A DNA stretch of 64,000 nucleotides. It comes from Anaeromyxobacter diazotrophicus. Lineage in GTDB: Bacteria; Myxococcota; Myxococcia; Myxococcales; Anaeromyxobacteraceae. The notes beneath the pieces are model-generated. The model had not been told where the DNA came from, searched no databases, and worked only from the letters and a program-made list of their open reading frames with translations. Below are positions 1-64,000 of the stretch, piece by piece. Each line of letters begins with the position of its first letter. The stretch's first letter is position 1. The DNA is taken from the NCBI RefSeq assembly GCF_013340205.1, contig NZ_BJTG01000007.1, forward strand, positions 1 to 64,000. The letters are read 5' to 3'. Position numbers and translations under genes: made by a program.

Positions 1-270
1 CTCTTCTGCGAGCTGGCGGCCTCGGCGCGGCGGGTGGTCACGGTGGAGGAGGGGGCGCTCATGGGCGGCTTCGGCGCGGCCTGCCTGGAGGCGTTCGAGC
101 GGGGCGGGGTGCTGCCGGGACTCCAGGTGAAGCGGCTCGGGCTGCCGGACGCGTTCGTCACCCACGGCGACGCGGGCAAGCAGCGCGCCGAGCTCGGCTT
201 CGACGCGGCCGGCATCGCCGCCGCCGCCCGCGAGCTCGTCGGCGACCGCGCCGCGCGCGGCGTGGGGTAG
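1..270 (+). CDS. dxs: 1-deoxy-D-xylulose-5-phosphate synthase, C-terminal end (partial)
   Basis: The reading frame is open from base 1 and ends at 270, so only about 89 C-terminal residues are present. They match the end of the transketolase C-terminal domain of Dxs: VVTVEEGALMGGFGAA is the usual EE-x-x-x-GGFG segment, followed by RLGLPDAFVTHG and a short tail ending GLD/GFD-type (ELGFDAAGIAAAARELV). Dxs condenses pyruvate and glyceraldehyde-3-phosphate with thiamine diphosphate, the first step of the MEP isoprenoid pathway in the cytoplasm. The catalytic N-terminal part lies outside the window, so intactness cannot be judged. The next gene is convergent and starts its stop codon 6 bases away. 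Confidence 0.88.
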   Translation, partial: LFCELAASARRVVTVEEGALMGGFGAACLEAFERGGVLPGLQVKRLGLPDAFVTHGDAGKQRAELGFDAAGIAAAARELVGDRAARGVG

Positions 271-276
271 CTGCGA

Positions 277-1476
277 TCAGTACGGGTACCCGAGCTCGAC
301 GTAGACGTTCAGGTTCTCCCCGAGGCCCTTCGCCACGTCGACGCGCCCGAGCACGTTCGGGTGGACGAAGGCGCGGAAGCCGACGCCGGCCGCGGCGCGC
401 GGGCGGGAGAAGGCCTCGTCGAACGGCCCGAAGACCTGGCCCACCGCGAAGAAGGGGTCGACGCGCCAGTCCGCCACCACGCCGAAGATGTGCGTCTGGA
501 ACAACCGGAGGCGCTGCTCCAGCTCGAGCGTCCAGGCCTGCCGGTCGATGAAGCGATCGGGCATGAAGCCGCGCAGGAGCAGCGCGCCGCCCAGCGAGCT
601 CTGCTGGTAGAAGGGCGCGCGCCCGGAGCTCACGCCGCTCCACAGCAGGCGCGCCGCGCCCGAGACGCGGCCGTTCTCGGGGAAGACCGCCCGCGCCTCC
701 AGCGCGCCGCGCAGGTACGCCGGCGAGCGCGAGAGCCCCTCGACCACCCCGGCCGCGGCGTCCACCCGGACGCCCCGCTCCGCGTAGTCGCCCCCGCGCC
801 GGTCGTCGTAGCGGAGCTCCACCCCCTGCGAGGCGAGGGTGGCGCCGCCCATCCCCGGATCGCCGGGGAAGGCGCGCGGGCTGAGCGGCAGGCCCGGCAC
901 GCCGAGCCCCACCACCGCGTCCGCCTCGAACCAGGCGGCGACGCCCAGGTTGAGGTGCGGCGCCACGTTCAGCCCGCGCCGGAAGCTCGCCAGCGCGCGC
1001 TGGCGCGTGTAGCTCGACTGCGCGTCGAAGGAGGTGCCGGGGCCGAGCCCGAAGTAGCGGAAGAAGACGTCGCGCTGGAGCCGCACCGTCAGCTCGTCGG
1101 TCGAGGCGCCCACGTCGGCGGGGAGGCGCTGCCACTGCAGGAGCGCGTTCCGGTTGATCTGGGTGCTGGCGGAGGCGACCAGCACGAGCGAGGTGTCGTC
1201 GGTGGGGTAGTGGAACCAGCGGAAGGTGCCGGTGTACTGGATGACCGAGTTCCAGCTGAGGCTCGGGGCGAGGATGGACTCGGTGCGCTCGCCCTCCGGG
1301 CACACGCGCAGGAACACCGGCATGAGGCCCCAGGTGTTCCCCTCGTTCGGGAGCGTCGCGTAGATGGGGATGGGCAGGAACTGGGTGGTGAGGCCGGGCC
1401 GGCACTCCGCCGCCGCGCGCGCGCCCCACAGGGCGAGGGCGGCCGCGGCCCAGCGTCGCAGGGCGCGGCGGCTCAC
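277..1476 (-). CDS. BamA/Omp85-type outer-membrane beta-barrel protein
   Basis: A 399-residue protein that opens with a basic and alanine-rich signal peptide (about residues 1-22, cleavage near ARAAA/EC). The rest is rich in alternating polar and aromatic residues typical of beta strands, with glycine-rich turns. The C-terminal half resembles the Omp85 barrel: an SSLGGALLLRGF segment like the conserved (G/S)G-x-x-LRG(F/Y) lid-loop motif, then a strand ending in an aromatic residue (VELGYPY). No POTRA repeats are visible, so this is the short surface-antigen type and not BamA itself. It probably forms an outer-membrane pore or patatin-less Omp85 relative. ATG start at 1476. The substrate cannot be told from sequence. 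Confidence 0.7.
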   Translation of the reverse strand: MSRRALRRWAAAALALWGARAAAECRPGLTTQFLPIPIYATLPNEGNTWGLMPVFLRVCPEGERTESILAPSLSWNSVIQYTGTFRWFHYPTDDTSLVLVASASTQINRNALLQWQRLPADVGASTDELTVRLQRDVFFRYFGLGPGTSFDAQSSYTRQRALASFRRGLNVAPHLNLGVAAWFEADAVVGLGVPGLPLSPRAFPGDPGMGGATLASQGVELRYDDRRGGDYAERGVRVDAAAGVVEGLSRSPAYLRGALEARAVFPENGRVSGAARLLWSGVSSGRAPFYQQSSLGGALLLRGFMPDRFIDRQAWTLELEQRLRLFQTHIFGVVADWRVDPFFAVGQVFGPFDEAFSRPRAAAGVGFRAFVHPNVLGRVDVAKGLGENLNVYVELGYPY

Positions 1477-1572
1477 GCGGCCGGACCGGGGTGGTGGAGG
1501 CTCATGCCGTCGCGCCGTTTACACCAGAAGACGTTGAAGTCGTCGAACGATCTGCTACATAGCCGGCCACCG

Positions 1573-2541
1573 ATGCCGAGCGCTGTGCCGGAGCTGCCGG
1601 GCGAACTCGAGCGTGCGCAGGCGCCGTCCTGGCGCGGCGCCGCGCGCGAGTGGCTGCTCCCCTCGCGGACGATGCGGCGCCGGCTCGGCCCGTTCGCGCT
1701 CGGCCTCGCCTACATCGCGGCGGTGGGCCTCCTGGGCGGGCTGCGCGGCGATCACGTGGCGGTGGGGCTGCTCGGGCTGCTCGACCTCTACAACGAGCGC
1801 TCCCGCCTGTTCCTGCGCCGGTTCTTCCCGTTCATCCTGACGGGCGTGCTCTTCGACTCGATGCGCTACTTCTACTGGCAGGGCATCGCCGGCCGGGTGC
1901 ACGTGGCCGAGCCCTACCTGTTCGAGCGCGCCTGGTTCGGCGTCGGCGGGCGGACCCTCAACGAGCTCTTCCTCGAGCACCACGCGCCCGCGCTCGACCT
2001 GGCCTGCGGCTTCGCCTACCTGGTCTACGTGGGCGAGTACCTGGGGCTCGCGTTCGTGCTCTTCTGGCGCGGGCGGCTCGACGCGGTGACGACCTTCGCC
2101 CGCTCGTTCCTGATCGTGAACGTCATGGGGTACGTCACCTACTTCGTCTACGCGGCGGCGCCGCCCTGGTACGTCACCCAGTACGGCCTGGGTCCCGCCC
2201 GCCTCGACGTCCGGCCTGCGGCGGCGGCGGCGCACCGCTTCGACGCGCTGCTCGGCACCCGCTTCTTCGACGAGATGTACGGGCGCGGGGTGGACGTGTT
2301 CGGCGCCTACCCGTCGCTGCACGTGGCCTACCCGCTCATCGCGGCGATCCTGGCCTTCCGGCTGCCCGAGCTGCGCTGGGCGCGCTGGCCGGCCGTGGCG
2401 TTCTTCCTCCTCATGTGCCTCTCCGCGGTCTACCTGCAGCACCACTACGTCACCGACGTGGTGCTCGGGATCGCCTACGCCGTCGCCGCGCTCGCGGCGG
2501 TCTCGGCCTGGGAGCGGCGGCGCGCGCCGGCCGCCGGCTGA
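1573..2541 (+). CDS. PAP2-superfamily membrane phosphatase / inositol-phosphorylceramide-synthase-like
   Basis: A 322-residue polytopic membrane protein with about six hydrophobic segments. It carries the PAP2 (lipid phosphatase) active-site signatures: PSLHVAYP with S248 and H250, and HHYVTD with H291 and D295. The spacing and the long N-terminal membrane region resemble the AUR1/inositol phosphotransferase branch more than undecaprenyl-pyrophosphate phosphatase. It probably moves or removes a phospho-headgroup of a lipid at the inner membrane. The ATG at 1573 is chosen because homology-like sequence starts soon after it; an in-frame ATG at 1504 would add 23 unconvincing residues. A weak TTGAAG/TACATA pair (1534-1561) could be a promoter. 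The next gene begins 2 bases after the stop. Confidence 0.75.
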   Translation: MPSAVPELPGELERAQAPSWRGAAREWLLPSRTMRRRLGPFALGLAYIAAVGLLGGLRGDHVAVGLLGLLDLYNERSRLFLRRFFPFILTGVLFDSMRYFYWQGIAGRVHVAEPYLFERAWFGVGGRTLNELFLEHHAPALDLACGFAYLVYVGEYLGLAFVLFWRGRLDAVTTFARSFLIVNVMGYVTYFVYAAAPPWYVTQYGLGPARLDVRPAAAAAHRFDALLGTRFFDEMYGRGVDVFGAYPSLHVAYPLIAAILAFRLPELRWARWPAVAFFLLMCLSAVYLQHHYVTDVVLGIAYAVAALAAVSAWERRRAPAAG

Positions 2542-2543
2542 CG

Positions 2544-4805
2544 GTGCCGGGGAACGACCGGGCCACCCGCGCCCTGGCGCGCGTCGTGCGGTGGCGCGGG
2601 GCGTTCCTCGCCGTCTACGCGCTGCTCGTCCCGGTGGCGGCGGTGGTGGCGGCGCGCATCCCGTCCGAGGGCGCCATCGACCGGCTGATCGTGCCGAGCG
2701 ATCCGGACTACGCGGCGACGCGCGCCTTCCAGCGCATCTTCCCCGAGACGCCGCAGGTGCTGCTGCTCCTCGAGTCGGAGGACCCGTGGTCCCGGCAGGC
2801 CGTGGCGCGGGTCGACGCGGCCGAGGGGGCGCTGCGCGGGGTGCCGCACGTCGGGGCCTTCTCCGTCCTGGACGTGCTGCGGCGCGCCCGGCCCGGCGCC
2901 GGGCTCGACGAGCTGCGCCGGGTGGCGGCGGGCACGGACTTCTTCCGGCGGCAGGGCCTGGTCGGGGACCGCTTCATGACCGTGATGGTCGGCCTCGACG
3001 TGCGCGGGCCGGCCGAGCGCGACGCGGCGCTGGCGGCGGTGGACGCCGCGCTCGCGGGCGCGCGCGTGGGGCCGGTGCGCAGGGTGGGGGCGCCCTACGT
3101 GACCTCCTGGCTCGAGCGGCAGTCGTCGGCCGCCTCGGCGCGGTCGTTCCCCATCTTCGCGGTGCTGCTGGTCGGCATCGCGCTCTTCCTCTACCGCTCG
3201 TGGCGGGCGCTCCTGGCGCTGGTGCTGGCGCTCGGGGCGGCGGTCGCCCTGGGCGTCGCCGCCGGAGGGCTGCTGGGCTTCACCTTCACCATCGTCTCGG
3301 TGCTGGTGCCGCTCACGCTGCTCGTGACGACGCTCGCCACCCTCGTCTACCTGCACTCGCGCTTCGTGGATCAGCCGCCGGGCGTGCCGCTCCGCGAGCA
3401 CCACCTGGCGGCGCTCCGCAACAAGCTCCTGCCGGTGACCGCCTCCACGCTGGCGGCCGCGCTGGGGTTCGCCGCGCTGGCCGTCTCGCGCATCCGGCCC
3501 ATCCGCGAGATGGGCCTGTGGACCGCGGCGGGCCTGGTGGTGTCCTGGGTGGTCTGCCTCACGCTCTTCCCGGCGCTGCAGCTCGTGCTGAAGACGCCCA
3601 CGGGCCAGAGCGTCCGGGTCCGCGGCCGGCTCTATGACCGGGTGGCGGACGCCCTCCCGGGGCTCACCTTCCGGCACCGCTGGACCCTCGCAGGCGGCGC
3701 GCTGGCCGTGTGCGCGGCCGGGCTGGTGGCCGTCTTCGGCGTCCCGGGGGCGGTGCGCGGCATGTCGGTGGGCGTCGACACGCTGGCCTACCTCGACCCC
3801 TCCACGGCGATCCACCGCGACCTCGCCTGGTTCCGCGAGCACGTGATGGACCTCAACGTGGCGCGCGTGTGGATCCACCTGCCGGCCCCGGCCGCCACCG
3901 ACCCGGAGGTGCTGCGGGCCGTCGACCGCTTCCAGAGCGCCGTCGAGGCCGCGCCCGACGTGACGGCGGCGATCGGCCCGACCACGCCGCTGCGGCTGCG
4001 GCGCTACCTGGCCGGCCAGGGGGAGGCGCTGCCGGCCGACGCAGACGGGTTCGCCAGCGCCGCGGCCGACCTGGAGCAGCTCCTCCTCACCGAGCCGGAC
4101 CTGCGCGGGTTCATCGACGTGAAGGGGCTCGCGGACCTGCAGCTCACGGTGCTCTTCCGGAACGGCGACGCGGCCGGCTACCAGGCGATGGCGGGCCGGG
4201 TGGCGGCCGCGTGGCAGGCGGCGCGCGCCGGGGCGCCGGCGCTGGCGGGCGCCGAGATGCGGGTGGTCGGCGAGTCGCTCCTGCAGACGAAGGTCGGGGC
4301 GAGCCTGGTGCCGACCTTGGCGGAGAGCTTCACGCTCACGGTGGTGCTCATCTTCGCCGTCTTCCTGGTGCTCTTCCGCAGCGGGGTCGAGCGGCTCCTG
4401 GCGATGATCCCGTCGCTGTTCGCGCTCCTGGCCACCTTCCTCGGGATGCGCCTGCTCGGGGGGTCGCTCAACGTCGCCACCATCATCATCGCCACCACCG
4501 TCCTCGGCACCACCGAGAACGACCAGATCCACTTCTTCCACCACATGCACGAGCGCGCCGGCGCCGGGGTGGAGGAGCGGCTCCGCCACACCTTGAGGGT
4601 CTCGGGCCGCGCCATCGCCTTCGCGACCCTCATCAACGCGGCCGGGTTCCTCGGCCTGGCGGTCTCGAGCTTCCCGCCGCTCCGGCAGTTCGGGATCATG
4701 GCGTCGGCCGCCTTCCTGCTGGCGCTCCTGGCGGACTTCACGGCGCTGCCCGCCAGCCTCTGGATCGCGGCGCGGTGGCGCGCGCGGCGCCCGCCGGCAC
4801 CCTGA
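2544..4805 (+). CDS. RND-superfamily (MMPL/HAE3-type) exporter
   Basis: A 753-residue protein in the classic duplicated RND arrangement: one N-terminal membrane helix (about 15-35), a large extracytoplasmic loop (RLIVPSDPDYAATRAFQ onward), five or more helices at about 203-350, a second single helix near 380, a second loop, and a final helix bundle from about 595. The TTENDQIHFFHHMHERA stretch with charged residues in the membrane region fits the proton relay of HAE3/MMPL proteins. Such pumps export lipids or hydrophobic compounds without needing an AcrA-type partner. GTG at 2544 follows the PAP2 stop by 2 bases, so the two are probably co-translated and may act on the same lipid. Confidence 0.82.
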   Translation: MPGNDRATRALARVVRWRGAFLAVYALLVPVAAVVAARIPSEGAIDRLIVPSDPDYAATRAFQRIFPETPQVLLLLESEDPWSRQAVARVDAAEGALRGVPHVGAFSVLDVLRRARPGAGLDELRRVAAGTDFFRRQGLVGDRFMTVMVGLDVRGPAERDAALAAVDAALAGARVGPVRRVGAPYVTSWLERQSSAASARSFPIFAVLLVGIALFLYRSWRALLALVLALGAAVALGVAAGGLLGFTFTIVSVLVPLTLLVTTLATLVYLHSRFVDQPPGVPLREHHLAALRNKLLPVTASTLAAALGFAALAVSRIRPIREMGLWTAAGLVVSWVVCLTLFPALQLVLKTPTGQSVRVRGRLYDRVADALPGLTFRHRWTLAGGALAVCAAGLVAVFGVPGAVRGMSVGVDTLAYLDPSTAIHRDLAWFREHVMDLNVARVWIHLPAPAATDPEVLRAVDRFQSAVEAAPDVTAAIGPTTPLRLRRYLAGQGEALPADADGFASAAADLEQLLLTEPDLRGFIDVKGLADLQLTVLFRNGDAAGYQAMAGRVAAAWQAARAGAPALAGAEMRVVGESLLQTKVGASLVPTLAESFTLTVVLIFAVFLVLFRSGVERLLAMIPSLFALLATFLGMRLLGGSLNVATIIIATTVLGTTENDQIHFFHHMHERAGAGVEERLRHTLRVSGRAIAFATLINAAGFLGLAVSSFPPLRQFGIMASAAFLLALLADFTALPASLWIAARWRARRPPAP

Positions 4806-4875
4806 GCCGATCCGGCTTTCCTCGCGCCGGGCCCGGGGCTAGCCTACGCCGCCACCCACGCACCGAGGAGCCCAC

Positions 4876-6321
4876 GTGTCCGACCTCGCCGACCTCGAAC
4901 CCCGCCCGCTGTGGAGGTACTTCCTCGAGCTGTCCCGCATCCCGCGCGGCTCGCGCAACGAGGCGGCGGCCATGCGCTGGGTGGCGGAGCAGGGGCGGGC
5001 GCTCGGGTGCGCGGTGGAGCAGGACGCGGTGGGGAACGTCCTCCTGCGCAAGGCGGCTGCGCGCGGCGGCGAGGGGCGCGCGCCGGTGGCGCTGCAGGTG
5101 CACGCCGACATGGTGTGCGAGAAGAACGAGGGCACTCCGCACGACTTCGAGCGGGACGGCATCGACGTCGTCCGGGACGGCGAGGTGGTGCGGGCGCGCG
5201 GCACGACGCTCGGCGCCGACGACGGCATCGGCGTGGCGGCGGCGCTGGCGGCCCTGGCCGATCCCGAGCTGCGGCACGGGCCGCTCGAGGTGCTCGTCAC
5301 CGTGGACGAGGAGACCGGGCTCACCGGCGCCAACGCGGTCCGGCCCGGGTGGCTGGCGGCGAAGGTCCTCCTCAACCTGGACAGCGAGGAGGAGGGCGAG
5401 CTCACCATCGGGTGCGCCGGCGGCGTCGACACCGTCGCCACCCGCCGCGTGACGCGCGCCGCGCCCGCCGCCGGGAGCGTGCCGCTGCGGGTGAAGGTCT
5501 CCGGGCTGCGGGGCGGCCACTCCGGCACCGACATCGCGGCCGGCCGCGGCAACGCGCTGCGCGTCCTGGGGCAGGTGCTGGCCGCGCTGGCGGCCGGGGG
5601 AGGGTGCGAGCTCGCCTCGGTGCGCGGCGGCAACAAGCGCAACGCCATCGCCCGCGAGGCCTCGGCGGTGCTGCAGGTGGCGCCGGGCCGGGCGGCGGCG
5701 GTGCGCGAGGAGGTGGCGCGGCAGGAGGCCGCCTGGCGCGCGGCGCTGGGCGCCTTCGACCCGGGCCTGTCCGTGGCGGTGGAGCCGGGGAGCGCGGGGC
5801 CGGTGCTCTCGCCGGCCGACGCGCAGGCGGTGGTGGGGCTCCTCCTGGCGGGGCCGCACGGGGTGGAGGCGATGAGCCCGGACATCCCGGGGCTGGTCCA
5901 GACCTCGACCAACTTCGGCGTGTTCGAGACGCGGGACGACGCCGTCGAGGCGAACTTCCTCACCCGCAGCTCGGTCGACGCCTCCAAGTCGGCGCTGGCG
6001 GCGCGCATCGCGGGCGTGTGCGCGCTGGCGGGCTTCGAGACCCACACCACGGGCGGCTACCCGGGCTGGAAGCCCGAGCCGGGCGCGCCCGTCGTGAAGC
6101 TCGTCGACGGCGTCCACCGGGAGCTGTTCGGCAAGCCCATGGTGGTCCGCGCCATCCACGCGGGCCTGGAGTGCGGCCTCATCGGCGAGAAGTACCCGGG
6201 CCTGCAGATGGTCTCGTTCGGCCCGACCATGTGGGACGCCCACACGCCCGACGAGCGGGTGAGCATCGCCTCCGTGCAGAACTTCTGGCGGCTGCTGCGC
6301 GCGGTGCTCGAGCGCGTCTGA
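4876..6321 (+). CDS. pepD: aminoacyl-histidine dipeptidase (beta-Ala-His dipeptidase)
   Basis: A 481-residue M20C/PepD metallopeptidase, the usual length for the family. Zinc ligands and catalytic residues are visible: HADMVCEKN with H76 and D78, GADDGIG with bridging D115, and the catalytic DEETGL with E145/E146. The LRGGHSGTDI segment in the lid domain is also characteristic. The enzyme hydrolyses Xaa-His and other dipeptides in the cytoplasm. The start is GTG at 4876, placed 5 bases after GAGGAG (a good ribosome-binding site). It is separated by 70 bases from the exporter upstream and followed by a long gene-free, repeat-rich region. Confidence 0.92.
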   Translation: MSDLADLEPRPLWRYFLELSRIPRGSRNEAAAMRWVAEQGRALGCAVEQDAVGNVLLRKAAARGGEGRAPVALQVHADMVCEKNEGTPHDFERDGIDVVRDGEVVRARGTTLGADDGIGVAAALAALADPELRHGPLEVLVTVDEETGLTGANAVRPGWLAAKVLLNLDSEEEGELTIGCAGGVDTVATRRVTRAAPAAGSVPLRVKVSGLRGGHSGTDIAAGRGNALRVLGQVLAALAAGGGCELASVRGGNKRNAIAREASAVLQVAPGRAAAVREEVARQEAAWRAALGAFDPGLSVAVEPGSAGPVLSPADAQAVVGLLLAGPHGVEAMSPDIPGLVQTSTNFGVFETRDDAVEANFLTRSSVDASKSALAARIAGVCALAGFETHTTGGYPGWKPEPGAPVVKLVDGVHRELFGKPMVVRAIHAGLECGLIGEKYPGLQMVSFGPTMWDAHTPDERVSIASVQNFWRLLRAVLERV

Positions 6322-6399
6322 GCCGCCGCTGCCGGCCCCTGCCGGCCGCTGCCGGGAGCGAGCCTCTCCTTCCTGCGCGAAGAGAGAGCGGGTCCGAGC

Positions 6400-6624
6400 G
6401 GGGGCGGCGGGGTGGCCCTCCGGCGGTGCTCGGCAAACGACCTGCCGGGTGGGATCCGGCGGCCGGTGCAGAAACGCTCGGCGGCTTGCACCGCAACGTG
6501 CCGCGCCGCGGAGGCGCGAGAGGAACGCGCGCCGGCGCGGCACCGGCGGTGCAGCGCCCGTTCATCGGGAGTGGTCTTCCGCAGGTCGGCCTCCGCTCCG
6601 GCGGAGGGCCACCCCGCCGCCCCC
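6400..6624 (+). repeat. structured inverted-repeat element, copy A
   Basis: About 225 bp bounded by a perfect 23-bp terminal inverted repeat (6400-6422 and 6602-6624; core GGGGTGGCCCTCCG). Inside is a 10-bp perfect hairpin stem, GTGCCGCGCC (6498-6507) with GGCGCGGCAC (6534-6543), flanked by further partial pairing. It has no coding potential. The same architecture and shared sequence blocks (for example CGCAGGTCGGCCT near the right end) recur in copies B and C of this window, so this is a dispersed family and not a chance palindrome. It could be a MITE-like element or a structured RNA; no transposase or clear target-site duplication is seen. Confidence 0.8.
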
Positions 6625-6721
6625 CTGGCGGGCGGGATCTGAGCGCTCAAAGTTCGCGATCGCGGCGAGCGGAACGCTCGGGGGCACGATCACGCCGAGC
6701 GGTCGGTTCCCATGCGCGGGA

Positions 6722-6935
6722 GTCGGGGTGGCCACTCGCCGGAGCGCAGCCAGACCTGCGGACGGACCCGCCCGCCCTACGCCCGGCCAGCAACGCCGGT
6801 GCCACGCCGACCCGTGCGCCGCGCGTACCGCGTCGGCGTGGCACGTCGCGTTGCCGGGCCTGGAGCGTTTCCGCCGACGCCCGCCTACCCAGCCCGGCAG
6901 GTCGTTGGCGAGCACCGCCGAGTGGCCACCCCGAC
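6722..6935 (-). repeat. structured inverted-repeat element, copy B (inverted relative to A)
   Basis: About 214 bp bounded by a perfect 17-bp terminal inverted repeat (6722-6738 and 6919-6935; core GGGGTGGCCACTCG). Read on the minus strand it lines up with copy A along its length, sharing for example the block ACGACCTGCCGGG and the central hairpin. The central stem is GTGCCACGCCGA (6799-6810) with TCGGCGTGGCAC (6833-6844), 12 bp and perfect. Relative to A and C, one stem pair is A-T instead of G-C on both arms, a compensatory change. Its right-hand edge is partly duplicated 47 bp downstream. Confidence 0.8.
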
Positions 6936-7025
6936 GCACGCAGCACGGAACCGATCCGCGGACTGGCGGGCGTCACCCCGACGCACGCAGCTCGGAGCTG
7001 ATCGGGCGCCGCCCCGGCGGAGCGC

Positions 7026-8210
7026 TCAGGCCCGGTTGAGGAAGATGGGCAGCCCGCGCTTCGCGGCGTAACTCGGCCGGAGGCGGTCGGTGTTGTACAT
7101 GGACGCGAGGTCGACCTTGCGGGGCCCGAGCTTGGGGTCGGGGATGGGCACGAGGTCGTACTTGCCGTCGACGAGGGCCGACATGAGACCGCTCTTGCCC
7201 TCCAGCATGGCGTCGAAGGCCATGGTGCCGTAGGTGAGCGCCACCAGCTTGTCGATGAAGTCGGGGTCGCCGGAGCGCAGGTCGTAGGTGAGGTCGGAGA
7301 CGATGGTCTCCTCGCCGGTGCGGGCCTTGATCTCGTCCGAGAGCGACTCGGCGACGCTGGCCTTCTTGCGGTGGCCGAAGGCGTCGGCGTCGCCGTACTC
7401 CTGCACCCGGTACCCCTCCCACTCGGCGCCCTCGGAGAGGACGATGAGCGAGTAGTTGCTGGGGTTCTCGCGCTTGTCGGTCAGGAGCAGGTCGAGGACG
7501 CGGTCGAGCGGCGCCTTGTACTCGGGGATGAGGCAGCGGATGGAGGTGACGAAGGCGGTGTAGAGGGCGGTGAAGCCGGCGTCGCGGCCGAAGACGCGGA
7601 AGATGCCGACGCGCTCGTGCGAGCCGACGGTGGTCCGCTGGCGCTGGATGGCGTCGATCGCGCGGGTGATGGCCGTCGAGAAGCCGATGCAGTACTCGGT
7701 GTTGCGGACGTCGTTGTCCATCGTCTTCGGGATGGCGATGACCTTGGCGCCGAGCTGGTGGAGCCGGGCGGCGTAGCTGAGCGTGTCGTCGCCGCCGATG
7801 GGGATGAGGTAGTCGATGCCGAGCGCGTCCAGGTTCTTCAGCACCTGCTTGCTCACGTCGTGGACGGTGCTGGTCTGGCCGCCCTTCGTGCTCTGCGTGG
7901 CGGGGAAGTCGCCGGCCGCGAGGTGCGGCGGGAGCTTCTTCATCTTGGAGGGGTTCGTGCGCGAGGAGTGCAGCACCGTCCCGCCGCTGCGGTCGATGCG
8001 GCGGGTGTTCTCGCGGTTGAGCGGCATCACGTAGCGCGCCTTGCTCTGCGCGTCATCGAGGTCGAGGTGGGTGAGCCCCTCCCAGCCGCGGCGGATACCG
8101 ACCACCTCGAGGCCGTGCTCGGCGGCCCGGTAGGTGACGCTCTTGATGACCGAGTTGAGGCCCGGGACGTCGCCGCCCCCGGTGAGGATGCCGATGCGCT
8201 TGCTCGCCAT
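7026..8210 (-). CDS. pfp: 6-phosphofructokinase, PPi-type signature
   Basis: A 394-residue PfkA-family enzyme phosphorylating fructose-6-phosphate to the 1,6-bisphosphate in glycolysis. The N-terminal GILTGGGDVPGLN phosphate-binding loop is intact. The phosphoryl-donor determinants are GGDD with D142, and PKTMDND with K162; these are 20 residues apart, as are positions 104 and 124 of E. coli PfkA, where ATP enzymes have Gly and Gly. Asp plus Lys is the established signature of pyrophosphate-dependent enzymes, so a reversible PPi-linked reaction is likely. The fructose-6-phosphate-binding region (SHERVGIFRVFGRDAGF) is present. ATG at 8210. It lies 31 bases downstream of the ybaK-like gene on the same strand. 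Confidence 0.88.
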   Translation of the reverse strand: MASKRIGILTGGGDVPGLNSVIKSVTYRAAEHGLEVVGIRRGWEGLTHLDLDDAQSKARYVMPLNRENTRRIDRSGGTVLHSSRTNPSKMKKLPPHLAAGDFPATQSTKGGQTSTVHDVSKQVLKNLDALGIDYLIPIGGDDTLSYAARLHQLGAKVIAIPKTMDNDVRNTEYCIGFSTAITRAIDAIQRQRTTVGSHERVGIFRVFGRDAGFTALYTAFVTSIRCLIPEYKAPLDRVLDLLLTDKRENPSNYSLIVLSEGAEWEGYRVQEYGDADAFGHRKKASVAESLSDEIKARTGEETIVSDLTYDLRSGDPDFIDKLVALTYGTMAFDAMLEGKSGLMSALVDGKYDLVPIPDPKLGPRKVDLASMYNTDRLRPSYAAKRGLPIFLNRA

Positions 8211-8241
8211 GGCCCCATCCTAAGAGGACGTCGCCGCCGCG

Positions 8242-8715
8242 TCAGGCGATCCGTGCCACCTGGCCGCCGGTCATCCGCACCAGCTCGTCCGGCGTGAGCG
8301 CGAAGACCGCATGCGGGTGGCCCGCCGCGGCCCAGATGCGCGGGTGCTGGAAGAGCGCCTCGTCCACCAGGGTCACCACCGGACGGGCGTGCCCGATCGG
8401 CGGGACCCCGCCGATGGCGTAGCCGGTCTGCTCCCGGACGAAGTCGGCCGAGGCGCGCCCGATCGCCTCGCCCACCAGCGCCGCCACCGCCTTCTCGTCG
8501 ACGCGGTGGCTCCCGCTCGCCGCCACCAGGACGGCTCGCCCGCTGGGGCGCCCCTCGAACAGGAGCGACTTCACGATCTGCGCCACCTCGCACCCGACCG
8601 CGGCCGCCGCCTCGGCGGCGGTGCGCGCGGAGTCGGGCAGCTCGATCACCTCGTTCGAGAACCCGGCGGCGCGCAGCGCGTCCTGCACCTTCTGAGCGCT
8701 CGGCTTGAGCGGCAT
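8242..8715 (-). CDS. ybaK: YbaK/EbsC-family aminoacyl-tRNA deacylase
   Basis: A 157-residue single-domain YbaK/prolyl-tRNA-editing-like protein. The fold's signatures are visible: the AQIVKSLLF segment with the conserved lysine, then a late GGVPPIGH loop and the HAVFALTPDELVRMT ending. Relatives hydrolyse mischarged Cys-tRNA(Pro) or similar in trans. The start chosen is ATG at 8715 because AAGGAG lies 9 bases before it and the domain begins here; upstream in-frame starts would run into the divergent azlC promoter region. It is followed after 26 bases by the phosphofructokinase gene, so both could be one transcript. Confidence 0.82.
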   Translation of the reverse strand: MPLKPSAQKVQDALRAAGFSNEVIELPDSARTAAEAAAAVGCEVAQIVKSLLFEGRPSGRAVLVAASGSHRVDEKAVAALVGEAIGRASADFVREQTGYAIGGVPPIGHARPVVTLVDEALFQHPRIWAAAGHPHAVFALTPDELVRMTGGQVARIA

Positions 8716-8749
8716 CGATCGACGCTCCTTCGGTTGTATGTTGTCCGGC

Positions 8750-9493
8750 ATGCTACCCGAAGCGCCGCGCTTCACGCGCGGGAACGAGTTCCTGTCCGGC
8801 TGCCGCGACGAGCTGCCCATCCTGCTCGGCGTGGCGCCGTTCGGGATGATCTACGGCCTCCTCGCGCTCTCCGCCGGGCTCCCGGTGGCGGTCGCGCAGG
8901 GCATGTCGTCCATCGTCTTCGCCGGCTCGGCGCAGTTCATCGCCGCCCAGCTCATCCACGACCGCGCGCCAGGCGGCGTGATCGTCCTCACGGTGCTGGT
9001 GGTGAACCTGCGCCACGCGCTCTACAGCGCCTCCCTGGCGCCCTACGTCCGCCCGCTCGGCCGGGGGTGGAAGGCGGGGCTCGCCTACCTCCTCACCGAC
9101 GAGGCGTACGCGGTGGCCGTCACCCGCTACCTGCGCGACGAGGGGCGGAGCGACGTCTCGCCGTACCGCCACTGGTACTTCCTCGGCGCCGGGCTCACCC
9201 TCTGGCTCGCCTGGCAGTGGAGCACCGCCGTCGGCATCTTCGTCGGCGCCCGGGTGCCCGCCAGCTGGTCCCTCGACTTCACGCTCGCGCTCACCTTCAT
9301 CGCGCTCGTCGTGCCGGCGCTCAAGGACCGGGCGGGCGTGGCAGCGGCGCTGGCGGCGGGCGCGCTGGCGATCGCCGGGGCGGCGCTGCCCTACAAGCTG
9401 GGGCTGCCTCTCGCCGCGCTGGGCGGCGTGCTGGCGGGCCTCGGGGCGGAGGCCCTCCGCCGCGAGCCCTCCACGGCGGGGCGGGCGGCGTGA
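8750..9493 (+). CDS. azlC: branched-chain amino acid exporter large subunit, AzlC family
   Basis: A 247-residue integral membrane protein with about eight hydrophobic helices. It shows the AzlC hallmarks: a short cytoplasmic start, PILLGVAPFGMIYG, GSAQFIAAQL and VVNLRHALYSASLAP. With AzlD it forms a two-subunit amino acid exporter (BrnFE/AzlCD type) in the inner membrane. ATG at 8750 is preferred; an ATG at 8738 is an alternative adding four residues. Neither has an obvious Shine-Dalgarno sequence. The gene starts 34 bases from the divergent ybaK-like start and overlaps azlD. Confidence 0.9.
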   Translation: MLPEAPRFTRGNEFLSGCRDELPILLGVAPFGMIYGLLALSAGLPVAVAQGMSSIVFAGSAQFIAAQLIHDRAPGGVIVLTVLVVNLRHALYSASLAPYVRPLGRGWKAGLAYLLTDEAYAVAVTRYLRDEGRSDVSPYRHWYFLGAGLTLWLAWQWSTAVGIFVGARVPASWSLDFTLALTFIALVVPALKDRAGVAAALAAGALAIAGAALPYKLGLPLAALGGVLAGLGAEALRREPSTAGRAA

Positions 9494-9810
9494 GCTACCT
9501 CCCGGCGCTCGCCGTCGCGGGCCTCCTCACCTTCCTGACCCGCCTCTCCTTCATCGCGCTGCTCGGCCGGTTCGAGCTGCCGCCGCTGGCGGCGCGCGCG
9601 CTGCGCTTCGTGCCGCCGGCGGTGCTCTCCGCCATCATCGTGCCCGAGCTCGTGCTGCGCGGGGGCGAGCTGCAGCTCGGGTGGCGCAACGCGCGCCTCC
9701 TGGCCGGCCTCGCCGCCGCGCTCGTCGCCTGGAAGAGCCGCAACGTCTTCCTCACCATCGCGGTGGGGATGGCGGCGCTGTGGGCCCTCCAGGCGCTGCT
9801 CGCGGGCTAG
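9490..9810 (+). CDS. azlD: branched-chain amino acid exporter small subunit, AzlD family
   Basis: A 106-residue protein with four hydrophobic segments (about 4-22, 38-54, 65-80, 85-103). The FLTRLSFIALLGRFELPP start and the RFVPPAVLSAIIVPELVL segment are typical of AzlD. It partners AzlC in export of branched-chain amino acids. GTG at 9490 overlaps the azlC stop (GTGA), so translation is coupled. It ends immediately before the convergent pirin gene with no intergenic base, which leaves no room for a separate terminator. Confidence 0.9.
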   Translation: MSYLPALAVAGLLTFLTRLSFIALLGRFELPPLAARALRFVPPAVLSAIIVPELVLRGGELQLGWRNARLLAGLAAALVAWKSRNVFLTIAVGMAALWALQALLAG

Positions 9811-10671
9811 TCAGGGGGCCCGGACGAAGGTGCCGTCGCGCAGCTCCTGGAGCGCCTGCTGGATCTCCTCGCGGGTGTTCATGACGAACGGCCCCCAGCG
9901 CGCGTAGGGCTCGCCGAGCGGCTGCGCCGACAGGAGCAGGAAGCGCGCCGGCCCTGCGCCGGCGTGGGCGCGGACGACGTCGCCGTCCTTCAGGATGGCG
10001 AGCCGCGTCGCCCGGACGGCCTCGCCGCGGCCCGGCGCGCCTCCGCCGACCGTGACCTCGCCCTGGAAGAGGTAGAGGAGCGCGGTGTGGCCGCGCGGCA
10101 CCGGCTGCTCGAAGGTGCGGCCGGCGGGCAGGGTCACGTCGAGGTAGGTCGGGCCGGCGAAGATCTCGCGCACGGCGCCCGGCACCCCGTCCACCTCGCC
10201 CGCGACCACCCGGACCCGCGCGCCGTCCGGCCGGACGACCTCGGGGATGCGGCTCGAAGGGACGTCCTGGTAGCGCGGCCGCGTCATCTTGAGCTTCGCC
10301 GGCAGGTTCACCCAGATCTGGAAGCCGTCCAGCCGGCGCGGCCCGACCTTCGGCATCTCCTCGTGGAGGATCCCGCTGCCGGCGGTCATCCACTGGACGT
10401 CCCCGGCGCCGATGACGCCGGCGTTGCCGAGGCTGTCCCGGTGGGCGACGCTGCCGTCGAGCATGTAGGTGATGGTCTCGATCCCGCGGTGCGGGTGGAG
10501 CGGGAAGCCGGCGAGGTAGTCGTCCTGGTTCTCCGACCCGAAGTGGTCGAAGAGGAAGAACGGGTCGAGGTGATCCAGGCGCTCGGTGGCGATGCTGCGC
10601 GCGAGCCGCACCCCGGCTCCGTCGCTGGTCGCGACCGGCGTCACGACGTCCTGCAGGGTCCGTTCGATCAT
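9811..10671 (-). CDS. pirin-family bicupin protein
   Basis: A 286-residue pirin. The N-terminal cupin has the conserved metal-site motif DPFFLFDHFG then FPLHPHRGIETITYML, supplying the His and Glu ligands, and the later WMTAGSGILHEEMP strand. The C-terminal cupin (about 170-280) is present. Some bacterial pirins are quercetin 2,3-dioxygenases or stress-linked regulators, but the substrate of this one cannot be inferred. ATG at 10671. It lies downstream of the glutathione transferase gene on the same strand, separated by 87 bases that contain a strong hairpin. Confidence 0.88.
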   Translation of the reverse strand: MIERTLQDVVTPVATSDGAGVRLARSIATERLDHLDPFFLFDHFGSENQDDYLAGFPLHPHRGIETITYMLDGSVAHRDSLGNAGVIGAGDVQWMTAGSGILHEEMPKVGPRRLDGFQIWVNLPAKLKMTRPRYQDVPSSRIPEVVRPDGARVRVVAGEVDGVPGAVREIFAGPTYLDVTLPAGRTFEQPVPRGHTALLYLFQGEVTVGGGAPGRGEAVRATRLAILKDGDVVRAHAGAGPARFLLLSAQPLGEPYARWGPFVMNTREEIQQALQELRDGTFVRAP

Positions 10672-10690
10672 GGGGAATGGGTAACCACCG

Positions 10691-10721
10691 GTGCGGGCGG
10701 CACAACCGGCGCCGCCCGCAC
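10691..10721 (-). terminator. strong hairpin between GST and pirin genes
   Basis: A perfect 10-bp stem, GTGCGGGCGG paired with CCGCCCGCAC, around an 11-base loop. It lies after the glutathione transferase stop and before the pirin start on the minus strand. No T-run follows, so it may be a weak terminator, an RNA stabiliser or an attenuator. Confidence 0.45.
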
Positions 10722-10758
10722 CACACCGTCCCGCGGCGGGAACGACCCGCGGGCGCGG

Positions 10759-11364
10759 CTAGGCGAGCCCCTCGGCGCGGAGCGCCGCCTGCACGGCCGG
10801 GCGCGCCGCGACCCGATCCACGAACGCCTTCAGCGCCGGCCAGCGCGCGAGGTCCAGGCCGACGTGGCTGGTCCAGGACAGCACGACGAACAGGTAGGCG
10901 TCCGCCACCGTGAACCGCGGCCCGGTGAGGAACCCGCCGCCCGCGAGCCGGCTCGACAGGTAGTCGAAGCGAGCGCCGATCGCCTGCTGGGTCGCCTGCC
11001 GCCACTCGGCCGGCATGGACGGATTGAAGAGCGAGCCGACGCTCTTGTGCAGCTCGGAGGTGACGTAGTTGAGCCACGCCTGGAGCTGCGCCCGCTCGAA
11101 GCTGCCGTTCGGCGGCGCGAGCCTGGCCTCGGGCGCGAGGTCGGCCAGGTACTGCACGATGGCCGGCCCCTCGGTGAGCGTCCGCCCGTCGTCGAGCTGC
11201 AGGACCGGCACGTAGCCCTTCGGGTTGAGCGCCCGGAAGTCGGCGCCGCGCTCGGTCTTGCCGGACTTGGTGTCGACCCGCTCCAGCTCGAACGGCAGCC
11301 CGAGCTCCCGCAGCACGATGTGAGGGGAGAGCGAGCACGCGCCGGGCATGTAGTACAGCTTCAA
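10759..11364 (-). CDS. glutathione S-transferase (beta-class-like)
   Basis: A 201-residue GST. It starts MKLYYMPGACSLSPHI, the beta-class thioredoxin-fold start with the conserved Cys10 and Ser residues, followed by NPKGYVPVLQLDDG with the cis-proline and TEGPAIVQYLAD for glutathione gamma-glutamyl binding. An all-helical C-terminal domain follows (about 88-201), with FTVADAYLFVVLSW as the conserved N-capping motif. It conjugates glutathione to electrophiles in the cytoplasm. The ATG at 11364 is preceded by AGGAGG a few bases upstream. It lies 33 bases downstream of the ferritin-like gene. Confidence 0.9.
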   Translation of the reverse strand: MKLYYMPGACSLSPHIVLRELGLPFELERVDTKSGKTERGADFRALNPKGYVPVLQLDDGRTLTEGPAIVQYLADLAPEARLAPPNGSFERAQLQAWLNYVTSELHKSVGSLFNPSMPAEWRQATQQAIGARFDYLSSRLAGGGFLTGPRFTVADAYLFVVLSWTSHVGLDLARWPALKAFVDRVAARPAVQAALRAEGLA

Positions 11365-11397
11365 GTGCGACCTCCTGAGGGATGGGGAGGCGGGGCT

Positions 11398-11928
11398 CTA
11401 ATTGCCGGGGTCGGTCCCCGGCTCGTCCGCCTCGTCCTCCTCGACGTCCGGGCCGGGCGGCAGCCGCTCCATCCGCTCGCGCACCATCTGCTGGTGCGCG
11501 ACCTCCTCCTCCCGCAGCTCGGAGAAGAGCTCGTGCACGTCCGGATCGCGCACCTGCTTCAGCGCCTCGTCGTAGAAGTCGTACGCCTTCTCCTCCGCCT
11601 CGAGCGCCACCTGCATGGCCTGCCGCGCCCCCATGAACACGCGCGGCGCGCCGCGGTCCGGCGCCTCGACGTCGTCGAGCTGGTCGATCGAGATCCGGCG
11701 CGGCGCGCCGCCGAACAGCTCGCGCCGCCGCTCGATGAGCCGGGCGGCGTGCTTCGCCTCCGCGCCGGCCATCATCCGGAACATGTCGTCGGCGTCGCCG
11801 GGGTAGCGCCCGCCCACCTCCTGGGTGAACCACAGGTACCGGCGCTGCGCCTCCTCCTCGATGAGGATGGCGAGGTCGAACGCGTCCTGCAGCGACAGCG
11901 TGCGGAAGTCGATGCCGCGGGTTTCCAT
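11398..11928 (-). CDS. ferritin-like / rubrerythrin-type di-iron protein
   Basis: A 176-residue, largely helical protein with the four-helix di-iron pattern: ILIEEEAQRRY, AGAEAKHAARLIERR (E-x-x-H), ALEAEEKAYDFY and LREEEVAHQQM (E-x-x-x-H). These give the paired Glu and Glu-x-x-His ligands of rubrerythrin-like domains. No C-terminal rubredoxin (CxxC) domain is present, so it is a stand-alone ferritin-like protein, probably handling iron or peroxide. The C-terminal tail is acidic (VEEDEADEPGTDPGN). ATG at 11928. It heads a minus-strand run with GST and pirin that looks like an oxidative-stress set. Confidence 0.75.
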   Translation of the reverse strand: METRGIDFRTLSLQDAFDLAILIEEEAQRRYLWFTQEVGGRYPGDADDMFRMMAGAEAKHAARLIERRRELFGGAPRRISIDQLDDVEAPDRGAPRVFMGARQAMQVALEAEEKAYDFYDEALKQVRDPDVHELFSELREEEVAHQQMVRERMERLPPGPDVEEDEADEPGTDPGN

Positions 11929-12123
11929 CGGGATCTCCGGGTGTGGGCTGAGGTGGTACAGACGCGTGAATAATGTGCGGTCGCCTGGCGCGCCGCTGCC
12001 CGGGGGAGGCCCGCGCAGGGGCTGCGCCCCGCCGTGGGGTGTCGGTCTGCCAGGGGGGCCCGGCCGGCGCCCGCCAACCGTTTCATCCCGTCCCGCCCCG
12101 GGCGGAGTAATCTGGGCGGCACA

Positions 12124-14001
12124 ATGCCGACTGGACCGCGGCTGGACGACGTCGCCCGGTACGCGAACGACATGGTCTTGCTGGCCGACGCGGAGCATCG
12201 CCTGCTCGACGCGAACGACCGCGCCACGGCGTTGCTCGGCTACTCCCGGGAGGAGCTGCTGGAGCTCCGCTCGATGGATCTCCGCGATCCGGCCACTCTG
12301 GGGGACTTCCCCGAGCGCATCCGCGTCCAGCGCGCGCAGGGCAGCGACCTCTTCGAGACGCGCTACCGCCGCAAGGACGGCAGCACGTTCCCGGTGGAGG
12401 TGAGCGTCCGGGTCTTCGAGCTGCAGGGCGTCCTCTACCACCAGGCCACCGCCCGCGACATCACCGACCGCAAGCGCTCCGAGGACGCCCGCGCCGGCCA
12501 GCTCGAGGAGCTCACCCGCGCGCAGGAGGCGCTCCGCGCCAGCGAGGCCAAGTTCCGCGCCGCCTTCGAGAGCGCCGGGATGGGCATCCACTTCGTCGAC
12601 GCGGAGGGGCGCATCCTCGAGCACAACAGCGTGCTCCGCGAGATGCTCGGCTACAGCTCGGACGAGCTGCGGGAGCTCTCGCTGCGCGACGTGCTCGAGC
12701 CGGCGTACGTCGCCGCCGGCGAGGCGGACCTGCGGGACCTGGTGGAGGGCCGGCGCGACCGCGTCGTCGAGGAGCGGCGTTACCGCAAGCGCGATGGCGG
12801 GATCCTGCACGCCGTGGTGCGCGCCACCGCCGTCCGCGACCCGCACGGCGCCTTCCAGTACGTGGTGGGCGTGGTGGAGGACGTGACCGAGAAGCGCGCC
12901 CTGGAGGCGCAGCTCCTGTTCGCGGACCGGATGTCGGCGCTCGGGACGCTGGCGGCCGGCGTGGCGCACGAGATCAACAACCCGCTCGCCTTCGTGCTCT
13001 CGAACCTCTCCTACGCCATCGAGGAGCTGGAGCGCGGCGGCGGACCCACCGAGGTGACGCGCGCGCTGGAGGAGGCGCGCGAGGGCGGGGTGCGGGTGCG
13101 CGAGATCGTGCGCGATCTCAAGACCTTCTCGCGCCCCGAGGAGCGGCCCGACGAGGAGGTCGACCTGCGCGCGGTGCTGCGCTCGGCCATGAACCTCGCC
13201 CACAACGAGATCCGCCACCGGGCGCTCCTCGAGGTCGACCTGCGGCCGGTCCCGCCCGTCCTCGCCAGCGCGCATCGCCTGGGGCAGGTGTTCCTGAACC
13301 TGCTCATCAACGCGGCGCAGGCCATCGGCGAGGGGCAGGCGGACCGGAACCGCATCCAGGTCGTCTGCCGTCCCTTCGGCCCGCGGCAGGTGCTGGTCGA
13401 GGTCTCCGACACCGGCTGCGGCATCCCGCCCGAGCACCTCTCCCACATCTTCGAGCCCTTCTTCACCACCAAGCCGATCGGGGTGGGCACCGGGCTCGGG
13501 CTGTCGGTGTGCCACGGCATCGTCACCGGGCTCGGGGGCGACATCTCGGTGGAGAGCCGCCCCGGCGCGACCACCTTCCGCGTCTCGCTGCCCGCGGTCG
13601 CGCTCGAGCCGGCCGCCGGCGCCGAGCCGGCCGCCAGCCGGGCGCGCATCCTGGTGGTCGACGACGAGCCGATGGTCGCGCGCGCCGTGGCCCGCATCTT
13701 GGCCATGCACGACGTGACCGTGCTCAACAGCGCCCCGGCGGCGCTGGAGCAGCTGCAGCAGGCCGCCTACGACGTGGTGCTGTGCGACCTCATGATGCCG
13801 GACATGTCGGGCATGGAGCTGCACGAGCGGCTCGGCCCGGCGAGCGCCACGCCCAGCGACCGGCTGGTCTTCATCACCGGGGGCGCCTTCACCCCCCAGG
13901 CGCGCGACTTCCTGGCGCGCGTGCCGAACCCCCGGGTGGAGAAGCCCTTCGAGCCGGCGGCGCTGCGGGCCCTCGTCGACGGGCTGGTCGCGCGGCGTTA
14001 G
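12124..14001 (+). CDS. PAS-PAS hybrid sensor histidine kinase with C-terminal receiver domain
   Basis: A 625-residue cytoplasmic sensor with no membrane helix. Two PAS domains with PAC ends (about 8-120, ending VLYHQATARDITDRKR, and 137-262, ending VVGVVEDVTEKR) are followed by a HisKA domain with VAHEINNPL (phosphorylated H282). The HATPase domain has FLNLLINAAQAI, DTGCGIPPE, FEPFFTTK and GTGLGLSV. A receiver domain at about 505-622 has acidic DDE, phosphoacceptor D555 in LCDLMMPDMSG, and the lysine in VEKPF. The kinase belongs to the NtrB/ZraS-like class. No partner regulator is adjacent. ATG at 12124 follows a 195-bp non-coding stretch separating it from the divergent ferritin-like gene. 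Confidence 0.92.
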   Translation: MPTGPRLDDVARYANDMVLLADAEHRLLDANDRATALLGYSREELLELRSMDLRDPATLGDFPERIRVQRAQGSDLFETRYRRKDGSTFPVEVSVRVFELQGVLYHQATARDITDRKRSEDARAGQLEELTRAQEALRASEAKFRAAFESAGMGIHFVDAEGRILEHNSVLREMLGYSSDELRELSLRDVLEPAYVAAGEADLRDLVEGRRDRVVEERRYRKRDGGILHAVVRATAVRDPHGAFQYVVGVVEDVTEKRALEAQLLFADRMSALGTLAAGVAHEINNPLAFVLSNLSYAIEELERGGGPTEVTRALEEAREGGVRVREIVRDLKTFSRPEERPDEEVDLRAVLRSAMNLAHNEIRHRALLEVDLRPVPPVLASAHRLGQVFLNLLINAAQAIGEGQADRNRIQVVCRPFGPRQVLVEVSDTGCGIPPEHLSHIFEPFFTTKPIGVGTGLGLSVCHGIVTGLGGDISVESRPGATTFRVSLPAVALEPAAGAEPAASRARILVVDDEPMVARAVARILAMHDVTVLNSAPAALEQLQQAAYDVVLCDLMMPDMSGMELHERLGPASATPSDRLVFITGGAFTPQARDFLARVPNPRVEKPFEPAALRALVDGLVARR

Positions 14002-14010
14002 AAAGGGCGC

Positions 14011-14856
14011 ATGCCCGCGCCCCCGCCGGCCGCCCCCTCCATCGACCGCGAGTACGTGGTCCGCCGGCTCTTCCCGCCCATGCGGCGGCTCATCGCGCGC
14101 GGCTACTTCCGGTTCGAGGTGGAGGGCCTCGAGCACGTGCCGCGCGAGGGCCGGCTCGTCCACGTCCAGAACCACGCCGGCTGGTTCCCGCTCGACGCCT
14201 TCTTCCTCACCTTCGCGGTGGCCGAGGCGCACGGCATCCGGCGGGCGCCGTTCTTCGCCACCCAGGACGCGGCGCTCTCGGCGCCGCTGCTGGGGCCATT
14301 CCTGCGGCGCTTCGGGGCGGTGCCGGCGAGCTGGTTCCGCCGCCCGGAGCGGCTCCCCGACGCGATCGAGGCGTGCGGCATCTTCCCGGAGGGCGTGCGC
14401 GGGAACTGCAAGCCGTTCTGGGACGCCTACCGCATGCGCGACTGGAACCGCGGCTTCGTGCGGGTGGCGATCGCGCGCGACGCGGTGATCGTCCCGGCGG
14501 CGGTGCTGGGCGGCGAGGAGTGCCTGCCGGTGGGCTGGACCATCCGCCTGCTCGAGCCGCTCATCGGCTCGCTCCTGCCGCTGCCGCTCACGCCGGTCCC
14601 GCTGCCGACGCGCTGGAAGATCGTGTTCCACCCGCCCATCCACCTCGGCGCGCCGCGCGAGGCCGTGAACGACCAGGCCTACTGCACCGGGGTGGCGCGG
14701 CGCATCCAGGCCCTCGTGCAGCGCACGCTGGATCGCGAGGCGCCGCTCCGGCCGCTGGGGAAGGTCTCCGGGCTCTGGTCCGCGCTCGCCCCGGAGCCGC
14801 CGCCCGCCGAGGCCGACGACCCGCTGGCGGGCCCGGCGCCGCCGAGCCGCGGCTAG
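14011..14856 (+). CDS. lysophospholipid acyltransferase-family protein (PlsC-like)
   Basis: A 281-residue acyltransferase. The first signature is NHAGWFPLD (H55, D62), the longer H-x6-D spacing seen in one LPLAT branch, instead of the H-x4-D of PlsC. The second is FPEGVRG (125-131), the substrate phosphate-binding motif. It probably acylates a lyso-lipid or related acceptor at the inner membrane. It starts 10 bases after the sensor kinase stop, so the two may share a transcript. Its stop codon overlaps the convergent hydrolase stop through a shared CTAG. Confidence 0.85.
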   Translation: MPAPPPAAPSIDREYVVRRLFPPMRRLIARGYFRFEVEGLEHVPREGRLVHVQNHAGWFPLDAFFLTFAVAEAHGIRRAPFFATQDAALSAPLLGPFLRRFGAVPASWFRRPERLPDAIEACGIFPEGVRGNCKPFWDAYRMRDWNRGFVRVAIARDAVIVPAAVLGGEECLPVGWTIRLLEPLIGSLLPLPLTPVPLPTRWKIVFHPPIHLGAPREAVNDQAYCTGVARRIQALVQRTLDREAPLRPLGKVSGLWSALAPEPPPAEADDPLAGPAPPSRG

Positions 14857-15665
14857 CGGCCGGACGGCGGCCACACCTCGCGCAGGAAGCGCGCCGCCGC
14901 CGCCACGCTCTCGGCGCCGGCGCGGGCGCTCGTGTGCGGGCTGTGGCCGGCCTCCACCAGCGCCAGGCGCGCGGCCGGGAGCGCGCGCTGCACGGCCGCG
15001 AGCTCGCCCGGCTCGGTGCGCGGGTCGTGGCGGCCGTGGAGGAGCAGGGTGGGGGCGGCGAGCTCGGACAGGCGCCCGCCGTACACGTCCCCGCCCTCGG
15101 CCAGCCCGCGCTCGATGAGGCGCAGCCAGGCGCGGCCGCCGCGCGCCAGCACCTCGCGCCAGCGCGCGCCGTGATCGCGCTCGAGCGCCGCCGCCACCTC
15201 GGGGCCGAACCGCTCCGGCGCCTCGACCGCGTCGCGGAAGAAGGGCAGCGAGCCGCGCTTGGCGGCGAAGAGGTGCACCGCCTCGAGCACCAGCGCCCGC
15301 ACCCGGCGCGGCGCGAGGAGGGCGGTCCAGGCCGCCACCACCGCGCCGTCGCTGTGGCCCCACAGCGCCACCTCGTCCACCCCCAGCGCGTCGAGGGCCG
15401 CCAGCGTCTCCTCGGCCATCGCCCGGTGAAAGCCATCCGGGAGCTCCCCGCCGCCCTCCGAGCCGCCGTAGCCGGAGCGGTCGAGGGCGATGGCGCGGTG
15501 CGCCGGCGCCAGCGCGGCCACGGCCGCGTCCCACGGGTAGGCGGCCTCGCCCCACCCGCCGTGCAGCAGGAGCACCGGCGGGCCCTCGCCGGCGGCGCGG
15601 TAGCGCAGGCGGACGGGCCCTCCCTGCGGATGGACGGGGGAGCGGGCGAGCGCGAGGGAGGCCAT
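14853..15665 (-). CDS. alpha/beta-hydrolase
   Basis: A 270-residue single-domain alpha/beta-hydrolase. Visible features are the oxyanion-hole LLLHGGWG, the nucleophile elbow WGHSDGAV (S105), the acid in [13 protein letters not shown] and the catalytic histidine in VEAGHSPHT. It could be an esterase, lipase or C-C hydrolase; the substrate is not predictable. ATG at 15665. The gene converges on the acyltransferase and the stop codons overlap by 3 bases within a CTAG palindrome. Confidence 0.87.
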
Positions 15666-15728
15666 GGCCCTTTCCTAGGGTGGAAAGCTATGATTTCCTA
15701 CCCCGACCCACCCGTTCCGAAGAAGGCT

Positions 15729-15749
15729 CCGCCGGCCCACGGCCGGCGG
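15729..15749 (+). promoter_or_regulatory. hairpin in the fumarase leader
   Basis: A perfect 9-bp stem, CCGCCGGCC and GGCCGGCGG, with a CAC loop, lying 30-50 bases before the fumarase start and ahead of its AAGGAG ribosome-binding site (15768-15773). A TATGAT at 15689-15694 could be the matching -10 element, but no good -35 box is visible. It could stabilise the transcript or modulate its translation. Confidence 0.4.
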
Positions 15750-15778
15750 GGCGCCCCCTCAACCCCCAAGGAGCCGAC

Positions 15779-17401
15779 ATGGCCGCCCCTGCCTTCCAGT
15801 ACCAGGACCCGTTCCCGCTCGCGAAGGACGAGACCAAGTACCGCCTGCTCACGAAGGAGGGGGTCTCGGTGGCGACGTTCGACGGGAAGGAGATCCTGAA
15901 GGTCGAGCCGTCGGCGCTGGCGCAGCTCGCCCGCGAGGCGCTGCGCGAGTGCTCCTTCTTCCTGCGGCCCGCGCACAACGAGCAGGTGGCGAAGATCCTC
16001 TCCGACCCCGAGGCGTCGCAGAACGACAAGGGCGTCGCGCTCGCCTTCCTGCGCAACGCCGAGATCGCCGCCCGCGGCGAGCTGCCCATCTGCCAGGACA
16101 CCGGCACCGCCACCATCCAGGGCAAGAAGGGCCAGCAGGTGTGGACCGGCGCCAAGGACGAGGAGTGGCTCTCGCGCGGCGTCCACGAGACCTACACGAA
16201 GGAGAACCTCCGCTACTCGCAGACGGTCGCGCTCTCCCTCTACCAGGAGAAGAACACCGGCACGAACCTGCCGGCGCAGATCGACCTCTATGCGACCGAG
16301 GGCGCCGAGTACAAGTTCCTGTTCGTGGCGAAGGGCGGCGGGTCGGCCAACAAGACCATGCTCTACCAGGAGACGAAGGCCACCCTCACCCCGGAGAAGC
16401 TGGAGAAGTTCCTGGTCGAGAAGATGAAGTACCTCGGCACCGCCGCCTGCCCGCCGTACCACATCGCGTTCGCCATCGGCGGCACCTCGGCCGAGGCCTG
16501 CCTCAAGACCGTCAAGCTCGCCTCGACCAAGTACTACGACGGGCTGCCGACGCAGGGGAACGACCAGGGCGCCGCCTTCCGCGACCTCGAGCTCGAGGCG
16601 AAGCTCCTGGAGGCGGCCAACAAGCTCGGCATCGGCGCGCAGTTCGGCGGCAAGTACTTCGCCCACGACGTGCGCGTCGTGCGCCTGCCGCGCCACGGCG
16701 CCTCCTGCCCCATCGGCATGGGCGTCTCCTGCTCGGCCGACCGGAACATCAAGGCCAAGATCAACCGCGACGGGCTGTGGATCGAGGAGATGGACCACGA
16801 GCCCGGCCGCCTCATCCCGGCGCCCTACCGGACCGGCAAGCACGAGCACGGCGTCAAGATCGACCTGCAGCGGCCGATGAAGGAGATCCTGGCCGAGCTC
16901 ACGAAGCACCCGGTCTCGACCCCGCTCCTCCTCACCGGCACGCTGGTGGTGGCGCGCGACATCGCGCACGCCAAGTTCAAGGAGCTCATCGACCAGGGGA
17001 AGGGCGTCCCGCAGTACCTCAAGGACCACCCGGTCTACTACGCGGGCCCCGCCAAGACCCCGCCCGGCAAGCCCTCTGGCTCGTTCGGCCCCACCACCGC
17101 CGGCCGCATGGACTCCTACGTGGACCTGCTCCAGTCGCACGGCGCCTCGATGGTCATGATCGCGAAGGGCAACCGCAGCCAGCAGGTGACCGACGCGTGC
17201 AAGAAGCACGGCGGCTTCTACCTGGGGTCGATCGGCGGCCCGGCGGCGGTGCTGGCGGAGGAGAACATCAAGAAGGTGGAGTGCATCGACTTCCCCGAGC
17301 TGGGCATGGAGGCGGTCTGGAAGATCGACGTCGTGAACTTCCCCGCCTTCATCCTGGTGGACGACAAGGGCAACGACTTCTTCAAGAAGCTCGGGGTGTG
17401 A
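15779..17401 (+). CDS. fumA: fumarate hydratase, class I (4Fe-4S)
   Basis: A 540-residue single-chain class I fumarase, the normal length. It interconverts fumarate and malate in the TCA cycle. The three cysteines that bind the 4Fe-4S cluster fall at C105 (PICQDTGT), C224 (TAACPPYH) and C318 (GVSCSAD), the same numbers as in E. coli FumA. The N-terminal alpha-type and C-terminal beta-type domains are both present (the latter from about 370, [19 protein letters not shown]). ATG at 15779 has AAGGAG 5 bases upstream. Class I enzymes are oxygen-sensitive, which fits an anaerobic or facultative host. The M3 peptidase follows after 7 bases. Confidence 0.95.
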
Positions 17402-17408
17402 GCCAGCG

Positions 17409-19547
17409 ATGATCGCGACCGGACTGCTGACCTTCGCCCTGCTCGCCGCGCCCGCCAGTCCGAACCCGCTCCTCGCCCCCTGGCCCGGTCCCTACGGCGG
17501 CGTCCCGCCGTTCGACCGGGTCCGGGTGGCGGACCTCGGCCCGGCGCTCGACGCCGCGCTGGCCGAGCACCTGGCCGAGGTGGAGCGCGTCGCCGCCGAT
17601 CCCGCGCCGCCGACGTTCGACAACACGCTCGTGGCGCTGGAGCGCGCCGGCCGGACGCTCGACCGCGTGCAGGCGGTGCTCGGGGTCTACACCTCGACGC
17701 TGGCGGACGACGCGGTGCAGGCGGTCGAGCGGGAGGCGGCGCCGAAGCTGGCCGCCCACCGCGACCGCATCGCGCAGAACGCCCAGCTCTTCCGGCGCGT
17801 CGCGGCCGTGTACGAGGCGCGCGCGCGGCTCGACCCGGAGGCGCAGCGGCTCGCCTGGTACTGGCACAAGGAGCTCGTCCGCGCCGGCGCGCGCCTGGAG
17901 GGCCCGGCCAAGCAGCGGCTGGGCGAGCTCAACCAGCAGCTCGCCGCGTTGCAGACCCGCTTCTCGCAGAACGTGCTCGCCGACGAGAACGACCGGCTGC
18001 TCGTGCTCGAGCGGGAGGAGGACCTGGCGGGGCTGCCCGAGTCGGTCCGCGCCGCCGCCGCCTCGGCCGCGGCCTCGCGCGGCCACCCGGGGAAGTGGGC
18101 GGTGCTCAACACCCGCTCCTCGGTGGAGCCGTTCCTGGCCGCCTCGACCCGCCGCGACCTGCGCGAGAAGGTCTTCCAGGAGTTCACGCTGCGCGGGGAT
18201 CACGGCGACCTCCACGACAACAACGCCGTCGTCGCCCAGATCCTGGCGCTGCGCGCCGAGCGGGCGAAGCTCCTCGGCTACCCCACCCACGCCCACTGGC
18301 GCCTGGAGGACCAGATGGCGCGCACGCCGGAGCGCGCCGCCGAGCTCATGGAGGCGGTGTGGCCGGCGGCGGTGGCCCGCGCCCGCGAGGAGGTGGCCGA
18401 CATGCAGGCGGTGGCGGACGCCGAGGCGGCCGCGGGCCGCGGCCCGAAGCTCACCCTCGCGCCCTGGGACTACCGCTTCTACGCGGAGAAGGTGCGCAAG
18501 GCGCGCTACGACCTCGACGCCGAGGAGGTGAAGCCCTACCTGCAGCTCGAGAAGCTGCGCGAGGGGATGTTCGACGTCGCCGGGCGGCTCTTCGGGTTCC
18601 GCTTCGCCCCGGTGCCGGCGGGCCAGGTGCCGGTGCAGCACCCGGACGTGCGGGTGTGGGAGGTGACCGACGGCGCCGGCCAGCACGTCGGGCTCTGGTA
18701 CTTCGACCCCTACGCGCGGAAGGGGAAGCGCTCCGGCGCGTGGATGAACGCCTACCGCCGCCAGCAGCGGGTGGACGGGCCGGTCACCACCATCGTCTCG
18801 AACAACGCCAACTTCGTGAAGGGCAAGCCCGGCGAGCCGGTGCTGGTGAGCTGGGAGGACGCCACCACGCTCTTCCACGAGTTCGGGCACGCGCTGCACG
18901 GGCTCTCGTCCGCCGTGCGGTACCCGTCGCTCGCCGGGACGAACGTCGCGCGCGACTACGTCGAGTTCCCCTCGCAGCTCCTCGAGCACTGGCTCTCGAC
19001 GCCCGAGGTGCTGGCGCGCTACGCGGTGCACTTCCGGACGGGGCAGCCCATCCCCCCGGCGCTGGTGCAGCGCATCGAGCGGGCGAAGACCTTCAACGAG
19101 GGGTTCCGGACGGTGGAGTACCTCTCGGCCGCGCTGGTGGACCTGAAGCTTCACCTCGCCGGCGCGCGCCCGGTGGACCCCCGCGCCTTCGAGCGGGAGA
19201 CGCTGGCGGCGCTCGGGATGCCGCGCGAGATCGTCATGCGCCACCGCACCCCGCAGTTCCTGCACGTCTTCGGCGGGGACGGCTACTCCGCGGGCTACTA
19301 CAGCTACCTGTGGGCCGAGACGCTCTCCGCCGACGCCTTCGCCGCCTTCACCGAGGCGGGCGGCCCGTGGGACGCGAAGGTGGCCGCCCGGCTCCGCGGC
19401 GAGATCTTCACCCGCGGCAACACCCGCGATCCGGCCGAGGCCTACCGCGCCTTCCGCGGCCGGGACCCGGGCATCACCGCGCTCATGCGCGAGCGCGGCT
19501 TCCCGCTCCCCGCGGCGGCCGCACCCGGGGCGGCGACGGTGCGGTGA
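17409..19547 (+). CDS. M3-family metallopeptidase (oligopeptidase A / Dcp type), exported
   Basis: A 712-residue thimet-type zinc peptidase. The active site is HEFGHALHG (H490, E491, H494) with the third ligand in the DYVEFPSQLLEHW region about 25 residues on. YSAGYYSYLWAE near the end is the conserved substrate-binding block. A hydrophobic start (MIATGLLTFALLAAPAS) looks like a signal peptide, so it probably acts in the periplasm like peptidyl-dipeptidase homologues in this group, although typical PrlC is cytoplasmic. It degrades short peptides. The start is 7 bases after the fumarase stop. A repeat-rich gap follows it. Confidence 0.88.
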   Translation: MIATGLLTFALLAAPASPNPLLAPWPGPYGGVPPFDRVRVADLGPALDAALAEHLAEVERVAADPAPPTFDNTLVALERAGRTLDRVQAVLGVYTSTLADDAVQAVEREAAPKLAAHRDRIAQNAQLFRRVAAVYEARARLDPEAQRLAWYWHKELVRAGARLEGPAKQRLGELNQQLAALQTRFSQNVLADENDRLLVLEREEDLAGLPESVRAAAASAAASRGHPGKWAVLNTRSSVEPFLAASTRRDLREKVFQEFTLRGDHGDLHDNNAVVAQILALRAERAKLLGYPTHAHWRLEDQMARTPERAAELMEAVWPAAVARAREEVADMQAVADAEAAAGRGPKLTLAPWDYRFYAEKVRKARYDLDAEEVKPYLQLEKLREGMFDVAGRLFGFRFAPVPAGQVPVQHPDVRVWEVTDGAGQHVGLWYFDPYARKGKRSGAWMNAYRRQQRVDGPVTTIVSNNANFVKGKPGEPVLVSWEDATTLFHEFGHALHGLSSAVRYPSLAGTNVARDYVEFPSQLLEHWLSTPEVLARYAVHFRTGQPIPPALVQRIERAKTFNEGFRTVEYLSAALVDLKLHLAGARPVDPRAFERETLAALGMPREIVMRHRTPQFLHVFGGDGYSAGYYSYLWAETLSADAFAAFTEAGGPWDAKVAARLRGEIFTRGNTRDPAEAYRAFRGRDPGITALMRERGFPLPAAAAPGAATVR

Positions 19548-19642
19548 TCCCGAGGCAGGCGCGCGGCGCGGCCCCCCGCCGGCGCCGCCCGGCGCGGCGG
19601 CGCGGCGCGGGCCCCCCCCTCGAATCGCTGGCAGCGGTCCCG

Positions 19643-19868
19643 AGCGGGCGGCGGGGTGGCCCGCCGGCGTCGCTCCGGACGACCGCCGGGTAGGTACGGC
19701 GGTCGGGGCAGAAGCGCGCGGAGGCCGGGCAACGCATCGTGCCGCGCCGGCACGGCGCACGAGGTCCTCGCGCCGGCGCGGCACCGGCGTTGCTGGCGGC
19801 AGTACGGCGGGCGGGAATCTCACGCAGGTCGGCCTGCGCTCCTTCGGAGGGCCACCCCGCCGCCCGCT
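19643..19868 (+). repeat. structured inverted-repeat element, copy C
   Basis: About 226 bp bounded by a perfect 20-bp terminal inverted repeat (19643-19662 and 19849-19868; core GGGGTGGCCC). The central stem is 13 bp and perfect, GTGCCGCGCCGGC (19739-19751) with GCCGGCGCGGCAC (19772-19784). It has the same orientation as copy A. It shares CGCAGGTCGGCCTGCGCTCC near the right end with A, and the block CACCGGCGTTGCTGG with copy B read on its minus strand. The element again sits between genes, 95 bases after a stop codon. Confidence 0.8.
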
Positions 19869-19888
19869 GGCGGGCGTATCCGTCCGCT

Positions 19889-19980
19889 GGTCGAGGTCGC
19901 GGTCGGGATCGAGGTCGGGATCGAGGTCGGGGTCGGGGTCGAGGTTGGGGTCGAGTTGGGGTCGAGGTCGCGGTCGAGGA
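19889..19980 (+). repeat. GGTCG(A/G) hexanucleotide tandem tract
   Basis: About 92 bp made of imperfect six-base units such as GGTCGA, GGTCGG and GGATCG. It ends at the stop of the convergent Gre-family gene. Such tracts are prone to length change by slippage. No reading frame uses it convincingly. Confidence 0.75.
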
Positions 19981-19982
19981 CC

Positions 19983-20492
19983 TCACCCCGGCGGCGTCCT
20001 CCGGACCTCCACCACCGTCAGCTCCACCTCGCCCTTGGGGCGGCGCACCGTCGCCGTATCGCCGGCGCGCTTGCCGAGGAGCGCGCGCGCCAGGGGGGCG
20101 TCGGCGCTGACGAGGCGCCGCCGGGCGTCCGCCTCGTCCGGCCCGACGATGCGCCAGGTGGCGCGCTCTCCCGCCTCGTCCTCGACCGTGACCCAGCTGC
20201 CGAAGCCGGCCTGGCCGGCGGGCGCCGCCTCCGGGCCGAGCACGGTGAGGGCGGCGAGGGTGCCGCGCAGGAAGCCGGCGCGGCGCTCCAGCTCCGCGCG
20301 CCGCGCCTCCCGGGCGGCCGCCGGCGAGGTCGCGGCCTCCGCCAGCTCGCGCTCGGCGCGCGCCAGCGCCGCCCGGAGGGCCGCCTGCCCCTCCGGCGTC
20401 ACGTAGCGGACCTCGCCCGGCGCGAGGCGCGGGGGAGGGCGGGCGACGAGCTCCGCCTCGGGGGTCTCCTCGCTGGTGAAGGCCTTGGACAC
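19983..20492 (-). CDS. greB: GreA/GreB-family transcript cleavage factor
   Basis: A 169-residue Gre-type protein. The N-terminal part after about 30 residues is an antiparallel coiled coil (LRAALARAERELAEA to ERRAGFLRGTLAAL). The C-terminal FKBP-like domain contains GSWVTVEDEAGERATWRIVGPDEAD and SADAPLARALLGKRAGDTATVR, which match the conserved Gre core. Gre factors insert the coil into the RNA polymerase secondary channel and rescue backtracked complexes. The start MSKAFTSE is GreB-like, so GreB is the better guess, but the acidic tip residues are not clear and a non-cleaving paralogue is possible. ATG at 20492. Confidence 0.75.
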   Translation of the reverse strand: MSKAFTSEETPEAELVARPPPRLAPGEVRYVTPEGQAALRAALARAERELAEAATSPAAAREARRAELERRAGFLRGTLAALTVLGPEAAPAGQAGFGSWVTVEDEAGERATWRIVGPDEADARRRLVSADAPLARALLGKRAGDTATVRRPKGEVELTVVEVRRTPPG

Positions 20493-20556
20493 CCCTCGAT
20501 CCTAGCGCCGGACCGCGCCCCCCGCCTCGCGGAGGCTTTCCGGGTAGATTGCGCCC

Positions 20557-22527
20557 GTGACCCTCCTCCACGCCGCCGGCCTCCGGCTCTCCTTCGGCAG
20601 CCGCGTCGTCTTCGACGGGCTCACCTTCACCATCGACGAGGCGGAGCGGGTGGGCCTGGTGGGCGTGAACGGCTCCGGGAAGTCCTCGCTCATGCGCATC
20701 CTGGCGCGCGCCGCCGAGCCGGACCGCGGCGAGGTGCAGCTCCGGCGCGGGGCGTCGGTCACCTACCTGCCGCAGGAGCCCGAGTTCGAGGCGGGCGCGA
20801 CGGTCGCCTCCGAGCTGGAGGTGGCCCGGGCGCCGCTCCGGGCCGCCCTGGCGGCGCACGCGGAGCTCTCCGGCCGGCTCGCGGCCGAGCGCGACGAGGC
20901 GGCGCACGAGCGGCTGCTGGCGGAGCTGGCTGCCCTCTCGGAGGAGATCGACCACCTCGGCGGCTGGGACACCGCCCACGAGGCGCGCCGGCTGCTCGAT
21001 CGCCTGGGCGTCAAGGAGTGGGAGCGGGCAGTGGCGGACCTGTCCGGCGGGACCCGCAAGCGGGTCGCCATCGCGCGGGCGCTGCTCACCCGGCCCGACC
21101 TGCTGCTCCTGGACGAGCCCACCAACCACCTCGACGCCGACACGGTCGACTGGCTGGAGGAGGAGATCGACGCGCTGGGCGGGGCGCTGCTCCTCGTCAC
21201 CCACGACCGCTACTTCCTCGACGACCTGGTGGACCGGATCGTGGAGATCACGCCCGGCGCCGGCGTGACGAGCTACCCCGGCAACTACCAGGCCTACCTG
21301 GAGCAGAAGCTCGTCGCCGAGGAGCAGGGCGCGCTGGCGCAGCACAAGCGCGAGCGCTGGATCGCGCAGGAGGTGGCGTGGCTCCGCAAGGGCGTCGAGG
21401 CGCGCCGGACGAAGAGCAAGGCGCGCATCGCGCGGGCGCGCCAGCTCATGGCGGAGCGCGGCTTCACCCCGCCGCGGGTGGCGGAGCTGAAGCTCGCCCC
21501 GGCGCCCCGCCTGTCGCAGGTGGTGCTGGAGGGGGAGGGGCTCGTGAAGCGCTTCGGCGCCACGGCCGTCCTCGACGGGGTGGACTTCAAGCTGCAGCGC
21601 GGCGAGCGGCTCGGGCTGGTGGGGCCGAACGGGGTCGGGAAGACCACCTTCCTGCGGGTGGTGCTGGGCGAGCTGCCGCCCGACGCCGGGCGGACGGTGG
21701 TGGGCGCGAAGACCCGCGTCGCCTACTACGACCAGCAGCGCACCCGGCTCGACCCGGAGCAGACCGTCTACGAGGCGGCCGGCGGCGGCGCGCCGGGGAA
21801 GGGGGGCGAGGACTTCGTCGAGCTCTCCGGCCGCCGCGTGGCGCTGCGCGACTACCTCGACGACCTGCTCTTCCCGCCCACCGTCCAGCGCATGCAGGTG
21901 AAGGCGCTCTCCGGCGGCGAGCGGAACCGCCTGCTCCTGGCGCGCCTCTTCCTGGAGGGCGCCAACGTGCTCGTGCTGGACGAGCCCACCAACGACCTCG
22001 ACCTCGTCACCCTCAACGTGCTGGAGCGGCTGCTCCTCGACTTCGACGGGAGCGTGCTGCTCGTCACGCACGACCGCTACTTCCTCGACAAGGTGGCGAC
22101 CGGCATCCTGGCCTTCGAGGGGGGCGGCCGCGTCACGCGCTACCCGGGGAACTACGAGACCTACCGCACGCTCAAGGAGCAGGCGGCGCGGGCCGCGGAG
22201 GCGGAGCGCGCCGCGCCCCGGGGAGGCGAGCGCGTCCCGTCCCCCTCGCCCCGGAGAGGCGAGGGCCGGGGGGAGGAGGGGCGTCCCCCGGCGCGCAAGC
22301 CCGGCAAGCTCGGCTTCAACGAGCAGCGCGAGCTCGAGGGCATGGAGGCGGCCATCCTCGCCGCGGAGGAGCGCCAGGCGGAGCTGGAGCGGACGCTCTC
22401 GGACCCCGCCACCTACCAGCGCGACGGGGCCGCGGTGGCCGGGCTGCGGGCGGAGCTGGAGACCGTCACGGCCGAGGTGGAGCGGCTCTATGCCCGGTGG
22501 CAGGAGCTCGAGGGGCTGCGGGGGTGA
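20557..22527 (+). CDS. uup: ABC-F family ATPase, Uup-like
   Basis: A 656-residue soluble protein with two ABC ATPase domains and no membrane region. Domain 1 has GVNGSGKSS, LSGGTRKRVAIARAL and LLLDEPTNHLD; domain 2 has GPNGVGKTT (about 355-363), LSGGERNRLLLARL and LVLDEPTNDLD. The linker and a C-terminal coiled coil (from about 585, KLGFNEQRELEGMEAAI) fit Uup, which binds the ribosome or branched DNA. Just before the coil an arginine/glycine-rich stretch (559-578, SPSPRRGEGRGEEG) is encoded by a palindromic DNA repeat inserted in frame. GTG at 20557 lies 64 bases from the divergent Gre gene. Confidence 0.9.
   Translation: MTLLHAAGLRLSFGSRVVFDGLTFTIDEAERVGLVGVNGSGKSSLMRILARAAEPDRGEVQLRRGASVTYLPQEPEFEAGATVASELEVARAPLRAALAAHAELSGRLAAERDEAAHERLLAELAALSEEIDHLGGWDTAHEARRLLDRLGVKEWERAVADLSGGTRKRVAIARALLTRPDLLLLDEPTNHLDADTVDWLEEEIDALGGALLLVTHDRYFLDDLVDRIVEITPGAGVTSYPGNYQAYLEQKLVAEEQGALAQHKRERWIAQEVAWLRKGVEARRTKSKARIARARQLMAERGFTPPRVAELKLAPAPRLSQVVLEGEGLVKRFGATAVLDGVDFKLQRGERLGLVGPNGVGKTTFLRVVLGELPPDAGRTVVGAKTRVAYYDQQRTRLDPEQTVYEAAGGGAPGKGGEDFVELSGRRVALRDYLDDLLFPPTVQRMQVKALSGGERNRLLLARLFLEGANVLVLDEPTNDLDLVTLNVLERLLLDFDGSVLLVTHDRYFLDKVATGILAFEGGGRVTRYPGNYETYRTLKEQAARAAEAERAAPRGGERVPSPSPRRGEGRGEEGRPPARKPGKLGFNEQRELEGMEAAILAAEERQAELERTLSDPATYQRDGAAVAGLRAELETVTAEVERLYARWQELEGLRG
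22232..22292 (+). repeat. in-frame palindromic repeat inside the ABC-F gene
   Basis: A palindrome with an 8-bp stem CCCTCGCC/GGCGAGGG and 7-base loop, followed by purine-rich sequence, encodes a low-complexity RGEGRGEE-type peptide in the linker before the coiled coil. Its composition matches dispersed intergenic palindromes rather than the ABC-F family, so it looks like an insertion tolerated in a linker. Confidence 0.55.
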
Positions 22528-22554
22528 GCGCGCGCGGCGGGTTCGCCGGGCGCG

Positions 22555-24624
22555 TCAGGGGCCGGCGTAGGCGGCGACGCCGCCCGGCGCGGTGATCGCC
22601 CCGCTCTTGTCGGAGACCGCGCCGAACGCGAAGTACACGACGCGGCCCCCGCTCCCCCACCGGTCGAGCTGGATGCTCCGCACCGGCTGCGAGGCGAAGG
22701 CGGGCGCGCCCGCCACCGTCATGTCCTGGAAGTGCCCGTCCGTCGTGCGCCGCAGGACGCCACCCGTGCCGAGCCCGATCCAGAGGGTCCCCGCGCCGGC
22801 GCCGCCCCAGTCGCACGCCAGCGCGACCGCACCGGCGAAGTTGTCGGGCAGGCTCACCTTCTGAATGACGTTCCCCCACGCGTCGAGCTGCGCCAGGCCG
22901 TGGGTGAACGACCCCACCCACACCGTGCCGTCCTGGCAGTGCGAGAGCGCCCGCACGCTGTCGTCCGGCGTGCCGTCGCCGAGGCTGGCCGGGATGAACG
23001 GCGGGACGTCCGGCCAGATGTCCGCGCCGTACATCCAGTCGGTCGTCTTGCCGTCGGCGTGGTCGACGACCTGCGCCGCCGGGCCCATCCACCAGTCCTG
23101 GCGCGAGAAGGTCTCGCCGTAGCCGCCCTGGTTCACCGGGACGTAGGCGGTGCGGGCGCCGTTCGAGCCCCAGGGCGCGCCGTCCTGCGGGTTGATGGAG
23201 ACCGCGTACCCCTGGCCGTAGTAGACGGACTGCGCGCCGTTGCTGGCGGTCCAGGTGACCACCGGGTGCAGGTGCTCCCAGAAGTAGCGCGCGTCCTTCC
23301 ACTCGTCTTGGGTCGAGGCGTCCAGCTCGGCGATGGGGTCCCACCAGCCGCGCTGCTGCGGCTTCGCGATCAGCGCGGCCAGGGTGGCGTGCTGCCCGCC
23401 CATCCAGGCGTCCCCGTACATGAGCGACCAGGCGTTGTGGTTGACGGCGACGTGGTCCACGCGGTGCAGCAGGCGGCGGCCGGTGGTCCAGTAGGGCAGG
23501 GAGGCGAGCGGCTGCTGACCCGGGGCCGGCTGGCACTTCTTCGTCCACTGATCGTGCAGGTAGTCGCAGACGACGTGGGGCGGGCCGCCGGTCAGCACGT
23601 GCCGGGTCAGCGACAGGCTCTTGCCGTCGAAGGCGACCACGTCGGCGCCGCCCGAGTCGAGGGCCCAGCCCGCCAGCGGCTGCTCCAGGCAGACCACGTC
23701 CTGCAGGTCGCAGATGAACGAGAAGTCGAAGCCGTCGTAGCCGACGAACGCGCCGCCGGGTGCCGCGCCGGCGACCGAGATGACGGGGCAGAGCGTGAAC
23801 GGCGTGGGCGGGAGCTGGGCCACCTTGGTGGAGTACGACCAGTCGTTGCACTTCCGGGAGAGCCCGCCGTTCGCAGCGTCGAAGCGCAGGAACTTCTCGT
23901 CGCCGCGCTGCTTCGCGTAGAGGGCGTCGACGCCGGCGACGTAGACGTTCCCGCCCTCGTCGGCCGAGACGTCCCGGATGTCCCGCGAGAGGCCCTCGCG
24001 CGCGCCGTAGTAGGTCCAGTCGCCCACCTTGCGAGGATGCACCGTGACCGTGACGGTCCTCGACTGCGTCGCGCCGGCGTCGTCCCTCGCCGTCAGTGTG
24101 TAGGTCGTCGTGTCGGCGGGGATCACGGCGACGGAGGTCTGGCCGGCCGCGAGCGCGCCCACGTCGGGCGAGATCGCGACGCCGGCCGCGCCGGCCAGCG
24201 ACCACGCCAGGGTCGTGCTCTGCCCGAGCGCGAGGTCGGAGGGCGTGGCCGTGAACGAGCCGATCTCGAGCGCGATGCGAGGGTGCACCGTCACCGTGAC
24301 CGCCCTGGTCTGCGGCGCCCCGGCGTCGTCGGTCGCGGTCAGCGTGTACGTCGTCGTGGTGACCGGCTTCACGGTCACGGAACGCTGGTCGGCCGCGAGG
24401 GCGCCCACGTCGGGCGAGATCGTGATCGTGACCGCGCCCGTCAGCGTCCACGCGAGCGTCGTGCTCTGCCCTTCCGTGAGCTCGGACGGGGTCGCGGTGA
24501 ACGCGTCGATCGCGAGCGCGGTGTGCCCCGCGTCGGGGGCGCTGGGCGAAGAGGCGGCGGAGCAGCTCCAAAGCACCAGGGCGCATCCGCAGGCGCCCAC
24601 CATCCTCGACCGACCCTGACCCAT
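22555..24624 (-). CDS. lipoprotein with two Ig-like repeats and a propeller-like sensor region
   Basis: A 689-residue predicted lipoprotein. A signal peptide ends in a lipobox, LVLWSC/S, so it should be lipidated and surface- or periplasm-anchored. Two nearly identical 82-residue Ig/PKD-like domains follow (FTATPSELTEGQSTTLAW... and FTATPSDLALGQSTTLAW..., each ending TVTVTVHPR). The remaining 480 residues contain WVGSFTHGLAQLDAWGN and TLWIGLGTGGVLRRTTDG, which resemble blades of two-component-regulator propellers, mixed with cysteine- and tryptophan-rich loops. The function is unknown; carbohydrate or cell-surface binding is plausible because the exopolysaccharide genes follow. ATG at 24624. 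Confidence 0.7.
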   Translation of the reverse strand: MGQGRSRMVGACGCALVLWSCSAASSPSAPDAGHTALAIDAFTATPSELTEGQSTTLAWTLTGAVTITISPDVGALAADQRSVTVKPVTTTTYTLTATDDAGAPQTRAVTVTVHPRIALEIGSFTATPSDLALGQSTTLAWSLAGAAGVAISPDVGALAAGQTSVAVIPADTTTYTLTARDDAGATQSRTVTVTVHPRKVGDWTYYGAREGLSRDIRDVSADEGGNVYVAGVDALYAKQRGDEKFLRFDAANGGLSRKCNDWSYSTKVAQLPPTPFTLCPVISVAGAAPGGAFVGYDGFDFSFICDLQDVVCLEQPLAGWALDSGGADVVAFDGKSLSLTRHVLTGGPPHVVCDYLHDQWTKKCQPAPGQQPLASLPYWTTGRRLLHRVDHVAVNHNAWSLMYGDAWMGGQHATLAALIAKPQQRGWWDPIAELDASTQDEWKDARYFWEHLHPVVTWTASNGAQSVYYGQGYAVSINPQDGAPWGSNGARTAYVPVNQGGYGETFSRQDWWMGPAAQVVDHADGKTTDWMYGADIWPDVPPFIPASLGDGTPDDSVRALSHCQDGTVWVGSFTHGLAQLDAWGNVIQKVSLPDNFAGAVALACDWGGAGAGTLWIGLGTGGVLRRTTDGHFQDMTVAGAPAFASQPVRSIQLDRWGSGGRVVYFAFGAVSDKSGAITAPGGVAAYAGP
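24031..24522 (-). repeat. tandem 246-bp duplication encoding two Ig-like domains
   Basis: The segments 24031-24276 and 24277-24522 are direct repeats with a 246-bp period (82 codons). Each encodes one Ig-like domain of the lipoprotein. The DNA similarity is high enough to see by eye over the GTGCACCGT start and the GCCGGCGTCGTC block, suggesting a recent duplication or gene conversion. Confidence 0.8.
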
Positions 24625-24759
24625 GGCCCACCCCGCGCGCTCACTTCGCGTCCGGAGGATCGTGGGTCGGCCGCCGGCGAAGTGGGAGGCCAGGGGAGGG
24701 GAGGCACGCTCCTGGGTCGCGCGGGCGGGCGGATGCGGGGCGGCGGGCTCGCGCCGGGA

Positions 24760-26151
24760 TCAGCCCCTTTGCTGCTCGGCTGCTCCCGGCGGTACCGCCG
24801 GCGCGGCGGCGGGCTCGCCGGGCAGCAGGGCGCGCCGGTGGAAGGAGGTGAAGGCGAACAGGCCAGCGGCGGTGGCCGTGAACGCGGCCGCGTAGGCGAC
24901 CGCGAGCCCCGCCGCGCCCCACCTCGGGATGAGCAGGCTGCCGAGCGCCACCACCGTCACGCCCAGCACGACGTCGAACCCGAAGCGGGTCCACATGCGG
25001 TGGCCGACGACGAGCGGGTAGCCGAAGACCGTGTTGAGCGCCTCGGGGATGGTGGAGGCGGTCAGGATCACGAGGACCGGCCAGCCGGCGGCGAACCCGG
25101 TCCCGAACGCGGCCATCGCCGGGCGGGCCAGGAGCCCGACCGCGAGCGCGGGGACGGTGACCAGGACCAGGGTGACGACGAGGTTGGCGCGATTCAGGCG
25201 CGCGTACCGCACCGTGTCCGCGGCCCCCCTCAGGTTCGACATCATGGGGAACACCATCCGGAACACGGTCATCGGCACGAACAGGAGCGCGAGGCGCCAA
25301 CGCTCGGCGGCCGTGTACACGCCGAGCTCGGCGTAGCCGCCGGGCGTGTTCGCGAGCAGCGCGTTGCAGGCCCACAGCGCGGGCGTCACCGCGAAGGAGG
25401 CGAGGAACGCCGGCAGGGCGAAGCTCCAGAACACCGAGGCCTCGCGGCGCCAGTCCGGCGCGCGGGGCCGGATGCCGGCGCGCGCGTACTGCTCGCGCAG
25501 GCTCCGCTGGTTGAGCACGAGGTTGACGAGGAGCGAGGCGACGGTCCCGACCACCGCGCCCTCGAGCCCTCGCTGCCAGGCGCCGATCGCGATGAGCGGA
25601 AAGGACGTGAGCCCGCTCACGAGGCTGATGCGGGCCATCGGCCGGAACGCCTCGAAGCCGGCCAGGACCCCGTTCTGGAACGCGACGAGCGCGTTGAGCG
25701 CGACCATCGCCGCGCCGAGCATGAGCGGGGTCGCGAGCCGCGGGGAGGCGAGCACGCGGCCCGCGATGAGCGGCGCGAAGGCGAGGAGGGCGGCCGTCAT
25801 GAGCACGCCGGACGCCCCGGAGGCCAGCGAGGACATCCGGAGCACGCGCGCCACCTTCTCGGGATCCTTGTCGCGGTACTCGGCGACGTAGCGGGTCGCG
25901 GTGATCCCGAGCCCGAGCACGGAGAAGGAGCCGAGCATCCCGACGGTGCTCTGCACCATGCCGTACTCACCGTAGACGGCGCGGCCCATCAGGCGAGCGC
26001 AGACCAGGGACGCGGCGACGTTCAGGCCGCGCGACCCGACCGCCGACACGAGCGACCAGAGGAGCCCCGACGCGAAGCGGTTGCGCAGCGATCCGGCGGG
26101 CAGGATCCGCTCGCGCTCGCGCGCCACGTACGACAGGACGGGCGCGATCAT
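24760..26151 (-). CDS. polysaccharide flippase, Wzx/MATE-like (MOP superfamily)
   Basis: A 463-residue membrane protein with 12-14 hydrophobic helices. The first helix region (LRNRFASGLLWSLVSAVGSRG) and GITATRYVAEYR near residue 85 are typical of oligosaccharide flippases of the polysaccharide transport family. It should flip lipid-linked repeat units across the inner membrane. ATG at 26151 is chosen because the hydrophobic fold starts right after it and the sequence further upstream is low in coding character. It is divergent from the Wzc-like gene, with a 391-bp shared upstream region. Confidence 0.85.
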   Translation of the reverse strand: MIAPVLSYVARERERILPAGSLRNRFASGLLWSLVSAVGSRGLNVAASLVCARLMGRAVYGEYGMVQSTVGMLGSFSVLGLGITATRYVAEYRDKDPEKVARVLRMSSLASGASGVLMTAALLAFAPLIAGRVLASPRLATPLMLGAAMVALNALVAFQNGVLAGFEAFRPMARISLVSGLTSFPLIAIGAWQRGLEGAVVGTVASLLVNLVLNQRSLREQYARAGIRPRAPDWRREASVFWSFALPAFLASFAVTPALWACNALLANTPGGYAELGVYTAAERWRLALLFVPMTVFRMVFPMMSNLRGAADTVRYARLNRANLVVTLVLVTVPALAVGLLARPAMAAFGTGFAAGWPVLVILTASTIPEALNTVFGYPLVVGHRMWTRFGFDVVLGVTVVALGSLLIPRWGAAGLAVAYAAAFTATAAGLFAFTSFHRRALLPGEPAAAPAVPPGAAEQQRG

Positions 26152-26542
26152 GGCGGCGGGCCCACGGGCGCGCCGGGGCCGAAGGCGCGGGTCTCGGCTG
26201 GAAGGTGGAGCGGAGCGGGAGCCGTGAGCGCCTCCGGGTGCACAGCGGCCGAGGATCCGAGCGGCCGGGGTCATGAACGAGGTAGGTCGGGCCCGGGGCA
26301 CCATCAACGCACGCTTCGGGGGGCGTGCCTGCGAAGCGGCCGAGCGAGGGCCTGGAGGTCCCGTCCCTCAGGGCGCGGGCGACCGCGCCCCGCGGCAGCC
26401 GCCGCACTCCAACTGTGCAGTCGATCTTCGGGGGAGGGGTGCGGAGCCTCACCGGGTGAGCGGGCGAGGGGGTCCTTCGCCCGCCGCGGGACCAGGCACG
26501 GGGCTCGGGGATGTCGCCGCTGCGGACGCCGGGGGCGGAGCG
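26152..26542. promoter_or_regulatory. 391-bp shared upstream region of flippase and Wzc-like genes
   Basis: The two divergent exopolysaccharide genes must both be transcribed from this region. It is less uniform in codon-position GC than its neighbours. I see several short palindromes but no confident sigma-70 or sigma-54 promoter and no gene. It is the most likely place for control of the locus. Confidence 0.45.
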
Positions 26543-28846
26543 ATGGGCCAGGAAGAGGCGAGCGAGCGGCAGGAAGCACCCCCGGAAGAGCACCAGGTCG
26601 CCCCAGAGCCGGGGCCGGCGACGCCGCGGCGCGAGCTGCCCTCGGCGGCGGCCGGCCTGACCTTGCGCGAGGACGAGCTGACGGCCCGGGAACTCGGCCG
26701 CGCGCTGGCGGCGCGCTGGCGGACGCTGCTCGCGTCCACCCTCGGCGCGCTCGCGGCGGCCGCGCTGTACCTGGGCGCGGCGCCGCCGGTCCATCGCGCC
26801 ACGATGTCGCTGCAGGTGTCGGATCCACAGTCCCTGGGCGTCCGCCTCCGCCTCGCGCAGCCCGCGTTCGAGCCGCCGAGGACGACGGAGGGCCACGCCG
26901 AGATCCTGCGGTCGCGGAGCGTGCTCGGCCCCGTGGTCGACGCGCTCGGGCTGGACGTGGTCGCGGAGCCGAGCCGATTTCCGATCTTCGGCGGCGCCGC
27001 CGCGCGCGCGCGCCAGGCCCCCGTGGCGCCGCCGCTGGACCTGCCGCGCCTCGCCCGCTGGGCGTGGGGCGGCGAGCGCATCGCCGTCGCCCGCCTGGAC
27101 GTCCCCGAGGATCTGGCCGGCGAGCGGCTGACGCTCACCGCCGAGGGCGCGGACGCGTTCCGCCTGGCGCTCCCGTCCGGCCGCGTCCTGCTGGCGGGGC
27201 GCGTGGGCGAACCGGCGCGCGCGGCGTACGGAGCGGGCCGGCTCGAGCTGCTCGTCTCGGAGCTGGCCGCGCGCCCCGGGACCGAGTTCCACCTCGAGAA
27301 GCTGCGGCGCGAGGACGCCATCGCGGCGCTCCGGGACGGGCTCTGGATCGAGGAGACGGTGAAGGGCGCGGGCGTGATGTCGGTCTGGCTGGACGGCCCC
27401 GACCCCGCGCGCCTCGCGGCCGTGCTCGCCGAGCTCGCGAGGTCCTACCTGCGCCAGGACGCCGAGCGCCGCGCGGCGGAGACGGCGGCGCGGCGCGCCC
27501 TCCTGGACGCGCGGCTCCCCGAGGCCGCCGCGCGGGTGGACGAGGCCGAGGCGGCGCTCGTCCGGTACCGCACGAGCCGGGGGATCGTCGATCTCCCGCT
27601 GCAGGCCAAGGCGGCGGTCGACCGGTCGGCGGAGCTCGAAGCGCTCACCTCCGACCTGGCGAGCGAACAGCGGCTGCTCTCCACGCGGTACACGGACCAG
27701 CACCCGGACGCCGCCGCGCTCGAGCGCAGGCTGACCGCCGCCCGGGAAGAGCGCGCCGCGCTCGATCCCCGGGTGCGCGCTCTGCCCGACGACCAGCGGG
27801 GCGCGGCGGGCCTCGCGCGGAGCGCGAGCGTCGCGACCCGCCTCGACGGGCTCCTCTCCGCTCAGGCCCAGCGGATGAGCCTCGCGCAGGCGTGGACCCT
27901 CGGGGAGGCCCGCGCCCGCCTCCTCGACGCGCCGGCCGTGTCGGCGGCGCCGGTGCGCCCCGCGGCCCCGGCGACCTGGCTCCTGGCGCTGTTCCTCGGG
28001 CTCGGCGGCGGGGGCGCGCTGATCCTCGCGCGGCGCGCCGGCGACGCGGCGGCGAGCGACCCGCTCGCGCTGGAGCGGGCCACGGGCCTCCAGGTGATGG
28101 CCGCGGTGCCGCACAGCCGGCGCGAGGCCACGCTCGGGCGCCGCCGGCGGGCGCGCCGCGTGCCGCTCGCCGCCGACAGCCCGGACGACCCGTCGATCGA
28201 GAGCCTGCGCGGGCTGCGCACGGCGCTCGGGTGCGCGCTGGAGTCGCGCGGCCGCGTGGTCGCCGTGAGCTCCCCCTCGGCCGGCGCGGGCAAGTCGTTC
28301 CTGTGCGCCAACCTCGCGCAGCTCGCCGCGGCCGCCGGGATGCGGGTGCTCCTCGTCGACGCGGATCTCAGGCGCGGTACGGTGCACCGATCCTTCGCGG
28401 CGGAGACGCAGCCGGGGCTCGCCGACGTGCTGACCGGCGCGGCGACCGTCGAGCAGGCGACCCGCTCGACCGGGACGCCCGGGCTCGAGCTGATGGCGCG
28501 AGGGACGGCGGCGGCGCTCCCGGCCGAGCTGCTGTCGAGCCCGCGGATGCAGGAGCTGTGCGCGAGCGCGGCGCGACGCTACGACCTCGTCCTCCTCGAC
28601 GCGCCCCCGGTCCTGGAGATCCCGGACCCCGTCCTCGTCGCCCGCTGCGCGAGCTTGAACCTGCTCGTCGTCCGGGTCGGCCGCCGCCCCGCCAGCGAGC
28701 TGGCCCTGGCGCTGGAGCGGTACGCGCACGTCGGGGCCGCCGTGCACGGCGCGATCCTGAACGACACGAAGGCGCCCGCGATCGCCTGCGCGCGGAGCCC
28801 CGACAGCGGCGGAGGGGGCCCGGCAGCGCGGGCCGCCGGGAGGTGA
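26543..28846 (+). CDS. polysaccharide co-polymerase / tyrosine-kinase-like protein, Wzc type
   Basis: A 767-residue chain-length regulator. Order: soluble proline-rich start, Wzz domain with a membrane helix at about 55-75 (LLASTLGALAAAALYLG), long periplasmic coiled-coil region (to about 465), second helix at about 475-495 (WLLALFLGLGGGGALIL), then a cytoplasmic BY-kinase domain with Walker A SPSAGAGKS (about 577-586), Walker A' VLLVDADLRRG (about 602) and Walker B LVLLDAPP (about 682). It should control polymerisation and export of the glycan. The C-terminal tail after ALERYAHVGA has no tyrosine cluster, which is unusual for this family. ATG at 26543. It is followed by the polymerase-like gene after 2 bases. 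Confidence 0.88.
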   Translation: MGQEEASERQEAPPEEHQVAPEPGPATPRRELPSAAAGLTLREDELTARELGRALAARWRTLLASTLGALAAAALYLGAAPPVHRATMSLQVSDPQSLGVRLRLAQPAFEPPRTTEGHAEILRSRSVLGPVVDALGLDVVAEPSRFPIFGGAAARARQAPVAPPLDLPRLARWAWGGERIAVARLDVPEDLAGERLTLTAEGADAFRLALPSGRVLLAGRVGEPARAAYGAGRLELLVSELAARPGTEFHLEKLRREDAIAALRDGLWIEETVKGAGVMSVWLDGPDPARLAAVLAELARSYLRQDAERRAAETAARRALLDARLPEAAARVDEAEAALVRYRTSRGIVDLPLQAKAAVDRSAELEALTSDLASEQRLLSTRYTDQHPDAAALERRLTAAREERAALDPRVRALPDDQRGAAGLARSASVATRLDGLLSAQAQRMSLAQAWTLGEARARLLDAPAVSAAPVRPAAPATWLLALFLGLGGGGALILARRAGDAAASDPLALERATGLQVMAAVPHSRREATLGRRRRARRVPLAADSPDDPSIESLRGLRTALGCALESRGRVVAVSSPSAGAGKSFLCANLAQLAAAAGMRVLLVDADLRRGTVHRSFAAETQPGLADVLTGAATVEQATRSTGTPGLELMARGTAAALPAELLSSPRMQELCASAARRYDLVLLDAPPVLEIPDPVLVARCASLNLLVVRVGRRPASELALALERYAHVGAAVHGAILNDTKAPAIACARSPDSGGGGPAARAAGR

Positions 28847-28848
28847 CC

Positions 28849-30393
28849 ATGGCACACCAGGTGGGCTCATCGGGGATCATCGCCGCGCCCGCCGGCGGCG
28901 CGGCCCGCCCGCGCCTCCCGGGGATGTGGGCGCCGTTCCTGCTCACCATCGCCGCCGTCGGGGCGCTCTGCGCGTACGCCCTGCTGCTGGTCGCGTCCTC
29001 GTCGCGCGGCGCGGAGATGCCGGTGGCCGCGCCCTTCGCGGCGGGCGCGTTCGCCTTCTTCCAGCTGATCTTCCCGGCGACCCGGCCGAGGCGCGACCAC
29101 GTGCTCTCGCCCCTCAACTGGGCGGTGCTCGCCTTCTTCCTCCAGCTCGTCGCGATGCCGCTCATGATCTCCTGCGTGGGCATGTCGCGCGGCACGCTGC
29201 CGTACCTCCCCAGCGCGCCGGCCGTCGAGAAGAGCCTCCTGCTGTCCATCCTCGCCTTCGGGGCCTTCAGCGGCGGGTACGCGTTCCTCGAGCGCGGCGG
29301 CCGGGGCGCCGGGGCGAGGGAGAGCGCGCGGCTCCGCCTGCCGCGGCTCCTGGTCGCCGCCTACGTCGTCATGGGCGTGGCCGGGATCCTGCTCAGGTTC
29401 GGCTCCTTCGGCGCGATGTTCGCGACCCTCGGCGACCCGGAGAAGTTCTGGTCCGGAACCCCGGCCACGGAGACGACGCTGGCCGACGCGGCCAGCACCT
29501 TCCTGCGGCCGTTCCTCATCGGCGGGATCGTGATGGCGTGGTGCGCGTGGATCGAGCAGCGCGGGGCGCGCGCGTCGCGCCTCGCCCGGCTGCTCGCGAG
29601 CGCGCTCGCGGCGGCCGCGATGATCCTCGTCGGCGCCACCTACGCGTTCAACCGCGGCTCCTTCGTCGTCCCGCTGGTGGCCCTGGCCGCGGCGTACTCG
29701 TTCCACGTCCGCCGCCTCTCCATGGGCGCCCTGGTGTCGATGGCGCTCCTGCTCCTCGGGCTCTCGGCCGTGTTCGGTCAGTACCGCCGGGGCGAGGCGA
29801 CGCCCGCGGAGCTCCTCGAGGGCGGCGGCCAGCGCGAGAACGTGCTCCCGAAGGATCCGCTGGGCGAGGTGCAGGTCTACGGGAGCGCCCCCCAGTTCGC
29901 CGGGTTCCTCCTCGAGGCGGGCGAGCGGGGCGAGCGGCGGTTCAGCCCGCGGGTGCTGCTCGGATCCCTGATGTACCCGGTCCCGGTCCTCGGGAAGCCG
30001 TTCCGCGAGGAGAGCGGCCCCGTCATCTTCAACCGGCTCATCTACCGGGAGTCCGACATCGTGGACCAGATCATCCCGTTCCAGGCCGAGGTCTGGCTGA
30101 GCCTCGGGCCGGTCGGGCTGCTCGCCGCGTTCCTGCTCCTCGGGGCCCTCCTCGCGCGGCTGCAGCGCGCGTTCGACGCGGCCCAGACCACGTTCGACAG
30201 CTACGCGATCCAGTTCACGGCGATCTGGGCGACCTTCCTGATCCAGGGCAGCCTCGCCGTCGTCTCGCAGGTGTTCGTGTACTTCGCCCTGCCGATCTAC
30301 GGGTACATGCTCGTCCGGCGCTGGCTCAGGCGGTGGGAGCCGGACGAGGAGTCACCGACGGTGGGGCTGGCGTCGCTCCCGGCCTCGAGGTGA
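28849..30393 (+). CDS. O-antigen / exopolysaccharide polymerase-like membrane protein (Wzy type)
   Basis: A 514-residue protein with about 10-12 membrane helices and one large extracytoplasmic loop (about 310-405, from QYRRGEATPAELL to DIVDQIIPF). This layout and the lack of catalytic motifs fit Wzy-like polymerases, which join repeat units at the periplasmic face. Sequence identity in this family is low, so the call rests on topology and context. ATG at 28849 is 2 bases after the Wzc-like stop. The beta-helix gene begins 4 bases downstream, so kinase, polymerase and beta-helix protein are one transcription unit. Confidence 0.72.
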   Translation: MAHQVGSSGIIAAPAGGAARPRLPGMWAPFLLTIAAVGALCAYALLLVASSSRGAEMPVAAPFAAGAFAFFQLIFPATRPRRDHVLSPLNWAVLAFFLQLVAMPLMISCVGMSRGTLPYLPSAPAVEKSLLLSILAFGAFSGGYAFLERGGRGAGARESARLRLPRLLVAAYVVMGVAGILLRFGSFGAMFATLGDPEKFWSGTPATETTLADAASTFLRPFLIGGIVMAWCAWIEQRGARASRLARLLASALAAAAMILVGATYAFNRGSFVVPLVALAAAYSFHVRRLSMGALVSMALLLLGLSAVFGQYRRGEATPAELLEGGGQRENVLPKDPLGEVQVYGSAPQFAGFLLEAGERGERRFSPRVLLGSLMYPVPVLGKPFREESGPVIFNRLIYRESDIVDQIIPFQAEVWLSLGPVGLLAAFLLLGALLARLQRAFDAAQTTFDSYAIQFTAIWATFLIQGSLAVVSQVFVYFALPIYGYMLVRRWLRRWEPDEESPTVGLASLPASR

Positions 30394-30397
30394 GCGA

Positions 30398-31447
30398 GTG
30401 CGGGGGCGCGCGACGTCCACCGCCCGGCTGGCGGCGGCCGCGCTGGTCGGCGCGTCGCTGGCCACCTGCGCCGCCGCGCGGCCGGCGGCTGCGGCGGCGC
30501 GGCCCGCGGGGTCCGTGAGCGTGCTGGACCACGGGGCCAAGGGGGACGGCGTCACGGACGACACGGCGGCCCTCCGGAGGGCCGCCGCCACCGGGCGGCC
30601 GCTCTGGTTCCCGACCCCGGCCGCCTACTACCGGATCACGGGCACCATCGAGCTACGGAACTCGATCTACGGCCAGCGCCGCCCCGAGCTGCGCATGGAC
30701 CCGGGCGTCCAGGACGGCGGCGCCGACAACGACACCGCCAACGGCACGGTCATGCTCCTGGTGCGGAGCTACCAGGGCCCGGGGATGGTGATCGACTCCA
30801 TCCACCTGAACGGGAGCTGGAACCATGTCCCGCTCGGACGTTACGACGCGGGCCAGCCCGCGGCCCCGCAGTGGTCGCACGGCATCCGCATCATGGGCCC
30901 GTCGAGGAACGTCACGGTCCGGAACTGCTGGATCGAGAACAACGGCGGCGACAACATCGCCATCACCTGGTACCGGCCGGAGGCCGGTCCGCCGCGGAAC
31001 ATCGAGATCGTCGGGAACAAGCTGCAGTGGCCGTGGCGCTGCAACGTCTTCTTCAACGCCGGCGCGGGCGTCGTGATCCAGGGGAACTACTGCGAGGATC
31101 TCCTCGACGGCTCGGCGCAGGGCTACCCGGGGAACTTCCAGGGCCTCATCCAGATCGAGACGGACTACGACTACCACACGGTCGCCGGGGTCACGATCCG
31201 GGACAACGTGCTGAACGCCTCGCGCTCGTGGGGCGGGATGGGTGCGGTCACCCTGTCGAACGTCCACGCGGGCGCGACCGGCGGGGTGACGGTGTCCGGG
31301 AACCGCGGCGTGTGGAGCGAGGTGGCGCCGTCCATCGCCTGGCCCGGCGACGCCGCGGGGCTCGTCGGCCGCGCGGGGACCTGGACCGCCTCGACCGTCT
31401 CGGGGAACAGCCGCGACCGCGGGGCGGCCTGGAGCTTCGCGCCGTGA
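30398..31447 (+). CDS. exported right-handed beta-helix protein (pectate-lyase-3-like)
   Basis: A 349-residue protein with a signal peptide (about 1-35, alanine-rich). After it comes SVSVLDHGAKGDGVTDDTAA, the conserved entry of the pectate lyase 3/GH28-like fold, then repeating beta-helix rungs (GMVIDSIHLNGSW, RNVTVRNCWIENNGGDNIAI, PRNIEIVGNKL, VAGVTIRDNVLN). It probably cleaves or binds the exopolysaccharide made by this locus. No catalytic triad can be assigned from sequence alone. GTG at 30398 is 4 bases after the polymerase stop. It is clearly paralogous to the convergent gene at 31529-32887. Confidence 0.78.
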   Translation: MRGRATSTARLAAAALVGASLATCAAARPAAAAARPAGSVSVLDHGAKGDGVTDDTAALRRAAATGRPLWFPTPAAYYRITGTIELRNSIYGQRRPELRMDPGVQDGGADNDTANGTVMLLVRSYQGPGMVIDSIHLNGSWNHVPLGRYDAGQPAAPQWSHGIRIMGPSRNVTVRNCWIENNGGDNIAITWYRPEAGPPRNIEIVGNKLQWPWRCNVFFNAGAGVVIQGNYCEDLLDGSAQGYPGNFQGLIQIETDYDYHTVAGVTIRDNVLNASRSWGGMGAVTLSNVHAGATGGVTVSGNRGVWSEVAPSIAWPGDAAGLVGRAGTWTASTVSGNSRDRGAAWSFAP

Positions 31448-31474
31448 CGCGCCGGCCCCGCCCCGCGAGACGGC

Positions 31475-31510
31475 GACGGGCGGCGGGGTCGCTCGACCCG
31501 GCCGCCCGTC
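31475..31510. terminator. bidirectional hairpin between the two beta-helix genes
   Basis: A 17-bp stem with a single mismatch around a 2-base loop: GACGGGCGGCGGGGTCG, then CT, then its complement. It is the only prominent structure in the 81 bases between the convergent genes, so it probably ends transcription from both sides. A T-run is lacking on either strand. Confidence 0.6.
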
Positions 31511-31528
31511 GTCCCTGCCCGGCGGAGC

Positions 31529-32887
31529 TTACTGGACGAAGCTCCAGGCCGTGTTGCCGTCCATCGCGTTGTTCGAGGCCGAGGTGCCCGACCACGCGCC
31601 GGAGTAGCCGACGAGGTTGTCGCTGTTCGGGACGATCGCGACGCCCAGGTCGGTGCTCCACTTCCCGCGGGTGCCGGTGATCGTGACCGGGCCGGAGGTC
31701 GGGTTCGACCCCGGGTTGGAGAGCATGAGGGCGCCCGGGTTGCCCCACTGCCGGGCCGCGTTCATCACGTTGTTCTCGAAGGTGATGTTGCGGTCGTACT
31801 GGTAGCCGATCGGATCGAGCTCCAGGTCGATGACCGTCACGAAGTCGGTCTGCTTCTCGTGGTAGTTGTTCCTCACCATGACGTTGGTCGCGCCGACCAG
31901 CGCGATCGTGCAGCGGTACGGGTTCACGAGCTTGTTGTTCTGGATGACGATGTTGTCGGGCGGGGCGGACGCGGGCTGGTACCACGTGAGCGCGATGTTG
32001 TCGCCGCAGGTGTTCTCGATCCAGCAGTTCTGGACGGTGACGTTCCGCGAAGGGCCCATGATGCGGAGGCCGTGCGACCACTGCGGCGGGTTGTCGAAGT
32101 AGGAGCCCGTCGGCTGCCCGTTCCAGCTCCCGTTGAGGTGGAGCGAGTCGATCACCATCCCGGCGCCCTGGTAGTTGCGCACGAGGAACATGACGGAGTT
32201 GTTGCCGTTGTCGGTGTCGGTGCCGCCGTTCTGCACCCCGGGCGCCATCCGGATCTCGGGCCGGTTCTGGCCGTACGCCGAGTTCTGCAGCTCGACCGTT
32301 CCGCTGATGAGGTAGTGCGCGCTCGGGGTGGGGAACCAGAGCGGCTTGCCCGTGGCCGCCGCGTTCCGGAGGGCCTGGGTGTCGTCGGTCACGCCGTCGC
32401 CCTTCGCCCCGTAGTCCAGCACGCTCACCGAACCCGCGGGCTGCGTGGCGCCGCCGGCGGGCGGCGTGGCCCCGGTGCCGGTGCCGCTGCCGGGCGCCTG
32501 CCCCGCGGCGGTCACGAGGACGGTGGCGGTGCCGACCTTGGAGGCGTCCGCGACGCTCGTCCCGTCGACGTGATACGTCCCCGCCGTGGGCGGCGCCAGG
32601 TAGACGCCTGCGCTGGTCACCGTGCCCCCGGCCGCACCTTCGCGGACGGACCAGATCACCTCGGAGGCCGGCAGCCCGACCACGCTGGCCGAGAACGTCG
32701 CCGTGCCTCCGATCGCGAGGGAGGCGCTGGCCGGAGCGACCACCACCTCGGCCGCGGAGGGCGACGTCTGGTACTGCGCGGAGGCGCTCGGCGCGCTGGC
32801 CGGAGAGCCGCCTCCGCAAGCGGTGGTGCCGCCCACCGCGAATGCCACCATCCACGCCATCGCGATTCGATTCTGCCGGTTGTGCAT
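31529..32887 (-). CDS. beta-helix lipoprotein with Ig-like domain, paralogue of the convergent gene
   Basis: A 452-residue lipoprotein: signal peptide with lipobox TTAC/GG, an Ig/Big-like domain (about 45-135, VVVAPASASLAIGGTATFS), a glycine/threonine/proline linker, then SVSVLDYGAKGDGVTDDT and about 300 residues of right-handed beta-helix. Many blocks are near-identical to the neighbour: PLWFPTP, GMVIDS(I/L)HLNGSWN, RIMGPSRNVTV(R/Q)NCWIEN and GDNIA(I/L)TWY. The two probably arose by duplication with inversion. This copy is membrane-anchored and the other secreted, so they may act on the glycan at different sites. ATG at 32887. Confidence 0.8.
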   Translation of the reverse strand: MHNRQNRIAMAWMVAFAVGGTTACGGGSPASAPSASAQYQTSPSAAEVVVAPASASLAIGGTATFSASVVGLPASEVIWSVREGAAGGTVTSAGVYLAPPTAGTYHVDGTSVADASKVGTATVLVTAAGQAPGSGTGTGATPPAGGATQPAGSVSVLDYGAKGDGVTDDTQALRNAAATGKPLWFPTPSAHYLISGTVELQNSAYGQNRPEIRMAPGVQNGGTDTDNGNNSVMFLVRNYQGAGMVIDSLHLNGSWNGQPTGSYFDNPPQWSHGLRIMGPSRNVTVQNCWIENTCGDNIALTWYQPASAPPDNIVIQNNKLVNPYRCTIALVGATNVMVRNNYHEKQTDFVTVIDLELDPIGYQYDRNITFENNVMNAARQWGNPGALMLSNPGSNPTSGPVTITGTRGKWSTDLGVAIVPNSDNLVGYSGAWSGTSASNNAMDGNTAWSFVQ

Positions 32888-33332
32888 GTGTCCACCGTTC
32901 CGGTAGGGGGGCGCCTGGATGGCACCCGTCTGAACTGCCGGTCGCCTGGTCGTGCGTCACTCGACCAAGGGACGCGACGGGAGGGATACAAGCACGGGCC
33001 CTGGGGCCAGAGCAACCCGGGCGGGTAGTACACTGTGAGATAACGGATTACCATCGGAGCGCCAGTAGGGGGAGCTGGCGTAGCTGACGGGAGGACAGGG
33101 AGCGCGCGAGCGAGCGCCCGCTGCTGCTGCCTAAGCCACCGTACAGCAAGGGGATTTTAGAATGCCCGGCACCGGTGCGCCGGGCGGCGCCTTCCGGCGC
33201 CGCTGTCGGCGGCCTAGCCTAAAGAGGCGGTGGGGCAAATGGTCGCGGGTAGCGCGAAACGCTCTGATCGCGGGCTGTCTCGGCGTCCCGGGTCACCTGA
33301 ACCCACTTGGCGCGAGGCGGGGGCGCGCCGCG
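32888..33332. other. 445-bp gene-free region with stacked hairpins
   Basis: No gene is supported. On the plus strand it contains CGCCAG/CTGGCG (33060-33081), GCCCGGC/GCCGGGC (about 33164-33185) and a perfect GCGGCGCC-TTCC-GGCGCCGC hairpin (about 33184-33204). A relatively AT-rich stretch, TAGTACACTGTGAGATAACG, lies at about 33027-33046. It is upstream of the beta-helix lipoprotein on the minus strand and downstream of the YdcF-like gene. I compared it with c-di-GMP-I riboswitches and did not find the required motifs. Confidence 0.55.
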
Positions 33333-34031
33333 CTATCGCGCGTACCCCAGGGCCGCGTAGACGACCCGGCCGGCCCACTCGTGCAGGGCTGCCAGGGCCT
33401 GGCGCCGCGCCTCGTGGCCCCACCTCGGCGGGCGCTGCGAGCCGTCCGCCTCGAACGCGACCGGGTAGAGGTCCGGGGCGAGGCCCGCCTCCCGGAAGCA
33501 CCCGACCGCGCGCTTCGCGTGCGCCGCGCCCGTCACGAGGAGGAGCGACCTCCAGCGGCTCGCCGCTGCGATCCGGGCCGACTCCACCGCGTTCTCGCGG
33601 GTGTCGCGGCTCGCGAGCTCGAGGACGAGCTGGGCGTCCGACAGGCCCAGCGCGCGCAGCTCCGCGCGGAGCGCGGCGGCGGCGCTGGTCGAGAGGAAGC
33701 CCGAGTAGAGCAGGTGCCGCCCGCGCCCGGAGAGCACCAGCCGCGCGCCGGCCGCCACCCGGGCGTCGTCCCCGCCCAGGACGATCACCGCGTCGTACGG
33801 CCCCGCGCGAGCGGTGTTCACGGCCGAGGCCTCCAGGGCGCGCTGCAGCGCCTGGGCGACGGCGGGCGAGGAGAGCGACACGAGCCCGGCGAGCGGCAGC
33901 GCGAGGGAGGCCGCCAGCCCGAGCCTCCAGCCGAGCGGGCCGGTGAGCGAGCCCCGCCCGGCCCGGCCGGCGCCCGGCCGGCGCGTGAGGTGGGGGCTGC
34001 GCGGCCGCGCGCCCGGAGTCGTGGATGGCAC
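33333..34031 (-). CDS. YdcF/ElyC/SanA-like (DUF218) membrane-anchored protein
   Basis: About 232 residues: a basic N-terminus, one membrane helix (GWRLGLAASLALPLAGLVSL), and a DUF218 domain with YDAVIVLGGDDAR, HLLYSGF, LASRDTRENAVESARIA and LLLVTGAAHAKRAVGCFR. The family affects envelope carbohydrate or lipid-carrier metabolism (ElyC, SanA), with unknown chemistry. The start is uncertain: GTG at 34031 has GAGG at good spacing; a GTG at 34079 would add 16 residues. It is divergent from the glycosyltransferase gene. A paralogue lies at 41485-42249. Confidence 0.78.
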   Translation of the reverse strand: MPSTTPGARPRSPHLTRRPGAGRAGRGSLTGPLGWRLGLAASLALPLAGLVSLSSPAVAQALQRALEASAVNTARAGPYDAVIVLGGDDARVAAGARLVLSGRGRHLLYSGFLSTSAAAALRAELRALGLSDAQLVLELASRDTRENAVESARIAAASRWRSLLLVTGAAHAKRAVGCFREAGLAPDLYPVAFEADGSQRPPRWGHEARRQALAALHEWAGRVVYAALGYAR

Positions 34032-34183
34032 CGGCTGGGCCTCGCAGCAGGGATACGCACTCCGCCTGCCGCTCGCCACCCGGGCCGCCGCCCGGGGCCC
34101 GGGACACCTTTCGGGCGCGCACCTGCACGCCCGCCCGCCGAGTAGCTACGTTCGACCACGATCGGTGTTCCGAGGGGAGGCCC

Positions 34184-35386
34184 GTGCCCGAGCAGCCGCT
34201 CATCGCGTTCGTGGATCTGGTGACCTCGGTGGGCGGGGTGCAGACCGTCATGGCGAGCGTGTGGCCGCGGCTCGCCGACCGCTACCGGTGCGCGGTCATC
34301 GACGCCTACGGCAACCCCGACTACGCGCGGCTCTGGTCGGGCACCGCCGTCGAGCGCGTCGAGCTGCTGCGCCCGCCCCGGCGGCGCTACATCGGCGGGC
34401 GCGGCGCGACCCGCGTCCTGGGGCTCGCCGCCCGCGCGCCGTGGCTCACCTGGGCCGCGCTGCGGCTGCGGCGCTGGGTGCGCACCCACCGCCCGAGCGT
34501 GGTGTACTTCAACCAGCTGCCGGCGTTCCTGTGGTTCTCGCGCGCGATCCCCGCCGCCACCCCGGTGGTCTACCACGCGCACGGGGTCGGCGCGGTCCGC
34601 GCGGCTGAGGCGCCGTACGTCGGGCGGCGGTCCTCCCGCGTCGTCGCGGTGTCGCGGGCGGTGGCCGACAGCCTGGCCCGGGCCGGAGTCGATCGCGACC
34701 GCATCGACGTCGTCTACAACGGGGTCGACGTGGACGCCGAGCGCCGGGTGGCGGCGGCGGGCGCAGCACTGCCGGACTCCGCTCCGGGCGAGGTGGTGCT
34801 CGCGCACGTCGGGGTCCTCATCGCCCACAAGCAGCAGCACGTGTCGATCGAGGCCCTGTCCCGGCTGCCGCCGCACGTCACCCTCTGGCTGTGCGGCAGC
34901 ATGCCGTCCGGCGCCGACCCGGGATACGAGGCGAGCCTCCGCGCGCTCGCGGAGCGCCTGGGCGTGGCCCGGCGGGTTCACTTCCTGGGCTGGCGAGACG
35001 ACGTGCCGCACGTCATCTCGCGGGCGGACGTCGTCATCCTCCCGTCGGTCCAGGAGGCGATGCCGCGCGCGCTGGTCGAGGCGATGGCGGCCGGGAAGCC
35101 GTGCGTGGGGGCAGCGGTGGGCGGCATCCCCGAGATCATCGAGGACGGGGTGACGGGGCGGGTCGTCCCGCCCACCGCGGCCGAGTTCGCGGCCGCGCTC
35201 GCGCCGCTCGCGACCTCGGCGTCGGCGCGGCGCGCCCTCGGGGAGGCGGGCGCCCGCCGCGCGGCACGGCTCTTCACGCTCGAGGCCCAGCAGGAACGGC
35301 TGGCCGCCGTCCTCGCGTCGGCGATGGGCGGGCCGGCCCGGCGGCGTCCGCGCGCTCCGCGGGCGCGGGAGGGGGTCGCCTCGTGA
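34184..35386 (+). CDS. glycosyltransferase family 4 (GT-B)
   Basis: A 400-residue retaining GT-B glycosyltransferase. N-terminal acceptor domain with TSVGGVQTVMASVWPRLA; middle HAHGVGAVRAAE and VSRAVADSLARAG; C-terminal donor domain with GVLIAHKQQHVSIEAL and the E-x7-E motif EAMPRALVEAM (E291, E299) followed by GGIPEIIEDGVTG. It adds a sugar from a nucleotide donor to the lipid-linked repeat unit in the cytoplasm. GTG at 34184 follows GAGGGGAGG by 3 bases. Its stop overlaps the next glycosyltransferase start (GTGA). Confidence 0.9.
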   Translation: MPEQPLIAFVDLVTSVGGVQTVMASVWPRLADRYRCAVIDAYGNPDYARLWSGTAVERVELLRPPRRRYIGGRGATRVLGLAARAPWLTWAALRLRRWVRTHRPSVVYFNQLPAFLWFSRAIPAATPVVYHAHGVGAVRAAEAPYVGRRSSRVVAVSRAVADSLARAGVDRDRIDVVYNGVDVDAERRVAAAGAALPDSAPGEVVLAHVGVLIAHKQQHVSIEALSRLPPHVTLWLCGSMPSGADPGYEASLRALAERLGVARRVHFLGWRDDVPHVISRADVVILPSVQEAMPRALVEAMAAGKPCVGAAVGGIPEIIEDGVTGRVVPPTAAEFAAALAPLATSASARRALGEAGARRAARLFTLEAQQERLAAVLASAMGGPARRRPRAPRAREGVAS

Positions 35387-36303
35387 GCCTCGATCGTCCG
35401 GCGGTCACCATCGGGCTCCCCTTCTTCAACGCGGCGCGGACGCTGCGCGAGGCGCTCCAGTCGATCTTCGCCCAGACGCACCAGGACTGGGAGCTGCTCC
35501 TCGTCGACGACGGGTCGCGCGACGGCTCGCTGGCCCTGGCGCGGGCCGTCGACGACCCGCGGGTCCGGGTCCTGAGCGACGGCGTCAACCGCGGCGTCGT
35601 GTACCGCCTGAACCAGATGGCGGAGCTGGCGCGGGCGCCGTACCTGTGCCGGCTGGACGACGACGACCTCATGCACCCGCGGCGCATCGAGGCGCAGGTC
35701 GCCTACCTCGAGGCGCACCCCGACGTGGACGTCGTGTCCTCGCCGCTGATCTCGATCGACGAGGCGGGCGCGATCCGCGGGATCCGGGGCGCCGGCGCGG
35801 CGCGGGTCGGGGATCCCGTCTCGGCCCTGCGCGGCTGCCCGCTGGCGCAGGGCGCCGCGATGGGCCGCACGCGCTGGTTCGCCGAGAACCGGTACGACCC
35901 CCGCTACCTCCGGGCGGAGGATCACGAGCTGTGGTGCAGGACGGCGCCTCACTCGCGCTTCGCGGTGACGGACGAGGCGTACCTGTTCTGCCGCGAGCCC
36001 GCCGAGGTGAACCTGCGCAAGTACGTCCTGAGCTGCCGCACCGACCGGCGGATCTACCGTCAGTACGGGCCGGCGCGGGTCGGCCGGCGCGGGACGGCGG
36101 TCCTCGTCGCGCAGTCGTTCGCGAAGGAGGGGCTGTACCGCGCGGCCTGCCGGCTCGGGCTCGCCGGCAGGCTCGTCGCGCGCCGCAACCGGCCCGAGCC
36201 CCCGGAGGCGGTGGCCCGGGCCGCCGCGGTGCTGGAGCAGGTGCGCCGGACCGCGGTCCCCGGGCTCGACGGCGAGCCCGCTCGCCGGCGGACGCAGGGG
36301 TAG
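35383..36303 (+). CDS. glycosyltransferase family 2 (GT-A)
   Basis: A 306-residue GT2 enzyme. The start VTIGLPFFNAARTLREAL, the QDWELLLVDDGSRDGS nucleotide-binding loop and the metal-binding LDDDDLMHPRR (D92-D95) are clear; the later YLRAEDHELWCR gives the catalytic ED pair. A C-terminal helical extension of about 80 residues has no recognised domain. It probably adds one sugar to the repeat unit. GTG at 35383 overlaps the GT4 stop, so the two enzymes are translationally coupled and likely act in sequence. Confidence 0.9.
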   Translation: MSLDRPAVTIGLPFFNAARTLREALQSIFAQTHQDWELLLVDDGSRDGSLALARAVDDPRVRVLSDGVNRGVVYRLNQMAELARAPYLCRLDDDDLMHPRRIEAQVAYLEAHPDVDVVSSPLISIDEAGAIRGIRGAGAARVGDPVSALRGCPLAQGAAMGRTRWFAENRYDPRYLRAEDHELWCRTAPHSRFAVTDEAYLFCREPAEVNLRKYVLSCRTDRRIYRQYGPARVGRRGTAVLVAQSFAKEGLYRAACRLGLAGRLVARRNRPEPPEAVARAAAVLEQVRRTAVPGLDGEPARRRTQG

Positions 36304-36374
36304 GAGCCAGGCCGGCGCCCGCGGCGGGGGGGGCGCGGCTTGACGCCGGCGGGCCCGTCCGGGAGAAAGGGCGG

Positions 36375-37004
36375 ATGCGCCGCACCTGCCGCCGCTGCCT
36401 CCGGCCGGAGTCCTTCTGCGTCTGCGACGGAGTGGTCCCGGTCCAGACGCGCACCCGCGTGGTGCTGCTGCAGCACCCCCGCGAGGCGCGGCTCGCCATC
36501 TGCAGCGCGTGGCTCACGCGGATCGCGCTCGAGAACGCCGAGCTCCACCGGGGCGTCCGATTCGAGGACGACGCGCGCGTGACGGAGCTGGCGTCGGCGC
36601 CGGGCGCGGCGCTCCTGTACCCCGGCGGCGACTCCGCCGCGTCGCGCGCCGGCGCGCCCCCGCCCATCCTGTTCGTCGTCGATGGGACCTGGGTGCAGGC
36701 CGAGAAGATGCTGGCCGCGAACCCGCGGCTGTCGGCGCTGCCCCGGCTCGCCATCGCCCCGCCGGCGCCGAGCGGCTACGCGGGGCTCCGCCGCGAGCCG
36801 TCGGCGCACTGCCTCTCGACCCTGGAGGCGGTGGCGTACGCGCTGGCGGACCTGGAGGGCGGGGCCGCCCGGTTCGAGCCGATGCGGGCGGCGTTCCGGC
36901 GGATGGTGGAGCTCCAGCTCGCCTGCTCGCGCGACGGGCGGCGCGCGCCGCGGCACCGCGCCCCGGCGAGGCCGCGCGGCGAGGCAGCCGGTTCAGGCGG
37001 GTGA
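36375..37004 (+). CDS. tapT: DTW-domain tRNA-uridine aminocarboxypropyltransferase
   Basis: A 209-residue DTW protein. It starts with the zinc motif CRRCLRPESFCVC (C5, C8, C15, C17). The family motif appears as DGTWVQAEKM (D103, T105, W106), then LSALPRLAI and REPSAHCLSTLEA. TapT/TuaA enzymes use S-adenosylmethionine to make acp3U in the tRNA variable or D loop. The C-terminal tail is basic and disordered. The last 12 bases overlap the convergent MFS gene. The 71-base gap from the glycosyltransferase and the different function suggest the exopolysaccharide locus ends before this gene. Confidence 0.88.
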   Translation: MRRTCRRCLRPESFCVCDGVVPVQTRTRVVLLQHPREARLAICSAWLTRIALENAELHRGVRFEDDARVTELASAPGAALLYPGGDSAASRAGAPPPILFVVDGTWVQAEKMLAANPRLSALPRLAIAPPAPSGYAGLRREPSAHCLSTLEAVAYALADLEGGAARFEPMRAAFRRMVELQLACSRDGRRAPRHRAPARPRGEAAGSGG

Positions 37005-38285
37005 GGGGCTCGGCGCTCGCCCAAAGGCGCGCAGCCCGAGCGCGGCGGCGGCGAGGCGCACCGCGCCACCCGCGGCGAACAGGAGCTTCCGGCCGAGCAG
37101 GACCCGACCGGCGATGAACACGAACAGCGGGAGCTTGTCCGAGAGCACCCCCGTCGCGAGCGACGCGGCGGCGAACGAGAGGCCCCCGGCCGTCGAGAAG
37201 GCGGCCACGACCTCCGCGCGCCGGTGGCGCGGCGCGATCTGAAGCGGGAGCGCCACCGAGGCGAGCGCCTGGCCAGCGAGCAACGTCCCGCCGAGCGCGG
37301 CGTCGAGCGCGAGCGTGAAGACCGAGCCGGCGTGGATCCCGAGCCAGAGGAATGGCAGCGACGCCGCGCCGGCGGTCGACGCGACGAGCACGCGGCCCGC
37401 CCCGAAGCGATCGAGCATCTTGCCCCAGAGCGGAGCGCCCAGGAGGCAGCCGGCGGCCACGCCGGCGCCGTGCACGCTGACGGCCACGAACCCCAGGTGA
37501 AGCCCCTGCAGCATGTGGAGCGCCGTGATGGCGGCCGTGATCCCGAGCGCCGCGTTCCACGCGCAGACGTAGCCGAGCACGCGGCGCACGCCGCCGTCCG
37601 CCAGCGCGCGGCTGGCGGACGGCATGGCGCGTTCGCGCCGGGGCGGCGGCGCCTGGCGCGCGAGCCAGAACGCGGCGAGCAGGCCGGCCGCCCAGGCCAG
37701 GATGGCGAGCAGGGAGAGCGCGTGGACCCGCGCCGCCCCCGCGTGACCGTCGAGGAACACGCCGACCGCCAGGCTCGCGGCGGCGCCGGAGACGGCCGCG
37801 CGGCCCGCCCGGCGGCCGAGCACCCGGCTGCGCACGGGCGCGCGGTACAGCGCAGGGGTCCAGATCATCCAGGCCTGCTGCGCGATCGAGGCGAGCGCGC
37901 ACGAGCTGACGGCGACGGCCGCGACGACGAGCTGAGCGCCGGTCCGCGTGAGGGGCAGGAAGGGCAGGGCGACCAGGGCGAGGTAGGGCTGGCGGGCCGC
38001 GATCGAGGCTGCGAGCGCGACGCGGCGCGGCCCGTGCCGCGCGGTCAGGCGCGCGGCCGGGAAGTGCAGCACCTGCGCGAGCGCAGGCAGCGCCGCCAGG
38101 AGCGCGACGAGCGCCGGGGAGGCTCCGACCTGCAGGGCCCACGCGGTGAGCGCCGCGCCTCCCGCGCAGGCCGTCACCCACTCGGCGGCGATGGCCTCGA
38201 GGGAGGTCGCGAGCAGCGAACGGCGCAGGCGCCCGCGGGCGCTACGGGGTGGGCGAGGCGGGGTGAGAGCGGAGTCAACGGACAT
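36993..38285 (-). CDS. MFS transporter
   Basis: A 430-residue protein with 11-12 membrane helices. It contains a degenerate MFS loop-2/3 motif (AARLTARHGPRRVALAAS) and a second-half equivalent (LWGKMLDRFGAGRVLVAS). No specific substrate family can be named. ATG at 38285; the first 30 residues are basic and cytoplasmic. Its 3' end overlaps tapT by 12 bases on the opposite strand. Confidence 0.82.
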   Translation of the reverse strand: MSVDSALTPPRPPRSARGRLRRSLLATSLEAIAAEWVTACAGGAALTAWALQVGASPALVALLAALPALAQVLHFPAARLTARHGPRRVALAASIAARQPYLALVALPFLPLTRTGAQLVVAAVAVSSCALASIAQQAWMIWTPALYRAPVRSRVLGRRAGRAAVSGAAASLAVGVFLDGHAGAARVHALSLLAILAWAAGLLAAFWLARQAPPPRRERAMPSASRALADGGVRRVLGYVCAWNAALGITAAITALHMLQGLHLGFVAVSVHGAGVAAGCLLGAPLWGKMLDRFGAGRVLVASTAGAASLPFLWLGIHAGSVFTLALDAALGGTLLAGQALASVALPLQIAPRHRRAEVVAAFSTAGGLSFAAASLATGVLSDKLPLFVFIAGRVLLGRKLLFAAGGAVRLAAAALGLRAFGRAPSPSPA

Positions 38286-38361
38286 TGACCCGACCCAACG
38301 CGGGGCGGCGGGTCAGGATTTCCCGGGTGAGGCGGTCCGCTCGGGGCTGTGGGACGCCGAC

Positions 38362-39129
38362 CTACGGCGCCACCACGTACCACTGCCCCTTCGCGCCCTG
38401 CTCGCGCTTCAGGAGCCCTTCCTTCTCCATCGCCTCGAGCAGCTTCTTGAACGTCGAGAAGCCGTGGTCGCGCTCGTCGAAGTCGGGCTCCTTGCGGACG
38501 ATGAACTCCTTGATGGCCGAGGGGTTCACCGGGCCGGTGGCGCGGGCGAGCAGCGCCGAGACCGCCTCGCGGGCGACCTCCGGCACGGCGGCCGGCTTCG
38601 CGGGCGGGCGGTCCTTCTCCTTCTCGCGCGGGCCGGCGCCGTCGCCGCGGCCGCGGCGCTGCGAGGCGGGGCGCAGGTAGATGAACTCGTCGCACGCCTT
38701 CACGAAGAGCGGGCTCGTCGCCTCGCGCACGCCCATCCCGATGACGGTGCGGCCCACCTCGCGCAGCTTGTAGGCCAGCGGGCAGAAGTCGGAGTCGCCG
38801 GAGGCGATGACGAAGGTGTCGATGTGCTCGCGCAGGTAGGCGAGCTCGAGCGCGTCGATGACGAGCCGCACGTCGGCGCCGTTCTTGCCGGCGCGGGTGG
38901 AGGGCGGGACGTCGATGAGCTCGACCCCGTGCTCGTGCAGGTTGCGGGTGGCGGGCGCGAAGCGCGTCCAGTCGCAGTACGCGCGGCGGAACAGGACCTT
39001 CCCCTTGTCGAGGAGGGTGTCGAGGGCGGGGCCGACGTCGAACTGCTCGGCGGAGAGGCCGGTCCGGGTGACGAGGTTCTCGAAGTCGACGAAGAGCGCG
39101 ATGCGCTGGCCGTCCGAGTCGCGTTTCAT
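38362..39129 (-). CDS. NYN-domain (PIN-like) protein with C-terminal OST-HTH/LOTUS domain
   Basis: A 255-residue protein. The N-terminal LabA/DUF88-type NYN domain (about 8-155) has the acidic nuclease-like residues in FVDFENL (D15, E17), KNGADVRLVIDALE and FVIASGDSDFCPL. A charged linker (REKEKDRPPAKP) leads to a C-terminal winged-helix OST-HTH/LOTUS domain (about 180-255, VSALLARATGPVNPSAIKEF... GFSTFKKLLEAM). The two together suggest an RNA-binding endoribonuclease or RNA-handling factor. The target is unknown. ATG at 39129. Confidence 0.85.
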   Translation of the reverse strand: MKRDSDGQRIALFVDFENLVTRTGLSAEQFDVGPALDTLLDKGKVLFRRAYCDWTRFAPATRNLHEHGVELIDVPPSTRAGKNGADVRLVIDALELAYLREHIDTFVIASGDSDFCPLAYKLREVGRTVIGMGVREATSPLFVKACDEFIYLRPASQRRGRGDGAGPREKEKDRPPAKPAAVPEVAREAVSALLARATGPVNPSAIKEFIVRKEPDFDERDHGFSTFKKLLEAMEKEGLLKREQGAKGQWYVVAP

Positions 39130-39180
39130 CGTCAGGGCGTACCAGGGATGGCGCGCGGCGGCAACTTCGCCGCCCTCCGC

Positions 39181-40446
39181 TCAGGCGGCCGGACCGGCTG
39201 GCGTCGCCCGGGGGGCGGCCGCGAGCGCGGCCGGCGCGAGCGGCCCGCCCGCCGCCGCGGACGGGCGCCAGTAGCGCAGCGCCAGGGCCAGCGTGGCGAC
39301 CTGCACCGCGGCCGTGAGCGCCACGCACGCCGCCCAGCCGCCGGCGTTCCAGGCCAGCGCCGGCAGGACCCCGCCGGCGGTGCCGCCGAGGTAGTACGAG
39401 GCCACGTACACGCCCGAGGCCGCCGAGCGCACCTCGCGCTTCGCCGCCACCTGCAGGTAGCTCGTGGAGGCCGCCTGGGAGACGAAGGTGGCGGTGCAGC
39501 AGCAGGCGAGCCCCACGCCGACCGCCGCCACCGACGGGGCGAGCGTGAGCAGCACGCCGCCGAGGTTGAGCCCCAGCGACGCCGCCAGCGCCGAGCGCGA
39601 GCCCACCCGGTCGATCCAGCGCCCGGCGAAGGGCGTCACCACGGCGCCGACCAGGTAGACGGCGAAGAGCGAGCTGAGCGCGGCGGCGCCGAGGAGGAAG
39701 GGGGGCCCGGCGAGGTGGAAGGTGACGTAGGTGAAGATGGCGACCTGCGTGAAGAGCACGTTGAAGCCGACCGCGAAGGTGGCGAGCAGCCGCGCGTCCA
39801 GCGCGGCGGCCAGCGCCCGCAGCGCGCCCAGCGGGCGGCCGGCCGGCGCGCTGCGCGCGGGCTCGGGCGGCAGCCAGCGGGAGGTGGCGACCGCGCCCGC
39901 CGCGGTGAGCAGCCCCAGCGCGAGGAAGGCCCAGCGCCACCCGAGCGTCTCGGCGCAGAGCCCGGCGGCGAAGCGGCCGATGAAGCCGCCGAGCACGTTG
40001 CCGGTGACGAGGGCGGCCATGCCGCGGCCCACGCCGCGCCCCTGCCAGACGTCGCTGATGTACGACACGGCCACCGCGTAGACGCCCGGCACCGCCAGCC
40101 CTTGCGCGAAGCGCCAGGCGACGAGCGCCGGCATGGTGCGCGCGGTGCCGGCGAGCGCCGTGGGCACGGACAGGGTGAAGAGGGCGGCGATCATGAGGCG
40201 CCGCCGCCCGACGCGGTCGGCGACGGCGCCGACGAAGGGCGAGGCGAGCGCGACCGCGATGGTGGGGGCGCTGACGGTCCAGGCGGCCTGCGCCTTCCCG
40301 ACCGCGAAGGCGCGCTCGAGCAGCGGGAGCAGCGGCTGGGTGGCGTAGACGTTGAGGAAGGTGCACAGCCCGGCGAGCGCGATCGCCAGGAGCGACGCGG
40401 TGTCGCCGCGCGGGCGCGGTCCGGGGGTTCCAGCGGGGAGGGGCAT
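39181..40446 (-). CDS. MFS transporter, YnfM-like
   Basis: A 421-residue, 12-helix MFS protein. The first half has YATQPLLPLLERAF and the loop motif GAVADRVGRRRLMIAALF; the second half has GRWIDRVGSRSALAAS. The opening is characteristic of the YnfM/Bcr-like group. It is divergent from a LysR regulator with a 117-bp spacer, the same arrangement as E. coli ynfM/ynfL, so the regulator probably controls it. ATG at 40446. The substrate is unknown; export of a small toxic or aromatic compound is plausible. Confidence 0.85.
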   Translation of the reverse strand: MPLPAGTPGPRPRGDTASLLAIALAGLCTFLNVYATQPLLPLLERAFAVGKAQAAWTVSAPTIAVALASPFVGAVADRVGRRRLMIAALFTLSVPTALAGTARTMPALVAWRFAQGLAVPGVYAVAVSYISDVWQGRGVGRGMAALVTGNVLGGFIGRFAAGLCAETLGWRWAFLALGLLTAAGAVATSRWLPPEPARSAPAGRPLGALRALAAALDARLLATFAVGFNVLFTQVAIFTYVTFHLAGPPFLLGAAALSSLFAVYLVGAVVTPFAGRWIDRVGSRSALAASLGLNLGGVLLTLAPSVAAVGVGLACCCTATFVSQAASTSYLQVAAKREVRSAASGVYVASYYLGGTAGGVLPALAWNAGGWAACVALTAAVQVATLALALRYWRPSAAAGGPLAPAALAAAPRATPAGPAA

Positions 40447-40529
40447 CGCGAGGGGCGCCGGCCGCGCGCGGGGCGAGGCCGGACCCGGAGAGGTTGCCCG
40501 CCGCGGGACGAGACTTCCAGTATATCTTT

Positions 40530-40545
40530 CGTCTCGACCGAGACG
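40530..40545. promoter_or_regulatory. candidate LysR operator (perfect inverted repeat)
   Basis: CGTCTCG-AC-CGAGACG, a perfect 7-bp inverted repeat with a 2-base spacer, lies in the 117-bp region between the divergent MFS and LysR genes, 18 bases before the LysR start. Outer CTTCCA and TGGAAG elements extend the symmetry. An AT-rich TATATC just beside it could be a -10 element for the MFS gene. Confidence 0.6.
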
Positions 40546-40563
40546 TGGAAGGTATCGATCGCC

Positions 40564-41475
40564 ATGGAGCTCCGCCACCTCCGCTACTTCGTCTCGGTCG
40601 CCGAGGAGCTGCACTTCGGGCGGGCGGCGGCGCGCCTGCACATCGCCCAGCCCCCGCTCAGCCAGCAGATCCGGCAGCTCGAGGCGGAGCTGGGGTTCGC
40701 GCTCTTCGTCCGCGCGCACCGCCGGGTCCGGCTCACCGAGGCGGGCCGTACCTTCCTCGCCGGGGCGCGGGCGGTGCTCGACCGCGCCGCGCAGGCGGCC
40801 GCGGACGCGCGGCGGGTCGCGCGCGGCGAGACCGGGGCGCTGGCGGTCGGCTTCGTCGCCTCCGCCACCTACGGCTTCGTGCCGTCGCTCTTCCGCGCCT
40901 TCCGCCGCCGGCTCCCCGGCGTGGCGCTCGCGCTCTCGGAGCTCTCCACCGAGGAGCAGCTGGCGGCGCTCCGCAGCGGCGCCATCCAGGTGGGCCTGGG
41001 CCGGCCGCCCGCCGACGACCCGGCCGTCGCCGCCGAGCCGCTCCTCGACGAGCCGCTCGTGGCGGCGCTCCCGGCGGCGCACCGGCTGGCGCGCGGCCGG
41101 GCGGTGCCGCTCGCCGCGCTCGCCGACGAGCCGTTCGTGCTCTTCCCGCGGCACCCGCGCCCGGGGTGGGCCGACCACATCCTCTCGCTCTGCCGGGCGG
41201 CGGGGTTCCGGCCGCCGGTGGCGCAGGAGGCGCTGGAGCTCTCGACGGCGCTGGCGCTGGTCGCGGCCGGCATCGGCGTGACGCTGGTGCCCGCCTCGGT
41301 CCGCACGCTGCGCCCGCGCGGGCTCGTCTACCGCCCGCTGGCCTCGCCCGCGCCCACCACCCGGCTCCTGGCGCTCTACCGCCGGGACGACGCCCCCCCG
41401 GCGGTGCACCGCTTCGTGGAGGTGGCGCGCGAGGTGCTCGGGCGGGAGGGGCGCCCGCCGCGCGGCGGGGGCTAG
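40564..41475 (+). CDS. LysR-family transcriptional regulator
   Basis: A 303-residue LysR regulator. The N-terminal winged helix-turn-helix is typical (MELRHLRYFVSVAEELHFG, AARLHIAQPPLSQQIRQLE), followed by a linker helix and a type-2 periplasmic-binding-like effector domain (about 90-295). Similarity to the BenM/YnfL group suggests a small organic acid effector. It probably regulates the divergent MFS gene and itself through the palindrome 18 bases upstream of its ATG at 40564. Confidence 0.92.
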   Translation: MELRHLRYFVSVAEELHFGRAAARLHIAQPPLSQQIRQLEAELGFALFVRAHRRVRLTEAGRTFLAGARAVLDRAAQAAADARRVARGETGALAVGFVASATYGFVPSLFRAFRRRLPGVALALSELSTEEQLAALRSGAIQVGLGRPPADDPAVAAEPLLDEPLVAALPAAHRLARGRAVPLAALADEPFVLFPRHPRPGWADHILSLCRAAGFRPPVAQEALELSTALALVAAGIGVTLVPASVRTLRPRGLVYRPLASPAPTTRLLALYRRDDAPPAVHRFVEVAREVLGREGRPPRGGG

Positions 41476-41484
41476 GATGCTCGC

Positions 41485-42249
41485 GTGTTCCTGACCCTCT
41501 CGAAGCTGCTCGACCTGCTGGTGGCGCCGCTCACCTGGGCGCTCGCCCTCGCGCTGGGGGCGGCGCTGGCGCGGGCCAGGCCCGCCCGCGCCCGGGCGCT
41601 CGCGGCCGCTGGCGCCGCCGTCCTCTACCTGTTCTCGATCGAGCCGGTCGCCACCCTGCTCATGGCCGCGGTGGAGGCGCCCGCGCGCTCGACCTACCGG
41701 CCCGAGGTGGTCTACGACGCCGTGGTCGTGCTCTCGGGCGAGGTGGACGCCGCGGCCGCGCGCCGGAGCGGCCGGCTCGAGCTCACCGAGGGCGCCGACC
41801 GGCTGGTGGCGGCCTACGAGCTCCTGCGCGGCGGCCGCGCGCGCGCGGCGCTGCTCTCCGGCGGGTCGGCCTTCCCGGTGCCGGGGGAGCGGAGCGAGGC
41901 GGAGCTCGTCGCGGCGACCCTGCGCGGGTGGGGGATCGCCCCCGACCGGCTCGTCGTCGAGGGGGCGAGCCGCAACACCCGCGAGAACGCGGTGGAGGCG
42001 GCCCGCGTGGCCGGGGCGCGGGGCTGGCGCTCGCTCCTGCTCGTCACGAGCGCGTTTCACCTGCCCCGCGCGCTCGGCTGCTTCCGCCGGGTCGGCCTCT
42101 CGCCCGACGCGCTGCCGGTGGACGCGCGCGCCGGCGACGGCCGCCGCCGGAGCTGGCTGCCGCGCGCCAGCGCGCTCGGCCAGAGCACGGAGGCGCTCCG
42201 CGAGTGGACCGGCCGGCTCGTCTACTGGGCGATGGGCTACACCGCCTGA
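41485..42249 (+). CDS. YdcF/ElyC-like (DUF218) membrane protein
   Basis: A 254-residue protein with two N-terminal membrane helices (about 10-28 and 38-55) and a DUF218 domain: YDAVVVLSGEVD, ARAALLSGGSAF, EGASRNTRENAVEAARVAG and LLLVTSAFHLPRALGCFRR. The two-helix start is like ElyC, which affects peptidoglycan and lipid-carrier use. It shares the SR(N/D)TRENAVE block and the YWAMGY/YAALGY ending with the copy at 33333-34031, so the two are paralogues. GTG at 41485 lies 9 bases after the LysR stop. Confidence 0.85.
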   Translation: MFLTLSKLLDLLVAPLTWALALALGAALARARPARARALAAAGAAVLYLFSIEPVATLLMAAVEAPARSTYRPEVVYDAVVVLSGEVDAAAARRSGRLELTEGADRLVAAYELLRGGRARAALLSGGSAFPVPGERSEAELVAATLRGWGIAPDRLVVEGASRNTRENAVEAARVAGARGWRSLLLVTSAFHLPRALGCFRRVGLSPDALPVDARAGDGRRRSWLPRASALGQSTEALREWTGRLVYWAMGYTA

Positions 42250-42262
42250 CGGGCGAAGGCGC

Positions 42263-43006
42263 CTACGCGGCGGCGCGGATCCGTCCCGGGCCCCGCGCCT
42301 GGGCGCGCCGGACGCCCAGGACGTGCCGGCTCGGGTCGAGCAGCAGCCAGGGCGCGCGCGCTTCCTCCGGGCCGCACTGGCCGCGCGCGACGCGCAGCGC
42401 CTCCTTCGACCAGCCCTTCTTGCCCTTCGGCACGAGCGTGAGCGGCACGTCCGAGGGGCGCATGAGCTCGAAGCCGAGGCGGCGGTACTGCTGCAGGCAG
42501 CGCGGGTTCTCGGCCTGGAGCGACACCCTGCCGCCGTGCCCGGCCGAGAAGGAGAGGCGCTGGGCGTGGGCGATGAGCGCCTGGCCCACCCCGCGCACCG
42601 CGCGGCGGTCCGGGCCGCCGGGGGCGCGCAGGAGGTTCCAGGGCGCGCTGGCGAGCAGCTCGATGAACACCCCGCCCGGGCAGACGAAGTAGGAGCAGAC
42701 GCCCTGCAGCCGGCCGTGGCCGAAGGCGGCGCACAGCTCGCGCTCGCGCGCGGTGCCCTCGCCGGGCTCGACGCCGTCGAGCACGTTGCGCAGCTCCTCG
42801 ATGATGCGGAGGTCGTCCTCGATGCGGGGGCGCGTCTCGGCGCCCAGCTCGCCCTCGCCGAGGAGCGCCCTCGCGAGGCGCTCCCACTCGGCGAGTCCGG
42901 CGCGCAGGAGCGGATCGCCGGGGTCGAGGTGGTGAATCGTGAGTTCCGCCCGCGCGTCGGCGCGGGCGCATCGTTCGTGGGGGTCGTCGAGGGACGTGAG
43001 GTTCAT
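42263..43006 (-). CDS. GNAT-like acetyltransferase, uncharacterised
   Basis: A 247-residue protein. The central part reads as a GNAT fold: CSYFVCPGGVFIELLASAPWN as the beta4 strand region, RAVRGVGQALIAHAQRLS in place of the acetyl-CoA loop (V-G-Q-A), and VSLQAENPRCLQQYRRLGFE as the typical N-x-x-x-x-x-x-Y-x-x-x-GF end of the fold. The long N-terminal helical region (about 1-85) is unlike simple GNATs. The substrate is unknown. ATG at 43006 has no strong ribosome-binding site; longer starts are possible but run into the neighbouring gene region. Confidence 0.62.
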   Translation of the reverse strand: MNLTSLDDPHERCARADARAELTIHHLDPGDPLLRAGLAEWERLARALLGEGELGAETRPRIEDDLRIIEELRNVLDGVEPGEGTARERELCAAFGHGRLQGVCSYFVCPGGVFIELLASAPWNLLRAPGGPDRRAVRGVGQALIAHAQRLSFSAGHGGRVSLQAENPRCLQQYRRLGFELMRPSDVPLTLVPKGKKGWSKEALRVARGQCGPEEARAPWLLLDPSRHVLGVRRAQARGPGRIRAAA

Positions 43007-43065
43007 GGCGGGGGCAAGCCCAACACCTGAACCGGGTAGGTGTCCAGAAACTACGGTGCGACGCG

Positions 43066-43602
43066 CTATTTCTCCTGTCGTGTCGACCGCTTGCGCTTTG
43101 GCGCAGCCGATGCTTTCGACGGCGCTTCCCGCGTCATCTCCAGCATGGTCGGCCGGAATCCGAGCGACCTGAAAAGGGCTTGCGCGCCCCGGTTGCGGGC
43201 CGCCGCCTCCAGCACCACGCGCTCCGCGCCGAGCGCGGCGAGCGCGTCGAAGAGCGCCGAGGCGAGCTTTCGTCCGATACCGCGCCCGCGCGCGCCGGGC
43301 TCCACGACGAGGTCGATGGCGTGCCCACAGGCCTCGCGCAGCGCGTTCCAGTCGCGCCCCTCGAGCCGCCCGTAGGCGTAGCCGAGGACCTGCCGGCCCC
43401 GCGCCGCGACGAGCACCACCGCCCGCGGGCTCGCGAGCTCCTTGCCGAGCCACCAGGCGTACCCCTCGTGCATGTCCTCCACGACGAAGAAGCGCTGCGG
43501 GTCGAAGGCGTGGTGGACGGCCGCCAGCGCGGCGCCGAGCCGGCCCAGCGCCGGCAGGTCGGAGCGCCGCGCCGGGCGGATGACGAGCTCACGCTTGGGC
43601 AC
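43066..43602 (-). CDS. GNAT-family N-acetyltransferase
   Basis: A 178-residue GNAT enzyme. It has VIRPARRSDLPALGRL, AIDLVVEPGARGRGIGRKL (the R-G-x-G-I-G acetyl-CoA loop) and LEAAARNRGAQALFRSLGFRPT. It transfers an acetyl group from acetyl-CoA to an amine or to a protein N-terminus. The C-terminal 20 residues are highly basic (SKASAAPKRKRSTRQEK), which is not part of the fold and may bind nucleic acid. ATG at 43602. Confidence 0.88.
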   Translation of the reverse strand: MPKRELVIRPARRSDLPALGRLGAALAAVHHAFDPQRFFVVEDMHEGYAWWLGKELASPRAVVLVAARGRQVLGYAYGRLEGRDWNALREACGHAIDLVVEPGARGRGIGRKLASALFDALAALGAERVVLEAAARNRGAQALFRSLGFRPTMLEMTREAPSKASAAPKRKRSTRQEK

Positions 43603-43611
43603 GGGAGGGCT

Positions 43612-44232
43612 CTACCTCGCCCGCGGCTGCGGGGGAACGGCCCGGAGCAGGCGTCCCGCCGCCCGGCCGAAGGCCGCCTCGCGCCGGGCGATGGGCGCGA
43701 ACCCGCTGCAGGTCCGGGGCAGCGCGCGCTCGGGGCAGGCCTCGCAGCGGCGCCGGTCCGGCCCGCGCCGGCGGTAGGCACGGACGGCCCATCCGGCGGC
43801 CGCCAGCGCCAGGGCGGCCGCCGCGAGCCCGGCCGGCGACGCGGCGCGGAGGCCGGACAGCGCGAGCGCGGCCGCGGCGCAGGCCGGAGCGCCGCGGGTG
43901 AGGAGCTTTCCGCCAGCCGGCGCTCCCGCGGCGCCTGCCCCGCCGCGGGGCCGCACGGCCGCGAGGAGAGCCGGGCCGAGCAGCGCCGCGCCCGCCAGCA
44001 GCGCCGCTCCCGGAGGCACGGGCAGCGCGAACGCGGCGGCCGCCCCGACCGCCGCGCCCAGCGCCGCGCCCGCGCAGCCGCGGCAGAGCCGGGCGCGCCG
44101 GCCGAGCCGCACCGTCTCGGCGGCGTAGGCCGCGCAGAGCGGGTGGTGGGCGTACCGGTGGAAGAGGTGAGCCCCGCGCGCCAGGCGGTCGAGGCGCCGC
44201 GCCAGCGGCCGGGGGACGCGGCGGCGCTTCAC
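43612..44232 (-). CDS. uncharacterised membrane protein with two cysteine-pair motifs
   Basis: A 206-residue protein not assigned to a family. The N-terminal 50 residues are basic and histidine-rich (HLFHRYAHHPLC), followed by LCRGCAG, four alanine/glycine-rich membrane helices (about 60-150), and a C-terminal CEACPERALPRTCSGF. The paired cysteines flanking the membrane part could bind zinc or a metal cluster, a pattern seen in several small multi-Cys membrane proteins. GTG at 44232 overlaps the YbjQ-like stop (GTGA), so the two are translationally coupled. Confidence 0.6.
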   Translation of the reverse strand: MKRRRVPRPLARRLDRLARGAHLFHRYAHHPLCAAYAAETVRLGRRARLCRGCAGAALGAAVGAAAAFALPVPPGAALLAGAALLGPALLAAVRPRGGAGAAGAPAGGKLLTRGAPACAAAALALSGLRAASPAGLAAAALALAAAGWAVRAYRRRGPDRRRCEACPERALPRTCSGFAPIARREAAFGRAAGRLLRAVPPQPRAR

Positions 44233-44582
44233 GCGGCGCGGGCGCGCAGCACCACCGCCGTACCGTAGGCGACGATCTCGTTCGTGTTCTGCATGAGCTC
44301 CGACGAGTCGAAGCGCATCCCGAGCACCCCGTTCGCGCCCATGACGCGCGCCTGCTGCTCGAGCCGGTTCATCGCCTCGTTGCGGCTGTCGTTGGCGAGC
44401 TCGGTGAACATCGTGATCTCGCCGCCGAAGAAGGTCTGGCAACCGGCGCAGGTGGTGCCGACCACGCTCCGGCTGCGCACCGTGATGCCCCAGCACGGGC
44501 CGATGACGCGCTCCACCTCCCAGCCGGCGGGCGGCTCGAAGGTGGTCAGGATCGGGATCTCGTGGCGCTGGATGCCGTGCAT
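44229..44582 (-). CDS. ybjQ: YbjQ/UPF0145-family protein
   Basis: A 117-residue YbjQ-type protein. It shows GITVRSRSVV, FFGGEITMFTELANDSRNEA and ARVMGANGVLGMRFDSSE, the conserved heavy-metal-binding-like (DUF74) blocks. The family forms pentamers with no proven activity. A CAGC pair (TTCAGCQTF) is present near residue 46. It is coupled by a GTGA overlap to the cysteine-rich membrane protein downstream. ATG at 44582. Confidence 0.88.
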   Translation of the reverse strand: MHGIQRHEIPILTTFEPPAGWEVERVIGPCWGITVRSRSVVGTTCAGCQTFFGGEITMFTELANDSRNEAMNRLEQQARVMGANGVLGMRFDSSELMQNTNEIVAYGTAVVLRARAA

Positions 44583-44642
44583 CGTTTTTCCCCTCCGGGC
44601 TCGCTCCGTGGCACGTTAGCAGGAAGCTCGCGGGGGAGGATC

Positions 44643-45014
44643 ATGCCGAACGAGAAGCTGCAGTCCGACATCGAGCGGTTGGCGCGGGGCTTCGCCGCCG
44701 AGGTCACGCGCCTCGTCGCCGAGGCCATCGTCTCCGAGGTGCAGGCCGCGATGGCCCGGCCCGGCGCGGCCGGGGGCGGGCGGGCCCGCGCGGCGCCGAC
44801 GCGGCGCCTGCAGGCGTCGCAGGTGGAGCGGTGGGTGCCCGACCGCCGCGCCCGCCGCGTCCCCAACTTCGTCATCCAGGCGACGGGCCTCTCCACGAAG
44901 CGCGAGATCGTCGACCGCTACGGCGAGCACGCCATCTTCCAGAGGGGCCACCCGGCGCCGCCGCCGCTCCGCGCCGCCGCCGCGCCGAGGTCCACCGGCG
45001 AGGCGGACGGGTGA
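44643..45014 (+). CDS. hypothetical protein with N-terminal helix and basic C-terminus
   Basis: A 123-residue protein I do not recognise. Residues 1-45 are predicted helical (LQSDIERLARGFAAEVTRLVAEAIVSEV written over two turns of heptads), then a glycine/alanine linker, then a basic segment with RRVPNFVIQATGL and a proline-rich tail. The pattern resembles small DNA-binding or nucleoid-associated proteins in outline only. ATG at 44643, with GGGGGAGGATC just upstream as ribosome-binding site. It is divergent from ybjQ by 60 bases. Confidence 0.6.
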   Translation: MPNEKLQSDIERLARGFAAEVTRLVAEAIVSEVQAAMARPGAAGGGRARAAPTRRLQASQVERWVPDRRARRVPNFVIQATGLSTKREIVDRYGEHAIFQRGHPAPPPLRAAAAPRSTGEADG

Positions 45015-45045
45015 GCCCGGCGGGTGAGGCCGGGCCGCCCTCGTT

Positions 45046-45741
45046 ATGAGAGGCGGCGTGGAGCCCGAGGTCCTCGCCTTCCGCGACGTCACGAAGCGCT
45101 ATCCGCTCGCCGCCGGCGCCGAGGTCGAGGCGCTGCGGGGCGTGTCGCTCGACGTGCCGGCCGGGCGCGCGGTGGCGCTCATCGGGCGCAGCGGCTCGGG
45201 GAAGTCCACCTTCCTCCACCTCGCCGCGGGCATCGACGCGCCCACCCGGGGCGCGGTGCGCCTCATGGGCCGCGACCTCGGCCAGCTCTCCGACCGCGAG
45301 CGCACGCTGGCGCGCCGCGACGGGGTGGGGCTCGTGTTCCAGTTCTTCCACCTCCTCCCGCACCTCACGGTGCTCGACAACGTGCTCGTGCCGGCGCTCA
45401 TCGGCGGCGGCGACCTCGCCGCGCTGCGCGCGCGGGCCGGGGCGCTCCTGGCGCGGGTGGGGCTGTCCGGCCGGCTGGCGCAGCCGGCCCAGCAGCTCTC
45501 GGGGGGCGAGATGCAGCGGGTGGCGCTGTGCCGGGCGCTCCTGCGGCGCCCGCGCCTGCTCCTCGCCGACGAGCCCACCGGCAACCTGGACGAGGCCACC
45601 GGCCAGGTCGTGATGGAGCTCCTCCTCGGCCTCGCGCGCGAGGAGGGGAGCGCGCTCGTGTACGTCACCCACAGCCGGGAGCTGGCGGCGCTCGCCGACG
45701 AGACCTGGCGGCTGCACAGCGGCCTCCTCGAGCGGGCGTGA
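45046..45741 (+). CDS. ABC transporter ATP-binding protein, LolD/MacB type
   Basis: A 231-residue ATPase. Walker A GRSGSGKST, Q-loop in LVFQFFHLLPHLTVLDNV, signature LSGGEMQRVALCRAL, Walker B LLADEPTGNLD and the switch histidine in VTHSREL are intact. The FQFFHLLPHLT loop is typical of LolD/MacB/FtsE-like ATPases, which work with FtsX-type permeases as mechanotransmitters. ATG at 45046; a GTG at 45058 is possible. The stop overlaps the permease start. Confidence 0.92.
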   Translation: MRGGVEPEVLAFRDVTKRYPLAAGAEVEALRGVSLDVPAGRAVALIGRSGSGKSTFLHLAAGIDAPTRGAVRLMGRDLGQLSDRERTLARRDGVGLVFQFFHLLPHLTVLDNVLVPALIGGGDLAALRARAGALLARVGLSGRLAQPAQQLSGGEMQRVALCRALLRRPRLLLADEPTGNLDEATGQVVMELLLGLAREEGSALVYVTHSRELAALADETWRLHSGLLERA

Positions 45742-48272
45742 GGCGCTATTTCCTGCGTGCGCTCGGGGCGCACCTGCGGGGCGGCCGCGCCCTGTTCGCG
45801 CTGGCGGTGGCGGGCGTGGCGCTGGGCGTCGGGGCGGTGCTGTCCATCCAGATCCTGAACCAGAGCGCGCTCGGCGCCTTCACCGGCAGCGTGCGGGCGC
45901 TCTCGGGCGACGCGCAGCTCTCGGTGGTGGGCCGGGGGCCCACCTTGCCGGACGAGCTGCTGCCGGAGGTGCTCGGCACCGCCGGGGTCGCCGCGGCGCG
46001 GCCGCTCTTGCGGCTCGAGGTGGCGCTGGAGGGAGAGCGCGGCGCCGCGCTCGAGCTGGCGGGCGCCGACCTCTTCTCCGCGGCGGGGCGGCGCCCCTTC
46101 GAGCTCCCGCGCGTCCGCCTGGCCGAGGTGCTCGCGCGCCCGGGCTGGGTGGCGGTGACGCCGCAGCTCGCCCGCGAGCGCGGGTGGGCGCCCGGGACGA
46201 AGCTCGCCGTCTCGCTCGGCTCGCGCCGCGCGACCCTGGAGGTGGGGGCGCTCGTCGACTTCCAGCGCGTGGCGCCGCTCGCCAGCCGCCGCCTGGCGGT
46301 CATGGACCTGGCGCAGGCGCAGGCGCTCCTCGGGGCGGCGGGGCGCGTGAGCCAGCTCGACGTGGTGGCGGCGCCCGGCGCCTCCGTGGAGGACCTGACG
46401 CGCAGGCTCGAGGCGCGCCTCGGCCCCGGCTACCGCGCGGTGACGCCCGAGCAGCGCGTGGCGGAGGCGGGGGCGCTCCTCGCCGCCTTCCGGCTCAACC
46501 TCACCGCGCTCTCGGCGGTGAGCCTGTTCGTGGGCGGGTTCCTCGTCTACGCCTCCACCCAGGCGGCGCTGGCGCGACGCCGCGAGGAGCTGGGGGTGCT
46601 GCGCTGCCTCGGCGCCACCCGCGCCCAGGTGCTGGCGCTCGTCCTGGGCGACGCGCTCGTGCTCGGCGCGCTGGGCACCGCCGCCGGCGTCCCGCTCGGC
46701 TGGCTCGCCGCGCGCGCCAACGTGGGGGCGGTGAGCGCGACCTTGCGCAACCTGTACCTGCTCGAGGGCGTCGAGGCGGTGACGCTCGGGCCCGGGCTCG
46801 TGGCGCTGGGGGTGGGGCTCGGGCTCCTGGGCGCGCTGGCGGGCGCGGTCCTGCCCGCGCTCGACGTGGCGCGCGAGGACCCGCGGGCGCTCCTCTCGAG
46901 GCGCGCCGAGGCCTCGCCCGGGCGGACCCCGCCGCGGCTCGCCGCGCTCGGCCTCCTCGCCCTCGCAGCGTCCGCCGCGCTGGCGCTCGGGCCGCTCCGG
47001 CGCTGGCCCTACGCCGGCTTCGGCCTGGCGCTGGGCGTGCTGGCGGCAGTGCCGCTCGCGGCGCCGCTCCTCTTGCGGGCCGCCGGGCGGCTGCGCCCGC
47101 CGCGGCGGCTGGGGGTCGCCTTCGGGGCGCGCGACCTCGCCGCCCACCTGCGCGCCACCGCCGTCCCCGCCGGCGCCCTGGCGGTGGCGGTGAGCATGCT
47201 CGTCGGCATCACCGTGATGATCGGGAGCTTCCGGCACACGGTCGAGGACTGGCTCTCGGCCACCCTGCGGGCCGACGTCTACGTGACCTCGCCCTCGTGG
47301 CGGCGCGGCCGGACGGACGCGGTGCTGGCGCCGGAGGTGGTGGCGCGGCTCGCGGCGGCGCCCGGCGTGCGGCGGGTGGAGCGGCTCCGGCAGGTGACGG
47401 GCGAGGTGCTCGGGCGGCGCGTGCCGGTCTCCGGGTTCGACGCCGCGCCGGCGGCCGGGCGGGTGCAGCTCCTCGCCGGCGATCCCGCCGCCGCGCTCGC
47501 GAAGGTGGCGGGGGAGGGGCAGGTCCTCGTCTCCGAGCCGCTGGCGCGCAAGGCGGGGCTCGCGCCGGGGGACCGCCTCGCGATCGACTTCCCGGCCGCC
47601 GGGGCGAGGGCGGGCCCGCGGCGCTACGTCATCGCCGGCGTCTATCGCGACTACGGCAGCGAGGGGGGCGCCATCCTGATGGACCTCGCGGCCCTGGCGG
47701 AGGCGGCCGGCCCCGGGCCGCTCACGAACGTCGCCCTGGACCTGGCGCCGGGCGCCGACGTGGAGGGCGAGGTGGCACGGCTGCGGCGCGAGTTCCAGGG
47801 CGAGGCGCTGGTGGTGCGCTCGAACCGCACCCTCCGGACGGAGGTGCTCGCCATCTTCGAGCAGACCTTCGCCGTGACGCGGCTCCTGCAGGGGATGAGC
47901 CTGGTGGTGGCGGTGGCCGGGGTGGCGCTGGCGCTGCTCGTGCTCGCGCGGGAGCGGTCGGCCGAGGTCGCGCTCCTGCGCGCGCTCGGCGCGACGCGCG
48001 GGCAGATCTTCCGCCTCTTCGTGGGGCGCGCGCTCGGCATCGCGCTGGCGGGCCTGGTCCTCGGGGCGGCCGGCGGCGCCGGGTTGGCGCTCGTCCTCGT
48101 CCAGGTGATCAACCCCGCCTGGTTCGGCTGGTCTCTCGCGCTCCACGCGCCGTGGAGGGTGCTCGCGAGCCAGGGGGCCCTGCTGCTGACGGCCGCGGTC
48201 GCGGCCGGGATCTACCCCGCCGCGCGCGCCAGCCGCACCCCGGCCACGGAGCTCGCCCGCGATGCGCTCTGA
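45738..48272 (+). CDS. FtsX-type ABC permease with two FtsX/MacB units
   Basis: An 844-residue permease that is roughly a tandem duplication. Each half has an N-terminal membrane helix and a MacB-like periplasmic domain, then three membrane helices: about 250-375 for half 1 (LSAVSLFVGGFLVYAST, REELGVLRCLGATRAQVL) and 720-844 for half 2 (SAEVALLRALGATRGQIFRLF). The C-E-L-R-x-L-G-A-T coupling motif occurs in both halves. It should act with the adjacent ATPase to extract or export a lipid, lipoprotein or peptide. GTG at 45738 overlaps the ATPase stop. The next gene starts inside its last codons. Confidence 0.88.
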   Translation: MRRYFLRALGAHLRGGRALFALAVAGVALGVGAVLSIQILNQSALGAFTGSVRALSGDAQLSVVGRGPTLPDELLPEVLGTAGVAAARPLLRLEVALEGERGAALELAGADLFSAAGRRPFELPRVRLAEVLARPGWVAVTPQLARERGWAPGTKLAVSLGSRRATLEVGALVDFQRVAPLASRRLAVMDLAQAQALLGAAGRVSQLDVVAAPGASVEDLTRRLEARLGPGYRAVTPEQRVAEAGALLAAFRLNLTALSAVSLFVGGFLVYASTQAALARRREELGVLRCLGATRAQVLALVLGDALVLGALGTAAGVPLGWLAARANVGAVSATLRNLYLLEGVEAVTLGPGLVALGVGLGLLGALAGAVLPALDVAREDPRALLSRRAEASPGRTPPRLAALGLLALAASAALALGPLRRWPYAGFGLALGVLAAVPLAAPLLLRAAGRLRPPRRLGVAFGARDLAAHLRATAVPAGALAVAVSMLVGITVMIGSFRHTVEDWLSATLRADVYVTSPSWRRGRTDAVLAPEVVARLAAAPGVRRVERLRQVTGEVLGRRVPVSGFDAAPAAGRVQLLAGDPAAALAKVAGEGQVLVSEPLARKAGLAPGDRLAIDFPAAGARAGPRRYVIAGVYRDYGSEGGAILMDLAALAEAAGPGPLTNVALDLAPGADVEGEVARLRREFQGEALVVRSNRTLRTEVLAIFEQTFAVTRLLQGMSLVVAVAGVALALLVLARERSAEVALLRALGATRGQIFRLFVGRALGIALAGLVLGAAGGAGLALVLVQVINPAWFGWSLALHAPWRVLASQGALLLTAAVAAGIYPAARASRTPATELARDAL

Positions 48273-49443
48273 GCCCCGGGCCGCGCTGCTCGCGCTCCTC
48301 CTCGCCGCGCCGGCCGCGACCTCGATCGCGACCGCGACGGCGACGGCGACAGCGACGGCGGCGACCGCGCCCTCGACCGCCGACGGGTTCCGCCCGGCCG
48401 CCCCGGGCTACGCCTGGTCCTTTCCGCGCGACCACTGGAAGCACGACGGGTACCGGACCGAGTGGTGGTACTTCACCGGGCGGCTCAGCTCGGTGGACCC
48501 GCCGGGGCGCGAGCTCGGCTACCAGCTCACCTTCTTCCGCGTGGGCCTGCTCCCGGAGCGGCCGCCGCTCGACACGCCCTGGGCGAGCGCGAACCTCGTC
48601 ATGGTGCACGCGGCCGTCTCGGATCTCACCGGCGGCGCGCACCTCTTCGGCGAGGTGCTCTGGCGCGAGATGCCCTACCTCGGGGAGCTGGCCGAGTTCC
48701 CGCGCCACCCGCTCGCCTGGGCGCGGGCCGCGCCCGGCACGCCGGGGCGCTGGACGCTGGACCTCGCCGGTGGCGCCTTCGAGCTGGCGGTGGAGGACCG
48801 CGCCCGCGGCTTCGCCTACCGGCTGCGCGCCACCCCGGAGCGGCCGCTCGTGTTCCAGGGGCCCGGGGGGTTCTCGCGCAAGTCGGCCCAGGAGGGGTAC
48901 GCCAGCCTCTACTACAGCTACCCCCGGCTCGCGACCGAGGGGACCGTGACGCTCGGTGGAGAGAGCTGGCGCGTGCGCGGCCTCTCCTGGATGGACCGCG
49001 AGCTCGGCTCCTCGCAGCTCGCGCCGGCGCAGGTGGGCTGGGACTGGTTCGCGCTCCACCTCGCCGACGGGCGCGACCTCATGCTCTACCTCCTGCGGCG
49101 GGAGGACGGGGCCGTCGACTTCGCGCGCGGCACGCTGGTCGGCCCCGGCGGCGCTACCCGCTGGCTGGCGCAGGGCGAGCTGTCGGTCCGCGCCGACCGC
49201 AGCTGGAGGAGCCCGGGCAGCGGGGCGACCTACCCTGCGCGGTGGGAGGTGAAGGTCCCGTCGGCCGGCATCGCGCTCACCGTGACCCCGGCGCTGGCGG
49301 ACCAGGAGAACCGGAGCGCGCTCGCGGGCGGCGTCTTCTACTGGGAGGGGGCGGTGCGGGCCACCGGGCCGGACGGGGCGCCGGCGGGGGAGGGCTACGT
49401 CGAGCTGACCGGGTACGGGGCGCGCAGCCGGCCGCCCATCTGA
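48262..49443 (+). CDS. AttH-like / lipocalin-domain (carotenoid 1,2-hydratase-like) exported protein
   Basis: A 393-residue protein of the AttH/CrtC-like lipocalin family. Typical blocks: FPRDHWKHDGYRTEWWYFTG, YQLTFFRVG, SRKSAQEGYASLYYSYPRL and GLSWMDRELGSSQL. A signal peptide is followed by a threonine/alanine repeat (about 20-36, TATATATATA) encoded by a hexanucleotide tract. In other proteobacteria AttH-like proteins are encoded with FtsX-type ABC systems, as here, where the ATG overlaps the permease end by 11 bases. It is probably the periplasmic partner of the transporter; the ligand is unknown. Confidence 0.85.
   Translation: MRSEPRAALLALLLAAPAATSIATATATATATAATAPSTADGFRPAAPGYAWSFPRDHWKHDGYRTEWWYFTGRLSSVDPPGRELGYQLTFFRVGLLPERPPLDTPWASANLVMVHAAVSDLTGGAHLFGEVLWREMPYLGELAEFPRHPLAWARAAPGTPGRWTLDLAGGAFELAVEDRARGFAYRLRATPERPLVFQGPGGFSRKSAQEGYASLYYSYPRLATEGTVTLGGESWRVRGLSWMDRELGSSQLAPAQVGWDWFALHLADGRDLMLYLLRREDGAVDFARGTLVGPGGATRWLAQGELSVRADRSWRSPGSGATYPARWEVKVPSAGIALTVTPALADQENRSALAGGVFYWEGAVRATGPDGAPAGEGYVELTGYGARSRPPI
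48322..48366 (+). repeat. GCGAC(G/C) hexanucleotide tract inside the AttH-like signal region
   Basis: Imperfect six-base units encode alternating Ala and Thr just after the signal peptide hydrophobic core. Gain or loss of units keeps the frame, so slippage would only lengthen or shorten the mature N-terminus. Confidence 0.65.
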
Positions 49444-50117
49444 GCGCCGCGCGCCGGCCGGGCCCGGGCGCGCGCGAAGAGCCAGAGCGCCGGGAGCAGC
49501 AGCGCGGCGGCGAAGCCGAACCGGCCCCAGCCCGCGCGCGCCACGCAGAAGTCGCCCAGCCCGTGCAGCGCCGCCGCGATCGCCGCCGCCGCCGCGACCC
49601 GCAGCGCGAGCCGCCCGCGCGGCGCCGCGGTCGCCTCCGCCAGCGCCACCGCGAAGGGCGCGGCGAGCAGCCCGTGCGCCACCGGCCCGAGCGCCGCGCG
49701 CGAGAGCGCGAGCGGCCAGCTCGCGCCGCGCAGCGCCAGCGCCGCCTCCGCCACCGCGAACACCGCGACCGCCGCGGCGCTCGTCCCGAGCACGTTGCGC
49801 CGGCGGTGGCCCCGGCGCGGCGGCGAGACGGCGAGCGCGATGCCGAGGAGCTTCGCGCCCTCCTCGATGATCCCGATGGCCGCCGCCGCCCCGAGCGCCG
49901 GCCAGGCGCCGGCCGAGAGCCACTCCCAGCGGAGGTCGAGGCCGGCCGCCGCGGCGGCGCGGTAGGCGAGCCACGCGGCCGCGAGCGCGATGGCGCCGCC
50001 GGCGATCCCGCGCAGCGCCGTCGCCCCGGTGCGCCCCGGCTGCCAGGCGACGGCGACGACCCAGGTCGCGGCGAGCGCAACGCAGGCGGCCAGCCAGGCG
50101 AGGCCTTCTGTGCTCAT
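49395..50117 (-). CDS. PrsW-like intramembrane protease
   Basis: A 240-residue membrane protein with about seven helices. The catalytic-type motif EEGAKLLG (E85, E86, K89) in helix 3 is the E-E-x-x-K of the PrsW/glutamic protease family, with later conserved histidines in PVAHGLLA and ALHGLGDF. Such enzymes cleave membrane-bound anti-sigma or other anchored proteins. No anti-sigma gene is adjacent. Its 3' end overlaps the AttH-like gene by 49 bases on the opposite strand. ATG at 50117 is chosen; an upstream start would add 12 residues. Confidence 0.75.
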   Translation of the reverse strand: MSTEGLAWLAACVALAATWVVAVAWQPGRTGATALRGIAGGAIALAAAWLAYRAAAAAGLDLRWEWLSAGAWPALGAAAAIGIIEEGAKLLGIALAVSPPRRGHRRRNVLGTSAAAVAVFAVAEAALALRGASWPLALSRAALGPVAHGLLAAPFAVALAEATAAPRGRLALRVAAAAAIAAALHGLGDFCVARAGWGRFGFAAALLLPALWLFARARARPARGAQMGGRLRAPYPVSST

Positions 50118-50292
50118 GGCGCACAAGGTAGGTGTCCGCCCACAAGGAGACACCCGAACACCTCACGCGGGATTGATCCGGGCCACCCCAGGCGCCCTAC
50201 CGCTTGGGATGGGTGGCCAGGGTCTCCCCGGAAGGTGGGCTGGCTCGCGCCCGGCGGGGGAGCGCGGTCGGGGCCTGCTATAAGCGGCACCG

Positions 50293-51024
50293 ATGCTCCG
50301 CCACGTCGAGCGCATCCCCGTCCACGGCTACGACACCGACGCCTTCGGCGAGCTGGCCCTCCCGGCGCTCGCGAGCTACCTGCAGGAGGTCGCCGGCCAC
50401 CACGCGACCGCCCTCGGCTGCGGGCTCGACGCGCTCCGCCCGCGCGGGCTGACCTGGGTGCTGGTCCGCCAGCGGGTCGAGGCGCCGCGGCCCATCGCCC
50501 TGGGGGAGGAGCTCGAGATCGCGACCTGGCCCTCCGGGCTCCACCCGCTGGTGGTCACGCGCGAGTTCACGGTGAGCGGAGCGGACGGCCAGGAGCTGGC
50601 GCGCGCCTCGACCGCCTGGCTGGTCCTCGACCTCACGGCGCGCAAGCCGGTCCGGCCGGAGGCGGTGCTCGACGCGGCGCTCCGGCCCCACCTCGAGGCG
50701 GTGGCCCCCGTCCCGCCGCGCCTGCCGCCGCCCGCGGAGGGCGCGCCGTCGCGGCGCTTCGAGGTCCGGTACGCCGACATCGACCTCAACCGCCACGTGA
50801 CGAACACGAGCTACCTGGGCTGGGCGCTCGAGGGCGTGCCGGAGGCGAGCTGGCTCGCCGAGCGCGCCTCCGCCGTGGAGGTGCACTACCTCGCCGAGGC
50901 CCGGCTCGGCGACGCCGTGCGCGTGAGGACCGAGGGCGGCGCGGGGGAGCGGCTCCACGCGGTCGTGCGCGAGGCGGACGGCAGGGAGCTGGCCCGGCTC
51001 CGCACGCGCTGGGCGCCGCGGTGA
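50293..51024 (+). CDS. acyl-ACP thioesterase (FatA/FatB-like double hot dog)
   Basis: A 243-residue protein with two tandem hot-dog domains. The first has YDTDAFGELALPALASYLQEVAGHHA, like the substrate-binding helix of FatA/FatB. The second has RYADIDLNRHVTNTSYLGW, matching the D-x-N-x-H-x-x-N catalytic region. Acyl-ACP thioesterases release free fatty acids from acyl carrier protein and set chain length. This gene is alone, flanked by a 175-bp upstream region and a 3' chemoreceptor. ATG at 50293. Confidence 0.9.
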   Translation: MLRHVERIPVHGYDTDAFGELALPALASYLQEVAGHHATALGCGLDALRPRGLTWVLVRQRVEAPRPIALGEELEIATWPSGLHPLVVTREFTVSGADGQELARASTAWLVLDLTARKPVRPEAVLDAALRPHLEAVAPVPPRLPPPAEGAPSRRFEVRYADIDLNRHVTNTSYLGWALEGVPEASWLAERASAVEVHYLAEARLGDAVRVRTEGGAGERLHAVVREADGRELARLRTRWAPR

Positions 51025-51184
51025 TCCTGCCGCGGAGCGCCGCCAGCGCCCGCGTGTCCCGTGAATATCGGGGGTCGTCGAACGGACACTGGGTCAAATT
51101 GGCGTGGCCACCCATCCCACGCTGGCCGCGATCGCGCGCGGCACGGCGGCTGCACCGGCCCGGCGCGGGAGGCACAGGGACGAC

Positions 51185-53218
51185 ATGCGCCAGGGCCGTT
51201 CGAGCCGGTTGACCATCCGCACCCGCGTCCTCGTCGCCTTGACGGGCGTGGCGCTCACGACCGGGGTGGTGGGCGGGGTCGGCTGCTGGCGCCTGCTCGG
51301 GATCGAGGCCCGTTTCGAGGAGAGCTCCAGGGACGCGGTCGCGATGACCCAGCTCGCCGAGGCGGAGCGCGGGCTGTGGGAGCTGCGGTTCGCGCTCCCC
51401 AACTACCTCCTCGGGGACGCGGCCCGGCGCGCCGCGCTCCGGGACGGAGCGCGGCGCTGGCTCGACCAGGTCGAGGCGAACCTGGCGCGGTTCCGGGCCG
51501 GGAGGAACGATCCCGCGACGGCGGGGCTGCTGGCGCAGTGGGACGCCTCGTACTCCACGTACGTGGCGTCGAGGCCGCGGTTCTTCGACCTCGTCGACGC
51601 CGGGCGGGCTGACGAGGCGAAGGAGCTCCGCGCGAACGTCACGAACCCCGCAGCCGCGCGCTCCGTCGAGGCGCTCGGGAAGCTCATCCAGCTCGGGCAG
51701 GCCCGGTTCGAGCAGGAGAAGGCGACCGCGCGCGCCAGCGTGGAGGCCTCGCTCCGCGTGCTCGTCCTGCTGACCATCGCGGCGGCGGTCGCGGCGATCG
51801 CCACCGCCCTCGCCGTAGCGGGCTTGACGGCGCGCTCCGTGGCGCGCGTCGCCGGAGAGGCGCAGCGCCTCACCACGGCCGTCTCGGAAGGGCGCCTGGG
51901 CGCCCGCGCCGATCCCGAGCTGGTCGAGCCCGAGTTCCGGATCGTGATCGACGGGATGAACCGGACCGTGGACGCCTTCGTGGCCCCCATCCGGCTGACG
52001 GCGGAGTACGTGGCGCGCATCGCGAACCACGAGATCCCTCCCAGGATCACCGACGAGTACCGGGGCGACTTCGCGCTCGTGAAGGAGAACCTCAACCGCT
52101 GCATCGACGCGGTCGCCCAGCTCGACGGCGACGCCGACCGCCTCGCCCGCGGGATCGCGGCCGGCGACCTGTCGCTGCGCATCGAGCTGGCGGGCCACCA
52201 GGGCACCTTCCGGAAGGTGGCCGAGGCCATGAACCAGGCCCTCGAGTCGTGCGCGGTGCCGCTGCGGCGCGCGCGCGAGGTCCTGGAGCGGCTCGCCCGG
52301 CACGATCTGCGGGCGCGCATGGATGGGGAGCACCGAGGCGAGTTCGCCGCCCTGAAGGTGGCCATCGACGCGGCGGCCGGCGCGCTGGACGAGACCATGG
52401 CGCTGGTCGCGGACTCGGTCGAGCAGGTCTCGGCCGCCTCGACGGAGATCGCGGGCTCCAGCCAGGAGATCGCGGCCGGCGCGAGCGCGCAGGCCGCCAG
52501 CCTCGAGCGGACGCAGACGTCGCTCGAGGGCATCGCGGCGTCGACCCGGAGCGCCGCCGCCAGCGCGCAGGAGGCGGGCGCGCTCGCGGGGCAGGCGAGG
52601 GGCACCGCCCAGGACGGCGCGCGCGCGATGGAGCGCATGAGCGAGGCGATGGTGGAGATCCGCCGGTGCGCCGACGGGACGCGCCAGATCATCCGGGACA
52701 TCTCGGAGATCGCCTTCCAGACCAACCTCCTCGCGCTCAACGCCGCGGTCGAGGCGGCGCGGGCGGGCGACGCGGGCCGGGGCTTCGCGGTCGTGGCCGA
52801 GGAGGTGCGGTCGCTCGCCCAGCGCGCCAAGAGCGCTGCCGTCAAGACGGAGGAGCTCATCCAGGAGTCCGTCAGGCAGGCGGCGCAGGGCGAGAGCACG
52901 AGCGCGCACGTGGGCGCGAAGCTTGGCGAGATCCTGGCGAGCGTCGCCTCGCTCTCGGACGTCGTGGGCGGGATCTCCGCCTCGACCGCGCAACAGGCGG
53001 CCGGCATCGGGCTCCTCGGCACGACGGTCGCCGAGGTGGGAAAGGTCACGCAGGAGAACGCGGCCAGCGCCGAGCAGTCCTCCGCGGCCGCGGGCGAGCT
53101 GTCGCGCCAATCCGACGAGCTGGCGGCGCTGGTCCGCGGCTTCGAGCTCTCGCGCCGCGCGCGCCGCGCGCACGCGGCCACCAGGCTCGCGGACGAGCCG
53201 TCCGCCGGCCTCACCTGA
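51185..53218 (+). CDS. methyl-accepting chemotaxis protein with several HAMP domains
   Basis: A 677-residue chemoreceptor. TM1 (about 14-36), a four-helix-bundle sensor (about 37-190), TM2 (about 192-212), then HAMP-like units in series ([49 protein letters not shown]), and a cytoplasmic signalling domain with the hairpin tip [20 protein letters not shown]. Tandem HAMP domains are typical of Tar-unrelated soluble-linker receptors. ATG at 51185 fits the membrane topology; an in-frame GTG at 51104 would add 27 residues. The sensor domain could detect a small molecule. The hemerythrin gene follows after 26 bases. Confidence 0.92.
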
Positions 53219-53244
53219 AGCGTCCCGAAGGGAGGAGCACCCGC

Positions 53245-53661
53245 ATGCCGACCTGGAATCCGAGCCTCACCGTGGGTGTCACGGCCATCGACGAGCAGCA
53301 CCAGGAGCTCTTCCAGCGCGCCGACGCGCTGCTGGAGGCGATGCGCGCCGGCAAGTCCACCGAGGAGGTGAAGCCGCTGCTCGAGTTCCTCGACGCGTAC
53401 TGCGCCCGCCACTTCGCCTCCGAGGAGCGGGTCATGCGCGAGCGCGGCTACCCGGGGCTGGAGGAGCACCTGGCGCAGCACCGCACCTTCGTCGGCAACT
53501 TCCAGAAGGTGGCGGAGCAGTTCGAGCTGAAGGGGGCCTCGCCGACGGTCACCATCGCCCTGCAGCAGCTCGTCTGCGGCTGGCTGGTGGGGCACATCGG
53601 CGCCGTCGACAAGCGGCTGGGGGCCTTCCTGGCCGGCCAGCAGGTCCGGATGACGGTCTAG
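53245..53661 (+). CDS. bacteriohemerythrin
   Basis: A 138-residue hemerythrin: WNPSLTVGVTAIDEQHQELF, YCARHFASEERVM, LAQHRTFVGNF and GHIGAVDKRLG provide the H...H-x3-E...H-x3-H...H-x4-D di-iron ligand set. It binds O2 reversibly in the cytoplasm. Immediately downstream of a chemoreceptor (26 bases), with GGAGGAG as its ribosome-binding site, it may deliver O2 to, or scavenge it from, the signalling complex. ATG at 53245. Confidence 0.93.
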   Translation: MPTWNPSLTVGVTAIDEQHQELFQRADALLEAMRAGKSTEEVKPLLEFLDAYCARHFASEERVMRERGYPGLEEHLAQHRTFVGNFQKVAEQFELKGASPTVTIALQQLVCGWLVGHIGAVDKRLGAFLAGQQVRMTV

Positions 53662-53680
53662 CGTCCCCGGCCGCGCCCGC

Positions 53681-63695
<10,015 letters not shown>

Positions 63696-63746
63696 GGCCC
63701 CTCTTCCCCGCCCTCGCCGGCGCCGCCGGCGGAGGGGGCGGACATC

Positions 63747-64000
63747 CTAAGCCTGCGGCTGCTCCGCCGCGCGGAGGTTGAACTCCACCCTCCAGGCGCG
63801 GCCCTGCGCGTCGGCGGCCTCGAGCTCGAGCGTGCCGAGCTCGGTGACGTGCGCCCGCAGCGCGACCGGCACCACCTGCCCCGCCTCGCCGCTGGCGGCG
63901 GGCAGCGTCGTCTCGATGGGCGGCAGCTCCTCCAGCTCCGCCTCGCGCTCCACCACCGCGCCCACCCGGTCGTCGCGCCGCAGGGACGACGCGAAGAAGC
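63747..64000 (-). CDS. second Hsp70-family protein, C-terminal end (partial)
   Basis: An open frame enters from beyond base 64000 and ends at 63747, giving about 84 C-terminal residues (FFASSLRRDDRVGAVV... VEFNLRAAEQPQA). They align with residues about 560-640 of the neighbouring long Hsp70: ELPPIETTLP against PLPPVETVLR, VALRAHVTELGTLEL against VRLRAALTEIGTLEV, and WRVEFNLR against WKLEFGLR. It is thus a paralogue that stops where the substrate-domain core ends, lacking the 300-residue DUF3731-like extension. It lies 51 bases upstream on the same strand, so the two may be one operon. Confidence 0.8.
   Translation of the reverse strand, partial: FFASSLRRDDRVGAVVEREAELEELPPIETTLPAASGEAGQVVPVALRAHVTELGTLELEAADAQGRAWRVEFNLRAAEQPQA

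Follow-up and report, generated by a model that had tools for sequence, protein, structure and literature searches.

Copies A, B and C of a 64,000-nt window of Anaeromyxobacter diazotrophicus DNA (the whole stretch analysed, from contig NZ_BJTG01000007.1) belong to a dispersed, non-coding, palindromic intergenic repeat whose central hairpin has kept its base pairing, as opposed to drifting, a result that is strongly supported. We favour, with modest confidence, the interpretation that this repeat is a non-autonomous MITE- or REPIN-like mobile element whose folded strand would be recognised by a transposase encoded elsewhere. The genome from which the window derives (4.83 Mb in 17 contigs, designated G000) harbours 31 full-length copies with a core of approximately 220 nt, A, B and C included, alongside a copy with an internal deletion, a truncated copy and two that consist of the 5′ half. 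The element is composed of terminal inverted repeats (TIRs), the inner part of which reads GGYCCTCCG/CGGAGGRCC, and, at its centre, an 18-pair hairpin that is interrupted by a conserved 3 × 2 internal loop (NNC/CG, the left side usually being AAC or ATC), a fold present in every full-length copy. Pairwise identity between the G000 copies ranges from 64 to 99.5% and three subfamilies can be distinguished, copy A belonging to that of L002 with 99% identity. The positions of the copies and their parts are given in Table 1; copy B is oriented opposite to A and C, which corrects the initial annotation. The pattern GTGCCRCGCCG-N(10-40)-CGGCGYGGCAC was matched three times in the window and never in 100 dinucleotide-preserving shuffles, while the hairpins of A, B and C proved more stable than shuffled sequences (z about −3.9 to −5.5, with DNA or RNA folding), that of copy B on either strand.

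Table 1. Element copies, their parts and associated features; positions are those of the window unless a contig (C) or locus (L) is named.
Feature	Position	Strand	Remarks
Copy A, full-length core	6403–6621	+	blastn and covariance-model match
Copy A, central hairpin	6488–6552	+	two helices with 3 × 2 internal loop; 6498–6543 matches the pairing reported for copy B
Copy A, left TIR	6409–6421	+	partner arm 6603–6615
Copy A, right TIR	6603–6615	+	
Copy A, long-range helix, left arm CGACCT	6438–6443	+	partner 6583–6588; double changes in L011 and L061
Copy A, long-range helix, right arm AGGTCG	6583–6588	+	
Copy B, full-length core	6719–6938	−	inverted relative to A
Copy B, central hairpin	6789–6855	−	contains the 6799–6844 pairing, A-U replacing G-C
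Copy B, right TIR (element orientation)	6725–6737	−	
Copy B, left TIR (element orientation)	6920–6932	−	
Copy C, full-length core	19647–19864	+	
Copy C, central hairpin	19729–19793	+	19739–19784 is the counterpart of the pairing reported for copy B
Copy C, right-hand flank, degenerate GGTCGV hexamer repeats	19865–19990	+	typical only of copy C's subfamily
GGTCGV tails	19865–19990; right flanks of L014–L017, L019–L026, L028, L029		
Inverted element pairs	6403–6938; G000:C4:33618–34110; C1:633157–633784; C4:391477–392108		
Extra left ends	G000:C3:398902–398978; C5:450741–450816; left flanks of L217–L219		

A covariance model constructed from the 31 copies retrieved 14 diverged copies, undetectable with blastn, in G002, the genome of a bacterium from a different genus within this family. 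Since the hairpin was named from three copies, the remaining 42 of these 45 constitute an out-of-sample set. The initial annotation had described a G-C pair that became A-U on both arms of the hairpin of copy B; this hairpin is located at 6799–6844, exactly where it had been placed, and the exchange is real, being found in six of the 31 full-length copies (L013, L028, L029, L030, L061 and B). The pair in question (105/142) is G-C in 25 copies and A-U in six, the latter at three positions of the tree, and the one-sided intermediate is absent. Counting 19 pairs over the 31 copies of G000, all 589 cells are standard and no break is observed, while the 558 cells of the 18-bp helix are Watson-Crick without exception; across both genera, 756/756 cells over the 18 pairs are standard, identical rows having been merged. 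In the 45 copies, changes on both sides were detected at six of the 18 pairs, the sole one-sided change apart from the basal pair being one G.U, in L229. The double change at pair 93/153 coincides with a subfamily split, pair 94/152 underwent two independent double changes (L018 and L061), and the basal pair 89/157 is U-A, A-U or G.U, the wobble being confined to one lineage of 15 copies.

For statistical assessment of the 31 G000 copies, a tree was built without the hairpin arms and independent evolution along it was simulated in 2000 runs. This null yielded a mean of 515.6 paired cells (sd 9.7, maximum 545) against 558 observed, a value reached in 0/2000 runs. Gene conversion of whole hairpins between copies could cause one mutational double change to pass for several, thereby inflating the events counted at pair 105/142; when this is allowed for, G000 still has no fewer than four separate double changes and not one single break. 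The covariation check over all aligned genomic copies suggested in the initial annotation did not succeed when applied to all column pairs, as our own tree-corrected, R-scape-like implementation returned no pair at E ≤0.05 (best E 0.1; E approximately 0.68 for pair 105/142). This is because a few deep subfamily splits cause many unpaired columns to co-vary, and significance is confined to structure-restricted tests.

Concerning the terminal repeats, these are only loosely coupled and this half of the covariation claim is weaker. In the 31 copies 96.8% of cells are paired and 13/403 are not, with approximately 12 one-sided events and a G.A at one pair in five copies; set against the tree null, 389 paired cells were observed where the null maximum is 384, and double changes are seen in both genera. 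The concerted change of CCTCCG/CGGAGG to ACTCG/CGAGT reported for copy B is genuine, but it is limited to one clade (B, L030 and L061) and one-sided changes occur elsewhere. The proposal that selection or copying keeps the pairing is strongly supported for the central hairpin and less so for the terminal repeats, as the one-sided, pairing-breaking changes named as evidence to the contrary are absent from the former and present in the latter. The long-range helix CGACCT/AGGTCG underwent two independent double changes in G000 and is not evident in the G002 copies.

From the hairpin data we infer that selection maintains this hairpin in its specific, imperfect form. Copying could produce a similar outcome, either by template switching between the arms of the quasi-palindrome at replication or by gene conversion, and the perfect coupling of the short-spaced central hairpin, as opposed to the widely spaced terminal repeats, is what template switching predicts. 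However, the asymmetric loop of 3 versus 2 nt survives in 45/45 copies and in both genera, whereas template switching tends to erase such loops, and arms separated by 150–200 nt show double changes too. Since the internal loop is retained and distant arms change together, the data are read as selection and we regard copying as improbable. We give still less credence to the notion that the arms are inverted double-stranded DNA sites for a dimeric DNA-binding or nucleoid protein, the half-sites of which change together: such sites would be expected to be palindromic, intergenic, dispersed and alike on both strands, as the element is, but they do not need position-by-position complementarity over 18 pairs (e.g. 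C-G to G-C), half-sites approximately 26 bp apart could drift independently, and the internal loop is strand-asymmetric.

Genomic placement was evaluated employing a simple codon-model gene caller. Among the 31 full-length G000 copies, 16 are situated between convergent and 14 between tandem genes, none is divergent and one is unresolved, the copies commonly being 20–150 bp from the 3′ end of a gene; in G002, nine of 13 resolved sites are convergent. Both long convergent gaps of the window carry elements, the other nine convergent gaps being ≤81 bp. Such placement would be consistent with a mobile element that is tolerated where it is least harmful, as has been argued for pneumococcal repeats (PMC3049150), and is also consistent with an RNA role at 3′ ends. 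According to the latter view, which we consider unlikely though deserving of attention, the element would be a folded RNA domain of 3′ UTRs whose hairpin shields the mRNA, directs its processing or brings about its termination, the pairing being selected by the host or a host protein. The proximity to gene 3′ ends and its recurrence in G002 speak for this possibility, as does the finding that wobbles within the 18-pair hairpin, read on the + strand, are all G.U (the basal lineage of 15 copies and L229) and never A.C. Conversely, neither a U-run terminator nor an Rfam match was found, and the element was not found in most relatives, which argues against a general host need. The initial annotation had offered "folded RNA or cruciform DNA"; the preserved pairing accords with this proposal, but in tandem contexts the copies point with or against the upstream gene about equally often and, when every helix is counted, G.U and A.C are rare alike and of similar frequency by our own event count, observations that tell against the RNA reading and leave the choice between the two undecided.

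Two additional features of the window were noted. The phosphofructokinase gene at 7026–8210 has its closest matches in the species collection in Bradyrhizobium and Acidobacteria, suggesting that it may have been acquired by horizontal transfer, and adjacent 246-nt direct repeats of 80% identity at 24030–24521 lie within a reading frame and probably represent a duplicated domain.

Returning to the mobile element interpretation, the folded single strand, most likely single-stranded DNA exposed at replication, would be the form recognised, and a transposase encoded elsewhere would act on it. Only copies with an intact hairpin would multiply, so that selection, operating on the element itself, would preserve pairing and not sequence. 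In favour of mobility, 31 full-length copies face few partial ones, and the covariance-model scores in G000 fall directly from 160 bits to less than 80, so that a graded series of decaying copies is lacking. The flanks of the G000 copies bear no relation to one another past approximately 25–30 nt, and the tail-to-tail A-B pair recurs as a duplicated composite on contig C4 (33618–34110) with 96–98% identity and in a different context. As in MITEs, the element is short, non-coding and dispersed (31 copies), and bounded by 13-bp TIRs with the above-mentioned degree of pairing. Counted against mobility are the lack of a transposase tied to the element in G000, three copies that arose by segmental duplication, and the lack of a target-site duplication or empty site. 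No clear target-site duplication was discerned by eye in the flanks of the G000 copies, and the search for an empty site of copy C by means of its greA-like neighbour encountered no synteny with relatives there; it is due to this loss of synteny that neither is demonstrable.

Further peculiarities of the copies and their flanks were observed. Four inverted element pairs, each within approximately 650 bp, have right ends that always face each other, and in each of the two genera some full copies are directly preceded by additional tandem left ends. GGTCGV hexamer tails accompany most copies of the C subfamily, nearly always on the right side alone, and vary in length among near-identical copies; they were dismissed as proof of a retro-element as the hexamer is a genome-wide microsatellite. 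The outer left flank was likewise rejected as an insertion target, its motif being nearly restricted to elements.

The sole RAYT-like gene found in G000 (C5:427824, NF047646) scored 62 bits, below the 80-bit cut-off, and no element is present at its flanks; it was discounted as mobiliser, having no meaningful sequence in common with the element, a 22-bp match representing GC-rich chance. The gene has short inverted repeats of its own, and at L063 (1315–2298) a RAYT-like tyrosine transposase gene is situated between the short inverted repeats CACCCAGAGTA / TACTCTGGGTC, which perhaps form a repeat family peculiar to it. A family of HNH endonuclease-like genes comprises approximately nine copies, many at contig ends (L019, L022, L024, L164–L169), of which three have an element just beyond the 3′ end and others a solo left end. 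The elements at L019, L022 and L024 travel with the HNH gene through segmental duplication and not transposition, and the gene family was rejected as carrier or driver as it accounts for just these three copies. When ends shared with an autonomous transposon were sought in G000, the exact matches to the TIR pattern proved, among the matches listed, to be nearly all ends of known copies, while two solo matches are not element-like.

Beyond the two genomes, covariance-model searches of 11 other genomes of the same family yielded no copies, and none was found in a congeneric genome, plasmids or phages. The core pattern was matched 0 times in a collection of genome contigs and in viral contigs, although the pattern applied to genome contigs would miss diverged copies of the G002 type. 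The Rfam 15 covariance models gave no match in the window at gathering score and none of relevance at a relaxed E-value. The G002 copies share with those of G000 the inner terminal repeat (with TGGCCCTCCGGCG present in G002 copy L224), the central hairpin and its internal loop, outside of which the sequences diverge widely. It is conceivable, if rather doubtful, that this is an old family-level element with a fold conserved over sequence, in which hairpin and loop form a module for a single-stranded DNA- or RNA-binding enzyme other than the RAYT/REP type.

The element has counterparts among known bacterial repeats. ERIC, Correia/NEMIS and other bacterial MITEs, which can influence transcripts (partly PMC3049150), resemble it in size class, terminal inverted repeats and intergenic, non-coding nature, but bear no sequence relation to it. 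REPINs are doublets of REP sequences that form hairpins, are moved by RAYT and commonly ("common") exhibit compensatory changes (PMC3116915). With these the element shares its dispersed intergenic palindromes, the inverted repeats flanking a spacer, the capacity for a single-stranded DNA or RNA hairpin, and the compensatory changes. It differs in that it measures approximately 220 rather than about 100 nt, its conservation extends to the centre, a GTAG/GTGG tag is not kept across both genera, and the RAYT-like gene has no sequence link to it; 5′ of the central hairpin no such tag was found, and GTGG occurs in the TIR of G000 only, being absent in G002. GTAG/CGTC-tagged REPs are palindromes between convergent or unidirectional genes, and the long TIRs borne by some RAYT genes make up families of repeats (PMC3733652); tagged REPs span 20–40 bp with a tetranucleotide tag, whereas the hairpin of the element has none. 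The BOX, RUP and SPRITE repeats of pneumococci are enriched between convergent genes (PMC3049150), as is the element, which is also small and tightly folded with pairing terminal repeats in the manner of BOX and RUP; in contrast to these repeats it resides in another phylum, shows no sequence relation and has no visible modular boxB-like unit. The element is thus a new family of a known class, compensatory changes and a bias towards convergent genes already being known for such repeats.

The 45 copies from two genera, with one imperfect hairpin retained throughout, represent a natural covariation data set that allows selection on a fold to be separated from copying between arms. They also carry a caution, since among related copies terminal repeats and subfamily splits can mimic covariation. 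The hairpin with its internal loop, common to both genera, is the part worth following, and it offers a specific probe with which to seek the enzyme that would mobilise the element.
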